The translations under genes and the position numbers were made by a program. Below the pieces are notes generated by a model. That model was given only the letters and a program-made list of their open reading frames with translations. It ran no database searches and was not told the DNA's origin. A stretch of DNA of 64,000 bases, from contig JH720355.1 of assembly GCA_000231825.2 (NCBI GenBank), forward strand, positions 329,475 through 393,474. Direction: 5' to 3'. Positions 1 through 64,000 of the stretch are shown in pieces. The first letter of the stretch is position 1. The number at the start of each line of letters is the position of its first letter. This DNA is from Tetrahymena elliotti 4EA. Its lineage: Eukaryota > Ciliophora > Oligohymenophorea > Hymenostomatida > Tetrahymenidae.

Positions 1-3000
1 AATTTATAGCTGTATTATCTGAAAGCATATCCAAGTGCCCAGCATATATCTTAAAGTAGTTTTAAGAAGAAATATCAAAATATTCTATTAAAAATTATAG
101 AGGTAAAGTACCAATATCATCTCCAAGTAATTCTGCAATATTATTAGTCATCTTGCATTTTATTTAATAAGAATACCATAAATTAACATCATTATTAATT
201 ATCCTTAAAGCTCCTCCTATACTTGCATTATTGAATGTAATTGAGCTTTTTTCATCTATTAAAAATTAATTTACTTCTTTTAAGTAAATACTACCTCCAC
301 TTCCACTTACTTAATTTAAATTAAAAATGGAATTTTAGATTTAAGCTATTTATGTAGTGCTCTCTATATATAAGCATCCACCATTAACTCCTTTATTATT
401 TTAAAATTTACTATTTTCTACTGAAATCATATCATTAGATATTAGTTGAATATTTCCATCATTGTTTTCATATTCCATCTGTTATATCTTTAAAATAGAA
501 TTTTTAACACTAATTAAATTATTTTAAGTATTTTTTGAATCTACGCATAATGGAAATTTATTATTTAATAATGATACTCCAAATAAATCTATTGAATCTA
601 TTGAAAGCATTACACTTCCTAGATCTTATTAAGTATACTATTTATCTGAAAAGATGAACTAAACATTTTTATTATTATGAGCGATAAAATTACTGATTTT
701 TTAAGAAATAACTCCAATCAGTTAAAAGTAATAATTTTTATTATTATTAAAGTTACTTTAACAATCAATTATTTAAGTATTCTCAATAGTAACATTTTTA
801 CTTTGATATATATCTAATAAAGAACTTAGGACTACATTTTACACTTTTAAGTTCCTAATTATAATTTAGTCTACTTCCATGAAATACATTAAAGCATAAT
901 TTTCAATATTAACATCTAAATTTTTAATTGATAAATTGTTAATTATAACAACTTAACAACTAGTAAAATTCAGGAAATATTATTTCTGCTTTATACTTTT
1001 ACTTTAAAGTAATCTTAATTTATTTAAGTTAATATTGCTTATTGTTAAATTTTAGATTATAATATTCTATTTTAGATAAAATTGTAACTAAGTTTCTAGT
1101 GATAACTATTAATCCATAAAAGTTAAGTCTTATAATATAATATTTTTTGACAGATCATTTGTTTAGATAGCTTATTGATAATTAAAAATTAAATTAAACT
1201 CAACCAATTGTAAATCAAAAGCAACAGTTTAAAATGATTTTTAATCTACAAGTAAATTATTTTAAGTTTTAAATTGAGGCCTAATTATTATATTTAGAGA
1301 ATTTGAGTTCAAAAAACTCAAATTACTTATTTTATCTTTTAGAAAAACAGAAATTTAGTTTTTTATTGAATTTGAGTTTGTATTTTAAAATGTCTAATAT
1401 TTTACCAAAGATGATATGTAGTTATCATATGGAATTTCAATATAGCAGCTATCGTTTTGTGAGCTTAACTAAGATTTGCTTTAACTTTCATACAGTCCAT
1501 AGTTTATTTTTTTTTCAAATATGGTATTCTAAGCTACTCCAACATAATTTACTAATCTCTCTGAAGATATCATATTCAAAAATATTAGCATAGAGTCAAC
1601 TTACTAGAATGAGTCAACTAAAATTACTGTATTTGTTTGTTTATTGATAAACAAAGATTCTATTCTATTAACAAATACTACTATCACTTTGTTTCCATCA
1701 ATTAGCCTAATATCTGTTATCCTATCTCTTCTGTTATACCTTCTACTTAAACCAATAAATGTCAAGTCTTTCAAATTATAAACATTTATCTAATAAGAAG
1801 AGCATAAAAGCAAGTAAATATCATTTTTTACTATTTATTTCCACTCATTATCTGGGAATGACATGCTTGTAACTAATTACTAATCTAACAGACTTAAGAC
1901 AATAATATATACCTCACTTTAAAAATTTATAAAAACTCTTTTATTTATTAAGTCGAATTCAATTACTTAAATTTTTTTCTAAGAATTGTTTCCACTGATT
2001 TATTAAGTAATCTTCAATACTGATTATTAAATAGGCTATTATGTGTATTCAATTAAAGATGTGCCATTTATCATATGGATATACCCACTATTATCTAAGC
2101 AGACAAAATCATTATCATTATATAATTTCAATTAAAAAATAGGAGCACTAATATTTTAGTTAAATTTGACTTCAGTTTAAGATTTAATCAACAAATTATA
2201 AACAACAACTCTTCCTGAATCAGTTCCATATATGTATTACCATTTATCTTGTGATACGGAAGAACCTACAATTAAACTGCTAGTGATATCTTCTTATGGA
2301 TTTAACTACATTTTACTATTAAGCTTTTAATCAAAGAAATCATAATCAACTATGAAATTGTCAGCAGTATTTATGATTATTCTATCATAATCCTAATAAA
2401 GTACTCTTTTGAATTAATATTCAGTTAATAAATAATCTGGATTTTCTTATGAGAATTAAGTTTTTTAATCAAAGTAGATAAGGATCTAGGAATTAAAAAA
2501 GAAAATAAACCTATTTAAACCTTTTTTTTAGAGGTATCTCATATCTAGAATGTTAACAGAGAAATACTTTTAGAACATTACTTAGCTATTCTAATACATA
2601 TAGATGTAATTATTTTAATCTGCTATTATAAACTGCTAGCTTCCTGAGTTAAATATCGAAAAATAATGATTAGCTGGCCTACTGATTATTCTTTAGTAAG
2701 GTCTTGTAAAAATATTATAATTCTATCTCCATACTCTATTTTGATTATAAATAAAAGCTGTATTTGATTGAAAATCTAATAAGTAATCCAATGGAGCAGG
2801 TAAAACTCCTGACTATATTTCTTCTATTGAAACCGTGTTATCAGTTGTTTTCTAAGCATTGTTAAGAACATTCTAAAAATTTCCATATGTATCAATGTAG
2901 TTAAACATCTAACTATCATCATCATACATTAATTTTACTACTTGGCCTATTTTATTTGCTTAGTATGTATTAGTCATATAGCCTGCTTGCTGGTATGTTG

Positions 3001-6000
3001 TTAAGCTAAAAAGAAGAACTTATCCATACAAAATTGAGCTTGTATAATAAGCTAACAAATTTTGGCTTTTAATATACAAACTACCCAAAAAAGCTCCTCC
3101 CGAAGGAGATATCAAAGCAACATATTTTAGGGTTCCTCTCAGATATATATAAATAGCTTTAAATATAATAAAAAATTATTTAATATTAAATTAGTCAAGT
3201 AATAATTTATACCTGCAGAAGACATAATTACTATGTGGTTATCATAAACAGAGTAAGTCAATATTGGATATTAAACATCAGAAAGTCCATTTATATAAGA
3301 ACCTGAAAAGCTATATACCTCGATATATGTTTTATAAACAAATACTTGCTAATTTAAGATGTCATAACTTAAGCTAGAGTTAGAAAGTAAATCTTATAAG
3401 ACTAAAGATTAAAACTGAATATAATTTCTTAATCTATCAAAAAAGAACAAATTGTAACTATTTACTTGGCAAACTACTATTTATGTTGGAAATATACATT
3501 AATTGTATTTATCAACATTGAGTGTTGTCCTTGAAGATATGACTATTTATTGATCAAGCTGGAGAGACAATTTAACTAACCCATCACCATAAATAAAAAA
3601 TTCTTATGTTTCTTCATCAACAAATAAGCCATTTATTTTTTTGAGAAGACTTTATTATGAAGCAAGTATTAATGAGTATTTAAGGTTTTCTTTTGAAAAA
3701 TCTCTTACAATTAACTCAGTACTTATGCATGAAACAAGAATTTTAAGCTTATCGGATATTTAAAATTAGCTAATTTATTCTTTATCTGTCTAGAAAGTTA
3801 TTGTTTCTATCACTTAATCAGTATGTAAACTTAAACAGGTAATTACTGAAGTAAAAATAAAATATTTACCAAGAATAAAACTTTGATAAACCTTTTTTAT
3901 TTAATCTTTTTGACTTGAAGAAATTGAGTTAAATATTATCTTAAATTAGTTCCTATCACTATATTAAGGGGATACTCTGACCTAACCATTAAGACTCCCA
4001 GTAAAAACTAAACTTTAAGTCTTGTCAGGTATTGCAGTTACTAGGTATTATGAGGGTGCATAAGTAAAAGCACCAAAAGGAATATTTATAGAGTCTTATA
4101 AGGTGGGATTATAATAAGCTTCTAATGTTAAGGATGTATAACTTAGAGGCTAAAGTATTTAAATCTTTATGATGTCTTATCCAATATTATTTTTAACTTT
4201 TTAAAACTTAACAATCTCCTGGATAATAGAATAAGAACCTATCAATTACTATGTTTGAGTATTAATATCATATTATAAAAGTGAAAAGCTATTAAAATTT
4301 AAAATCTAATTTAATTTTATTGCAAATAAATACACTCCTTGTGCAAAACTTCTTATGTAATTAACTTTTCCTTAGCTTAACTAAAAAGTAGCTACTTATT
4401 ACAGATTCTAATTTAGAATAGTGACTTTCTAATTGCCATCTTAAAAAACTAAATGAGTAACTATTTTTAAAAAATATAGATTAATATAAAGTATGATAAT
4501 TTTTTATCTTACCTCCATTTGATAGGCTGAAAAATTAGAAGCAAACTATCAAATAAGGGCTTATGTATGTTTATGTTGCTGTGCTAATAATTAAATTATT
4601 TATTAAATCTATAGTATATACACTAATAATATTGTTATTATTTATGGTTATTATCTCATTTGATTAAGTTAAAAAAGAACCTACTAAAGCAATAAATTAA
4701 TTTTGATTACTATTTAAACTAGATTAAGCAATTAATTGATTTGCATTATTTAACAAAATAGCTTTTTAGTTAAATATTAAACAAATGTAGTCTTTATTTT
4801 AAAGAATATTTTGATAATAGATTGGATCAAATTAGTAATTATATTGATTTGTATAATTAAATAGATTTATTATTATTATTTAGTTACTGAGTAGAGCAAC
4901 TACAAATCTAGATTAATAATCTATGATATTTAGGCACTATTATCCTTAAAACTTTATATTATACAAATAGATTGGCTGAAGTGGGTCCACAGCTTTCCAA
5001 ACAACAATTGCTCCATCTAATGAGCAAGTAATAAGAAAATTTTTTTCCTCATTGTAAATTATTTTAGATATTTGTCCATTGTTTGAAAAAATTCTGTCTT
5101 AAAAATCTTTAATAAGAGAACGAGATTTATTTGATAATTTATCTATAATTTATACTTCTTATGAAACTATTGCCATTGAATTATAAAAAATTTTACCTTA
5201 AATTTATTCACTTAATTAAATTAAATTTTAAGGATTTTTAACTAGGGATTAAAATAGTTAAATCTAAGAAATTGAAGCAATTGCTTAATTTATATTAGAA
5301 CAACAATTTAAATTTATTTATTTGACATCAACTTAGCTATTTGCTATCAATGTATACAGTATTATTGATTAATTATTAGTAAGAAAATTAAAATCTATTA
5401 TTTGATTTTAAAATTAAATATTTGTTTAGAAATTCAATAACTAATTATTAATTGTGAAAAGTGTTACTGTATTATTCGAGTATGATACAATCAAAAAATT
5501 ATAATTATATTAAGAATCGAAAATTTCCCCACTAATTAATTTAATTTGTTGTGGTTGTTGTTATTATTAAATGGAATTGCATTAGACAGATTGCTGGCTA
5601 ATTTGATAAATGAAAATGAATTAACTGTTTTTAGCAATGAAGAAAAAAAAAGAATTTTCATTAATTGTAAAGCTTTTTGCACCTAAAATAGACCCGTTCA
5701 CATTCTCACAATAAAAGCTTTCACTTTTACCAAATAAGCTAACCTATCCACTTTGTTATTGATAATTGATTACTAATATCTTTATTTTATTGCTTTGGAT
5801 ATTCTATGTCAATACAAAATCTTCAAAAAATAAAATTGTCTAATTAGGTGATTATAGATCAATTTAATCAAATAGTATTGATAAATTCTTATCAATTAGA
5901 TTGAAGAAAACAATTGAGTTATTATCATTAAAAGAAGTGTAAATTACTTTTTGTGTTTCTTTTAATATGTAAATTTTACTTGATATTTTTGCATAACCTT

Positions 6001-6613
6001 AAGTGACTGTAGTTAGCAAGCTCATCAATTAATTCGAGGGCGAAAACTCAAATATCTATTTGGTGTTTGAGTTTAAAAGGAAAAGTCTATTTTCCGTTAA
6101 TGATATAGACTAAACATTATTTGGAAATGAAATTGTTGTTTCAAAAGAACCATTTTAAGAGTTTATGACATTCAAGAAAGAATTATATATGACATAAATT
6201 TAAGAATTCTATGCTTCATAGTAGATGTTAAGTATTTATTAGCCTTTATTAGTATTTTAAGGATAGCTATAAGTACTAGTACACTAATATATATTTTAGC
6301 AAGCTTTATTCATTTGATTTGGTGATTATGATTGACTACAAATAGATACACAAGAATTCTATTAATTTTAAGCAGTATCGACATAACTTTAAAGATATTC
6401 CCAAGGTTGGCATGAAGAATAAACACACATATTTTTTTAATTTAGAGTAAAATCTTTATCGCATTTAGTACACAATTCAGTTTCAGTACTTTGGTTTGTT
6501 GTACATTCGATACAACCGAATTAACTACAAGAATAAACATAACTTATAATAGTAAAAGTTATTATAATACTTGATAGAAATTCTTATTTCACTATTCGTT
6601 TAATAGTTTTCAT
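1..6613 (-). CDS. Giant Cys-rich/beta-rich membrane protein, paralog A (3' end outside window)
   Basis: The start ATG is at 6613. A hydrophobic signal segment (IIITFTIISYVYS) is followed by a Cys-rich stretch (FGCIECTT, LCTKCDKDF) and the block CQPWEYLQ. The protein then continues as beta-rich, WD/propeller-like sequence and beta-helix-like repeats. Two introns were resolved: 4461-4512 and 3157-3212. Both lie at the same codon positions and in the same phase as introns in the neighbouring paralog at 7697-17049, to which the whole visible part is colinear. By that alignment about 2.9 kb encoding the second Cys-rich block, membrane helices and cytoplasmic tail lies beyond the window edge. TAA and TAG are read as Gln throughout. 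The family resembles large ciliate surface membrane proteins; the function is unknown. Further small introns cannot be excluded. Confidence 0.85.
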
Positions 6614-7696
6614 CTTTTAATAATTTAATTCTTTATCTAATTTTTTTATTAAAAATTAATATCAAATTTATAAAGCGCTGTCCTAGTTTTTAAAACTATT
6701 AAAGAATTGAAATTAACTAACTGAAACATAAATTTTAACTTATATTTACTGCCCAATAATTTCACTTGAATAATAATAATTTCAAATTTATATTATTTTA
6801 CCATAATTTTGTTTTAAAAATGATTTATGTCTTTTACTTAATTTCAAGAAAAGTTTTAAAGGGAAAAGCTTTGAAAAGCTTTTAGGTCTGTAATATCAAA
6901 AATACAAATCTGCCTAAATGTTTTGATTTAAATTATGATTCTGCAATAATAAATAGGATTTTTTTAAGAATAGTTACTAATTTGAAACATCTTTGATTAA
7001 ACACCTCTCTTATTTATTTTGGAATAAAAAATAATTATCTGAAATATGTGGTAATAAATTAAATACTTAACTTTGATTAAGAAACAAAATAGTTTGTTTA
7101 AAATAAAAGTATCTCATATTTTTAAGTAATTAAACTTATCTATGCATGCGAAACATTTTATTGATATTCTTATATCATAATTGTTATCAAATTTTTAAAA
7201 AATTTTTAAAATTATTTTCTAATTTCTAACATATTTTGATATTTTGAAAACTATTTTCAAATTTTTCTAATACTTTTTTAATTATTTTTTTTTTGCTTTT
7301 AATAAGATGTTTGAGAATTTTAATGTAGGGGTCATTATGTACATCAAACGATATCTTAATATTTGAATACATTTCTTAACATAACTTTGTATTACCACAA
7401 ATAAATAAATTAATTAAATTAATCCTAAATCTTTTACAGTATTAACTAAGGAATCTATCAAATTTTTAAATTCAAGTATTAGACTAAATCAAATAAATAG
7501 TAAATTAAAGAAAGTGTAATCTAAATAAAGAATAAATTATTTGTATTTTTTCTTCCCAAAACCCAAATTTACAAAAAAAAGATTACAGTTTTTCACAAGT
7601 AAATAAAATATTTATTCAAGGAATATTAAAATAATTAAAATATGAAATTATTTTATTTAAAAATAATTTTATCTCTTTTAATTTCTATTTTTTCTT

Positions 7697-10600
7697 TCAT
7701 AGTACATTATCTTCTATAGAAGGAGACTTCTTGAAACTAAGTGCCTTAAAATTTAAATTATTGAACTATCCAGTTTTAATTTCTTTTGTGTTATGAATAG
7801 TATTGATTTCTTAGTTTGAATTAAGCTAAACAAAACATTTTGATGTATCAGATACTTCAAAATGATCAGAACACTCTTTTATTTATTCTCTGTTTTTCAA
7901 AGAATATTCTGAAACTTACATTTCATTTTAATCTTTATCTTTTTGACTCATAAATCTATTGAATTCAACTTGAATTTCAAATTAACTTAAGCTTTTTTAT
8001 CTAGAAGGGAATTTTAAAAATTAGTTGCTAAAGTTTGGTCTATTTTCCCTCATTGACTCATTTCTCTTTCTTTATTATGGAGAATTTCTAGTATATTAAG
8101 TAATATCTTAAATATAATCATTCATTTTAGCCATATTTTCAATCTAAAAATTTCCTTTTTCAAAAATTAAAATATTTTAATTAATAAAAAATAAAAATAA
8201 GAATACTTGATTAAGGGCTTATAGATTTGCAAAGATTAGTTTTGAGCTTGATAAAATTGTTATTTATATGATCTATTCTTATATGAATCAAATTTACATA
8301 AACTTTCCTCCACAAGATTAAAACTCTTGATTTTTATTGATTAAATTTGGCTGAAGACTAAAATCTTTTTATACAACATTTCTTAAAAAAATAGCTAATA
8401 ATTTTATAGACTAAATTGTTAGGATTTTATATTTTGAACTACAATATTTATACTACCATAAAGCCTACATAGATGAATTTTATTAAGGACAGTAAAATCT
8501 AAAATATATCATGAGAGTAAGTCCTAAATAATTATTATAAAAAGATACATGGTATAAGAAGCAAATAAGAAAGGATCTCTTATCTATAAAGTTTTTAGCT
8601 TTTGAATGGTTGTCTGTTAATAACAAGCAAGACATAAGCAAAAATAACCATAATGCATATAATAGAAACTTAATCTTAGTATTAATTAAAAACACTAGTT
8701 ATAATGACTATAGCAATCTTTGAGTACATTCTTATTGCTTCCCAATAGTAGTAAGCAGGCTTATACTCAATATAAAAATATCCATATTTATACTTTAGTA
8801 TACAATTGTCCAAATTTTCGTTTTTAGATCCTTTTTTATATTTTAGTCTAAAGATTTAAATTGTAGGAAATAGTATCCAAAAAGTTAAATTTGGAATAAC
8901 ATAACAGTAGCTAAATAAAGTGTAAGATGAATCTCCACATTTAATGAGAGTATTTATCATTTAAAAGCTTTAATCACCTATTTTTCTACATGAAAGTGCT
9001 TTAGTAAAGAATTGGACACAGTCAGATTAGAAAAATAGAAAGACCACGTTAAACATAGTGTATGTATGATATTTACCAACATTTTTTAATTTAAGTTTTC
9101 TTAAAATTGTTAACACTAAATAGAAAAAGAGAAGTGTAAAAATAGGTAAAATAGATTCTAATATTATCATTAGTCTTTCCTCTCTGTATTTTTCAAATAC
9201 ACTAGCACTTATTAAACACTAAGTGCTAACTACTAATTTGCTAGAAGGACTACCAGCTAATTAAGGCATAACATTTATCAGAGATGGTAAGAACTTCACA
9301 TAAAAAGTAAAAAGTAAAGAAGAAAGCTATAAGTAATTGATTAGTAACTTAATGTAATATGAAGATTCATCTTATATGCAACTTCTTGAAAAAGGTAGAA
9401 GCTTCATAAGTCTCAAATAATTGCAACGAGATTCATAAACATATCTCTTCATAAAAAAGAATGTACTAAAGTTTAAATAAAATAGTATCAAAAATAAGGA
9501 GATGATTACAGCTAAATATTAAATAACTTCATCACTACATTGATCACATGAATAAAGCTAAAAAGGCTATGCATATCTTTTTTTCCATATAGATCCAGTT
9601 ACATCACACTTTTCACATAAAGGTCCAAGATATCCTTAAATACATCCATTAATAGTGTTAGTTTATTCACTGCATATATCTGGATTTATAAAATTACATT
9701 TCAAAATTTCATCCGTTTGGTTATTAAATCTCCAGTATCCGTCTTATAAGATTAAACTATTTCCTTAACAAAAAGAAACCTCTGCAGGACACTATTTACA
9801 TACTTCTGTTTCAAGTTTTTAAGTACTATTTTAAATTAAATATTATAAAAAGTCTTTATTTGGATCTATTAATGAATATGTTCCAGGAGTACACTCTGCA
9901 CAACTTACTAAACTTAAATAGCTTTAGTTATTTGATTATGCTGAAGTTTATATATATGATTAAACCAAAACTTCTCCAATCTAACAAGACCTAAAAGAAA
10001 TATTTGTTTTTGCTTAAACAGTATATCCTATACTATCAAATGAAAATTATAACACTATTGAGCTTATATTTACCTGTGGTAGTGATGTTAAAGTAAGTGA
10101 TTTGAAGTTAAACATTTTAGAGTCTTCATCATATTATTTAATTCCTATCAAACTTTCACCTTTTAATTCTATAAATTTATTTTACTTATTCTGATATATA
10201 GCATTTTAATTTATTGCAATTTAGATATAATAAGAATTCAGCTCTTATTAAATAGATTTTTCATACATATTATTTTTATACTTTGTTGAATTAACAGAAA
10301 AAACCCTTTTGTTTTAGTCTTTTAGTTGTACTCTAAAAGGAAATAATCCACCGCTCTGTAAATTTTCAAAATAGATTGAGGAGCTATCTGACAAGTTATC
10401 TAATTCACCTTAAAATACTATCTTATAAGTATCATTATTATTACTCTACTCAATTTAGAATATCATAGGAAATGCTCCAATATTATCTCCATATACTTCA
10501 GCCTAGTTATTTAGCATTTAGCAATTTATATCATAAGATTTCCAGAGAGTGATATCTACATTTATAATTCTAATTGCTCCACCTATGCTGGCAACACTAT

Positions 10601-13600
10601 TTTAAATTAAACTGCTTTAATCGATATTAAAGTAATTGACATCGTTCAGGTAGAGACTTCCACCACTACCATTTGCTTAATTATCACTAAAGATAGTATT
10701 TTTTATTGTAATATTTTATGTAACTGATTTAATATTTAAGCATCCTCCATTTACTCCTATATTATTTTTAAAGCTACCACCTGAAATTAAGACATAATCG
10801 TTTGATTTTAATTATATATTCCCAGTATTCTTTTAAAATTTAAAATTTACAAAATTAACTGTAGAACTTTGAATCAGTATTAATGTATTTTAATTATTTA
10901 ATTGATCGCTATTTTAAGGAAAAGTATTATTGATTGCTTAGCCTCCTTCTATTGTTAATGTATCTTTCGAATAGATTACAGTACTTAAATCTTATTATAA
11001 ATATTACTTATTTGTCAGAAGTAATTAAATATTTGTATTATCAAGTGCCTTAAAATTAATGATATGCTGAGATAAAATTCCTATCAATGAGAAAACATAA
11101 GCTTCCTTATAAATATCATCACTTGAACAATTTAAAATAGAAATATTTTCTAAAATTATATTATTACTTTAAAATATATCTATCAAAGAGCTAAAATTGC
11201 TATTTATGATTGTTAAATTTTTTATGATAATGAGTTAAGTTTAGTATGAAAACATCAAAGCTGAAGTCTCATCATTCAAGTACAAATTTTCAATCCAAAA
11301 ATTATTTATGAATACATTTTAGCATGAAGTGAAGTTTAGGAGATAAGATCTATTTGTCTCATACATCTGTAGCTATTTTACAAGAGATATATTTTTTATT
11401 TAAATTTGATTTAAAGCTACTTATTTCTTTTGATAAAAGGATATTTAAGTAGATTTTAATATATCTTGATTTATAATAGTTATATTTTATAAATAAATAT
11501 TTTAGGAGTTAGGATTAATTTAAATTGCTTAATTTTTTTAAGCAAAAATAAAGTTAAAGCTATCCATTTAGATATCAAAATTAAGACTGTCAAATGAGCT
11601 TTAAGTTATTTATAGATTGTTTTAAGATTTATTTTAAGGTCTTAAAATTATATTTAGAGAATTTTGATTCAAAAAACTCATGCTATCAATTCTTTGATTA
11701 ATGTAAATGGATAGTAAGTAATTTAAAGAAAGAGAGCCAGCATTGTAAATTTATTAAAATCCTGTTGAAGCTTAAATATAATTTTAATATTATATCTAAA
11801 AATAGCAGCTACTTACCTACTAACTTGATTATAAAGATTAGCTTTACTCATAAAGGCCATAATCTATTCTTTTTTCAAAAACAGCATTTTGAGCAACTCC
11901 TATGTAATTAAGCAACATTTGAGCTGAATTAAATGTAATATAAATTAATTAAGGGTCAGTAAGAGTTATAGTATCAACTTATATAATAGAACTAGGTTAA
12001 ATCAAATAACACTCTATCCTATTTACTAAAACCACTATAATTTTATTAGTATCTACTAATTTTATATCAGTAATCCTATCTCTTCTATTATACTTTCTAC
12101 TGTATCCAATGAATTATAAATTAGAAAACTGATGAACATTTATCTGGTAGGAAGAAGATAAGATTAAATATGATTCATTAAAAATAAATCTTTTCCACTC
12201 ATTATCAGGGAATGAAATATATCCAATCAAAGAGTAATCGACTAAATTAAAAATAGAAACAAATCTTTGACTTTGAAAATTTACAAAATATCTTTGATAT
12301 TTTAAATCAAATTGGATTATTTCTATCCTATTAAATATGTTATTACCAAATACTTCTTAAATGTTTTAATTTATTGATTGCTATATAGGTTAAGCACTGT
12401 ATTCTGTAAAGCTTTTTCCATCTATCATATATATGTTTCCAATATTATCTAAGCAAATAAAATTATTTTAAGAATACATCTTAATCTTATAAATAGGTTA
12501 ACTCATAGGCTTTTAAAAACTAACAAATACTAATCCCAAGCTATTTAGATCATAAATTCCTACTCTACCTGTGTCAGTTCCAAAAATAAATAGCCACTAA
12601 CTTAAAATAGCCGATCCATATTCAAGACTAGAAACAATGTCTTCTTGTGCATTCAATTAATATTTATAAAGTAATTGTTCTTGAAAGAAATCATAATCTA
12701 CTATTAAATTGTTACCAGTATTAAATATAATTCTTCCAATACCTTAAAATATTACTCTCTTAAAGTAATAATTCGACAATAATTAACTAGGGCTATTTGC
12801 AGAAAAATTATTATTTTGATTATCATAAATTAAAATTTATTGAGAGAAAAAGAAAATATACTTACTTTCAGATCCTCTTTATATGACTCTCATATCTAAA
12901 ATATTAGAGGTAAATTAGTTTAAGAATGTTAGTTAGTAATTTTAATATATGTATATATTATTATAGTAATCAGCAATAACAAATTGTTAATTATCATTGT
13001 TAATTATTTATAAATAATGGTTGGCTGGTCTACTAATAACTCTCTAGTAAGGCCTTGTAAATAAGTTGTAATTATGCCTCCAAACTCTTTAGCCATTGTA
13101 AACAAATGCTGAGTTAGATTTGAAATCAAGCTAAAAATCAATCGGAGAAGATTGAAAACCCTATTATATTTCTTCCATAACAAATGTCTAATCTGTAGTT
13201 TTTTAAGCATTATTTAATACATTTTGATAGTTACCATATGAGTCTATATAATTAAACATTTGACTATCATCATCATACATTATTTTAACAACTTTTCCAA
13301 TTTTATTTTAAACATAAGTATTCGTCATAAAGCCAGCCTACTGATAAGTTGCTAAATTGAAAAGCAAAACTTAGCCATACTAATTCTGACTTAGATAGTA
13401 TGCAATCATCTTTTAACTTTTAATATACAGATAACCTAAAAAATTACCTCCAGAAGGCTAAATAAAAGTCATATATGTTAAGCTTCCTTTGAGGTAAACA
13501 TAGATTTCTAATTTTTAAAAAATTAAAATAATTAAAATATTTTTTGGTTTGATTGAATTGAAAATTTTTGTATTTTTATTAAGTAAGCATATTTAACTCA

Positions 13601-16600
13601 AATCAAATCAGAAAATCAGAGAATGAAGGTTAGATTTTTATTTTCTTTTTAAATTTTAAATAATTATTGTCAAAATTTGAATTACATGCAGAAGTATAGA
13701 TTATAATATGCTAGTCAAAAATTGAAAATGATATAATAGGGTAAGATACATCAGAAACAGCTTTCAAGTAAGATCCTGTAAAACTATAAACTTCAAAATA
13801 AGTTTTGTAAACAAAAACTTATTTGTTAACTTGATCAGCTGTTATGAGTGCTCCAGAGAGCTGATCCTGCAATATGAAAGACTAAAACAATACAAAATTT
13901 TCTGCTCTATCAAAAAATACCATGTTTTAATTGTTAATAATACAGACAATTATTTCTGTGGGGAAAAGGCATCTTTTATAATTATCAATATTAAGAGATT
14001 TTGAAGAAGAAATTAACAGTTACAAACTCAGGTCCAAGGAAATTTTTATTAACCCATCACCATAAAGGAATAGCTCTGAAGTATTTTCATCTAAAAAAAA
14101 TCCATTAATTTTTTTTAACAAACTACTCGATGAAGATAATTTCAGTGAATATTTAAGATTAACTTATTTAAAATCTCTAAGAATAATTTCAGTACTAACA
14201 GTGGAGACTAATATTTGAAGAGGATTTGAAATAAAGAAATTGTAAATTAGTTCCTATTTTGATGAGAAACTTATTGTCTCTATTAGTTAATCTGTATGTA
14301 AGCTAAAACAATATATTACAGATGTAAAAACAAAATATCTGCCTAACTAAAAGCTTTGGTATACTTTGACTACTTAATCTATAGCTTAGGTAGAGGTAGA
14401 ATTAAATACAATTGAAAATGGTGATATTTAATTATATGTAGGGATGACTCTCAACTAACCTGTTTGAGCTCCTGCATAAATTATTGATTAGTCTTTATTT
14501 GATATAGATTTTGTTATAATTTAACTTGGCACAAAAGTGAAAAGTCCAAAAGGAATATTTATATTGTCTTTATTAAAATCTAAATATACTTCGTAACTCA
14601 CAGAATTATAGCTAGTAGTCAGCATAGGAATAATTTTTGTAATATTTTATCCAAGTTTGTTAACAAATTTTTTAAATTAAACGTAATCTACAGAATTAGG
14701 GTAGGTACCTAACTAAGTTTAAGTTTAATTAAGTAGGTCCAAGAAAATATTTGAAAACTAATTATAGCCTATAAGTTAGTAAAGCTATATACCAATGAGA
14801 TATTTTCCTTCTTCAAAGCTTTTTATTTAATATACTGTTCCAATGGTTATTGGTAAGTCAATTACTGTCTAAAAATTTTAATCAATGATTGTTAGTTTTA
14901 AATTGGCATCAAAAAATACAATATGAATTCCTATTAATAAAATAGCATTAAAAATGAAAATGAAAAAAAATTTACCTCCATTTGATTAATCAAAAAATGA
15001 ATAGCAAGTTATCTAATATGGGTTTGAAAATGATTTTCTTGAAATAGGATTGATTACACCATTCGTAAAATCAATATTGTAAATTTAAATAAGATATGAG
15101 CTGTTAATTGTAATTAACTCGTTTTGTTCTGAAAAAAACGAAGTTATTAGCTAAGAGAATTAAGTGGGGTTATTATTTTAATCAGATTAGGCTATTATTT
15201 GTCTGGCAGATGATAGAATAAAAGCGTTTCTATTCATAATTAAACATATATATTTTGTATTGGTTAAGATCTAAACAAACTAAGAAGAGTCAAATTAATA
15301 ATATGTAATATTAGTCTAATTAAATATATCAAAAATTATTATTTGGTCATCAAATAATCCAATAATTTAAGTTTCTTGAAAAGATAATATGTTTAAACAC
15401 TTTTTTCCCTATTATTAAATATAATAATGCAAAACAGGAGAAAGAGGATCTATAGCTTTCCATACCATGATCACTCCATCTAAAGAGCAGGTGATTAAAT
15501 AGTAATATCTTTCAATATAAAGTATTTTTTATATTGAACCTTTATTCTCAAATATCTTATCTTAAAAATCTTTAATTACAGAAACTGTTTTACTTAACTC
15601 ACTGTCGATAATTTACACTTCTTATGAAGCTAAAACCATAGAATTAATTAATTATTTATCTTACAGTTAATAGCTCAATTAAATTAATCTTTATGGATTT
15701 TCAATAAGAGAGGAAACTTAATTTAATTAAATTGTGGTAATATCAATCTCTTGGGTGTTTTTACAGTCGAAGGTGAGCTTTTTTATATCTATAACACTGC
15801 TTGACAATAAAGCATAAATATAAATTTAATAATTTTTAAACAAGTAGTTAAAGCTAATAATAATTTTATCATAGCTTAGCGTTTAGAGTTCAATTAGTTG
15901 ATAATTATAGTTATTATAAATTTTAATACTTTATTATTAAGAAATTAAAGCCAATTTTTATTTTGTTGAGGAACCTCTACATATATTTATATCAATTAAG
16001 TTTATTTACAATGGCTGATCTTGTTGTTATATTTAATTGCATTGTACATTAGATTATTTAATTTCATATGAGTAAATACTCTAGGTATTCTCAAAAATTA
16101 AGATAAACTGTTATCCATCATCAAATTAAAATTGTTTTGCATCTATAATCTGTCCTTTTATGTCATTACAATAATACGTTTAGTCATTTCCAAAAAGATA
16201 CAACTACTTGTTTGATTTCTATGCTGTGTATATTACTTAGATTTAAAGGCTTTCTAAATTTTAAGTAAGTATAAAATCATTAAAAAATGATACAGTTTAT
16301 TTAGGAGATGTTAAATTTATCTAATCAAATAAGTTAGATTCTCCTTAACTAATAGAATTAAAATATATTTAAGAATTATTATCATTATAGGAAGTGTATA
16401 TAATTTAGCCTGAGTCATGTAATATGTAAATTCTGCTAGAAACTTTTGCATATCCTTATGTTACAGTTGTCAAAATGTTAGCTGTCATATTTTAAGGTAT
16501 CCACTCCAAAATTTATTTTGTGTTAGTGTTGAGAAGAAATAATCTATTTTATGATAATGATATAGACTAAACTCCACCAGGAAAAGAAAATGATGTAACA

Positions 16601-17049
16601 AATGATCCACTATCTTAATCAATCATGTTCAAAAAAGTTTTATAAACTAAATATATTAATTTATCTTAATACCCATAATATATATAGCTTATTTCCTATC
16701 CCTTATTAGTGTTAGAAGGGTATATAAATGAGCTTGTGCATTAAAATGTACTTTCACAAACTCTGCTTACAAGATTGGCCATTTAATTCTCTTCACACAG
16801 AGAAACGCATGCCTATTATTGTGAGCTATTTAATTTATTTAGATTGGGTTATAAATATTCCCAAGGTTAGCATAATGAGTAAACGCAGACACCTTAACTA
16901 TTTAAAGAAAAGTTTTCCATACACTACGTGCATGTTTCTGTATTAGAGCTTATGTTTTTTGTACATTTAAGACAGCCAAAATTTAAGCATGACTAAGCTT
17001 TAAGAATAAGTATACATAAAAAAATTATTAATGCTTCTAAATTTAACAT
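7697..17049 (-). CDS. Giant Cys-rich/beta-rich multi-pass membrane protein, paralog B (complete)
   Basis: The ATG is at 17049 and the TGA at 7697-7699. With introns 14931-14975, 13508-13685 and 8144-8297 removed, the model is in frame and gives 2991 residues. In order: a signal peptide (LIIFLCILILKAQS); an N-terminal Cys-rich block with CQPWEYLQ; WD-like beta sequence around residue 525 (CSLDGVIMVWKAIDP); right-handed beta-helix-like repeats around 1700-2100; a second Cys-rich block around 2330-2430 containing DGYWRF and GYLGPLCEKCD; a hydrophobic multi-helix bundle around 2430-2840; and a charged Ser/Gln-rich tail. The order of domains suggests a surface protein with a large ectodomain and a channel-like membrane bundle. 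That role is inferred. The third intron is needed because the frame otherwise meets TGA at 8160-8162; its donor/acceptor pair restores phase into clearly coding-like sequence. The ligand and function are unknown. Confidence 0.87.
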
Positions 17050-18595
17050 CCTTTTTTCTTTTTTTTTTGTTACTCTTTTTTTTATGCAGATATTTTCCTT
17101 TATATCTATTTTCACACTTTTTTTTGGATATTGATCAAAAATATTATATTAAAAAAAAATCTTGATTTTAAATGTGATGTGTTAAAAAAACTGAGAACAA
17201 ACAGTTAATTATTCTTAAGGTAATATAAAGAGTTAAGGAATTATATTTTTTCTATGTTAACTATAGAATCTAAATTAAATGTTGTTTTGTATTTCTTTTT
17301 ATTTATATATAGGCAAAGCTGAATTGATTAAGTATTTAAATGAATTTTATCAATAGTCAGAACAGAAATAATTTTGAATTAAAAATGAAATTTGTTTGCT
17401 CATAATTTGTTAAAAATGATCAAGTATTTATGCTCATTTATTCATAAATTAAATGAATGATTTGAGAAGCAATAATAAAATTATTGGGATGAATAGAAAA
17501 AATCTTGAAAAGATATATTCCAGATTCATTATTTAAAAATCATTAATTTTGAGAATAATATTTTTGAGGAGTAAAGTTACTTGATTTTTTAATAAACAAA
17601 GTTTTGTATTTTTTAATTTGTCTGAAAATATGATAATTTTGTATTTTTTTCTTTTATTTCTTCTTTCGAATTTAAGTTATGTTAATTTTTAACAAAAATT
17701 AATCTATATAATTTTCTGATTGGACAAAATGTTTTTATTCACAAAAAAAATTATTACAAGCTTAAATAATAAATAATCAATATCTCTTACTTCCCATTTA
17801 CAGATTATTTTTTAAAAATGTGTTTACAATAAATAGAATTTTACTTTATTTAGAATTTTAACTCAAAAAAATTTTCTCAATAATACTACGAATGAACTTA
17901 AGTCATATTGCTTTCAAATAAAATAATTTTTGTATAAATTTACTAAAGTTATTGGATGCAAAATAAGATAAAATTAAACATAAAAACAAAATAAATTATT
18001 AACCATCTCTTTTTGAATTTTAATTTTTATTAGTAACATTTTAAACTGATTTTAGTGTTAAAAATATTTAATTAAAAATAAACAAATTTTACTTTTTAAT
18101 TTTATGCTAATTAGTTAACAAAGGATAAATAAATATCAAACATCATACCATCACTAAAGTTAAATATATCAATATTATTAAAAAATAATATTAGATTCTC
18201 AGCATATCATTTAGAATAAGTCAAAAAAAACTTAAATTTTAAATAGTTTTATAAATTTCTAAGTTTACTTCATAAATTAAAAGTAAATATGATAAAATTT
18301 TTAATATGTTTTAATTAATAAAAGTGATGGCATATAATTACCAATCTTTTTAACAAATATTTATAAGCGAACATATAAAAAAATTAATTAATTGTAAATA
18401 GAATTTTGTGATTGGTGATAATTTTTTTTGTTAATTTATTAATAATAAAATTAAAACACATTATTTCTAAGAAGAAAAAACCAAAGTATTGAATTAAGTA
18501 AATATTTGAAAAGACTCAATTAAGTAAAATCAGAAATATCTATAAATTATCTTATTCACATCTAAATGAGTTAGCTTTAACAGAAGCAGTAAAGT
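17050..18595. other. A+T-rich intergenic sequence upstream of paralog B
   Basis: This stretch is composed of A/T runs and holds no convincing coding sequence. It should include the promoter of the minus-strand gene that starts at 17049. I could not recognise specific regulatory motifs. Confidence 0.5.
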
Positions 18596-18925
18596 ATGAA
18601 TATTGCCTTATTTCATCTAAAAAGAATATAAAATTTTATTAAATTTTGTAAAACTTAGTGTAGAATGGAAATATGCATGAATTATCGAATGTAAACGGAA
18701 ATGATCACGAATTAGAGAGAATTAGAGTTATTGAATCGTATGATTACTTTTATATTATTATAATATTAATAAAAGCTAAAGCTAAATATTATACTTAAAA
18801 CTAGAATTAGGTAGTAAATAACTGAGTTAGAAGCCAAAGATGTGTGGTTAAAAAAATCTAATTAAAAGACAAAAGAATTAAGTAAATGGAAAGGAGAAGA
18901 TAAATGCATGTGTCAAATATTTTGA
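18596..18925 (+). CDS. Possible small ORF, 109 residues, unrecognised
   Basis: An ATG-to-TGA frame of 110 codons with somewhat lower A+T than its surroundings. The predicted protein is Lys/Gln-rich and probably helical (for example RQQITELEAKDVWLKKS). When only TGA ends a frame, random open frames of this size are common in such sequence. There is no family match, no intron signal and no context support, so this is reported only as a candidate. Confidence 0.2.
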
Positions 18926-19322
18926 ATATATTAATTAAAACTAGATAAAATATAAATTAAAAGACATATAAATAAAATTAATTTAAGTTATGACTGACTC
19001 GATTACTAAAAATACTTATCAATATAGTTAAAATTCTGTATATATTATATATAATTTTATAGCATATTATGATTATTCAATCCAATATTTTAACGTTAAT
19101 AAGACTAATAGTAATCATAATAAGAATAATCAATCTAATTTTTTGATGCAAATACAAATAAAATTTAACAATTAATTATTTTTAAAGTAGTTAGTTAATT
19201 ATTTGCAAAAAAATGAAACACAATTAGCTAGCATTAAAACACATTGATGATAGAACAAAAAAACATAGATAAACAAGTTGCTTTGAACAAAAAAATATAT
19301 TAATTTTTTGTTTTATTTAATT
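18926..19322. other. A+T-rich intergenic sequence
   Basis: Low-complexity A/T sequence downstream of the small candidate ORF and of the stomatin-like gene, whose stop codon begins at 19325 on the opposite strand. I see no gene here. Confidence 0.5.
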
Positions 19323-20638
19323 TCAAACTTTGATCTTTAATGGTCTTTCATTATAATCATCTCTATAGGTAGATTAGTCATCGAATTGCTTTGATGTAAA
19401 TTATTACTATTAATTTTTTTTAGATTCATCATCTGATGAATAAAGAATAGGGTCTTCATAGAACTTCATTTTTTAAATCAAATCAGGATATTCAGAAAGA
19501 CTATTCTATTAAACATAGCCTGTATTTTAATTCTATTTCATACTTTGTTGATTTTCATAAGATTATACACCATTTGAAATTTCTTAAGTTATTTTTCTAC
19601 CTTATGAAGTATTGTTAAGCATCAACATAGCAGCTACAGTGATTAAATCATTGTTACCACTGGGTTTTCCATCAGTTGAATTTTTTCCTTCAGGAGCTAT
19701 TATTAAATTACTTTTTCTTAGTGTTTTTTCATAATTTTTTAAGTAGTTTTATATTAAAATATAAGGAACACTATTTTATTTTCTAACTCGATCCAAAGCT
19801 TCTCCTACTATTTTCAAAGCTTTTGCTTCTGATGAACTCACTAATTTTAAACTTTCTGCTTCACCCTCAGCTTATTTAATTAATGAAATTTTCTTGCCCT
19901 CAGATATGTTAATTTCAGATTATTATTTTCCTTCTGATATAACTACTTCTCTTCTTTTTAATCTTTCGGCCTCAGCTTCATATTACATACTCTACTTAAT
20001 TTCATTGGGAGGATCAATTTACAAGATTTCATATCTGTTTTATAAAAATTTAAATGTTATTAAAATATTTTTTATTTATCAAATTTTAAGAAAATTTTAA
20101 GGAGCCTATCAATTTAAAACTATTTTAAAGCTTTAAAAACAGTATTTGTTATAAATAACTGATAAAGAAAACTATGAATATGTTTTAAAATAAAATTTAA
20201 AAAGTATAAATACCTCAGGCAATTGATACCCCAAATATTAGCAGCCTTATTTACTGCCTAATTAACAGCTTTGTTTAATTCTTGACGCTCTTTAAATAGA
20301 TTATCCAACTTAATTTTACCTATTTCACTTCTCAATACTGTTAATGCTAGAAGTTTAACTGATTCTAAGGGTTTTTCTATGTTGTAAGAAGCTTTGAAAG
20401 GATCATCGATTCTAATAAATAAAGTTCCTCCTATCAGCACAGTAACATTATCCTTAGTAATTGCTTATTAATTTTCTACTGTGATTATTTCTTCTTTCAA
20501 AGACATATTGTATGAGATTCTATCCATAACAGGGATTAAAAAGTGTAATCCAGGATTAAGAGTTTTGTGAAATTTTCCAAAACGTTCAACAATGCAAGCA
20601 GATTACTCTTTAACTATAGTAAAAAATTACAAGCTCAT
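19323..20638 (-). CDS. STOML2: Stomatin-like protein 2 (SPFH/prohibitin family), 378 aa
   Basis: The ATG is at 20638, the single intron at 20035-20213 (phase 2) and the TGA at 19323-19325. The N-terminal half matches the SLP-2 branch of SPFH/Band 7 proteins. It contains VERFGKFHKTLNPGLHFLIP, then DRISYNMSLKEE, a DNVTVLIGGTLFIRIDDPFKASY block, RSEIGKIKLDNLFKERQELN, and WGINCLRYEIVDIDPP across the splice junction. A coiled-coil region rich in Glu/Ala/Lys follows (EAERLKRREVV, SEGKKISLIKQAEGEAESL), as is usual for flotillin/stomatin oligomers. Family members organise cardiolipin-rich mitochondrial inner-membrane domains. No obvious mitochondrial presequence precedes this start, so either targeting is cryptic or an upstream exon was missed. 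The tail after about residue 300 is Gln/Asn-rich and not conserved. Confidence 0.93.
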
Positions 20639-22297
20639 TTTTTTCTTCTACAAAATATTTAAAACTTAAACTTTTCTTTCTTTCTTACTTACTTATTTAA
20701 AACCTAAAGTGATAACTTTATTATTTAGAAAAATCCTATCTTTTTGTTTTTCAAATCGAAACTTCTTAATTTAAGAGACAATATAAATCTTATTACCTTA
20801 TTGAAATTTTTATTGATAAAACATAAATTATTAGCTTAAATGATTAATCTTATATATTTTAATTTATTTATTGTCTATTTTAAAATTCTTTGAATTTAGA
20901 AAATTCTAAAATCTTGTTTTTAAAGTAACAATAATTTCTAGAAAATGTTTTTAAAATGATGTTTTTTAATATTTATAATTTCAAATATGATAATAAGTAA
21001 ATAAACTATTAGAAACATAAGTAACTTTACTTTTTAAATTAGCAAAACAAATCTAAAAAATATTCTATGTTTGTAATTTTTAAATTTTTAATATTTAAAA
21101 GTTCTAAATTTTTTACTAAACTAATAGAAATCTTAAAAAATATTTTAAATTATTTATTATTATTTTTTTTAAAAAACAAATAAAATTATTTAAAAAATAT
21201 ATGATGGTTCTTGAAAATGATTTGTTATATCACTCTTATGATATTTTTGAAACAATGCAATGTATATGCGGAAACCCTATATCTAAAGTATCCTTTTTAT
21301 TATCTTAAAAATAAATGTTACAAATAATAGAAAAGGTATTTAATATCGATATTTCGAAAAATAATATATATCATTTATAGAAGAATTTTCATTTAAATTT
21401 AATCCAAAACTTGAATATTTAAAAAAACATTTTAATAATTATTGATTTTAAAACTGTAAAATAGATAGTTTTTTTAAATACCAAAAAGCATTAATAAATA
21501 TTTTTGTCTAAAAATAATTATTTTTATGAAAATTCAAGCAGTTCTTAATTAAAAATTTATTAAATTGTGAAAAAAAATATATTTTTGTTGTGTTTAATAT
21601 TTCTTTTTAGTAGAAAATAAAAAAATAAAAATAAAAAATTGAGTTTATTTCTATTTGATTTGCAATTATTAAATTGATAATATCTATTTTTGTATAATTT
21701 AATGGTTTTTATTAATTAAATTTATCAATTAAAAAGATGAAAAGCAACTTTTGTTAGCATCTAAGAATAGAATAAAATCAAATCATTAAAATGATATTTA
21801 TTTTATTATCAATTTAACTTTGATATTAATAATAATATCTATTTTAGAATTTATTAGATTAAATAAAAACTATATTCAAAACTATTTACCTTGACTTATT
21901 GATAATTCTTAATAATTTATTAGTTTTTTCAATAAAATTAATCAATTATGGATTTATTAAATTTATATTTTAATGGTAATTTGGGTATAACTAAATAAAT
22001 TATGGCAAATAACTCAATGATAAGAAGGATAATAATTTTTGATTATCAAAAAAATTAATAAAATAAAACCAAACAATAAAACCAAGGATTTATTTATTAT
22101 AATTTAATTAACTATTAATATAAAATAAGAATAATATTACTGATAGCTATCATTTATAGAATATTTGCTCAGTATAAATAGCACTCTTAAAGAATAATTT
22201 AAAATAGAAATAAATTTAAAACATTTAAAATTAAGTTTCTAAGATATTTTAGAAATAGCATTAATTTTGCCTGAATACATTATTTTAAACTTCCAAC
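20639..22297. other. Divergent intergenic region, A+T rich
   Basis: About 1.65 kb of A/T runs between the minus-strand stomatin-like gene and the plus-strand Q/N-rich gene. It should hold both promoters. No gene or structured RNA was recognised. Confidence 0.55.
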
Positions 22298-24997
22298 ATG
22301 GGTAGGCTTAGTTAAAATTATCGCAATTCAAGATCAACTGCAAAGCAAACAAAATAGCTAGAAAAGACAAACAGCTCACCTATAAAAGAAAGCACTAAGA
22401 TTGCAAAAATGAATAGTAAAATTGAAAAACAAGCAAAAAAAAATTTAAATGAAATTGACTCCTATGATAATCTTATGTCAGCAAATAATAACTTCTTATA
22501 AGATTTATATTATGACTAGTCTACTAAAAATGCTAGAATGAGTAATGAAATATCAGGATGGTCAAACTCTGAGCCATTTCATAAGCAGTAAAAATCAAAT
22601 AATATATTTTTAACTCTAAATATTAGCATCTTTTACCATTTTGATAAATTTTTTATTTATTTAAGAACAAAATTATTTAAGATATTATGCTTCATATTTA
22701 ACCCTTCAACTGCTATCAATTTTATGAAGCTTTCAATATAATATATATTGTAACAATTAAAATTTAATTAATTCAATTTTACTAAAATTATTAGAGCTGA
22801 TTTTTCAGAAAGATTAGGTAGATTTGATAACTCATTCACTATAAATCAAGAATCTAACATCATCAGTGATAGGCAATCAAAAAGAGCTATATCAGCTAAT
22901 TTAAGTTTAGGCTAAACCCCATTAATTTCTAAAAGAAAAATAACCAAAGTACAGGCCGAACAGTTTATTTATGGAAGTTCTTAAAAGTAATCTAAAAATG
23001 ACCTATCATCTGAGTTTTTAATTTAATTGCAACAACAAACTTCCAATCAAAAAATTAATTCGTTTTCTTCTCCATAAGTTTTATTAAGCACATTTATTGG
23101 TTCTAATCAAAAATTTCATTCTTAACAAAAATAAAATCCAGATGAATACGTTTCTCCTTTTGAACTGAATGCCAAATAAAATGAATAAAATACCTAGCAA
23201 ATTACGAATCAAGAAAGTGGATTAAAAAATACTATTAGTGAATGGAAAAATTATCTTGATCGTTATGACTCATCATAAGATTTATATAATGTTCATCTAA
23301 AAAAAAGAAGAACCTCATTATAAAATTACTTAGATACTTTTAGAAACGATGAAAATGGAGCAAATATAGATGAATTAATTGAAAATGAGAGAAATAAAAT
23401 ATTAAGCTCATTATTGAAGTAAAGTAAACTAAATATTAACAATAAATGCAATAATCTTTCTATTGATATATCTTAAATTAAAATATCTGCTTCAAACAAC
23501 TAATCATTTATTGAAGATAATTAGCAATACTAATGGCAGGCTCCAAATAGCGCGTATCAAGTAAACTCATAGTACCCTACTAGCTACAATACTAACAACT
23601 AAAAAGATTTATCTTCACGTAATACATACAGAACTTCTAAAAGTAGTTAAGCAAATAGAATATTTGGTAAGAAGAAGAAAGTTAGAGTTATGAATTTGTC
23701 AGCTATCCATTCTAATTAAAATAATTCTTAAGAATATCAAATAAATAATTAAGTGACAAAAACTTTTGTTTAAAAAAATAATTTGCTTAATAGCTTTATA
23801 GAAGAGGACTAAGTATCATCTTGCTCATTAATTGGAGATTAGAATAAAAATAATCTATTTTAAATTCAACCTTAAAATATAAGTAACTCTTCATCATCAA
23901 CTGGTCTTAAGCAAAAAAAGAGCTAAAACATTTAATCACTTCAAATGGTAAATCATTAAGAAAAAAATTTACTAAACTCTCAATTTGCTCCTCTAAATCC
24001 AGGAATTTGTCAAAATGTTTATAATCCTTAAGAGTTCTTTTCCTCTAAAAATACACTGGCTTGCTTAAATTTATCAAATTTGTAGAATACGCCTTAAAAT
24101 AAATATTTGGAAAACTAGGATTTAAAAAATATGTTTTACTAAATATTAAACAAAACAAAAGAAGAGAAGGATCAACTCACATGCAACAAATCACAAATCT
24201 TAAAATAAATCTCTAATAATTATTAACCTAAAAGATCTTAAAATTATAGTTCAGTAATATTTATTTAATATTAAATAAACTAACTTTTTTTAAATTAAAT
24301 TTAGGCAAATGCAGCATATCATTTGGGGAAAGAAAAAATAAAATAAGTTATTTAACAAAAAAACAATTAAATAGCATTAAAATAGCAATAAAGTACATTA
24401 AATAATCATTAGATGTTAAATGGTAACATAAATACAGGGCTAGGCTATCCAAACAACATAAATAGTGGAAAATAAGTAATATGCGAAAGTAATTTACTTA
24501 AAATAATAAAAAATAATAAAGACTATGCCAAAGAAGACTTTAAAAATAGTGATAAAAATGACAAATTTATAAGCATCTAAAATGCAAAAAATTAAAACTT
24601 AGCAAATGAAAAACAAAAGTATTAAGATGAAAATAATTCTTAGCATTATTTATAAAAAACAAGAGCAAAATCTGCCATAAACAATGAATAATCTGAGAAT
24701 TTCAAAAGCTAAGACAATTCAGCTATATTTAGCAATAAAAAATTTCTTTATGAGCAACCTAATAGAATTCTAAAACCAACAGTTTAAAATATACTTGCAG
24801 TCTCAAACGAAAACAATTCTAATAACAATTTTAAAAATTCTCTCAATAATTATTACTTAGTAAAAAGCTCAGAAAAATAAACAAACTTAAACAATAATTA
24901 CTCAAGAGAATTGAGTTTGTAAGACAAAAAAAATATTAATCCAAGCAAAATTTAAAAATCTTTCAATCAAGCAAATATCTTACCTATCAAAATTTGA
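22298..24997 (+). CDS. Gln/Asn/Ser-rich low-complexity protein, 813 aa, unknown
   Basis: The ATG is at 22298, introns at 22588-22794 and 24254-24304, and the TGA at 24995-24997; phases close exactly to 813 residues. Only TGA can be the stop, because dozens of TAA/TAG codons interrupt otherwise continuous coding. The protein starts MGRLSQNYRNSRSTAKQTKQ and is basic and Ser/Asn/Gln-rich throughout. Short charged islands occur (for example FGKKKKVRVMNLSA), but I see no membrane segment and no recognisable folded domain. It converges on the minus-strand gene ending at 25205, leaving only about 200 bp between the stops. The function is unknown. The composition suggests an intrinsically disordered, possibly scaffold-like or prion-like protein; that is inference. 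Confidence 0.8.
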
Positions 24998-25204
24998 ATC
25001 TTTACAAATATCTTATCAAAAAATCAAACTTAATTCTTAATATATCTTTTAAAAATAACAAAATTCTTTTGACATTCTTGTCTTGTATACAAATAAGTTA
25101 TATAAATAAATATTTATCCATATAGCTTTACATTAATTTTAAAAATAATTCACAAAATTTTTAACATTTTTTATGACTAAATGTTTTTAATTATTATCTT
25201 CATT

Positions 25205-26997
25205 TCATTTAAAATTAAAGTTAATAGTATTTATATTTTCAATATCATTATTCTCAAGTTCTATGTATTTTCTTGTAGCATTTGTTGTAGTAAACATAAT
25301 TTTATTCTAGCTGTTTTATGATTTATTGCTTTCCAGATGCAATCCTTTTATATTTTTTGACATATTTTTTAGCACATTTGTATAAACAGAAGTAGTTTTC
25401 TTTTTTTGAGGATTTTAGGCTTAATTGTTTTTTATTGTTTATGTTTTGATCTTTTAGGCTAAAGAAGCAGTTTTATTCAAATTTAATAATGAATTGTTTA
25501 ATTAAACTTGGCTGCTGTTAGATAATTAATCACTTGTATTCAGCAAACTATTGTTCTTCAAAGATCTATTTTACTAGGAGATATTTCTGAAACTCTTATC
25601 ATTGCTTCTGTATGAGGTATTGTTATTATTAGCATTTAGATTTATTAGCTCTATCACGTTATTTTAGATCAAGTTTTACATATTTTACAGAGAAGACTTT
25701 GAAATTTAATTTGTACTTGTATTATTTGCAGTGAATTGATTTACCCCTTACATCAAACTTGTTGATCGATTTGATCTCTTGGAATTTATACTAAGACTTG
25801 AATTCGATTATTAAAATCCACTGCTTAAATTGACATGGCTTTATATTTTACTATTCTGATTTACTTAGCTTGAACTCATTTGATGAGGTTATGTTTACAA
25901 AAAGTTTTATTTATCTCGAGAAGAATTTTTTGCTAAAGGCTTTAGTAGGCTTTCTTTCATTAAATTAGCATATTAAGTACTAAATTAAATAACTTTATTA
26001 ATGTAGTTATTTTTAAAAGATGTTTCCCATTTATTTGGTAGATTAGTAGTCATAGAAGCTCCTACAAAATCCAATGTTAATATTTCCATGTGGACAGATT
26101 AACATGATTTTTTTGTATATAATTCAAACTCATTTAACTTTTATGAATACATTTTCAAAATATCATTAAAAGGTTCATTTCTCATTTCTTCAATGATATC
26201 TGTAAAATTTAAGGCTACATCTTCTTTTAATTTATCGCACTCTTCTTAATATATTTAGAGTTGCTTTACCATTGAATCAACCTGATTTATGTTCATTTTC
26301 AAACTCTCTTAAATTGAAAAAATCATATTACTTTTTTCTTGATTCAACACTTTCTCTAGTGTATGAAAAAAATGTTAAACTTTTTCTTCTTGTTTAATGT
26401 AGAATACTCTAAGCTCTTCTCTTTTATCATTTAAAATATTTAATAAAGCTGAACTGTCTTCCTTCCATATATCAGAAGATTTAACGAATTATTAAAGTTT
26501 TTATTTCTTCAAATCCTTGCACTCTAATCATCAAATAAAAATAATTCTTTAAAATGTATACCTATTAATTTAAAATTACCTGTGTCATTTATAAAAGATT
26601 CATCTTCAGATCTTTATGATATTTATTAAAATTAATCATCTTTTTCTGCTAAAGAATTAGACCCAATACCCCAGTCTGAAGGAGTTTCTTCTTAAAGAAA
26701 TGCTGTTTGAGGTTGATAAATTATGTAATTCCTTTGAAAGGATTAATTTTTTTATTAATTTGAGGTCTATGAGACATTTTATAAAGGTGCATATTTATTT
26801 TGATTGTTCATTATTTGTGCATTATTGTATTCCCTTTAAGCTATTAAATTTTATCTTAAATCATTAAGCTGAGGATCAACATAAATACTGTCATCTATAT
26901 CTTAGTACCTATTATTGATTGACAAAGCATTTTGAAGATTATTTTTTGTCTTTTATAGGTCATACTTGCTTTATTAAATATATAGCTAATTATGCAT
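25205..26997 (-). CDS. Gln/Asn-rich protein with central coiled-coil region, 578 aa, unknown
   Basis: The ATG at 26997 follows an in-frame TGA, which fixes the start. One intron lies at 26524-26579 (phase 1) and the TGA at 25205-25207. The first 140 residues are Gln/Asn-rich (MHNQLYIQQSKYDLQKTKNN), with a conspicuous TPSDWGIGSNS stretch. Residues of roughly 140-330 are helical and charged (SALLNILNDKREELRVFYIK, then VDSMVKQLQ and EECDKLKEDVALNF) and probably form a coiled coil. The C-terminal half is again Ser/Asn/Gln-rich and disordered, ending in alternating Asn residues. I recognise no family. Confidence 0.8.
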
Positions 26998-27336
26998 TTT
27001 ATTTGAATCTATTTAGCTTCAGAATTTATGTTTAATTATTCTTTAATTTTTTTTTGATATATTTGTTTAATAATTTTTTGAATTCAAATGATTCGTTTAA
27101 AAATTGTGAAATATATCTATTTAAACGTTTATCTTTAAATAAGTAAACACTTTTATTTAATATTTCATTTTTCTAAATATATCTACAAGCAAATAATAAA
27201 TAAATAAAAATTCTAGGTAAAACTTATTCAAAATAATAAATAATTTTAAGTGAAAAATATTTAGAATATACAAATTATGAAAGACAGCAAGTAAACATAC
27301 ATAAGAATTAATTCTAATTTTGTTTATTATTAAAAC
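26998..27336. other. Intergenic A+T-rich spacer
   Basis: About 340 bp between two minus-strand genes. It holds the 3' flank of the gene at 27337-32016 and the promoter of the gene at 25205-26997. No feature was recognised. Confidence 0.5.
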
Positions 27337-30300
27337 TCAAATTTAATTTATTTCTTCTCCTTTTTCTTCTTTCACCTCTTAGGTTTCTTCATTCAACTCT
27401 TTAGTTTCTTCATTTATTTAGTCTGTGTTAGTTTATTCAATTTCTTCTTGCTAATTCATATCTACCTCAACTTAATCTTGCCCATCTACCTATTATTCTA
27501 ATTACTCTACATTTTCTTATTCGTTTTCATTTTCTTATTTATTTTATTGTTGAGAATTTTATGTTAATTATTGATTATCATCTTAAACTTAATCATCAAC
27601 AACCATGAAAGCTTCTCCTTCCTCTTACAAATCTTCATCTTGATTGGCTTAGCTTATTGTAGCTTGTTGTTCTTCCTCTTCTATATTATTTATAACATCT
27701 TAGTTTTCTACAATAACATCATTAGCTTCAATTTCAGCATTTTAGTCCTATAGTTCTTTATTTTTTAAAGAGCTATCTTCTTCTTCTTAGTTTTCTAATT
27801 CAATTTAATTTTATTCTTCTGTTTAATTTTGTAATACTTCTTCTTAGTTCTCCTTGATGGTTTCCTCTTCTACTCCTCCATTCTAAACAGCCTCTTCCTC
27901 TTTTTTCTCAAATTAAATATTCTCATCTAATTATTGAGTTTAAGTTTGTTAAACTTCTTCTTCTATTTCAATAGCTTATTTTTCTTCCACTAACTCTGTT
28001 ATTTCTTCATTATTAGCACTTGTGTTATTCTCTTATATTTTTTCTTCTTCTTTTTCTAACATTTCTTCTTATTATTTGTTTACTAAATCTACTTATTATT
28101 CTTCTTTACTTTCTAGATTGTTTTCAACCTCAATCTATTCCTATTAGTTAACTTCAGTTGAATTTTCAACAATTGCTAACTTTTCACCAATATTCTTATT
28201 TTCATCTTCTTACTTTAACTTCTCTGATATATTATTATCCAAAGGTATTTATTCTTGTTTTTCCTCCACAGTTTATGAACTAACTATTTCACTTTATTCA
28301 ATTTTTTCTTCTTTTTTCAAATCTAATTCTACTTTTTTAATATTTTGTTCTTTAATTTCTGATAACTTATCAAGACTTTTTATTTATATCTTTGGCTTTA
28401 AAGACAAAGCAGGTTTTTATTAATTTTTTTCTTAATTCTACAAAGATTCTGTACTTTACACAACTTGTTTTTATTCAACTTCTATTTATTCAGCTGTTGT
28501 AGTACTAAGATTTACTGTATTTGAAGGAGTAGAAGGATTTGATTGTTCTTATTTTTTTTTCATCATTAAAAGAGAAGGTTTCTTAGCTAAGTCAATTGAA
28601 GGCTTATTGTCAGATGGTTACTTTTCTAAGGATTCAGTACTCTTAACCTACTAGTCTGTTTACTTTTACTATGATAACTACTTTAATCCTAAAGTAGGAA
28701 TACTTATAGCTGGTTTGTTAGGAACTTCTTATGAAACTTCAGGTTAAGCTTAATTAGATTACTCCTTTTATTATTAAGGGGTTTAAATTGTATTTTACTT
28801 TTAAGCTTCTGGTTTGCCTTTCATCATTAATAGTGCCTTTTCTTTCATGCTGAGGGATGGTTTAGGTACATTTAAGGGTAAAGATGGTTTCTAATTGTTC
28901 TAATCTGTATTTTAAATATCCTTAGATTCTGTTAATACAGATTCTTAGATAAGTTGAGGCTATTTTGAAGTAGCTAAAGTAGGTTTACTTACTTATTATT
29001 ATTAATTATTTTGAGGGGTATTAGCTTAAAGACTAGGTTTCTTAATTTACAAAGAAGGTAATTAAATTTTAGGAGTGGTAGGAGTTTGTGATGAAGATAG
29101 ATCTATTGGTTTTGGCTACAGAACTTGTTATTTTTTTTATTCTTGTAAATTGTTATTTTCTTCTATCTCCATTGTTTCTTACTTTTCTGAAACTTCAACA
29201 ACATTTTATTCTTGTTAAGACTATTACTTCTCTTCCTAGGCTGGGCTCTACTTAGATTCTTAGTTATTAATTTCTAATGCCTAAGATGATTTGATCTTAA
29301 TTTCTTCTTTCTATTATGTTTATTGTAATTCTTCTTAGAGTTTTTGCTATTTTTATTCAATGACCTATTCTTACTACTATTAATTTTCTACATCTATCTA
29401 AGATTCCTTTTCTATTACTAAATCTTATTTTTCTTCTTGCTATTTGGTTTAAGCAGAGTTCTATTTCACTTCTGCATTTTCAATTTACATTACTTCTTAA
29501 AATTGCTTAGGTTACTCTTAAACTTCATTATTTTATTATGCTTTCTACTAATTTTATAAATTTTGTTCTTTGGTTTAATTATCACTATCTTATTAAGGTT
29601 ATTTTGTAGGAGTTTTTACTTTCTATTGATTTTTACTATTAAGATTAATTTTAAGTACAGCTTAGGTATTTTAATTTTAAGTTTAATTATTCTTTTGCTA
29701 ATTTTTTTGGGTGTTGCTAACTTCTTAACCTTATTGATTCTATTTCTAATTATTGGTTATTTTGGTTTTGTTAGAATGATTAGGTAATTATTGGTTTTAC
29801 TTTTCTTGAACTTAACTTTATTTTGTTATTTCTTCTATTTCCATCTAATTAGTATCTTCTTTGCTTTCAGGGATTAAAGAAGCAGGTGAAATATTAAGGT
29901 TGGAAAACATTTATCTTTTTTAATCAAATGATACAAATGCATATTCTTTGAAAGAAGTAGTCTTTTCCTTATCTTCCTATTATTGCTAATTATTAGCTAG
30001 AGTGTTTTAGCTTGTTGCTGATGTTTATTAAAGGTAAGTTTGATAATTTACATTAGCTTAGTCTTCTCCCTTATAAGAAGTAATCAGGTTCTTAATATAG
30101 TCTTATCCATAGTATTTCTCTAATTCTTTAAGTTAAGAAGTTCTTTCTAATTTGAAATAATGATTAATGCAAGATTCTAAAATAGCCTTAGACTATGGAT
30201 TTTCAAAGTACTATAATAAGAACCCATGTAAAATATTGTGGTTCATTTTATAAAGAGCAAAAGTTTTATTTTCAACTTGATTAAAAGTTTATTCTATTTC

Positions 30301-32016
30301 TTTGGACATTACTTTTTTATTTAAAATAAAAAGAAAGAAAGAAGCTGCTGTAAACTATCTGAGTTTTAGAAGCTCAGCTTTCAAATCTGTTTATTGCTTT
30401 TGATAATAATCGTTGATACTATTTATATCTAGATTGGCTGCATACTTCCACTCTAAACGAACTAATGCCTGTATTTAAAGCCAAGTTGATCTTTAGCCAA
30501 GAAGATTGGTAAATTTAGCTAAAAGCTGGAAGTATTTTTCTTAATTGTACATGTTATTTAAACACCCACTAAATAACTATTATAGATAATTAATCTTTTT
30601 ATTATTAGGAGCATTTTAAAGTTCAGTAGAATCTTTGATGACTTTGTCTAATATTTCTAGGAAGCCATCAGTTGCCATAGTAAGAGTTTCTTCATCTCCA
30701 GAAGTAAATTTACTGCATAAATAGGAAATTATTTCTTCTTAATGCTCTAAAATTTTTTCTTAACCTTCTTTATCACTAAATATTGTTGGTTTCCATAAAT
30801 TTCGCACAGGCTTAACTAATTCTTATTTTTTAGTTTAACGAAGAAAAAGTACATTGCTTATCAATAGTTTAATAAATTCTCCTCTTCTATTAGAATTTTT
30901 TATTTTCAAATAAAACTGCTCTGCTTTTTTGATATACTATAAAACTATTTATATATCCTACTCATCAAATCCTAGATATTTTATTTTAAAAGTATTTTAT
31001 TACTGAATTTTATAATTAAACTTGACATACCTTTCTTAATTAGTTCTATGCAAATAGAAAAATACTTTTCATAAATTTCATCGCTATTTAAGAAATTCTC
31101 AAGAATTATTTTATGGTATTATTAACTATTTTATGGGACGTACTTTTAAATAATATTTATAAGTTATTTTTCAAGCTCTTAGCTCTCAAACTTCTACAAG
31201 ATATTCAGAATAAATTCTAAAAATTCTTCTTAACTTTTCCCTTTATTTAAACTAGAAACACTCTTTTTTTGTTATTAATTTTCCTCTGAATCCTAATTAA
31301 TTAATCCTTAAAAATTAGAAGTGATTGAATTTGCAATTTTTAAGATCTTATCTAATACATCTGGTTTCTCAATACTCAATTCTTATAAGAACGAGAAAAT
31401 TTCTTTTTGAAAACTTAAATTATCATCTATACTTGACAACATCATATCTATATATTGCTCAGAGTATTAAAAATTTTTTATCCAAACCTATTTATAAGAA
31501 CAAAAAACTAGATTTAATATTGCTGCTTGCTACTTTAGAAAAATAGCTCAAAAGATTGGTTTATTAAAAGGCTAGTAGTTTAGCTTCAGTTTAAACCAGT
31601 CAAAATTTTTTAGTATTTATATAATTTACTTTCATCAAATAGAATGAAACATATTTATGATTCAAATCATCTGAATTTTAATAAATATCAATCATATGTA
31701 GTATGTGCCCAAAAGCAAATTCACTGAACTCTTTTTGAACTCTGCTTCTTTCTGAATACATAGTTTTAATCTTTTTTTCAATTTCTTGAAGAGTTTAATT
31801 AAGAATGTCATTTTATATATTCTAATTTTTAACTATTTCATTTAATAGATCTGTTGTCTCCTCAAATAATGATGCAAATTTCATATTTGGTGTTTAAATG
31901 TCAAAATATGCTAATTTGTCCTTAAGTAGTTGAGAATTTACATTTCTCTTTATTAATTTCTTTTTGTTTGGTAAACTATTTTCTTAAGTTTATCTTTGGC
32001 CTTGGATTGAACTCAT
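27337..32016 (-). CDS. Large protein: helical N-terminal half, Q/E-rich tail with KPSL motifs, 1507 aa
   Basis: The ATG is at 32016. Introns lie at 31533-31629 (acceptor may be 3 nt further, at 31530) and 30972-31030; the TGA is at 27337-27339. Residues of about 1-730 look like a folded alpha-helical protein (for example LFEETTDLLNEIVKN, SERSRVQKEFSEFAFGHILH and WKPTIFSDKEGQEKILEHQE), possibly a helical-repeat solenoid. I could not assign a family. The rest is low complexity: a Gln/Asn-rich stretch, a part carrying several copies of a KPSL-type motif (IKKPSLQ, QKPSLPL, PKPSLSMKEKALLMMKGK, KKPSLLMMKKK), and a very acidic Glu/Gln-rich end. Strand, frame and intron phases are well supported. The function is unknown. 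Confidence 0.8.
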
Positions 32017-32436
32017 GTTATGAAAATCTACCTAACTATTAAAACAGATATTTTACAATATTAATGTATTTTATTTATTTATATTTTATTTTAATAAAAC
32101 TAAAATTATGTATGAAATATCAATATACAGTGTATTAATAGATTTTATTTATTCAAATAATTATTTAATTTCATTAGATAGCCACAAATCGTTATAAATA
32201 AATGAAGGATTCTAATAAAATCTTTCTAATATCTTATTAAAAAACAACTAAATTAAAAACAAATAGTCATTTACAAATAAACAGCCATTTATTTTTTAAA
32301 TGTAAGTATTAAAATTCTATAATCTATTTATAAATGAAATACATTTTTTTTAGATAAATATAGAGATAAAGATAAAAATATAAACCATTTATTTATTATA
32401 GACTTATTTATATTTATGAATTTATTAAATTATTTA
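32017..32436. other. Intergenic A+T-rich spacer
   Basis: About 420 bp between two minus-strand genes. It should contain the promoter of the gene starting at 32016 and the 3' flank of EBP2. No motif was recognised. Confidence 0.5.
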
Positions 32437-34347
32437 TCATTTTCTTCCTCCTTTACCAGAGAATGATTTCCCTCCCTTTCCTCCAAAGGACTTTCCTCCT
32501 TTGCCTCCAAAAGATTTACCACCTTTACCTCCAAAGGATTTTCCACCACTTCCTCCAAAGGATTTACCTCCTTTTCCTCCAAAAGATTTACCACCCTTTC
32601 CTCCGAAAGAATCTCTGCCACCAAAGGATTTTCCTCCTCTTCCTCCAGCGGAATCTCTACCTCCAAAGGATTTGCCACCTCTTCCTGCAGAGGAATCTCT
32701 ACCGCCAAAGGATTTACCACCTCTTCCTACTGAAGAATCTCTACCACCAAAGGATTTTCCACCTCTTCCTGCGGAGGAATCTCTACCAAAGGATTTACCN
32801 NNNNNNNNNNNNNNNNNNNNNNNNNNNNNNNNNNNNNNNNNNNNNNNNNNNNNNNNNNNNNNNNNNNNNNNNNNNNNNNNNNNNNNNNNNNNNNNNNNNC
32901 TACCACCAAAGGATTTTCCACCTCTTCCTGCGGAGGAATCTCTACCAAAGGATTTACCACCTCTTCCTACTGAAGAATCTCTACCACCAAAGGACTTGCC
33001 TCCTTTACCTCCAAAGGATTTACCTCCTTTACCACCAAAAGATTTACCTCCCTTACCACCGTAAGATCTTTCACCTCTTCCTCTCATGTCTGTTCCGAAC
33101 TTAGAAGAGCCTGAGCCTTGAGGTTTATATTTATCATCCTTTGTAATTTTCTTGGCTATTGGGTGTGGTTTTTTGTCATGTTATTTATTTCCCTTCTTTC
33201 CAGGCTTAAGCATAAATTCAGAGAGATCTTTTGCTTTTTCACCTTTAACTTTAATTTCTTCTTTCCATTTTTCAATAGCTTATAAATTTTCTCTTTTTTC
33301 TCTAGACTTTAATTGTTCCTTCTTTGCCTTTAAAATACGTTATAATTTACGAGATTCCTAACGTTATTTCTTTTCTTCAAAAGATTTAATGTTTTCCTAT
33401 TCTATGACAAGCTTAGTTCTTATCTTGTTCATAATCTTATCACTCTTAAACATTTCAGCAAAGTAATCATCAGGTCTCTTAGTAGGTATTCCTTCTTGTT
33501 AAAGATACTTTAATGCTATTTGTGCATTTCCAAGAGTAACATTATAAAATTAAACTTCACGTTAAATATCTTCAGTAACATCAATACCTTTAACAATTTC
33601 TATTGATTTATCACTAACGAGAGATAAGTGCTCATTCCAAGGAATTTTTTATCCCTAGGGAACTCTGAGTCTCTTTCTGAAAGACTCTTAAATTTAATTA
33701 ACTCTCTCTAATATCTTATCTTTTTCATAAATAACTTTTTAATCTTCTTCTTCTTCATCTTGAGTCTTGAAGGCATTCTTGTTACCACCTTCTACTCCTT
33801 CAGCACCAGCAAAGAAATGGTCTTCAACATCATCTCCTTCACTTTCTTCGATATCTTCAAATTAATCTTCTTCTTCTTCAAAATCACTTTCTTCAACTTC
33901 TTCTTATTCTTACTTTTTAGCTTTTCCTTATTCCTTCTTCAAAGCCTTGGCTGCTTCCTAAGCAAGTTTTTGAATATTTAATTGAGATTTATTTTTATCA
34001 TCCTTTTAGATTTTTTTAGTTTTATTTTATGAAACCTATTTTTCTGTTTATTTTTTTTAGTTGTTGGAAACATTATTTTGATTTTTTTAAGGTTTTTAGT
34101 CTTTCTTTTATTGCTTGACTTCCTCCTTTTTTGTTTCAACTTTTTATACAACAGGAGTTTCCTTCTTTTATTCCTTCTTTCCATTCTTGTTCTACTAAAG
34201 ATTTTATTTATCTTTCAATTGAATTTGTTCCTTAGATTTTTGACCTTAGTTTTACTTGCTAGCAGGGGCCTAAGGAGTAATTTCTACCTTTTTATTATCA
34301 GCACCTTGAGGTTTCTTTTATTCTTATTTGTTAATCTTCTTTCCCAT
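32437..34347 (-). CDS. EBP2: EBP2, nucleolar rRNA-processing/60S biogenesis factor with Gly-rich repeat tail
   Basis: The ATG is at 34347, no intron is needed, and the TGA is at 32437-32439. The core is a clear EBP2 match: IQREVQFYNVTLGNAQIALK, then PTKRPDDYFAEMFKSDKIMN and KIRTKLVIEQENIKSFEEKK, followed by a basic helix (RQESRKLQRILKAKKEQLKS). EBP2 acts in the nucleolus in pre-rRNA processing and 60S assembly. The N-terminus is Lys/Gln-rich with an acidic block (EEEEDQFEDIEESEGDD). The C-terminus carries an unusual array of GKSFGG and RDSSAGRGGKSFGG units, resembling a nucleolar Gly/Arg-rich domain but with Lys/Ser/Phe. A 100-N gap interrupts the array at 32800-32899, so the true protein length is uncertain: about 636 residues counting Ns, about 583 if the gap is an artefact. 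The plus-strand Pro-rich reading of the array is its antisense shadow. Confidence 0.94.
32501..33064 (-). repeat. Tandem repeat encoding (RDSSAGR)GGKSFGG units in EBP2
   Basis: Short units of about 18 and 39-42 nt are repeated with small variations. On the coding strand they give GGK/GGKSFGG near both ends and RDSSAGRGGKSFGG or RDSSVGRGGKSFGG in the middle. All indels are multiples of three, so the reading frame is kept. The array surrounds the assembly gap, as expected for a repeat that short reads cannot span. Confidence 0.9.
32800..32899. other. Assembly gap: exactly 100 N
   Basis: Exactly 100 ambiguous bases, the conventional size for a gap of unknown length. The 59 bases before the gap (32741-32799) are identical to the 59 bases after it (32900-32958), which suggests that two contig ends overlap rather than flank missing sequence. 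Confidence 0.97.
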
Positions 34348-35242
34348 TTTGAATGCTTTTTAAATCTATAAATTGTTGTAAATACAAAATTTTTTGTTAT
34401 TAATTATTATTTAAATATATTGATTTTATTTATCCTACTTTTAATTAGTTTTAGCTTTTTATTTAATATTAAATGGAATTTTAATCAAAAATGGAGTACT
34501 TCATATGACGGATCAAAAAATGATGCAAATTTTTGCTCAAAATTTTTTTAAAAAAAATATTTTTAAAATTTCTTTAAATATTAAAAATAAAATATTTTTT
34601 TGGTGGATTTAACCAAGACATTAAAGAGATTGCTTTTTGTTCAAAAGTTGATCAACAAAATAAATTATTTTAAATAATGACATTAAAATGAATATTTACT
34701 CACATTTTTTTATCCCAAATAAACACTTTTGAAATTTTCATTTTGTTTAATTTATTTTATTAAAATATGTAAATTTAAAATAAGAAATAGTAGACCTTTT
34801 GAAAAAAATAAGTAAATAAATATTAGCATAATTGGTAGACTGGAAATTTCCTTTTAATTTGAGGTAGTTTTTTAAAAAATAAATTTAGTTAATATAGATT
34901 CTAGAGAAAAAATTTAATTGATTTATTTTTATGAATGATCATTTATTATGTTAAAAATTTGACTAATAATATGTTGCTTTTGTAAAATAATGTTCAACAA
35001 AAAGATTTATTTATGATGCTAGAAGATTATTCGATTAATATGATGTAAAGTGAACTCCTTAATTATTTTAGATTAGGATCAAAAAATAGAGGAAAAGCCA
35101 ATATTATGATCCTATTTATTTAATATTTGATTCTCAGATAATTAATTTGCAAATTTAAGAAAAAACCTAGCAAAAAAAATTGTAATTAGAATTTAAGATG
35201 TAGGGACCATCAAAATCATTTATTGCTGTATTACTAATCAGT
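34348..35242. other. Divergent intergenic region between EBP2 and the SLC35F6-like gene
   Basis: A+T-rich sequence that must hold both promoters. The transporter's frame is open backwards from 35243 to an in-frame TGA near 35048, so an upstream coding exon could lie here. No other feature was recognised. Confidence 0.5.
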
Positions 35243-36946
35243 ATGATTCTTTCTGGAGCTAGTAATACAATAGGTAAAATATTGATTTTAAAATTATTTA
35301 AATTTGAAAGAATCCTACATATTTATTCAAATTGAAAGAAGAAGCAACATCATCTCTCTTAATGAAAATATCTTTACCATTTTTCAAATGATTATTCAAA
35401 ATTTTAAAAGAAATAAAAAACAGTTCTCACAGATAATAAAAACTTAAACATTTTTTTAATATAAAGTTTACAAAGCCTAAAACTCTTTCTACACTAGTTA
35501 AGGTGATAATAACACTGGAGGTACATTTAACCATCCTTTCATGTAGGCTGTTACTATGTTTTTCGGAGAATTTATTTGCATATTCTTATACTTTTACTAT
35601 AAACGCTTTGAAAAAGAAAAATATCAAAAAGAATTATTAGAAGCTTCAGAAAAAGGTTTAGAAACTAAGATGAACTATTTCTGGTTACTCATTCCTGCTT
35701 CTGCTGATTTCTTAACCTCTAATCTCTAATACATAGCTTTGAATTATATAGCTCCTTCTCTTTATTAAATGTTAAGAGGTGGTGTCATTTTAATTACTGC
35801 TCTTTTCACTGTTATTTTCTTAAAGAAAAAATTATATTAACACAATTATATCGGGTGCGTATTAGTTGTTGTTGGTATTGGTTTGGTTGGTGCTTCTAAA
35901 TACATTTTCCCTTCTAGCTCCTCTAGTAGTAGCAATGTAAATAAAAAATATAATTGAATTTTTGATAGATTAATTTCACTCATGTAAAATGTGTTGATTT
36001 TAGGAGAAATAAAAATCATAAGGCTACTTGCCAAAATTTAAAATAACAATAATCATATATTTTTAAAAATTTATTTTTTTTATTTAGGATTCTATGGCTA
36101 CCGTCTCTATTATTTTAATCTTAATATCTCTCTTCACAAATGGTATTTTATTCGTATCAGAAGAGAAGCTCTTTTCTAAATACTACTTACATCCTTTCTA
36201 AGTAGTAGGTACTGAAGGTTTCTGGGGTTTGAGCTTGTATGCTATTTTCCTTCCTATTTTAGCTTTAGTTCCTTGTGTAAAAAATATTTCTTTTGCATAT
36301 TTGTGATAAAATTATTCAAAATTAAAAAAAGTCTTCTTCATTAGGAGATTTATGCTTAGAATATAATGACACTAGTCGTCTTGAATAGCCAGGATAATAT
36401 TTTGCCTAATTTGCTAGCAATGGTATTATTAATTCATTTCAAATTTAAAATATGTTAAACCATTCCTTTTTATAGGTCTTCTTGCTTTCTACATTATTTT
36501 GGGTGTTTTTACTATTGCAGTTTTTAACATTTGTGGTGTCAGTGTTACAAAGCATATCTCCTCTCTTGCAAGATCTATTGTTGATGTAACAAGAACTGTC
36601 GTTGTCTGGGTTGTGTCTATTATTGTTACTGAAACTTATGGTGTAAATAACCCTCATTGGTAATGGGAAACTGTTGCAGTTGGTCCAATTTTACTTGAAG
36701 CTCTTGGTTTTATAATTCTTGTCTGTGGTAACTTAATTTATAACAAGATTATTATCTTACCATTTGCTAAGCCACCAAGTAAATTTATTTATTTTTTAAA
36801 ATGGATTATTATATGTATATTTTTAACAAATAGCTCCTGAAGCTGAAGCTTTACTTTAAAGCATTGAAAAAGAAAATTAAATTTCTATGTAAAACCAACC
36901 TCAAAATAATAACTATTCAAGAAGATCAAGTGAAGAGGGGAACTGA
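35243..36946 (+). CDS. SLC35F6: SLC35F6-like drug/metab. transporter superfamily membrane protein (start uncertain)
   Basis: Introns at 35274-35466, 35937-36087, 36277-36331, 36423-36475 and 36779-36833 all fit in phase; the TGA is at 36944-36946. The protein is multi-pass. It matches SLC35F6 in FNHPFMQAVTMFFGEFICIF, the LYQMLRGGVILITALFTVIF block, the SEEKLFSKYYLHPFQVVGTE block, and ICGVSVTKHISSLARSIVDV followed by TRTVVVW. SLC35F6 is a nucleotide-sugar-transporter-like protein found in lysosomal and mitochondrial membranes of animals; the substrate is not established. The first in-frame ATG (35243) begins inside the expected first helix (IIIAVLLISMILSGASNTI), so the true N-terminus is probably further upstream. 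The ATG at 35199 is in another frame and runs into TGA. The C-terminal tail is Gln/Glu-rich and cytoplasmic-like. Confidence 0.87.
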
Positions 36947-37560
36947 AAGCATTTCTAAGCTTCAAAAACTAATTAGATAGATAGATAGATAAAAAAAATG
37001 TTTTGTATCAATAACAAAAAGTTAATTAAAAAGACTATTTTGTATCAAAAAAATTAATATTCTATCAAAATTATTTTAACTTATTAAAAAATTTATTTTA
37101 TCAATTTTCCCAAAAGTTATTTGCTTTTTATGTCAATTATTTTTAAACAGAGATTAATTCAAAAATATTTCTGAAAAATATTAAACACATAAATTTAATT
37201 TGTTTAAATATTTGGTATTTTTGATTGTTAATCGATATGAAGATGATGTATCTATTTATAAATAGCTTAACTTTTAATTTTTAATACTTATACATTTATT
37301 TTAATTTAATTTGTTGTAAAACTTAACTAACATTCAGTACATTTAATAAAAGAAATAACATTTAAATATTTTTGAGATTAGTTAAATTAGTTTGAATGTA
37401 AAGAGCAGTTTGATTCATATTATGAATGAAGAATTAAATCAATACATATTGAAGATCAGCTTATTAATTTTATTATGTAAATCAGCCACTAAAATTCTTT
37501 AATTATAAACAAATAATATAAATTTTTATCTAAAGTAAGCAATAAAGAAACATATTAAAA
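36947..37560. other. Intergenic A+T-rich spacer
   Basis: About 610 bp between two plus-strand genes. Apart from a short GATA microsatellite near its left end it holds nothing I can recognise. Confidence 0.5.
36974..36991. repeat. GATA microsatellite
   Basis: Four to five consecutive TAGA units just downstream of the transporter stop codon. It is a simple tandem repeat with no evident role. Confidence 0.8.
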
Positions 37561-37983
37561 ATGACAAAAATCATTTATATTTTAGCTGTTGTGGGAATTA
37601 CAATAGTAGCTGGATTAGGAGCTTTTTTCTTTGAATTTAGAAATAGCTAAAACAAAGTAAAGACTTTAGGAGAATGGTAAACTTGCAGATCAAATTCTCA
37701 TTATAAAATATGCGATGACATAATGAGAGACTAAAAAAAATTAAACTAATGTTATCAAGCTGCTACAGATTTTGCTAGCATTTGTTATCCTAATCATTCT
37801 TAAACAACATAAGAATGTTAAAACTTTTGGAATTTTTATAACACCTAGGCAACTGATGACGTTCTCCCTGAAGATTACTTTACTTGTGTTAATTAGGGAT
37901 TAAATGCTGCTAAAGAAAGCTAATTCTTTTATGAAAACAATTATTTGTTACTTTGGGTTGATTGTGCAACAACTAAATCTTGA
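37561..37983 (+). CDS. Small Cys-rich protein with N-terminal signal/anchor segment, 140 aa
   Basis: A single-exon frame from ATG 37561 to TGA 37981-37983. Residues 4-24 form a hydrophobic segment (IIYILAVVGITIVAGLGAFF), either a signal peptide or a membrane anchor. The remainder is polar and carries seven Cys at 42, 51, 64, 75, 86, 109 and 135, quite regularly spaced. This suggests a secreted or lumenal helical domain held by disulfides. The N-terminal helix, Cys spacing and richer composition support real coding. No family was recognised. Confidence 0.68.
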
Positions 37984-38556
37984 AAAATTGACCATATTTA
38001 TTAAACTTTACAGAACAAATATTATTATTGTTTAAATTTATATCTAAATCATTTTAAAAAATAAAATATTATAAAATCAAATGGAGTTTTTCAAACAAAT
38101 TTAATTGTTTAAAGTAAATATTATTTAAAATCAAATATTATTTTAAATTATTTAGAATTCTAATTTGTTTATTCATTTTCAAAAACTATTTTTAATAAAA
38201 ATCAAAATATTTTAATCATGGATGAAATTTAAAATTTTAAAATTTAGAATATTATCACAATTAATTTTTATTCAAAAAGAAAAACTTTTGATTATTTTTT
38301 ATTTGAGTAAATTATATTATATGAAAAGTAATATTTTTTGTGTGGTTTTTTTTTTTATTTAAAAATTATTTTAACTCCTAAAATCAAAACTAGATTTTAA
38401 AAAAGTATTTGATTTATAAACTTTTAATTGGTTTAATTTTTAATTGAATTTAAATATCTTAGAAGGTTTAGTCAATTTAGCGATTAATAAGCTTTAGATT
38501 TTTATCAAAATCAATATTTTACTGTTTCACAAAACACTTATTTAAGAAGCTTAAAA
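37984..38556. other. Intergenic A+T-rich spacer
   Basis: About 570 bp of A/T-rich sequence between two plus-strand genes. No gene or motif was recognised. Confidence 0.5.
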
Positions 38557-39948
38557 ATGACAGATTTTTATAATAAATACAAAGAATTGTTTGATGGAGA
38601 GGTATTATTTCTTAGTTTTTGGCTTTTTAATTGATATAGGATGTATATTTTATTATAATTTATCATTTTTGATAGGTCTAAGCTCCATCCGATTTTAACT
38701 TTAAAAGTCTACCTAATGTTCAATAATATGGAGGATGTAAGTAATTTAAGTTTAAAATAGATTTTTATTTCAATAATATTTTATATAGTAAATTATAATG
38801 CGAAAGAAGTTAATATAAAAGAATTTAAATAGTTATTTGATGATGACCTGTATTAGCCTAAAAAAATGTAATTCGATAGTGGATATAAATAAAATAATTA
38901 CTATTAAGATTCTCTTGATGCTGCTTAACTGCTTTAATAAAAGAAAAATAATTTTTAATATGATGATGCAAACTCATTTGGTTCTAAGAAGCCTCCATTA
39001 AATTTGGTATAAAAAGATTACTTAAATTCGGATTAGTATAATAAAATTCCATAGTATGGATAAGAATAGCGTTAAAATAGTAGATAATCATTAAAAAGAG
39101 ATACTCTTGCAGCAAATGCTGAGAGGCTATTGTAGTAGGATTTCTCTTCATATAATAGAAATATTAGCTCTAATAGACTAAACGATTAAAATTCTCAATA
39201 TGAAAACTAAATAAAGAATAATAATAGAGATAATTTTTAAAAATTAAATTAGAATTCTTCTTAATAATAGAGTTCTAATTTTAGCAAACCACCTTTTTAT
39301 TAAGAAAAGTTTGATAGTATTTAAAATAGAAGTAAAGATAATATTTAATATAGCCCCGTTACATCTTCTTAATAGCAATATGGATATGCAAATGCCAATT
39401 AGGGAATCAAGAGTAATAATTAGACTTCTTTTTTTAACAGCAGCTAAGATTAACTATCATAGAATACATAAAAATAAAGAGATTTATCTCCTGTTATAAA
39501 TATGAGTAAGTAGAGAAAATATTAAGAGCTTTATGGAAGCAGTAATCAATATCAAGAAAACAAAAATTAAAATAGATAATAGGATAAATCAGAAAACATA
39601 TAACAATAACAATAAACTTAAAGTCCTTAACAGCCTAGATAAAGAAATTAAGTAGATAATGTGCCTAAGCAATACTTTGAAGAAAGAAATTAAGGTCTTC
39701 TTGACATTATACATTTAAAGAAAAAGTTTATTGATCACAAAATAATTACTGATACAAGTGGATTCCCTGGTTATGGGTAATATAAGTAAGCTTTAGTCAA
39801 TCGTATTAATGCAACTAAAAATATGCAGGTAAAATTTAAAATTTATTATTCTTAAATAGATAGAATATTTAATAATATTTTTATTATTGTTTTACAGGAA
39901 AGAAAGGATAAATTAAAGTAATTATTTAAAATAGATAGGGTGTTTTGA
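38557..39948 (+). CDS. Gln/Asn/Ser-rich protein, 398 aa, unknown
   Basis: The ATG is at 38557. Introns lie at 38602-38675, 38737-38788 and 39829-39897; the TGA is at 39946-39948, and all phases close. A short N-terminal part (MTDFYNKYKELFDGEVQAPS) leads into a long Gln/Asn/Tyr/Ser-rich, disordered centre. A more ordered, charged C-terminal segment follows (LLDIIHLKKKFIDHKIITDT, then SGFPGYGQYKQALVNRINAT), ending in a short basic helix. That last segment is the likeliest folded or binding part. It converges with the THOC5-like gene; the stops are about 210 bp apart. No family was recognised. Confidence 0.77.
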
Positions 39949-40157
39949 AAAACAACTATTTAAGTAAATACGAGGTTATAAATAAAAGATATAAAAATAC
40001 AGAAAAATTCTATTTAAAATGTATAATACCATGTTAATTAATATTAAAATAGTTTAGTTTAAATTTGTATATTATTTATATCCACTGTCTTGTCTGGTAC
40101 AAAGCATGTAAGAAATAAATTTCAAATAAGCTAAACTAGTTTATTATTATTTAGAAT

Positions 40158-42408
40158 TCAAATATCTAATATATCATAGGGAGTGTTTATAAAACACTTG
40201 CTTGCTAAATTCCCATATTACTAATAGTGGTTGATTGTTACTTCAAATAGTGTAATTAATCTATTTAGTTAATAGACTAATGCAAATTAGATGGCTTTTT
40301 ATCCACTAATTTTTTATTCAGGCATCAAATCTTAAATTAATTTCATTTCGCTTTCAATTTAATTTATGATCAAGCTTCCTATGTTTTGGAAGTTATTATT
40401 TTATTGCTGTTAAGAACTTTCACCTCTACTTTCTTATTAGACAATAAAATTTTTATTAAATAATTATGCTATGTTATTCTTCCCTGAATTACTTGATTTT
40501 ATTTAAGCAGATAAAATTTTAATTGTTGGTTCCCTAATTTAATTTAAATATAATTAACAATCTTTTTAATTCCAAAAAATAATATTACTAAACCAAAGTA
40601 CTAAGAGGCATTATTATCATAACTTGGGCATTGAATTGATCAGCTTTAGTAATACTAAAAATGTGGATTTCAGTTTCGTTTGACTCATTATCTAAGTTTA
40701 GCATTTGCAAAATGTCTTATTAAGAAACAATATATTGCTAGAAGCTTTTCTTCTAGTCATCTTAAGCATTAGAACTTTCCATTTAGTTACTAATTTAATT
40801 TACTAACTTTTGGCTGTTTTTCTCTTCCTCTATTAGATCATATTGCTAGACTAATTTTTTTTTAAGCCAACTTGGTTTAAGTTGCTTAAACTAAGAGTTG
40901 TTTGCTAAATCATTTGTATTTTACAGCTTTTATCTGTGTTCAAACTTATACTTTGAAAGCTCTGTTTCTATTATTTTTTCTTTCTATGATTTGAGTAAAG
41001 GATAAATTTGGAAAGAGCCAGAAGTTAAAGCATCAACAATACTTTTAACTACTTTTTTACTAACAAATCTCTCATTTATTTTGCTAAGTACATTCTTAGC
41101 ATCAATTTGCACAGTGTTGTTTCCCCTATTACTATAATAACGAAATTAACAATTTAATTTTAATAACACTCATAATAAAAAATTATTACTTTACTCCTCC
41201 CAAAATTTGCAGCCAATTATAGAATTCATATTACTAATTTAAATTTTTATCATACTCATCTTAAGTATATAAAATTAAAGGAGAACCAAAATCATTTTAA
41301 AACAATCCAGAAAAGAGTTCTTTACCTTTCATGTGCTTAGAGTCAAGTTAAATCACTAGGGTGTTTAAATTTTCAATATATCTTTATTATACAAAATAAA
41401 ATGTATTTTCTTATAAAGGATTCAATATATTTACCTTATGTAGAATTTAATAGGATATGCTTCAGCTACTGTTTATTTCTGAATAGATATTTTATAATTT
41501 GCTAAAAAATTATCTATAAAATCTACTATGTAGGGCAAATACTCTTTAATAGTTACTACTAATTCTAAATGATGTAATTCATTCTATCTTTTACTATTAC
41601 TTGAATTTTGAGCTTATTATATAATTTCAACTGAAGATTAAAAAGAAGGAGTGCTATCAAACAAAAGGCTAAGCTTAGAAAAAACGCTATAAAGAGGAGG
41701 AGGAAGTTGAGATGCTAAACTATGTTATATTGGATTAAAAGCTAGAGGCTAATTAGTTATTGGACTAAAGACTGTTTTGAATGATTTTAAATTTTCTGAT
41801 AAATTTGTCAAAATAGGAGATAACATTTAAGTATATTAATTGATTACTTAATCATAATGTTCCCTTTAATTGACTAGCTTCTTGCTAATTTCGTTATGTT
41901 CTTCATTTTTCTTAATTCTCTTTTACAACTCATTTTCTAGCTCACTTTTAAGATCAATAAAATCATCAGCAATAAAATCCTAAATAGGTTTTCTTTTTAA
42001 CTATCCTTAGATTTCTTAGTTGTTAACTTATGGAAGTTGATCCATTTAAATAGCTTAACATCTTTAAATTGAATTCACTATATTACTCTGAAGATATTCT
42101 AAACCTGATAAAAAGACACTTATTTTTTCAATTTTTTCTTTTTCTGTACGGATTTTATTTCTTTCTTCTTCAATGCTTATCTAAATGCAGCGATGTTTTT
42201 ACCTCATAGAACGTATCTTCAAAAGTTAAGCTATGCAATTTTTATCTCCTATCTACTAAGCTAAAACGTTTGAATTTCCTTCTTTTTTAGAAGCTGATAT
42301 CTTATTGAGCATTGTTCTCATATCATCTATTTGCTACTTTAATTCTTAAGTTGATTTAAGTGCTTCTCTTGTAGTTTCAGATATTTGCAAATTCAAAGGT
42401 TATTCCAT
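40158..42408 (-). CDS. THOC5: THO complex subunit 5 (THOC5/FMIP-like), about 694 aa
   Basis: The ATG is at 42408. Introns lie at 41382-41434, 41132-41189 (acceptor could be 41126) and 40534-40588; the TGA is at 40158-40160. The length is close to human THOC5 (683). An N-terminal coiled coil (IEEERNKIRTEKEKIEKISV) precedes a THOC5-type segment LASQLPPPLYSVFSKLSLLF, and later NWLQILGG, which resembles the Y.W.Q.LGG motif of the family. A helix follows at the family's position (VLSKINERFVSKKVVKSIVD). The last exon aligns with the THOC5 end (IESEMKLIQDLMPEQ, then ALVYQLNRLITLFEVTI). THOC5 is part of TREX, which couples transcription to mRNA export. The assignment rests on remembered family motifs and order, not on a search. 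Confidence 0.76.
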
Positions 42409-43895
42409 TCTAATCAAACTTATTTATTCGCTTTATATTATTACTCTAAACTGTTTTAAAATTCTAAAATTGTTTTATTCTGCTGATTTTTTTATAAAAC
42501 TATCTTTAAAAAAAATACAAAATATTCTGAAATTCAAATATATAAATATTTATTTAATAAAAAATTGTTACTTTGATAGCAAAGCTTCTTCGTAAAAATA
42601 AAAAAATAATTGTTGCGAAAGAAAAATTTTATAAAAATTTTTGATATGAACAGATCTTTTCTAGACATCCTTCAGTTTAAATAATAAATGTTAAAGTAAA
42701 TTAATCACTACCATAAAAGTATAAATATAATTAGTATTAAGTAACTTTAAACAGTTTGGTATAATTTTATTCTGTATTATTAATTCTATTCTCTATAATA
42801 AAACTGTTAGATCTCTTATTTATTAACAAAATTATTTTTTCAAATAAGTTAGATAAATTTATTTTATTATTTAGAACAAATTCATAATTAATATCGAACA
42901 AAATATAAGTATTTTAACTTAATTTATATTTATTTTAAAACTGTGGAATTAGTAAATGACTAAAATACTAAAAATTATTTATTGAATTTAAAAAATAATT
43001 ATTTCATCTTATTGAAGAATTTTAAATAGATATTTCAATTTAATTTTCTATAAGTTTTAAATATTTCAAATATGAACCTACCCTCATGAAATATTTTTTT
43101 AACAATTATAAATAAAAAATATTGGGAAAAAAATGTAAACAGGAGGGAACGAATTAACCAATTCCAGAAGGATTAAGTTTATTTTTTTAATTACTTTTTT
43201 TGGAATCATCTTATTAAGTGTTGGAAGCTTTAAAATATTTTTTGTATTTGTTTAAATTTTATTACTATTTTTAGTTACTAGAAACATTTTAGCATGAAGT
43301 AATAGAAAAGTAAAATTAAATTGTTTCTCTTAAATGAAATAATTTAAAAGGCTATTTGAGCTTTCTATCAATTAGTTAGTAAATGTTAAGAATGAATTTA
43401 AATTTTATTTGATAACTTAATGAATTTTTATATTTAAAAATTAATGTGAAAGTTAGAAAAAGGCACTGGTTGATTTATATAAATGGAACAACAATTATTA
43501 ATTAAATCAAATCAGGTACTTTTATACTTCATATTATCTATTGAGTTTAATAAAAATTTATTATTTGCTTTAAAAAGGCTAGCAGAATGAGATAGGTAGT
43601 TGGGTCTATTTATTTTTGGAAGGTTAACTATTGATTAATGTTTGGTGATGTTAAATCACTTCTTTTTTTCATTTTAAGTTTATTCATTACTTTATAAATA
43701 GGGAAAAATAAATATCGATTTATGTAAAGTTGAGTTTGATTGTTTTATAGTATTTTTTAAAGTAAAAATAAGAGAAGAAGAAAAAGAAATTAATAATTAA
43801 ATAATAAGTGCAAAGATTGTAATTATATAGGAGTAGTTTAAAAATATAGAACCAATCAAATACTTGAAACAGCGAAATAGACCTAGCCTTTAATT
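42409..43895. other. Divergent intergenic region between the THOC5-like gene and the cyclase
   Basis: About 1.5 kb, strongly A+T-rich, that should contain both promoters. I saw no convincing gene. An upstream non-coding exon of the cyclase cannot be excluded. Confidence 0.5.
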
Positions 43896-46800
43896 ATGAG
43901 TCGGGATATTGCTAATTTGTAATCGCCTAACGATAATTTATCAAATCACTCTAATGGCGTAATTGAAATTACATCATTTACTTCTACTTAACTATCAAAT
44001 TACATCATTCAAATCTGTTTGATCATATAAAACTATTAACTCTTAAAATATCCTACAATATTTAACTTTATTTTTTAAATTTAGCAACAAAAAGGTTCAA
44101 GCAAGTTACTTCCTCAAGGTAAAAAAGCTTATTTTGTAGAACTGTACATTTTTGAAGTGTTGTAAAATTTATATAAGGACTTGAAAGAAATAGTAGAAGA
44201 TAATATTAATCTCAATGATTGATGTATCTCTCTAAGCAAATAATAAATTTTGAATTTCTTTTATTCACTTCAATAAATATTAATGAGCTTATTATGAAAA
44301 ATTATTTTAATGGGTATAAAATGTGTTGTTAAACTTATTTCTTAATATAATAACTTTAGATCAAGTTTCAGTGTCATCTAAAACTCAAAAATCTCAAACC
44401 TTTACTAGAAAGCATTCAAGCAAAAATGAATTAGGAGATAGAAAGGGATGGTAAAAAGTTAAGGTAAATATTTAAGAAAAAAGCATACAATCAAAAAACA
44501 GATACAATTTTTTTATTTTTTTATTTTTTCTTTTTTAGTGAAGTAAACAATGGAATTCTTAGTAATTATGAGCTGCAAATAGTTTTAATTACTACTTTCC
44601 TTTAGTTATTTTTATTGGCTTCAATTTTTGTTTTGAATAGTTAAAAACAAACAAAATTTTTGGTTTTAATAATTAAACACTTTTTAAATCAGTTTTATTT
44701 AGAAAAACTCGTTGATAGTACTTACACATAAATTACGATGACTATTGTAACAGTTTATGCGCTTTTTGGTGATGATATCAGAGTTTTGAGTACAAACAAA
44801 GATGGAGATAATTATTTTTGGGCTTTAAATTGTGTTTGTCTTGGATTATTTTGTTTAGAAATAGTAATTAATTGCATTGCTAAGGTAAAATTTCAACATT
44901 ATTACAAATTAGAACTTTTTTTATTATTTCAGTCTCTCTCCTTTTGAATACTTTTTATTTTCTAAGTTCTTCAAATTTCAAATAAAATCATCCCATCTCT
45001 TAAAAATTATTCAGTAAATAAAACACACATTACTCTAAATTATTTATTTTTCTACAAACTTAGAACAAAGTTTTCACTTTTACCTTAAATTTTTTTGCTT
45101 AAATTTTAAAATATCTTTAAAGCAAAAAAGCAATAAATCTATTTTTAAAAAAACTTTAGAAAGGATATTTCAACAGCTTCTTCTTTTATTTGGATATTAT
45201 ATCTACAGCTTCTCTTATACTAGATATAGGATGGGTTTCTAATGCCATGTTTAACTAAGGTGGAGGTTCATAAAATGCTGCCTAAGTTGCTAAGTAAATT
45301 AATAGTTAAACATTTCAAAAATATTTATTTTTTAAATTTGATAGAGCTGGTAGAGCTTCTCGTGTTGGTACAAGAGCTGGTAGAGTTGTTCGTATAGTCA
45401 GACTAATTCGTCTTGTTAAGCTTTATAAATTAGCACAACAAAGAATCAAATTAGAAGCTGAAAAACTGAAAGCACTTGAAAGTGAATAAAACTAACTTGA
45501 AGATTAACAGAACTAAGATCCAAACCATCATTAACATCAAGAATTAGGTAGAATTTAAAGATCAAATATTTTTTTTTAACGCTGTTTTAAATGATAGGAA
45601 ATACTACAACAATTTAGAAGAAGGTAAATAATATTATCATGAAAGACAGATTTGCAAAGAGCTTACAAATAAAGAAGCAAAAATCAGGTATATCAATTTA
45701 GTAAGTTTAAGAGACAGATGTAGTGAAAGAAGTACAACCAACTAACTAAACTCCAAATGAAATTAATAATGATAAATCTAAAGAAAACGAAGAATAAAGG
45801 CTTTTAGAAGAATAGAAAGCTTTAAAAAGTAAGCTCCCTCCTCTAATTAACTAATCTAACAGTTAAGAAGGTTCACCAAATAGTAAAATTAATTTTTAGA
45901 ATAAAAAATAATTAAACAAATATTATTAACATAATCAAGACATTCCTAGTAAGCCTGTTGTCCTAGAGAAGTATAAAGATGATCCTCTTTTGCAATTAAC
46001 TAATGTCAATACTGATTAAAATGACACAACAGAAAAGAAAGATGTCAAGAAGATGGCTAAAGATATTATCTAAATAAATTAGAAAAAGCATACTAAAAAA
46101 TATGGTAAAAATTCAACCCTTCATAGATTAGAAAAGAAATAGGAAGGTGAATAAAAATCAGAAAAGAAATCAGGTGAAGTATCTGGAGGTGAGAGTAAAG
46201 TAGGCTAAAAACTTACAGATTTGACAACTCAGAGAGTTATTATTATTGTCCTTTGTATTATGGTTAGCATTCCTATTTTTGATCAATCAACTTATGTAGA
46301 ATCCTAAACATCTTATGATTCTGGTCTTTTATTTATGTATTAGTAAGATATTATTTTTATTTATATTTATTTATTTTAAAATAAATTCTTATTCAAAAAT
46401 TTATTTATTCAAAAGCAATTTTAAGGATAACTAGATAACTCTCTCTTAAGAATCTATGAAATTATATTTAGATCATTCAAATGTAATTATTTAAATATTT
46501 CCCTTTTTTTACTCTTATTTTCTCAATATCAAATTTTAATATGATTTAATGAAACTGCAACCTCAAATTCCAATTTTAAATATTTCTTAAAATAAATTAG
46601 TCACAAAGGAACCCAATCTTATACATGTCTAATAATTATGGCATCAATCAGTATCCTTGGGGTGGCCACTATCCTAATGAAGTTTTCAATGATAAAAAAG
46701 ATGATCCATCTACTTATAGAGAAGAAGATAAATATTTTTATACCATGAATGTTGATGTAATTTATTGCTTGAAATCAAATAATTTTATTTTCTCTTGAGT

Positions 46801-48497
46801 AAGTTAAAGAACATTCTTACATTAATTAAAATAGGGTGAATTGATATCTTACAGTATTGTTGATATCAAAGGTGACAATTAAATTAATGCGATCTTATCT
46901 ATTGTTAGAACTATATTTGTGTCTATTGTGATTACTATTGCTTTCCTTTCATTTTCTGCTGATGTAGAGCATTTAGTTTTGGAACCTATTGCTAATATGA
47001 TGAAAAAAGTAAGGAGAATAGCAGACAATCCACTAGAAGCAGCTCAAATAGAAGAAAGAGAAGCTCTAGCGATTGAGTAATTATAAAAGGATGGTAATCT
47101 AAAGCAACTCTAAAAATTAAAGGATTAAGAAGGGTATGAAACTGTTGTTCTTGAAAAACTAATCATGAAAATTGGAGCTCTGTTAGCTTTAGGTTTTGGG
47201 GAAGCAGGATCTGAAATTATTGCTTCAAATATGAGTAAAGGTGGCTCAGTTGATCCCATGATACCTGGTAAAAAAATGATGGCTATTTTTGGTTTTTGTG
47301 ATATTCGTAACTTTACAGATGCTACTGAAGTTCTTTAAACTGGTGTTATGCTTTTTGTCAATGAAATTGCTGAAATTACTCATTCTACAGTTGATTCTTT
47401 TTGTGGGCAATCAAATAAAAATATTGGCGATGCATTCTTATTAGTATGGAAATACTAAGAAGATGATTATTTCTATAATAGTGAAAACCAACTTGAATTA
47501 AAGGATACTTAAAAAGTACATAATCTTGCTGATCTTCCTGTATTAGCATTCCTTAAAATTATGGCTGGTATCACTATATCTAAAAAACTTTTCAAGTATC
47601 GTTAACACAAAGGTTTAAATGAAAGACTCAAAAACTACAGAGTAAAAATGGGTTTTGGACTACATGTTGGTTGGGCTATCGAAGGTGCAATAGGATCTAA
47701 TTTCAAAATTGATGCTTCTTATTTGAGTCCTAATGTTAATATGGCATCTCGTTTAGAAGCTGCCACCAAATAATTTGGTACTGGGCTTTTAATTAGGTAT
47801 TTTATTGCTTTCTTCATTTTTAACTTAATAATATAAAATATTTAAATAAAATAACAAGTGGGCCTTTATATAATGTTCTAACCAAAGAATGTTAAAACCA
47901 TTTAAGACACATTGATAGGGTTACTGTCAAGGGTTCTTTGGTCCCTTTAGGTAAATCTTACTATAAAATAACTAAAATATAAATTTTAATGAATAAATAA
48001 AAATTAGATTTGTACACTGTTGATGTACACTTAGATAACATAGTTCATAAGAAAGTAGGCAAGGATAGATTTGACAATGCTCATCTTAGTTTAGCTATTA
48101 AGAAAAAGAAGAGAGTCATTGAGAGAATGAAAAGAAATAAACTAAAAGAGTCTATTATTGATGGAACATTTAACCCTCACGAACTGTTTACCACAGATAA
48201 AGAATTAGTTGCCATGAGAGAATTCTTTATTCCTGTATTTTATATATTTATAAAAATTATTTAATATAATATTTTTTATTTACATAGGAATTTTACTCAT
48301 AATGGAAAGTTGGTTTTCAATATTATCTTGATGGTAAGTGGCCTTAAGCTAAAGAAATATTCTAAAAAACACTTGTAATGCTTAAAAGTAATGGTATTAT
48401 TGATGGTCCCTCGAATACTCTAATTGAAGTTATAGAGGAAAGCGGCAATAAAGCACCTTCAGATTGGAATGGTTTCCGTGTCTTAACAGAAAAATGA
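43896..48497 (+). CDS. Voltage-sensor/class III nucleotidyl cyclase fusion, 1066 aa, 14 exons
   Basis: The model ATG 43896 to TGA 48495-48497 has 13 introns, all in phase, and sums to 3201 coding nt. Exons start at 43896, 44085, 44366, 44544, 44693, 45160, 45345, 45598, 46416, 46601, 46835, 47859, 48008 and 48288. Residues of about 80-200 form an ion-channel-type voltage sensor: S1 (MTIVTVYALFGDDIR), S2-S3 (FFYLDIISTASLILDIGW), and an S4 with Arg at regular intervals (TRAGRVVRIVRLIRLVKLYK). A linker, a helix (TQRVIIIVLCIMVSIPIF), a short extracellular segment and another helix (IVRTIFVSIVITIAFLSF) follow. The cyclase domain has metal-binding D726 (FGFCDIRNFT) and D769 (NIGDAFLLVW), then SPNVNMASRLEAATKQ. 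No pore helix is evident. It should make a cyclic nucleotide in response to membrane potential; whether cAMP or cGMP is not decided here. Confidence 0.92.
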
Positions 48498-49266
48498 AGA
48501 AACTTACTGTAATATTACCAACAAACCTCTATTTCTATCTTATACTGTAAAGAATAAACAATATTGGATGATCTTTTATTTATTAAAATAAATAAAAATA
48601 ATATCAAGCCTGAATTTGATTAATTTATGAAAATAATTTACTAAATACTTACTATTTATTATACTAAGTAAATAATATATAATATTTATTGTAATTACTT
48701 GTATGGCATAATATAATTTTCTATTCTTTCTATTCTCTTCAATAAATTTTAGAGAATTAATTTTATAAAAAAATGTATGTTTAAATCCACTCCCAATTTA
48801 TGTGAGTGAAAGACTGTTGATCAATAAAAAATTATTGAATTAATCTAAATTTTTAAAGTTATTTATGTTTTTCAATTCTTTTTTATTTTAAAAAATGTTT
48901 ACTTCTAATTCAATTCATAAGTAATAATTAACCACATAACTCCAAACTATTAAATAGTTTCTTTAGAAATATCACTTACTTCAATAGAAAATTTGGAAAA
49001 GCCTAGCAAATAATAAATCTCAATTTATAAACTAATTAATTTGATTGATATTGAAAATAAAAATAATTTTTTAAAAAACTTTAATTTGATTGGCAATAAT
49101 TAATTGGATTTAATAAAAAGTAGAATAACTTTTTTAATATCGGTAAATACATATTAAGATAACTAATTGTAACATTTCTTAAAAAGATTGATTTTACTGA
49201 ATTTTAATTAATCGCAAAAATATTATTTAAGTCATTGTTTATTAAAAAGACATATTTTAGTCAATT
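48498..49266. other. Intergenic A+T-rich spacer
   Basis: About 770 bp between two plus-strand genes. It should hold the promoter of the gene at 49267. No motif was recognised. Confidence 0.5.
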
Positions 49267-52032
49267 ATGGATGCTGAAGATAGGTTTTTAGAGGCTATTT
49301 AGTAAAGAAAAAGGAATGATTTACATTAAAAATTTTTTGAAGAAGATGGATAGCTTTAATTTATTACAACTCCTCTCTTCACTAATTTTACTGGGAAAAA
49401 AAAGATTGTTCCATATAGAAATACACATTGTCTGAAGCCTGAATGCATATATGATGAATAAGAGCTTTTAAATAGATTTAAGCTTTCAGGATACAGTACT
49501 TTTGCTACATTTATTTGCCATACATGTAGAAAATAGATATAACTTCTTAAGTTTACCTATGATAAAGCTCTTGAAGATATCATAGAAGAGTAAATAGATC
49601 AATTATTTTCATCATTTTAAGATTCAATTATTTTGATCAATAATAGTATTCAAAAACAAGTATTGTGAAATTTTCATTTTTAAAACTTTTTTAAATGATA
49701 TTAGTGTCTGGAAGCATTACAACAAAGAGACTAAATTAGTATGTGAGAAAGTTAAAATATTCAGAAATGGAAAATGGGAACCTATTTTACCTGCTTATAT
49801 TAAAAATTTAGAAGAAAATTTGAGAAGAGAATTAGAAGGACAGTAGGTAAAAGAAAGGGTAATACCTGGTTACGATGTTCCAGAAGATATGCTTGAAGAA
49901 TAAGATGGTGCTATAAACAAAAAGTTTGCAGTCAAAAAAATGGTTGTGTATAAAAATCTAATTAAATTGACAGATTTTAGTGCAAGTGAATATTAAAGTT
50001 TAAATTACTAATATTCTAATGAAGCAGACCCCTTGAAAGGACTTAAATCTTAAATGTTTAAGAGATATGGATAGAGTATTGCAAACTCTGATTTTATTAC
50101 AATACAAAACGAAACATATTTTCCAAAACATATTATGGCATTTTTTTTGAAGTACCTAGAGGATTGGGCGAATAGGATTTTAGTAAATGAACTTGATTAA
50201 AAATCATACTTATTAAATAAAAAGAATCCATCATTAAATAAAGCTAAATTCTTGAGTTTTTTTGTGGTGAAAGTGATATCCTATGACTCCTTTTATCATT
50301 TGGCTAAATATGAGATATGGTCTGATAACATGAATTCAACCAGATAAAAACTTGGCAAAGAATAATACATAACCTAAATCGATAAAATATTTCTAGTGAT
50401 GCATTATGATGAGAGGTGGATACTTACTGTATCCGATCCAAGGACAAAAAAAATAAAAATAGTTGATTTTTTAGATAGAGAAATGAGTAGAGTAAATTGA
50501 TTAAGGAAAAAAGAAAATAAATTTATATTTTTTAATAATTAGATTAAAGTAGATGAAGTTGATGATATTTCTAAATTTATTATTGAGAAAGAACTTTTTC
50601 CTATAAAGGTGGATATTTAAATTGACAGTCCTGAAATACAAACAATTAATTATTATAGTGATTGTGGCTTTTATATTTCAAATTACTTATACAAAGCAAT
50701 AATTACTGATAGAGTGTTAGGTGAGTTACCTAGTTTTAATGTTAAATATTTTGAAAAAAATAGAATGAGAGATTTGCTGTGCTGGTTATTTTTAAAGTTT
50801 ACATATTTGAACGATGCTGATTAGTAAATATAAATGAAAGATCTTGAACCAGTTCAAGAATCTTACATTCAAGAAGAGTTAGAAAAGGAGAAAGAAGAAT
50901 TAAAAGAGCAAAATGATTTCGAATATGATGTTATAGAAAGATGGAACTTAGACAGATCTAGTTCTTCAATGAGCCATTAAAATTCATAACTTGAAAAAAG
51001 TCTTAGTTAATAATAAAACTCTAGAATAGGATTAGACAGATAAAATAGCAAATTAATGGGTAGTTTCTTGAATGATAATAAGGCTAATTCTTTAAATAAA
51101 CACCCAAGCTTTTAATCTGAATCTTCAATCCATTCAAATATGAGATAGAGTTTAGGAAAACAAAATAAAAATTATGATTCCATATTTAAATAGTAAGCAT
51201 CTTTAAAGCCATCTCAAAGTGATCAAAATTTTTTATCATCCCAAAGAAGGAAATCTAACTTATCACAAATTTCTTCAATTTCTTAGAATTAAAAGCTACC
51301 ATCTTTAAAAAAAGTTGAAAGTGAGCAAGCACCATATTTTGTCTCAACAAAAGGAGAGTTAAAGAATATTCTCTAGAATTGGTATTAAGATGTAAATTTA
51401 ATTAAATTATTTAAATTTTGTACCTAATATAAACAATAAAAAAGGTTTTATAAGAAGCTATGTAGCTTAAATAGTAAAGAGAACAAGAAGAGATATAAAA
51501 AAAGCTTTAAGATGAATTATAATTTTATCAAAATTAAGATAATTATGGTAATTCAAATATGAGTGCATATTAAGATCAGTAAGATGAAAAATAAAAATTA
51601 TTTGAAATTTACAAAAAGAATTTCGATTAAAATAGATAGAATTATTTATAAAATGAACTGGATAAATAGTTTTCGAATGGTATAGATTATAGAATGCTTG
51701 ATTAACTTAGTGTTGAAGATTTATCTAATCTTCTTATTTAATTTTAGTAGCTTAAAAAGCTGGATAATCCTGAATTATAAGGACTAGATGTAATTGAGCT
51801 AAAAAATTAAATGAATAGTCTGAATGTAGACCCATTAGCTTAAAGTCTTGGTCTAGACTTTTCTAATTTAAACCCATAAGAAATGATGGAATTAGCTTAG
51901 TTTAACTAAATGCTGCAGTAAAATATAATGTAAACAGTGAATTAGCAAGCTTAAAAATCTAGTAAACATAAAAAAAGAGGGAAGTCGAAGAATAGCAAAA
52001 AGAAAAAAACCAAAAAATAAAGCTAAGAGTGA
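49267..52032 (+). CDS. SP-RING-like plus Ulp1-like domain fusion protein, 848 aa
   Basis: The ATG is at 49267. Introns lie at 49590-49704, 50492-50542 and 51392-51444; the TGA is at 52030-52032, and phases close. Residues of about 48-105 resemble a MIZ/SP-RING zinc finger of PIAS/Siz SUMO ligases: VPYRNTHCLKPECIYDEQEL, then CHTCRKQIQLLKFTYDKALED. C55, C60, C84 and C87 keep the spacing, but K57 stands where the His ligand belongs. Residues of about 230-460 resemble a Ulp1/C48 SUMO protease: FPKHIMAFFLKYLEDW, ERWILTVSDPRTKKIKIVDF, and SDCGFYISNYL with candidate nucleophile C411, Asp D362 and Gln Q403. The usual catalytic His is Arg345; a His occurs at 341. The rest is Ser/Gln-rich, then a helical region and a Lys-rich, nuclear-signal-like end (KHKKRGKSKNSKKKKTKK). 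Both domain calls are by eye. Confidence 0.75.
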
Positions 52033-52529
52033 TTTATATTTTGAAAAATTTGCTATTGAATTCAGTATTTTAAGACTAATTAATTATTCATAAAATAACT
52101 AAAAATTGTACATAAAAATTAAAGTCTCAATAAAATAAAAATGTTTGTAAAATTAGTTAAAATGTTTTATCTTTGTCAAAATAATTTATTAAAATTCAAT
52201 CTTTAAAACTCAAGAAATACTTCTCTTAAAACTTTAATATTGGTTTACTATTTGTACTTTTAACAAATTATGGAGCTAAAAAGAGTGTTCAACATCTTAT
52301 TTAACTTTTTTAGTTAAAACTTAAAATTATTTTCATTGTTTTGTCACAAATACTACAAAATGTTCAAATTAAATTTTGTTAAAATTTTATGAAAAATTAA
52401 ACAAATTTTAAACTAGTTTTCTATCATTTTTTAAGTATATTTGCTCTGATATATTTATTATAAATTAACTTCAACCAAATTTTTTTGATTTTTTAAAAAA
52501 ATATTAGATTATTCAACAACTTAGTTAAA
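52033..52529. other. Intergenic A+T-rich spacer
   Basis: About 500 bp between two plus-strand genes; no feature recognised. Confidence 0.5.
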
Positions 52530-52985
52530 ATGAATGAAGAACATGATGATCTTACAGAAGAAGAAATGTATGACTTTCTGAAGAAAGAATGTTAAGATTT
52601 AATAGATTAGTATGAGAAAATTAGATAGGAAAATGAATAAGAATTCAAGCTTAGTGAAAATCATTTGAGTAGATATGCGGAATAATAAAATGAAGAAGAA
52701 AATGAATTTGAAGGTAATCCTGAATTTAATATTCCTGAAAAATTAGAGTCTAAAGATGACATAGAAAAATATAAAGATAAGCTATTAGAAGAAAAAAGAG
52801 TCCTAGAGTCATAGTTTATAGATGTTAATATTGATATTTAAAGAAAGAAAAGATAGATTGAAGATTTTCATTCAGAGCTAGAAAACACAAAAAAGGGAAT
52901 ACAGCTTATGGAATCTAAAATTTAAGAAAAAGATAAAGCAATAAAAATATTAGAAGAACATATAGAAAAATTCAAATAGTTTTGA
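52530..52985 (+). CDS. Small acidic coiled-coil protein, 151 aa
   Basis: A single exon, ATG 52530 to TGA 52983-52985. The protein is almost entirely charged and helical. An acidic N-terminus (MNEEHDDLTEEEMYDFLKKE) is followed by heptad-like helices (DDIEKYKDKLLEEKRVLESQ, then ENTKKGIQLMESKIQEKDKA and IKILEEHIEKFKQF). It is probably a dimeric coiled coil. No family was recognised; a cytoskeletal or basal-body role would be a guess. It lies 500 bp downstream of the SP-RING/Ulp1-like gene on the same strand. Confidence 0.77.
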
Positions 52986-53771
52986 GTTTGTATAAAGTGT
53001 AAAAGGTTATCAATCAACAAATTTCCATTAAACCAATAGATTAACTAGAGTAATTATTAAGAAAGAAAAATTAGTTTAATAGAAGATAGTAGATATTTTA
53101 GTTAAAAACAAAAAAATTAATGATTAAAATTTAAATTGAATAGTTATTTAATAATCTTTCTTTTCTATATATATTTATTTTCTTATATTTTTATATAAAT
53201 GCTTAAGTTAATTTAAAATATCATTTTATGCATCTGAAATAAAATATTTGTTCAAAAATAGTTTGGATCTACCAACTTTAATAGATATTTTAAGAAAAAG
53301 CAAAATTAAATTTAGAGCTAAATAATATTCAGTATTTGTGTTCTAAAAATCTATTATGAAAAATTGCAAGACCTTTTGAACAAATATTTGTTTCAATGTT
53401 GTGAAAAGATTTATTATTTAATTGTTTTTCTAGAATAATTAATTACATAAATAATTAAATCTCAAGATTACTTTAGTGTTGTTTAGAAAAATATTAAATG
53501 AAATATTTTTTATTTTGTAGTTTCAATATTATAGTTATTAATAGATATCAAAACCTTATTTTAGATACTACTAAATTTTTTATTTTCAAAAATTTTTGTA
53601 GAAAAAATGTTATTGATTCCTATAGATAAGTATGTGTTGTTAAAATGTTAAAAAATAAAGAAAATCAAAATTTTTATGTTTTAAAAATTAAAAATAATTT
53701 TAAAATTTAATAACTCTAAATTAAATATTTAGATATTAGAATATAATAAAATAAAATTAAAATTTTTTTAC
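52986..53771. other. A+T-rich sequence between the coiled-coil gene and the minus-strand LRR array
   Basis: No clear gene. It should contain the 3' end, and possibly a terminal exon, of the minus-strand LRR gene, whose stop codon I could not place. Confidence 0.4.
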
Positions 53772-55385
53772 TCTACACAAAGCTCAAAATATGAGAGATT
53801 GGAATATTTTCTTAATTAAGAGCCAAATTCTGATAGTCCTTCACAATAAATTTGATTTTCCCTTTTACAAAAAACAGGCACAATCATTAAATGCAATTTT
53901 ATGAAAAAAAAAGTCTTTAAAAATAATATCAAATGTAAATAAGCTATTTTTACCATATGAAGAGTGTCAAATGTTAGAGATTAGTACATTTAACTAATCC
54001 AGAGGCTAAAATGGATATTCCCCTATCACCAATCTAGTTATCTATAGCAATATGAGAAAAAATGAGTAATTATTTAAAAGATAAAAATAGTTTTGTAGTT
54101 TAAAAAAGAATTAATTTCAAAGTGAGAATTAAATAATTAAGATTTTAAGAAAATAAATTATTCAGTCACTAAATTTAAGTAAAATAATTTTTTTTTTCAG
54201 ATTACAATACTTAGACAAACCATAACTCAATTAGGGAGCTCCATTTTAATCAATCTAATCGTAGCTATTATCAAATCAATAAAATTTTAAGAAATTCTTA
54301 AAATATTTTTGTGATTTCTTTCAAAAAATGAAAAAATGAAATGACTAAAATTTATTTTTTACATAAGATTTAGTTTCAAGCTAGATAGATTTGAGCAATT
54401 TAAAAAGATAGAATCTAATTTAGATTTTCCTTATAAACCAATTTAATTATCCCTTTGAAGTATTATTAAATTTTAAAAATAAAAAATTTATTCAAAAAAT
54501 AAAAATAATACATTTAAAATTAAATTTTGTTAAAAAAATTAAAATGAATTATAATAACTATTTTTATTAGAGTTCAAGAATTAAATTTGATAGTTTAGGG
54601 TACTTAGATAAACCAGCTGTCATTCCTGATACACCATCTACACTTAATAGATCTCTCCTTTTCACATGTAATAAAAATAATAAGTTAAAATTTAAATGAT
54701 TTAAAATATTAAAAAAGAAACAATATCAAAAAAGCTCAAAATCTAAGATTATTAATAGAAAAATTTTTATGTTAAGAATAATAAATACTGATTTTTACTT
54801 TATGTGAATTTCCAAAGAAGAAAGATTAATACATTTAGCTAAATTTTAGCCCAATTATGTAGCTCCCTTATTATCAAATTAACTATTTCTTTTTATTAAT
54901 TAAGAAAAAATAGCAATAAAAAAATGTTCTTGATAATAAAAAAATTAAATAATTATTTTAATGAAAGAGAAAAAAGAAATTTGCCAGAAATTATTGAAAA
55001 ACCATAAAATTTTTAGGTACTTTTATGGTATAATTTCATTTTAAATTAATATTAAAACAAAAAAAACTTGATTACGCTTTGAGTGCCAAACTTGAGAGGT
55101 TAGAGCATTTAGTTAATCCAGATGCTAATTTTTATATGATTTTTTAGTTTATTAAACTTACGATACAAAATTTTTTAAAAATCATAAATTATAAATTTAC
55201 AAAAAGTACTAAACTTGGATAGAATATATGATAAATTAATATTTTCTGACAAAAAAAATTTAAATATTAAAATAGATATTTACTTTAGAGTTAGTCTCAA
55301 GGTAGAGAGATTAGAACACTTAGCTAAGCTGCTACCCAATTTGAATGCAGAATTTCCATTAGCCAATTCTCTTTAATAAAAATAA
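53772..55385 (-). CDS. Leucine-rich-repeat gene, at least eight one-repeat exons (ends not resolved)
   Basis: Eight segments on the minus strand each encode one LRR of about 27 residues. Examples are SAFKLGSSLAKCSNLSTLRL near 55284-55385, ATQLGQNLAKCINLSSLEIH near 54799-54880, LDSIFLNCSNLSSLKLNL near 54363-54460, GISILASGLVKCTNLQHLTL near 53954-54045 and LSEFGSQLRKYSNLSYFELC near 53772-53860. The units follow the ciliate ribonuclease-inhibitor-like pattern N-Q-I-G-x-x-G-x-x-x-L-x-x-x-L-x-x-C-x-N-L-x-x-L-x-L-x-L. Most end in a phase-2 GT donor. Two units, near 54230 and 54570, lack a clean donor, so this copy may be decaying or my boundaries are wrong there. First and last exons were not found. 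LRRs of this type mediate protein-protein binding. Confidence 0.57.
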
Positions 55386-56654
55386 ATAGAAGTGTTTACG
55401 AAAATATTTTTTTATTTTATGAGATTGAAAGAGAAGTTAATTAGTAAAAAAATTTAGCAAATTAAAATTTTCATCTTTCAATTTAAAATTTTAAAAATAA
55501 AACTTAAAAAGTGTGTTGGTAATTATTTTATTTCTTTCTTTCAATCTAAATTGAATTTCATAATTATAAAATTAAAACAGACATATTAAAATGTTTACCT
55601 TATCATGATTTCGAGCTAATTAAATGAGGAGAACTGAGAGTTTAAAAACTTTTGATTTTGTTACATTATTTTTTTTTATTTAGTTTTATTTAGAATGAAG
55701 TTAAATGAAAATTAATCAATAGTCAAAATATTCATTAAAAAGCTTATTTTTATTTAAATAATTATGAATACTTACATCAAATAAAATAAAAAAAAATTTA
55801 AAGTAATTCAAAATCATTTAATTTCATAAGCCTTTTTTGATGAAAATGGCTTTAAACATTATAAATCTTAATTAGATTTAATTAAAAAAAATCCTCTTAT
55901 AAATAATCATTAATCAAAATCAAATAATGTGGTGTTAATTGAGCAAAATGCAACTTTTAGGGATTAATTTTAACATGAAAAATAAAGCATTCTCCTACTA
56001 ATTTAAAAACTCTTTTTTTTGGATATTAACTTTCAAAGTTCAAAGAGGAGAATAATTATTCAGTTTTAAACATTATTTTATAATAAATGGTTAAATTATT
56101 TTTAATTATACTTCAACTTTTATCTTAAAATAATATTTAATAAATATTTAAGCTCACCTATTATTATTAAAAAAAAATGTAAATTTACTTATTCACTTTG
56201 ATTTTTTTCAAACTAATCAAATAAACTTAAATTAATTTATTAACTTTTAGAAAATTAAGAAAATATTATTGAGTTTGTCTTAAGTTAGAAAAAGTAAATG
56301 AATATGTAATAGAATTATATAGATAATCTTCAAAATGTAATATAGCTTTACTTTTTATCATATTATATTTTACTTTTATTAAATAAAAGTTTCTAAAATC
56401 ATAATTTTTGTCTCACATAAGCCTTCTTCTAGATTTTTCGTAAAATACTACAAAATTTTATTAAAATTTTTGACTTTTAATTAACAAACACATTTACTTT
56501 TAAAAATATTAAAGATAATTTTTTGTTTCTTTTTGCTTAAATTATTATTTAAATATTTTAGCTTTAGTTCCTTTAGTTTCTAATCTCCATATTAATTTAA
56601 AATATTATTCTTTCTATTTTATTAACACTTACTAATATGATTTTAAATAATATT
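55386..56654. other. Region between two divergent LRR arrays
   Basis: About 1.27 kb that should contain the 5' ends and promoters of both LRR genes. A degenerate half-repeat (LVSNLHINLK on the plus strand near 56570-56605) lies just before the plus array. No N-terminal exon could be identified with confidence. Confidence 0.4.
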
Positions 56655-58331
56655 AGACATAATTTTAAAGCTGAAGACAACCTATCAATCTTATTTTCTT
56701 GTATAGTCTAGTGTACTAATTTATCAGATTTAACTCTACTTATTGAGTAAATATTTTTAGTATAAATAAATAAACCTAATATTCCTCTTTTAATTTAAAC
56801 ATTTTTATAAAAATTCTAGACATTATTCAATAAGTTTTATTACAATATTAAAAGGAACTAATAGATAGGTGACAAAGGAGTTTCAGATTTGGGATCTACT
56901 TTATCTAAATGCAAAAATCTCTCTACTTTAACTCTCAATCTTAAGTAAATATTTAGTTTTTAAAACATTTTTATCTCTCTGTATGAAAACTTATTTCATA
57001 TTTTACTTATTTGAAAAGAAAAAATGAAATTAGTGATAATGGCCTGTAAAATTTGAATTAAAGTTTATCTCTATGCTCTAAAATTTCAAGTTTAAATATA
57101 TGCCTTGGGTAAAAATAAATTCAATTAAATTTTGTTTTATTATCAATTAATCTATTCATATTGTTATTTTTTTAATATTTCAATATGATTTTATCAAGTC
57201 AAAAATCGGATAAAAATTAAATAAATTTGTTAATTTTTGATTTTTTTAACTTTAAATATTATTAAATATGAAAAAGATAAAATTAAATTACTGATGAAGG
57301 AATTAAGAGTTTCAGTTTCTTTTTAGGTAATAAAATAATAAAATTTGATCTGAATCTTCAGTAAAAATATTAAATTATATTTAATTAAATATATTTTGAT
57401 TTAATTTATTTTTCTCAAATAACAAGTGAGAGTTAAATTGGTGAAAAGGGTATCTCTCACTTAAGTTCTTGTTTAGCTTAATGTATAAATCTTACTAAAA
57501 TTAATCTCTTACTTAGGTAGAAAAAATATAATGTTAATTTCAGTAAAAAAACGATGAAATAATATTTTATTTATTTAAAAGCAAATTTTAAGAAGAATAT
57601 TTTGTTATTGTACCCTTGATTTTTAACAAAAATTTTTTTATTCCAAATATTTAATAATATTTTACTTTTACTTTATTATTTCCACTTTTCAATTTTGATT
57701 TTTTCTTGTAAACATTTTTATTTTTTCTTAATAAAAGCTTTAATCTTATTAATACTAATGCTTTATCATATTTGGGTTCTGGCTTAACTCATTGCACTAA
57801 TCTCAAAAGTTTGATAATCGATCTCGGGTAAAAGAAGTTTTTTACATTTTTTTTTTTAATGATTTAATTATTAGTTAAAACTTTTTAATTAATAAGATTA
57901 ATTTAATTAGAAGATTGAGATCAAATATTTTTTTAATATAAAGATCCAACTAAATTTATAATGAGGGAGCACCAAAACTCTGTTCTTATTTTACTTAGTG
58001 TCCTAGTATCAAACATTTATAACTTGCATTATGGTAAAAATAAATATCATAATTTTATTCTTTTGTTTTATTCAATAAAATTTAAAGCTCACAAAATCAA
58101 TTTAAGGTAACAGCTTTATTTTTTTTTTTCATTCACTTTGTATTGATGAAAGCCTTATTTTGTAATATTAAATTTTCCTTTTTAAAAATTTTGTATTGCA
58201 CTCACTACTTTTATTCATAAAAATATTATTCGTTCATAGGGGTAATTGTATAAATTATGCAGGGGTAACAAGCTTAGGTGCTTAATTAGCTAAATGTTCT
58301 AATATTTCTGTTTTAGTTCTAGATCTTTGGT
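56655..58331 (+). CDS. Leucine-rich-repeat gene, eight one-repeat exons (ends not resolved)
   Basis: Eight plus-strand segments each encode one LRR and end in an intact phase-2 donor, at 56747, 56945, 57109, 57361, 57517, 57828, 58034 and 58330. Examples are NQQIGDKGVSDLGSTLSKCK, then NLSTLTLNL (second), ITDEGIKSFSFFLGNKIIKF (fourth), IGEKGISHLSSCLAQCINLT (fifth), LSYLGSGLTHCTNLKSLIID (sixth) and VTSLGAQLAKCSNISVLVLD (eighth). Repeats share the consensus of the minus-strand array next door but differ freely in sequence. The start and the terminal exon after 58330 were not identified. No kinase or other domain was seen within the window. The likely role is ligand or protein binding; nothing more specific is supported. 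Confidence 0.66.
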
Positions 58332-59031
58332 AATAATAACACATTTAATTTGAATTCTTTTCTTTTTTACTAGAATTATTTAAAAATAAATTAATTTATT
58401 CAACATACTTTACATTTTATTTTATTATTATTTTTTTTTTTAATTTACTTCATCAATATTTTCATTTTAAATCAAATATTTCTTCTAAAAATAAAAGGGA
58501 AAATGATTTTTATGAGGAAGGATTTTAATAATTAAGAAAAAGTATTTTTAAAATGAAGAAATTAGTGAAATATGTGATATATGGCTAGTTAATATATTAT
58601 TGATCAAATTAAGATTTGAATTGATGTTTTCTTTACTAAAAACTGTAAATGAAAATCATATTTGAATTTTAGAATTGATTTTTATCAAATGCTATTGTAA
58701 ATATTATATCAATAAATTTAAAGAGTTAGTTTGAATTAAAATACAAACAGAATTAATTGTTTAAAAGAGTATTTATGGTGTAAATATTTTTAATTTTCTA
58801 CTTTGACAAATTTAGAATGTCATGCATAATAGTAAGTAATGTGGTTTATATTAGAAAATAATGATTCTTATAAATTGAAGTTAGAAAAATTTTTTTAAAA
58901 TTAATAATCTATAATAGCTATATATACTTTAAAAGACTCAATAAAATAAAAATAACTTGCAATTGATTACTAAAAAAAAAGAATCAACCAATAAATAAAT
59001 AATTTTGTTATATAACATGTTTTTAATTTTT
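58332..59031. other. A+T-rich sequence between convergent genes
   Basis: Should include the 3' end of the plus-strand LRR gene and the 3' flank of the minus-strand gene ending at 59032. No repeat unit or other gene was recognised. Confidence 0.4.
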
Positions 59032-62000
59032 TCATTTTATAGAATTTTATATTTAAGAAAATTTATTTAAGCCATATTAACCTGATATACTATTACTTTT
59101 TTAGTGTATTCTCATGCATGTTATAGGATTTTTAGGTAATTCTTTCTTTTAACTATTTTAATCAGATTAGTTCATTTTTAGTTTCTTATCTATCTGTTAA
59201 TTTAGTTATTTTTTGATATTAAATGTCTACTCATTTAATACTTTTGGATTGTTAGTTAAATTTGAAGTATTTTTAGTGCTGCTCATGTTATTTGTAGAAT
59301 AATTTGAGAATTTATTGTTATTGCTCTTATCAAACTTATTCTGTGATATTTCAATTTTGTTTTGTTCTCTCATACCAGAAGTTTATATATTTTCTTATTG
59401 TGGATTTTAAGATTATTAATAAACTTATTTTGTTTGTTGTTGCTATTAGTATTGTGCAGTACTTAGAGATGATTAAATATTTTTAAAACTATTTAAATCA
59501 TAAACAAAACTACTAGAATTTCTATTAGTATTAAATGGCGAGTAAGGTTCAATTGATTTTAGAGGACTTTCAGGTTATTAAAATTTCTGCTCAGAAGGAT
59601 TATTAATAATTTTATTATCTACACTCTTTTTAGGTAGAATATAGCTGCTATTTGTATTTAATGGTATTTGAGTTTGGCTGTATGAGGTAGTATTATTAGT
59701 TTATTATTTATAAGAGGGTGTGTATTAAGAAATATGCCTTGATTTAACAGGAGTTGGCTAATTCTTTTAAGTACAAAAACTATTATTTTTCATTCTATCT
59801 TACTAGTTTTATATGACATCTTTCTAACTGTGAGATCTTAGAATTTTATCTTTGTTAGATAAGGGGGATACCTTTTCTTTTTAGCTGCTCTTAGAATGAG
59901 CTTATGCCTTAGTGCTAATATTATAATTATTTTCAAAACCTTTTATTTCTAATATGTTATTTGCCAAATTTGTTTCAAAATTAGAATTAAGATTAGTTTG
60001 ATTTAACTGCAATTATTTTAGTAATGTTTATGATTCTCTAATATATTAATTACTTGGTTAAATTATAAAATTACTCTCAGTTTATTAAGGTTATAGAATT
60101 TAGCTTTATTGGAATGTTTAAGTTGGATTCATAGCTTAGACATTTAAATAATTATTTTTTTAATTGATATCAATATTTATCTAATTAGCAAATTGAGATT
60201 TCTAATTGAGAATTTGCTGCTCACTTTGGTTTTCAAAAGAATTTTACAAGAATTTATTTGCCTTTTTTATTTTTTCTTCTTCGTTGTATAATAGAGAGCT
60301 CATATCATTTTTAAGATTGAAACTTTTCTTGCTCTAAACATTTTCTTCTTTTTTACCAATTAGTGTTGACTATAAGCTTGGTGATTTTTGAATCCCACGT
60401 TGACCAGCTGGCTATGATTTATTTCTCAATCTAGTGATGGGATTTTCTTTTTCTCTCTTAACAAGTTTTTGTGCATTAGGAAGATAAATTTCCTTAGTCG
60501 AACTATTCTAAATTATCCCACTGCTATTGCTGTTGATTTCTTGAACGATTTTAGGTTGTTAGAAATTATCTTAAATTTGAGCATTAATTTTCATAGATAT
60601 ATCATCAATTTTGTTTTTATTATCTGCTAACTTTTACTGTATTTAGAGCAAATTCATCTAATCTTGTGGAATCTAGGGAGGTAGAATAGAAGTTGTATCT
60701 CTTAAATTTGTGTTAGAGGACATTAAAAATAATCCACTATTATGAAAATTATGGCTTTTACTGCTTATTTAGGATTGCTTAAGCTAATTTATTTGTTAAT
60801 AGCATATGGAGTTAATTCGGCCTTCATTTTGGTAGGTCTTACTGCAATTATTTTCTTTTATATTTTTATTAATATTATCTTTGCTTTATTAATTTACATA
60901 ACTATTATAAAGAATATCACTCTTTTTTAAGACTTGAATATTATTATAACTCTATGAATTGTAATAAGGTTAAGTAAAAATATTTACAACACTTAATTAT
61001 TACTAGCTTTATAAGGATTAATTAGAAGGAATGGCCACATTCTTAGTAAAATTAGGAATACCAAAGTTGTTTTAGATTAAAGCAGATTCACCACTATTAA
61101 AGATTGTTGGGACGAAACCTTATTCATTACTTGGAGAATTAATATTCATAATTCCATCATCTTAACACATTTAATTATTAGCAAAATATTTTGATGGTGA
61201 CTAAATAAATCCAGAGCTATTATTAGCTTATCCGTTTTAGTAAGAGACCCTGTTAATATTTTCATGAGAGCTAAATTTATCTTATACATTTTCAAATTAG
61301 TTAATCTAGTTATTAGTTATTGGTAGAATATTTGCCTTTGTTTCTTGTATTTAGAATTTGGTTGGTGATGGCTAAAACATGCTTTAATAAATTTATTATT
61401 AACTTTATAAAATCTAACTGGATTATAAGATTGGCGAATTGATAATTTAGTTATTTTGGGATTAGAAATTAATTTAACTTTAGTATATCTATTGATTAGA
61501 GCAAATGTTGTATTAATTCTATAGCTAACTAGTATCACTTGATAATTAATTATTTTTTTTAGGTTCATTAACAGTACCTAACGAGCTATAATTCGCTACA
61601 TGTAATTAATTATTTATTTCCTTATTTTCTATAAGATAATCAACTGGTACGTTACTAGTATTAGTTTTTTATATAAAAATACTATTTTTTTAAGAGTTAT
61701 TAGTGTTCATCACACCTTAGTCATACTAGAAAGGAGATAAATTGTTTTAGCTTAAATCATCTATATTTACTTTATATGATTTAGGTGTTTGTGATTTTTC
61801 AATTGTTTTTATCATAGGTGAATTTAAATAAACTTGTGTTGACTAAGTATTTTAAGCTGTCTCTTGACTAATAAGAGGTGCTTTTTTTATTGTTGTGATG
61901 TTTCCACTTGTACCTTATAGTCCCTCAAAAGTTGATTTTTCATTCTTTTTTTTCAATATTTCAAACTTTGTAAAGTTGCAGGTCTAGTTATTGTTAAGCT

Positions 62001-62373
62001 CTTGCACTTTGGTTTCTATATTTGGATTTTCATCAGTTATTGAGTCTTACATTGTAAAGTCATAGTCTGAATTAGCTTAATCTTTCTTTGATTTATTTAA
62101 AAGTTTTTTTAAGTTTTTTTTCTAAAAAGGCCCGGTGGGTTTGATAGACTGAGGTGAGTTTTTATCCATACGGCTCGACTACTGTTAAGAATTATCGTAA
62201 ACTTAATTACTTCTCATTGATTCTTAATTCTGCTAATTAAAAATTTGATGACTTATTTCTTCTTAATGACTAACAACATGCTCCTAAATAGAAGTACAGC
62301 TCTTTTAAGATTATAAAAAATAAATCAATAATTAAAATTATTTATTCATTATCTCTAACAATGAATTATACAT
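59032..62373 (-). CDS. Large Gln/Asn/Ser-rich low-complexity protein, up to 1113 aa
   Basis: One uninterrupted frame, with TAA/TAG as Gln, ends at TGA 59032-59034. The longest ATG is at 62373 (1113 residues). An in-frame ATG at 62217 would give 1061, and the residues between look coding, so I prefer the longer form. The protein is disordered and dominated by Gln, Asn and Ser, with scattered short motifs such as SIKPTGPFQ, GQRGIQKSPSL and NPITRLRNKS, and a basic C-terminus. No membrane segment or known domain is seen. Codon use matches its neighbours. The absence of introns over 3.3 kb is notable here. The function is unknown. Confidence 0.78.
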
Positions 62374-63552
62374 TTTTAAAAATTAAATCCAATGCAAATT
62401 GGAATAAAAATTTAATCCTTCAAATCACAAATTAATCTAACTAAAATAAAGTTTTACAGGAGATTGTATAGTATCCATAAAAGGGTTTGTACCTAAATTA
62501 ACCATAATTTTGCTATATAGGGTCTATCTATCAAAATCATCCAGGGACTATTTGCTTTTAGACTGAACTCTTTTTTAGCTTTCAGGATGCAAATATCTAA
62601 AAGACATATGAAATATAATATATATTGTATTAGTTAGTTTGTTTGTTTATTTACCTATTTTTTCTACTATTATCAAAATTTATAGTAAACAACTTAAAAT
62701 TTTTAGCTTAGATTATATTTTATGTAAATTAAATTACAGTTAACTGGTTTCTACTTTACTTTATCTTATTATTAACTTTTATTTTTTTGCAGATATTATG
62801 TAGAATAACTTAATCTAAATTATTTATTTTTTTACACTACTGTCAAACAAACAAAAATTAATCTATAATAAGGTTTTTCATTTTTATTTATGTTTTTAAT
62901 TATAAGAATACTAATTCATGGGTTCTTAACAAAAAAGTAAATTTACAAATAAATGTGTTTTTCTATCAATTGAATTTTAATATTAAATTTATCTTTGCTA
63001 ATCATTATTATTGAACAAATAATAATTCTTAAAATGAGCTTCATTTTTTTGTATTTTTTAGATGATTGAAATACCTGTTAAATTAAAATTTTAAAAATAT
63101 TCCTCTTTTTAAATAAAATGCATAAAATCAATTCAAAAAAATAAATGGATTTATTTGAAGATTCAAATTTCCTTGTTAACTATTTAAAATAATTTTTAAA
63201 GTTTCTCTTGATTGATTTATCTTTTATAAATTTTAAATGGTTGTAGTCTTTTTCAAGTGTAAATAAATAATTGTGAATTTTATTTTTATTTTTATAAAAT
63301 TGCAAACAAACAAATAATATTTTTTGAGAAATATTTCATAAATCTTGAATATAAAAATTAAGAAACAAATAAATGAATAAACTAAAATCATATGATTTGA
63401 AATTAGACATTAATATATTTATAGTGAATTATTATTCATTGAGTTAAAGAGGATTTTGAGTTTTTATTTTGTAAATATTCTTTATTTCTTGATTAGTGAA
63501 TTTAAATCAAAACAAAATTTGATAAATTAATTTGTTTATTTTTTTAATTTTA
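62374..63552. other. Divergent intergenic region, A+T rich
   Basis: About 1.2 kb between the minus-strand Q/N-rich gene and the plus-strand RS-domain gene. It should contain both promoters. No motif or gene was recognised. Confidence 0.5.
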
Positions 63553-64000
63553 ATGTCAGATAGAAGAAAAACCAAGAGGTCTTACAGTCGCTCTAGATCT
63601 AGATCAAGTTCTAGGTCAAGAAATAAAAAGAGTACTAAAAATAGTTAAAATGATTATTATCGTAGCTCTTAAAATAACAGTAGTTCTTACTCAAATAATG
63701 GAGGGGGTAGTAGCAGTAGTAGAAGACATACAGAAAGTACAACATATCAATCAAGCAGCAAAAACAATAATTCTTCCAGTGGAAGCTCTAAAAATGATTA
63801 TAATTACTCTTCAAGCAATTATCAAGGAAATCATTCAAATAGCAGCACAAATAAAGATTAAAAGAGTTCTAAGGACAGTAAAGAAAGTAGAGATTATAGA
63901 GATAGCAGAGATAATAGAGATTATAAAGATAGTAGAGATAGCAAAGACAGTAGAGATAATAGAGATAGAGACCACAGAGATCATAGAGATAGTAGAGATA
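63553..64000 (+). CDS. RS/RD-rich protein, N-terminal part (cut by window end)
   Basis: The frame opens at ATG 63553 and runs to the window end. It starts MSDRRKTKRSYSRSRSRSSS, a typical RS-type nuclear-speckle/splicing-factor signature. A Ser/Asn-rich stretch with a short Gly run (NNGGGSSSSRRHTE) follows, and then a long alternating series of Arg-Asp with Ser, Tyr, Asn or His (SRDYRDSRDNRDYKDSRDSK). Such RS/RD mixed-charge tracts occur in SR-related splicing proteins and drive nuclear-speckle localisation. No RNA-binding domain falls within the visible 149 residues, so the exact family cannot be given. Confidence 0.82.

Follow-up and report, generated by a model that had tools for sequence, protein, structure and literature searches.

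The question raised by this locus is whether a single protein joins a SUMO-ligase-type SP-RING to a SUMO-protease-type Ulp1 domain, as was originally predicted for a gene in the window (the whole 64-kb stretch of Tetrahymena elliotti DNA that was analyzed), and what such a protein could do with the key histidine of each domain replaced.

Structure of the gene and its relatives

The whole gene covers positions 49267 to 52032 on the forward strand in four exons and three introns, uses the ciliate code (table 6), ends with a TGA stop, and encodes 848 amino acids. Exon 1 (49267-49589) contains the N-terminal stretch and the SP-RING core (residues 1 to 107 plus 2 bases) in a table 6 frame that matches the Tetrahymena utriculariae protein ABPG72_002148 (P0001). 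Intron 1 (49590-49704, 115 bp, GTAAAT...ATTAG) has its length fixed by colinearity with that species. The end of the SP-RING extension, the linker, and the first half of the Ulp1-like domain lie in the single open exon 2 (49705-50491). Intron 2 (50492-50542, 51 bp) falls inside the Ulp1-like domain, exon 3 (50543-51391) encodes its second half with the DCG motif and then the start of the tail, and intron 3 (51392-51444, 53 bp) precedes exon 4 (51445-52032) with the Gln-rich tail, its Lys-rich end, and the stop codon at 52030-52032; P0001 is continuous across introns 2 and 3. The length of 848 residues and the numbering of C55, K57, C60, C84, C87, R345, W346, D362, Q403, and C411 were reproduced as predicted. 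The predicted gene end at 50830 was too early, with the gene running 1.2 kb further.

The G+C content of the window was 18 to 30%. Between 47 and 54 kb, 44 frames of at least 80 amino acids were found with table 6 against one with table 1, and the long frames need TAA and TAG read as Gln, which marks the window as ciliate DNA. A simple gene-finder, whose training set included this gene, returned the same four exons. An 873-amino-acid model with a 40-bp first intron was dropped, since its 25 extra residues are absent from P0001.

The T. utriculariae protein (853 amino acids) is 75% identical to the window protein and colinear with it, which supports the exons. Identical residues numbered 63/76 in the SP-RING, 26/31 in the extension, 36/53 in the linker, 225/270 in the Ulp-like region, and 279/388 in the tail, so that both domains are 83% identical between the species compared with 72% for the tail; of the N-terminal 139 residues, 118 are identical. 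P0001 was the sole relative in a collection of 5.8 billion proteins, even with the family profile at E ≤ 10, in which ciliates seem scarce. The fusion, which was to be looked for in other ciliates, is shared by T. utriculariae; beyond Tetrahymena no relative was found in this collection, an absence that means little given its seemingly few ciliates.

Genome searches covered the 90-Mb assembly of 134 contigs. With P0001 as the query, three further SP-RING-like places were found, namely, C8 (E = 7e-15), C86 (E = 2e-12), and C38 (E = 4e-6), and their gene models run on from the SP-RING into a second region. These three models are predictions of our own gene-finder trained on the 64-kb window only; genes scoring above 15 were considered, with sequences for proteins shorter than 1,400 amino acids. 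No fifth family member was among the best candidates scored when the genome was searched with each paralog.

Divergent SP-RING with a Siz/PIAS-type extension

The SP-RING-like zinc finger occupies residues 31 to 106 (49357-49584, forward strand) and is followed by a Siz/PIAS-type extension, 'VKIFRNGKWEPIL', at residues 107 to 137 (49585-49792, split by intron 1). The zinc ligands of SP-RINGs are C-H-C-C. In the window protein this set is incomplete: three cysteines, C55 (49429-49431), C84 (49516-49518), and C87 (49525-49527), are present, the His is replaced by K57 (49435-49437), and C60 (49444-49446) is an extra Cys. All four cysteines were invariant in the window protein, T. utriculariae, C8, C86, and C38, and the ligand His was missing in all five, its site being K in the window protein and C8, I in C86, and Q in C38. 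The Trp two residues before the third Cys of canonical SP-RINGs is Phe in 5/5 family sequences. The pattern C-x4-C-x(15-30)-C-x2-C matched once in 92,098 residues (six-frame table 6 frames of the window, at least 60 amino acids long) and in none of 5,000 shuffles of the window protein.

Among PDB sequences, the five-sequence family profile ranked PIAS2 (E = 0.049) and NSE2 (0.13) as its top two, followed among the SUMO ligases by SIZ2 (0.43) and SIZ1 (0.89 and 1.5). SUMO E3 ligases made up five of the eight chains at E ≤ 10, none being significant singly, and unrelated chains ranked among them (an inhibitor at 0.22, T4 lysozyme at 0.37, and a LIM protein at 1.5). The PIAS2 and SIZ2 alignments placed C55, C60, C84, and C87 on cysteines and K57 on the His. 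In the extension, 'VKIFRNGKWEPIL' aligned with 'IKFQEDGSWCPM' of PIAS2 and 'VEISVDGSWKPI' of SIZ2, with 'VKIFRNGKWEPI' of the window protein on the 'DGSW-P' extension, and this motif is kept in the family. When the family SP-RING was compared by hhalign with four SP-RINGs of the same genome (L006, L007, L008, and L010, out of 10 zf-MIZ places), a probability of 90.6, an E value of 1.3e-6, and a score of 40.6 were obtained; none of 150 column shuffles reached this score (maximum, 21.8), and the reversed profile scored 10.4.

Pfam did not recover either domain. The zf-MIZ (PF02891) and Peptidase_C48 (PF02902) models, with which the original prediction was to be checked, found no family at E values up to 10 in either the window protein or P0001; the HMMER filters of this search discard most matches weaker than about 0.1. 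The window protein lies outside both models and is therefore no Pfam-level member of either family, and the window gene was likewise not among the 10 places of a genome-wide zf-MIZ search. Among the paralogs, zf-MIZ was the best model for C38, with an E value of 0.024 that stays below the cut-off, and did not match C8 or C86; a canonical SP-RING used as a control gave 3.9e-15. Since Pfam finds neither domain, the domains are named from matches to PDB sequences, profile comparisons, and conservation within the family. An AlphaFold model of the SP-RING part was of low confidence (mean pLDDT, 42), probably for want of relatives.

By these comparisons, residues 31 to 137 are a divergent SP-RING with a Siz/PIAS-type extension. 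The four cysteines are kept in sequences whose SP-RING parts are only 26 to 37% identical across the paralogs, and the zinc site therefore probably persists. Perhaps C60 replaces the lost His and the site has been rebuilt as C-C-C-C.

Ulp1-like domain lacking the catalytic histidine

The Ulp1-like domain extends over approximately residues 191 to 460 (49952-50812, forward strand, split by intron 2). A phmmer search of 177,635 distinct PDB sequences with this region returned yeast Ulp1 (1euv) as the first of four matches (E = 9.9e-7), the next being unrelated (0.13). With the family Ulp profile, yeast Ulp1 was again the first, of 11 matches (E = 2.9e-5), followed by ribosomal proteins at about 0.05. 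An HMM built from the five C48 proteins of the same genome gave the window domain 18.1 bits, compared with at most 4.0 in 300 shuffles, and its alignment ran along the length of the HMM with R345-W346 on HW, DCG on DCG, and C411 on the catalytic Cys. T. utriculariae was just above its shuffles with this HMM (7.0 bits against at most 5.3), C8 stayed under its shuffles, and no match was reported for C86 or C38. The comparison with the genome's own C48 proteins was marginal in other forms: by phmmer the window domain exceeded the shuffles with none of the five taken singly, and hhalign of the family Ulp profile with three of the five gave a probability of 1.8 and a score of 21.9, compared with 21.5 for the best of 150 shuffles. 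A genome-wide Peptidase_C48 search listed five places, and the window gene was not among them; a Pfam control from L027 gave 2.2e-22 for the family.

These matches, the SP-RING profile match, and the exon 2 shared by the two domains confirm that one chain carries both an SP-RING-like and an Ulp1-like domain. Separate transcripts for the two parts are unlikely, because exon 2 reaches from the end of the SP-RING extension into the Ulp1-like domain and the paralog C38 has both in one open exon.

The His-Asp-Cys triad with its oxyanion Gln is incomplete in the window protein. R345 (50414-50416) stands at the His site, followed by W346; D362 (50465-50467) is in the expected place of the Asp; and C411 (50663-50665) lies in D410-C411-G412, so that Asp and Cys remain and His and Gln have been lost. 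None of the five family sequences has the catalytic His, and the observation that both domains lack their key His (K57 and R345) thus extends to the whole family. Q403, which had been proposed as the oxyanion Gln, did not hold up in this role, as it is Lys in T. utriculariae and lies eight residues before C411; the oxyanion Gln of Ulp1/SENP is, we assume, six before the Cys, where the aligned residue here is Thr or Ile. W346, beside the lost His, is invariant in all five sequences. The position that we take to correspond to Ulp1 Trp448, presumably part of the SUMO-tail tunnel, is Tyr or Phe here and is not kept in the paralogs, and binding of the SUMO tail by the Ulp1-like fold is therefore uncertain. 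The AlphaFold model of this part had a low mean pLDDT of 32, again probably for want of relatives.

From its residues, the Ulp1-like domain is probably a dead pseudoprotease. Of the two readings in the original prediction, the dead protease is favored by the losses of His and Cys, and the regulated bifunctional enzyme is unsupported for the protease half.

Paralogs in the same genome

The three paralogs appear, by their sequences, to share the layout of SP-RING plus second region with the window gene. In C38, residues 1 to 401, which include both regions, form one unbroken open frame, and the join of the two domains in C38 is therefore independent of splicing. At the sites aligned with the His, Asp, and Cys of the triad, C8 has Gln, Asp, and Cys; C86 has Val, Asn, and Ser; and C38 has Thr, an unclear Asp site, and Ser, so that the catalytic Cys is missing in two paralogs. 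As no member retains the His and two paralogs have also lost the Cys, the protease part was probably dead before the family expanded. In the simplest history, the catalytic His would have been lost in the family ancestor and the Cys later in C86 and C38.

The second regions of the window protein and T. utriculariae, compared with those of the three paralogs, gave a probability of 85.8 and a score of 45.0, which none of 80 shuffles reached (maximum, 35.4), in support of their homology as a group. Compared with C8 alone or C38 alone, the same pair was narrowly above 80 shuffles, and C86 compared with C38 was clearly above them (0/80). Shuffles scored as high in 9/80 cases for C86 alone against the window pair and in 2/80 for C86 plus C38 against C8. 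The second region of C8 alone had no Ulp1 match in the PDB, and the Pfam Peptidase_C48 model matched none of the paralogs. For the long tails, homology was rejected, as the local alignment exceeded the best of 60 shuffles in none of the six paralog pairs.

A motif near LI(D/E)EYNxR(F/L) recurs by eye in the tails of C8, C86, and C38 (L022, L023, and L024). The C38 sequence was cut by hand at 'MEIDKIREAL'; the dropped upstream stretch looks EF-hand-like by eye and perhaps belongs to another gene. In one family alignment C38 was ended before a second Ulp1-like region, and in another, as in the open-frame check, at residue 401. This second Ulp1/SENP-like region of the C38 gene (L024, 4294-5381, reverse strand) lies past a Gln/Asn-rich stretch. 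It matched SENP2 (5aek) in the PDB with an E value of 1.1e-4, SENP1/2 accounting for 11 of 17 matches, and scored 9.0 bits with the local C48 HMM, compared with at most 4.1 in 300 shuffles; HW and DCG were not seen in it. Judged from its residues, C38 may carry two dead Ulp1-like domains.

Comparison with known systems

The four-Cys register, the residues before the first Cys, and the DG-W-P extension are common to the window protein and the Siz/PIAS SUMO E3 ligases (PDB 4fo9, 6u75, 5jne, and 3i2d). Unlike these ligases, the window protein lacks the zinc-ligand His, is joined to an Ulp1-like fold, and has no Pfam match, hence none for PINIT or SAP either. With the Ulp1/SENP proteases (PDB 1euv) it shares W, Asp, and DCG segments in the same order; it differs in the change of His to Arg, the lost oxyanion Gln, the lack of a Pfam match, and the loss of the Cys in two paralogs.

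The nearest parallel for the SP-RING is Ema2, an atypical SP-RING SUMO E3 of Tetrahymena that, according to the available part of PMC10830130, binds Ubc9 in vitro and enhances sumoylation. In knockout cells, high-molecular-weight SUMO conjugates fall to about 50% in mid-conjugation, and the protein is tied to DNA elimination (PMC10830130, same part). As described there, Ema2 belongs to the same genus and is likewise short of one canonical zinc ligand, but there it is the first Cys that is exchanged, for His, and in the window family it is the His that is lost. 'Ulp' does not occur in the text of PMC10830130. In the T. elliotti genome, the SP-RING at L010 (G000:C45:53835) has His for its first Cys (YHHSHPFDL...) and fits this partial description of Ema2. 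The genome's five Peptidase_C48 places are L001 to L005. HW, Asp, and DCG are present in the gene models of L026, L027, and L028, and ordinary C48 proteases therefore coexist with the dead ones.

Among the papers listed in open-access full-text searches, none was found to describe a protein carrying both an SP-RING and an Ulp1-like domain, and zf-MIZ and Peptidase_C48 stand as separate families in the available part of PMC2408969. A mobile-element origin of the fusion was considered and set aside, as searches of open-access full text found no paper joining SP-RING/MIZ and Ulp1/C48 with a transposase or transposon.

A20/TNFAIP3 is a ubiquitin-directed protein whose OTU protease is active and which has zinc fingers of its own. 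The window protein resembles it in that a domain type for attaching a modifier and one for removing it occur in the same chain, and differs in that its protease fold looks dead and the OTU of A20 is active.

Possible function and alternative explanations

The reading that we prefer, and to which we give about an even chance, is that the gene belongs to a small paralog family of the SUMO pathway, combining a divergent Siz/PIAS-like SP-RING with a catalytically dead Ulp1-like fold in a non-proteolytic SUMO adaptor or E3-like protein. In such a protein the SP-RING would keep its zinc site, possibly with C60 standing in for the His, and, by analogy with Ema2, would still contact Ubc9, so that this half could still work. 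The dead fold, in which the Trp beside the lost His is conserved, would serve as a reader, either holding SUMO or a SUMO-like modifier or bringing in modified substrates. Contact with Ubc9 together with a SUMO-reading fold would make the protein an adaptor or E3-like factor that does not cleave. A more specific version is put forward only tentatively and is rather doubtful: a Tetrahymena SUMO E3-like family in which SUMO is held by the retired protease fold, built into the ligase chain, instead of by the customary SUMO-interacting motif, and in which four Cys have come to form the SP-RING zinc site in place of C-H-C-C.

The loss of key residues from both domains, in the window protein and the three paralogs alike, and the divergence of the paralogous SP-RING parts to 26 to 37% identity would also suit two pseudo-domains that neither bind SUMO nor take part in SUMO chemistry and now act solely as protein-protein scaffolds. 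This is unlikely, though it deserves serious weight; the invariance of the four cysteines (5/5) and the conservation of the domains between species (83%, compared with 72% for the tail) point to a kept structure, and the extension motif is retained. An active SUMO E3 ligase with the Ulp1-like part as a substrate-binding module unrelated to SUMO is improbable: the ligand His is lost and the canonical Trp before the third Cys is Phe in all five sequences, although Ema2, whose SP-RING is without one canonical ligand, binds Ubc9 and promotes sumoylation according to the available part of PMC10830130.

Chance resemblance of the SP-RING-like or Ulp1-like part in an AT-rich genome would agree with the lack of Pfam matches, the weak single matches, and the marginal comparison with the local C48 proteins. 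It is very improbable in view of the shuffle comparisons of the SP-RING and of the Ulp-like domain of the window protein, the motifs in their proper order, the first rank of yeast Ulp1 among the 177,635 PDB sequences, and the conservation across the family. Hardly credible is a truly bifunctional enzyme in which C411 and D362 cut SUMO or act as a transferase by an unusual mechanism; Cys and Asp are retained in the window protein, T. utriculariae, and C8, but these same three have Arg or Gln at the His site, the oxyanion Gln is unconserved, and C86 and C38 have lost the Cys.

Under the preferred reading of a SUMO adaptor or E3-like protein, if the dead fold binds SUMO, the family would show how an enzyme that removes a modifier can be converted into a reading module within a protein that attaches one. 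The question can be approached in Tetrahymena, a workable model in which Ema2 is already linked to DNA elimination (PMC10830130, available part).

Neighboring genes in the window

The gene at 44738-48497 (forward strand) has a nucleotide-cyclase domain (PF00211, E = 2e-7, frame 46841-47989), and an Arg-rich stretch upstream of it, in a frame with no Pfam match, looks by eye like the voltage sensor of an ion channel. An EBP2-like rRNA-processing protein (PF05890, E = 1.7e-37) is encoded at 32437-34347 on the reverse strand and has a long tail of Gly-Gly-Lys-Ser-Phe repeats, part of which is unreadable.
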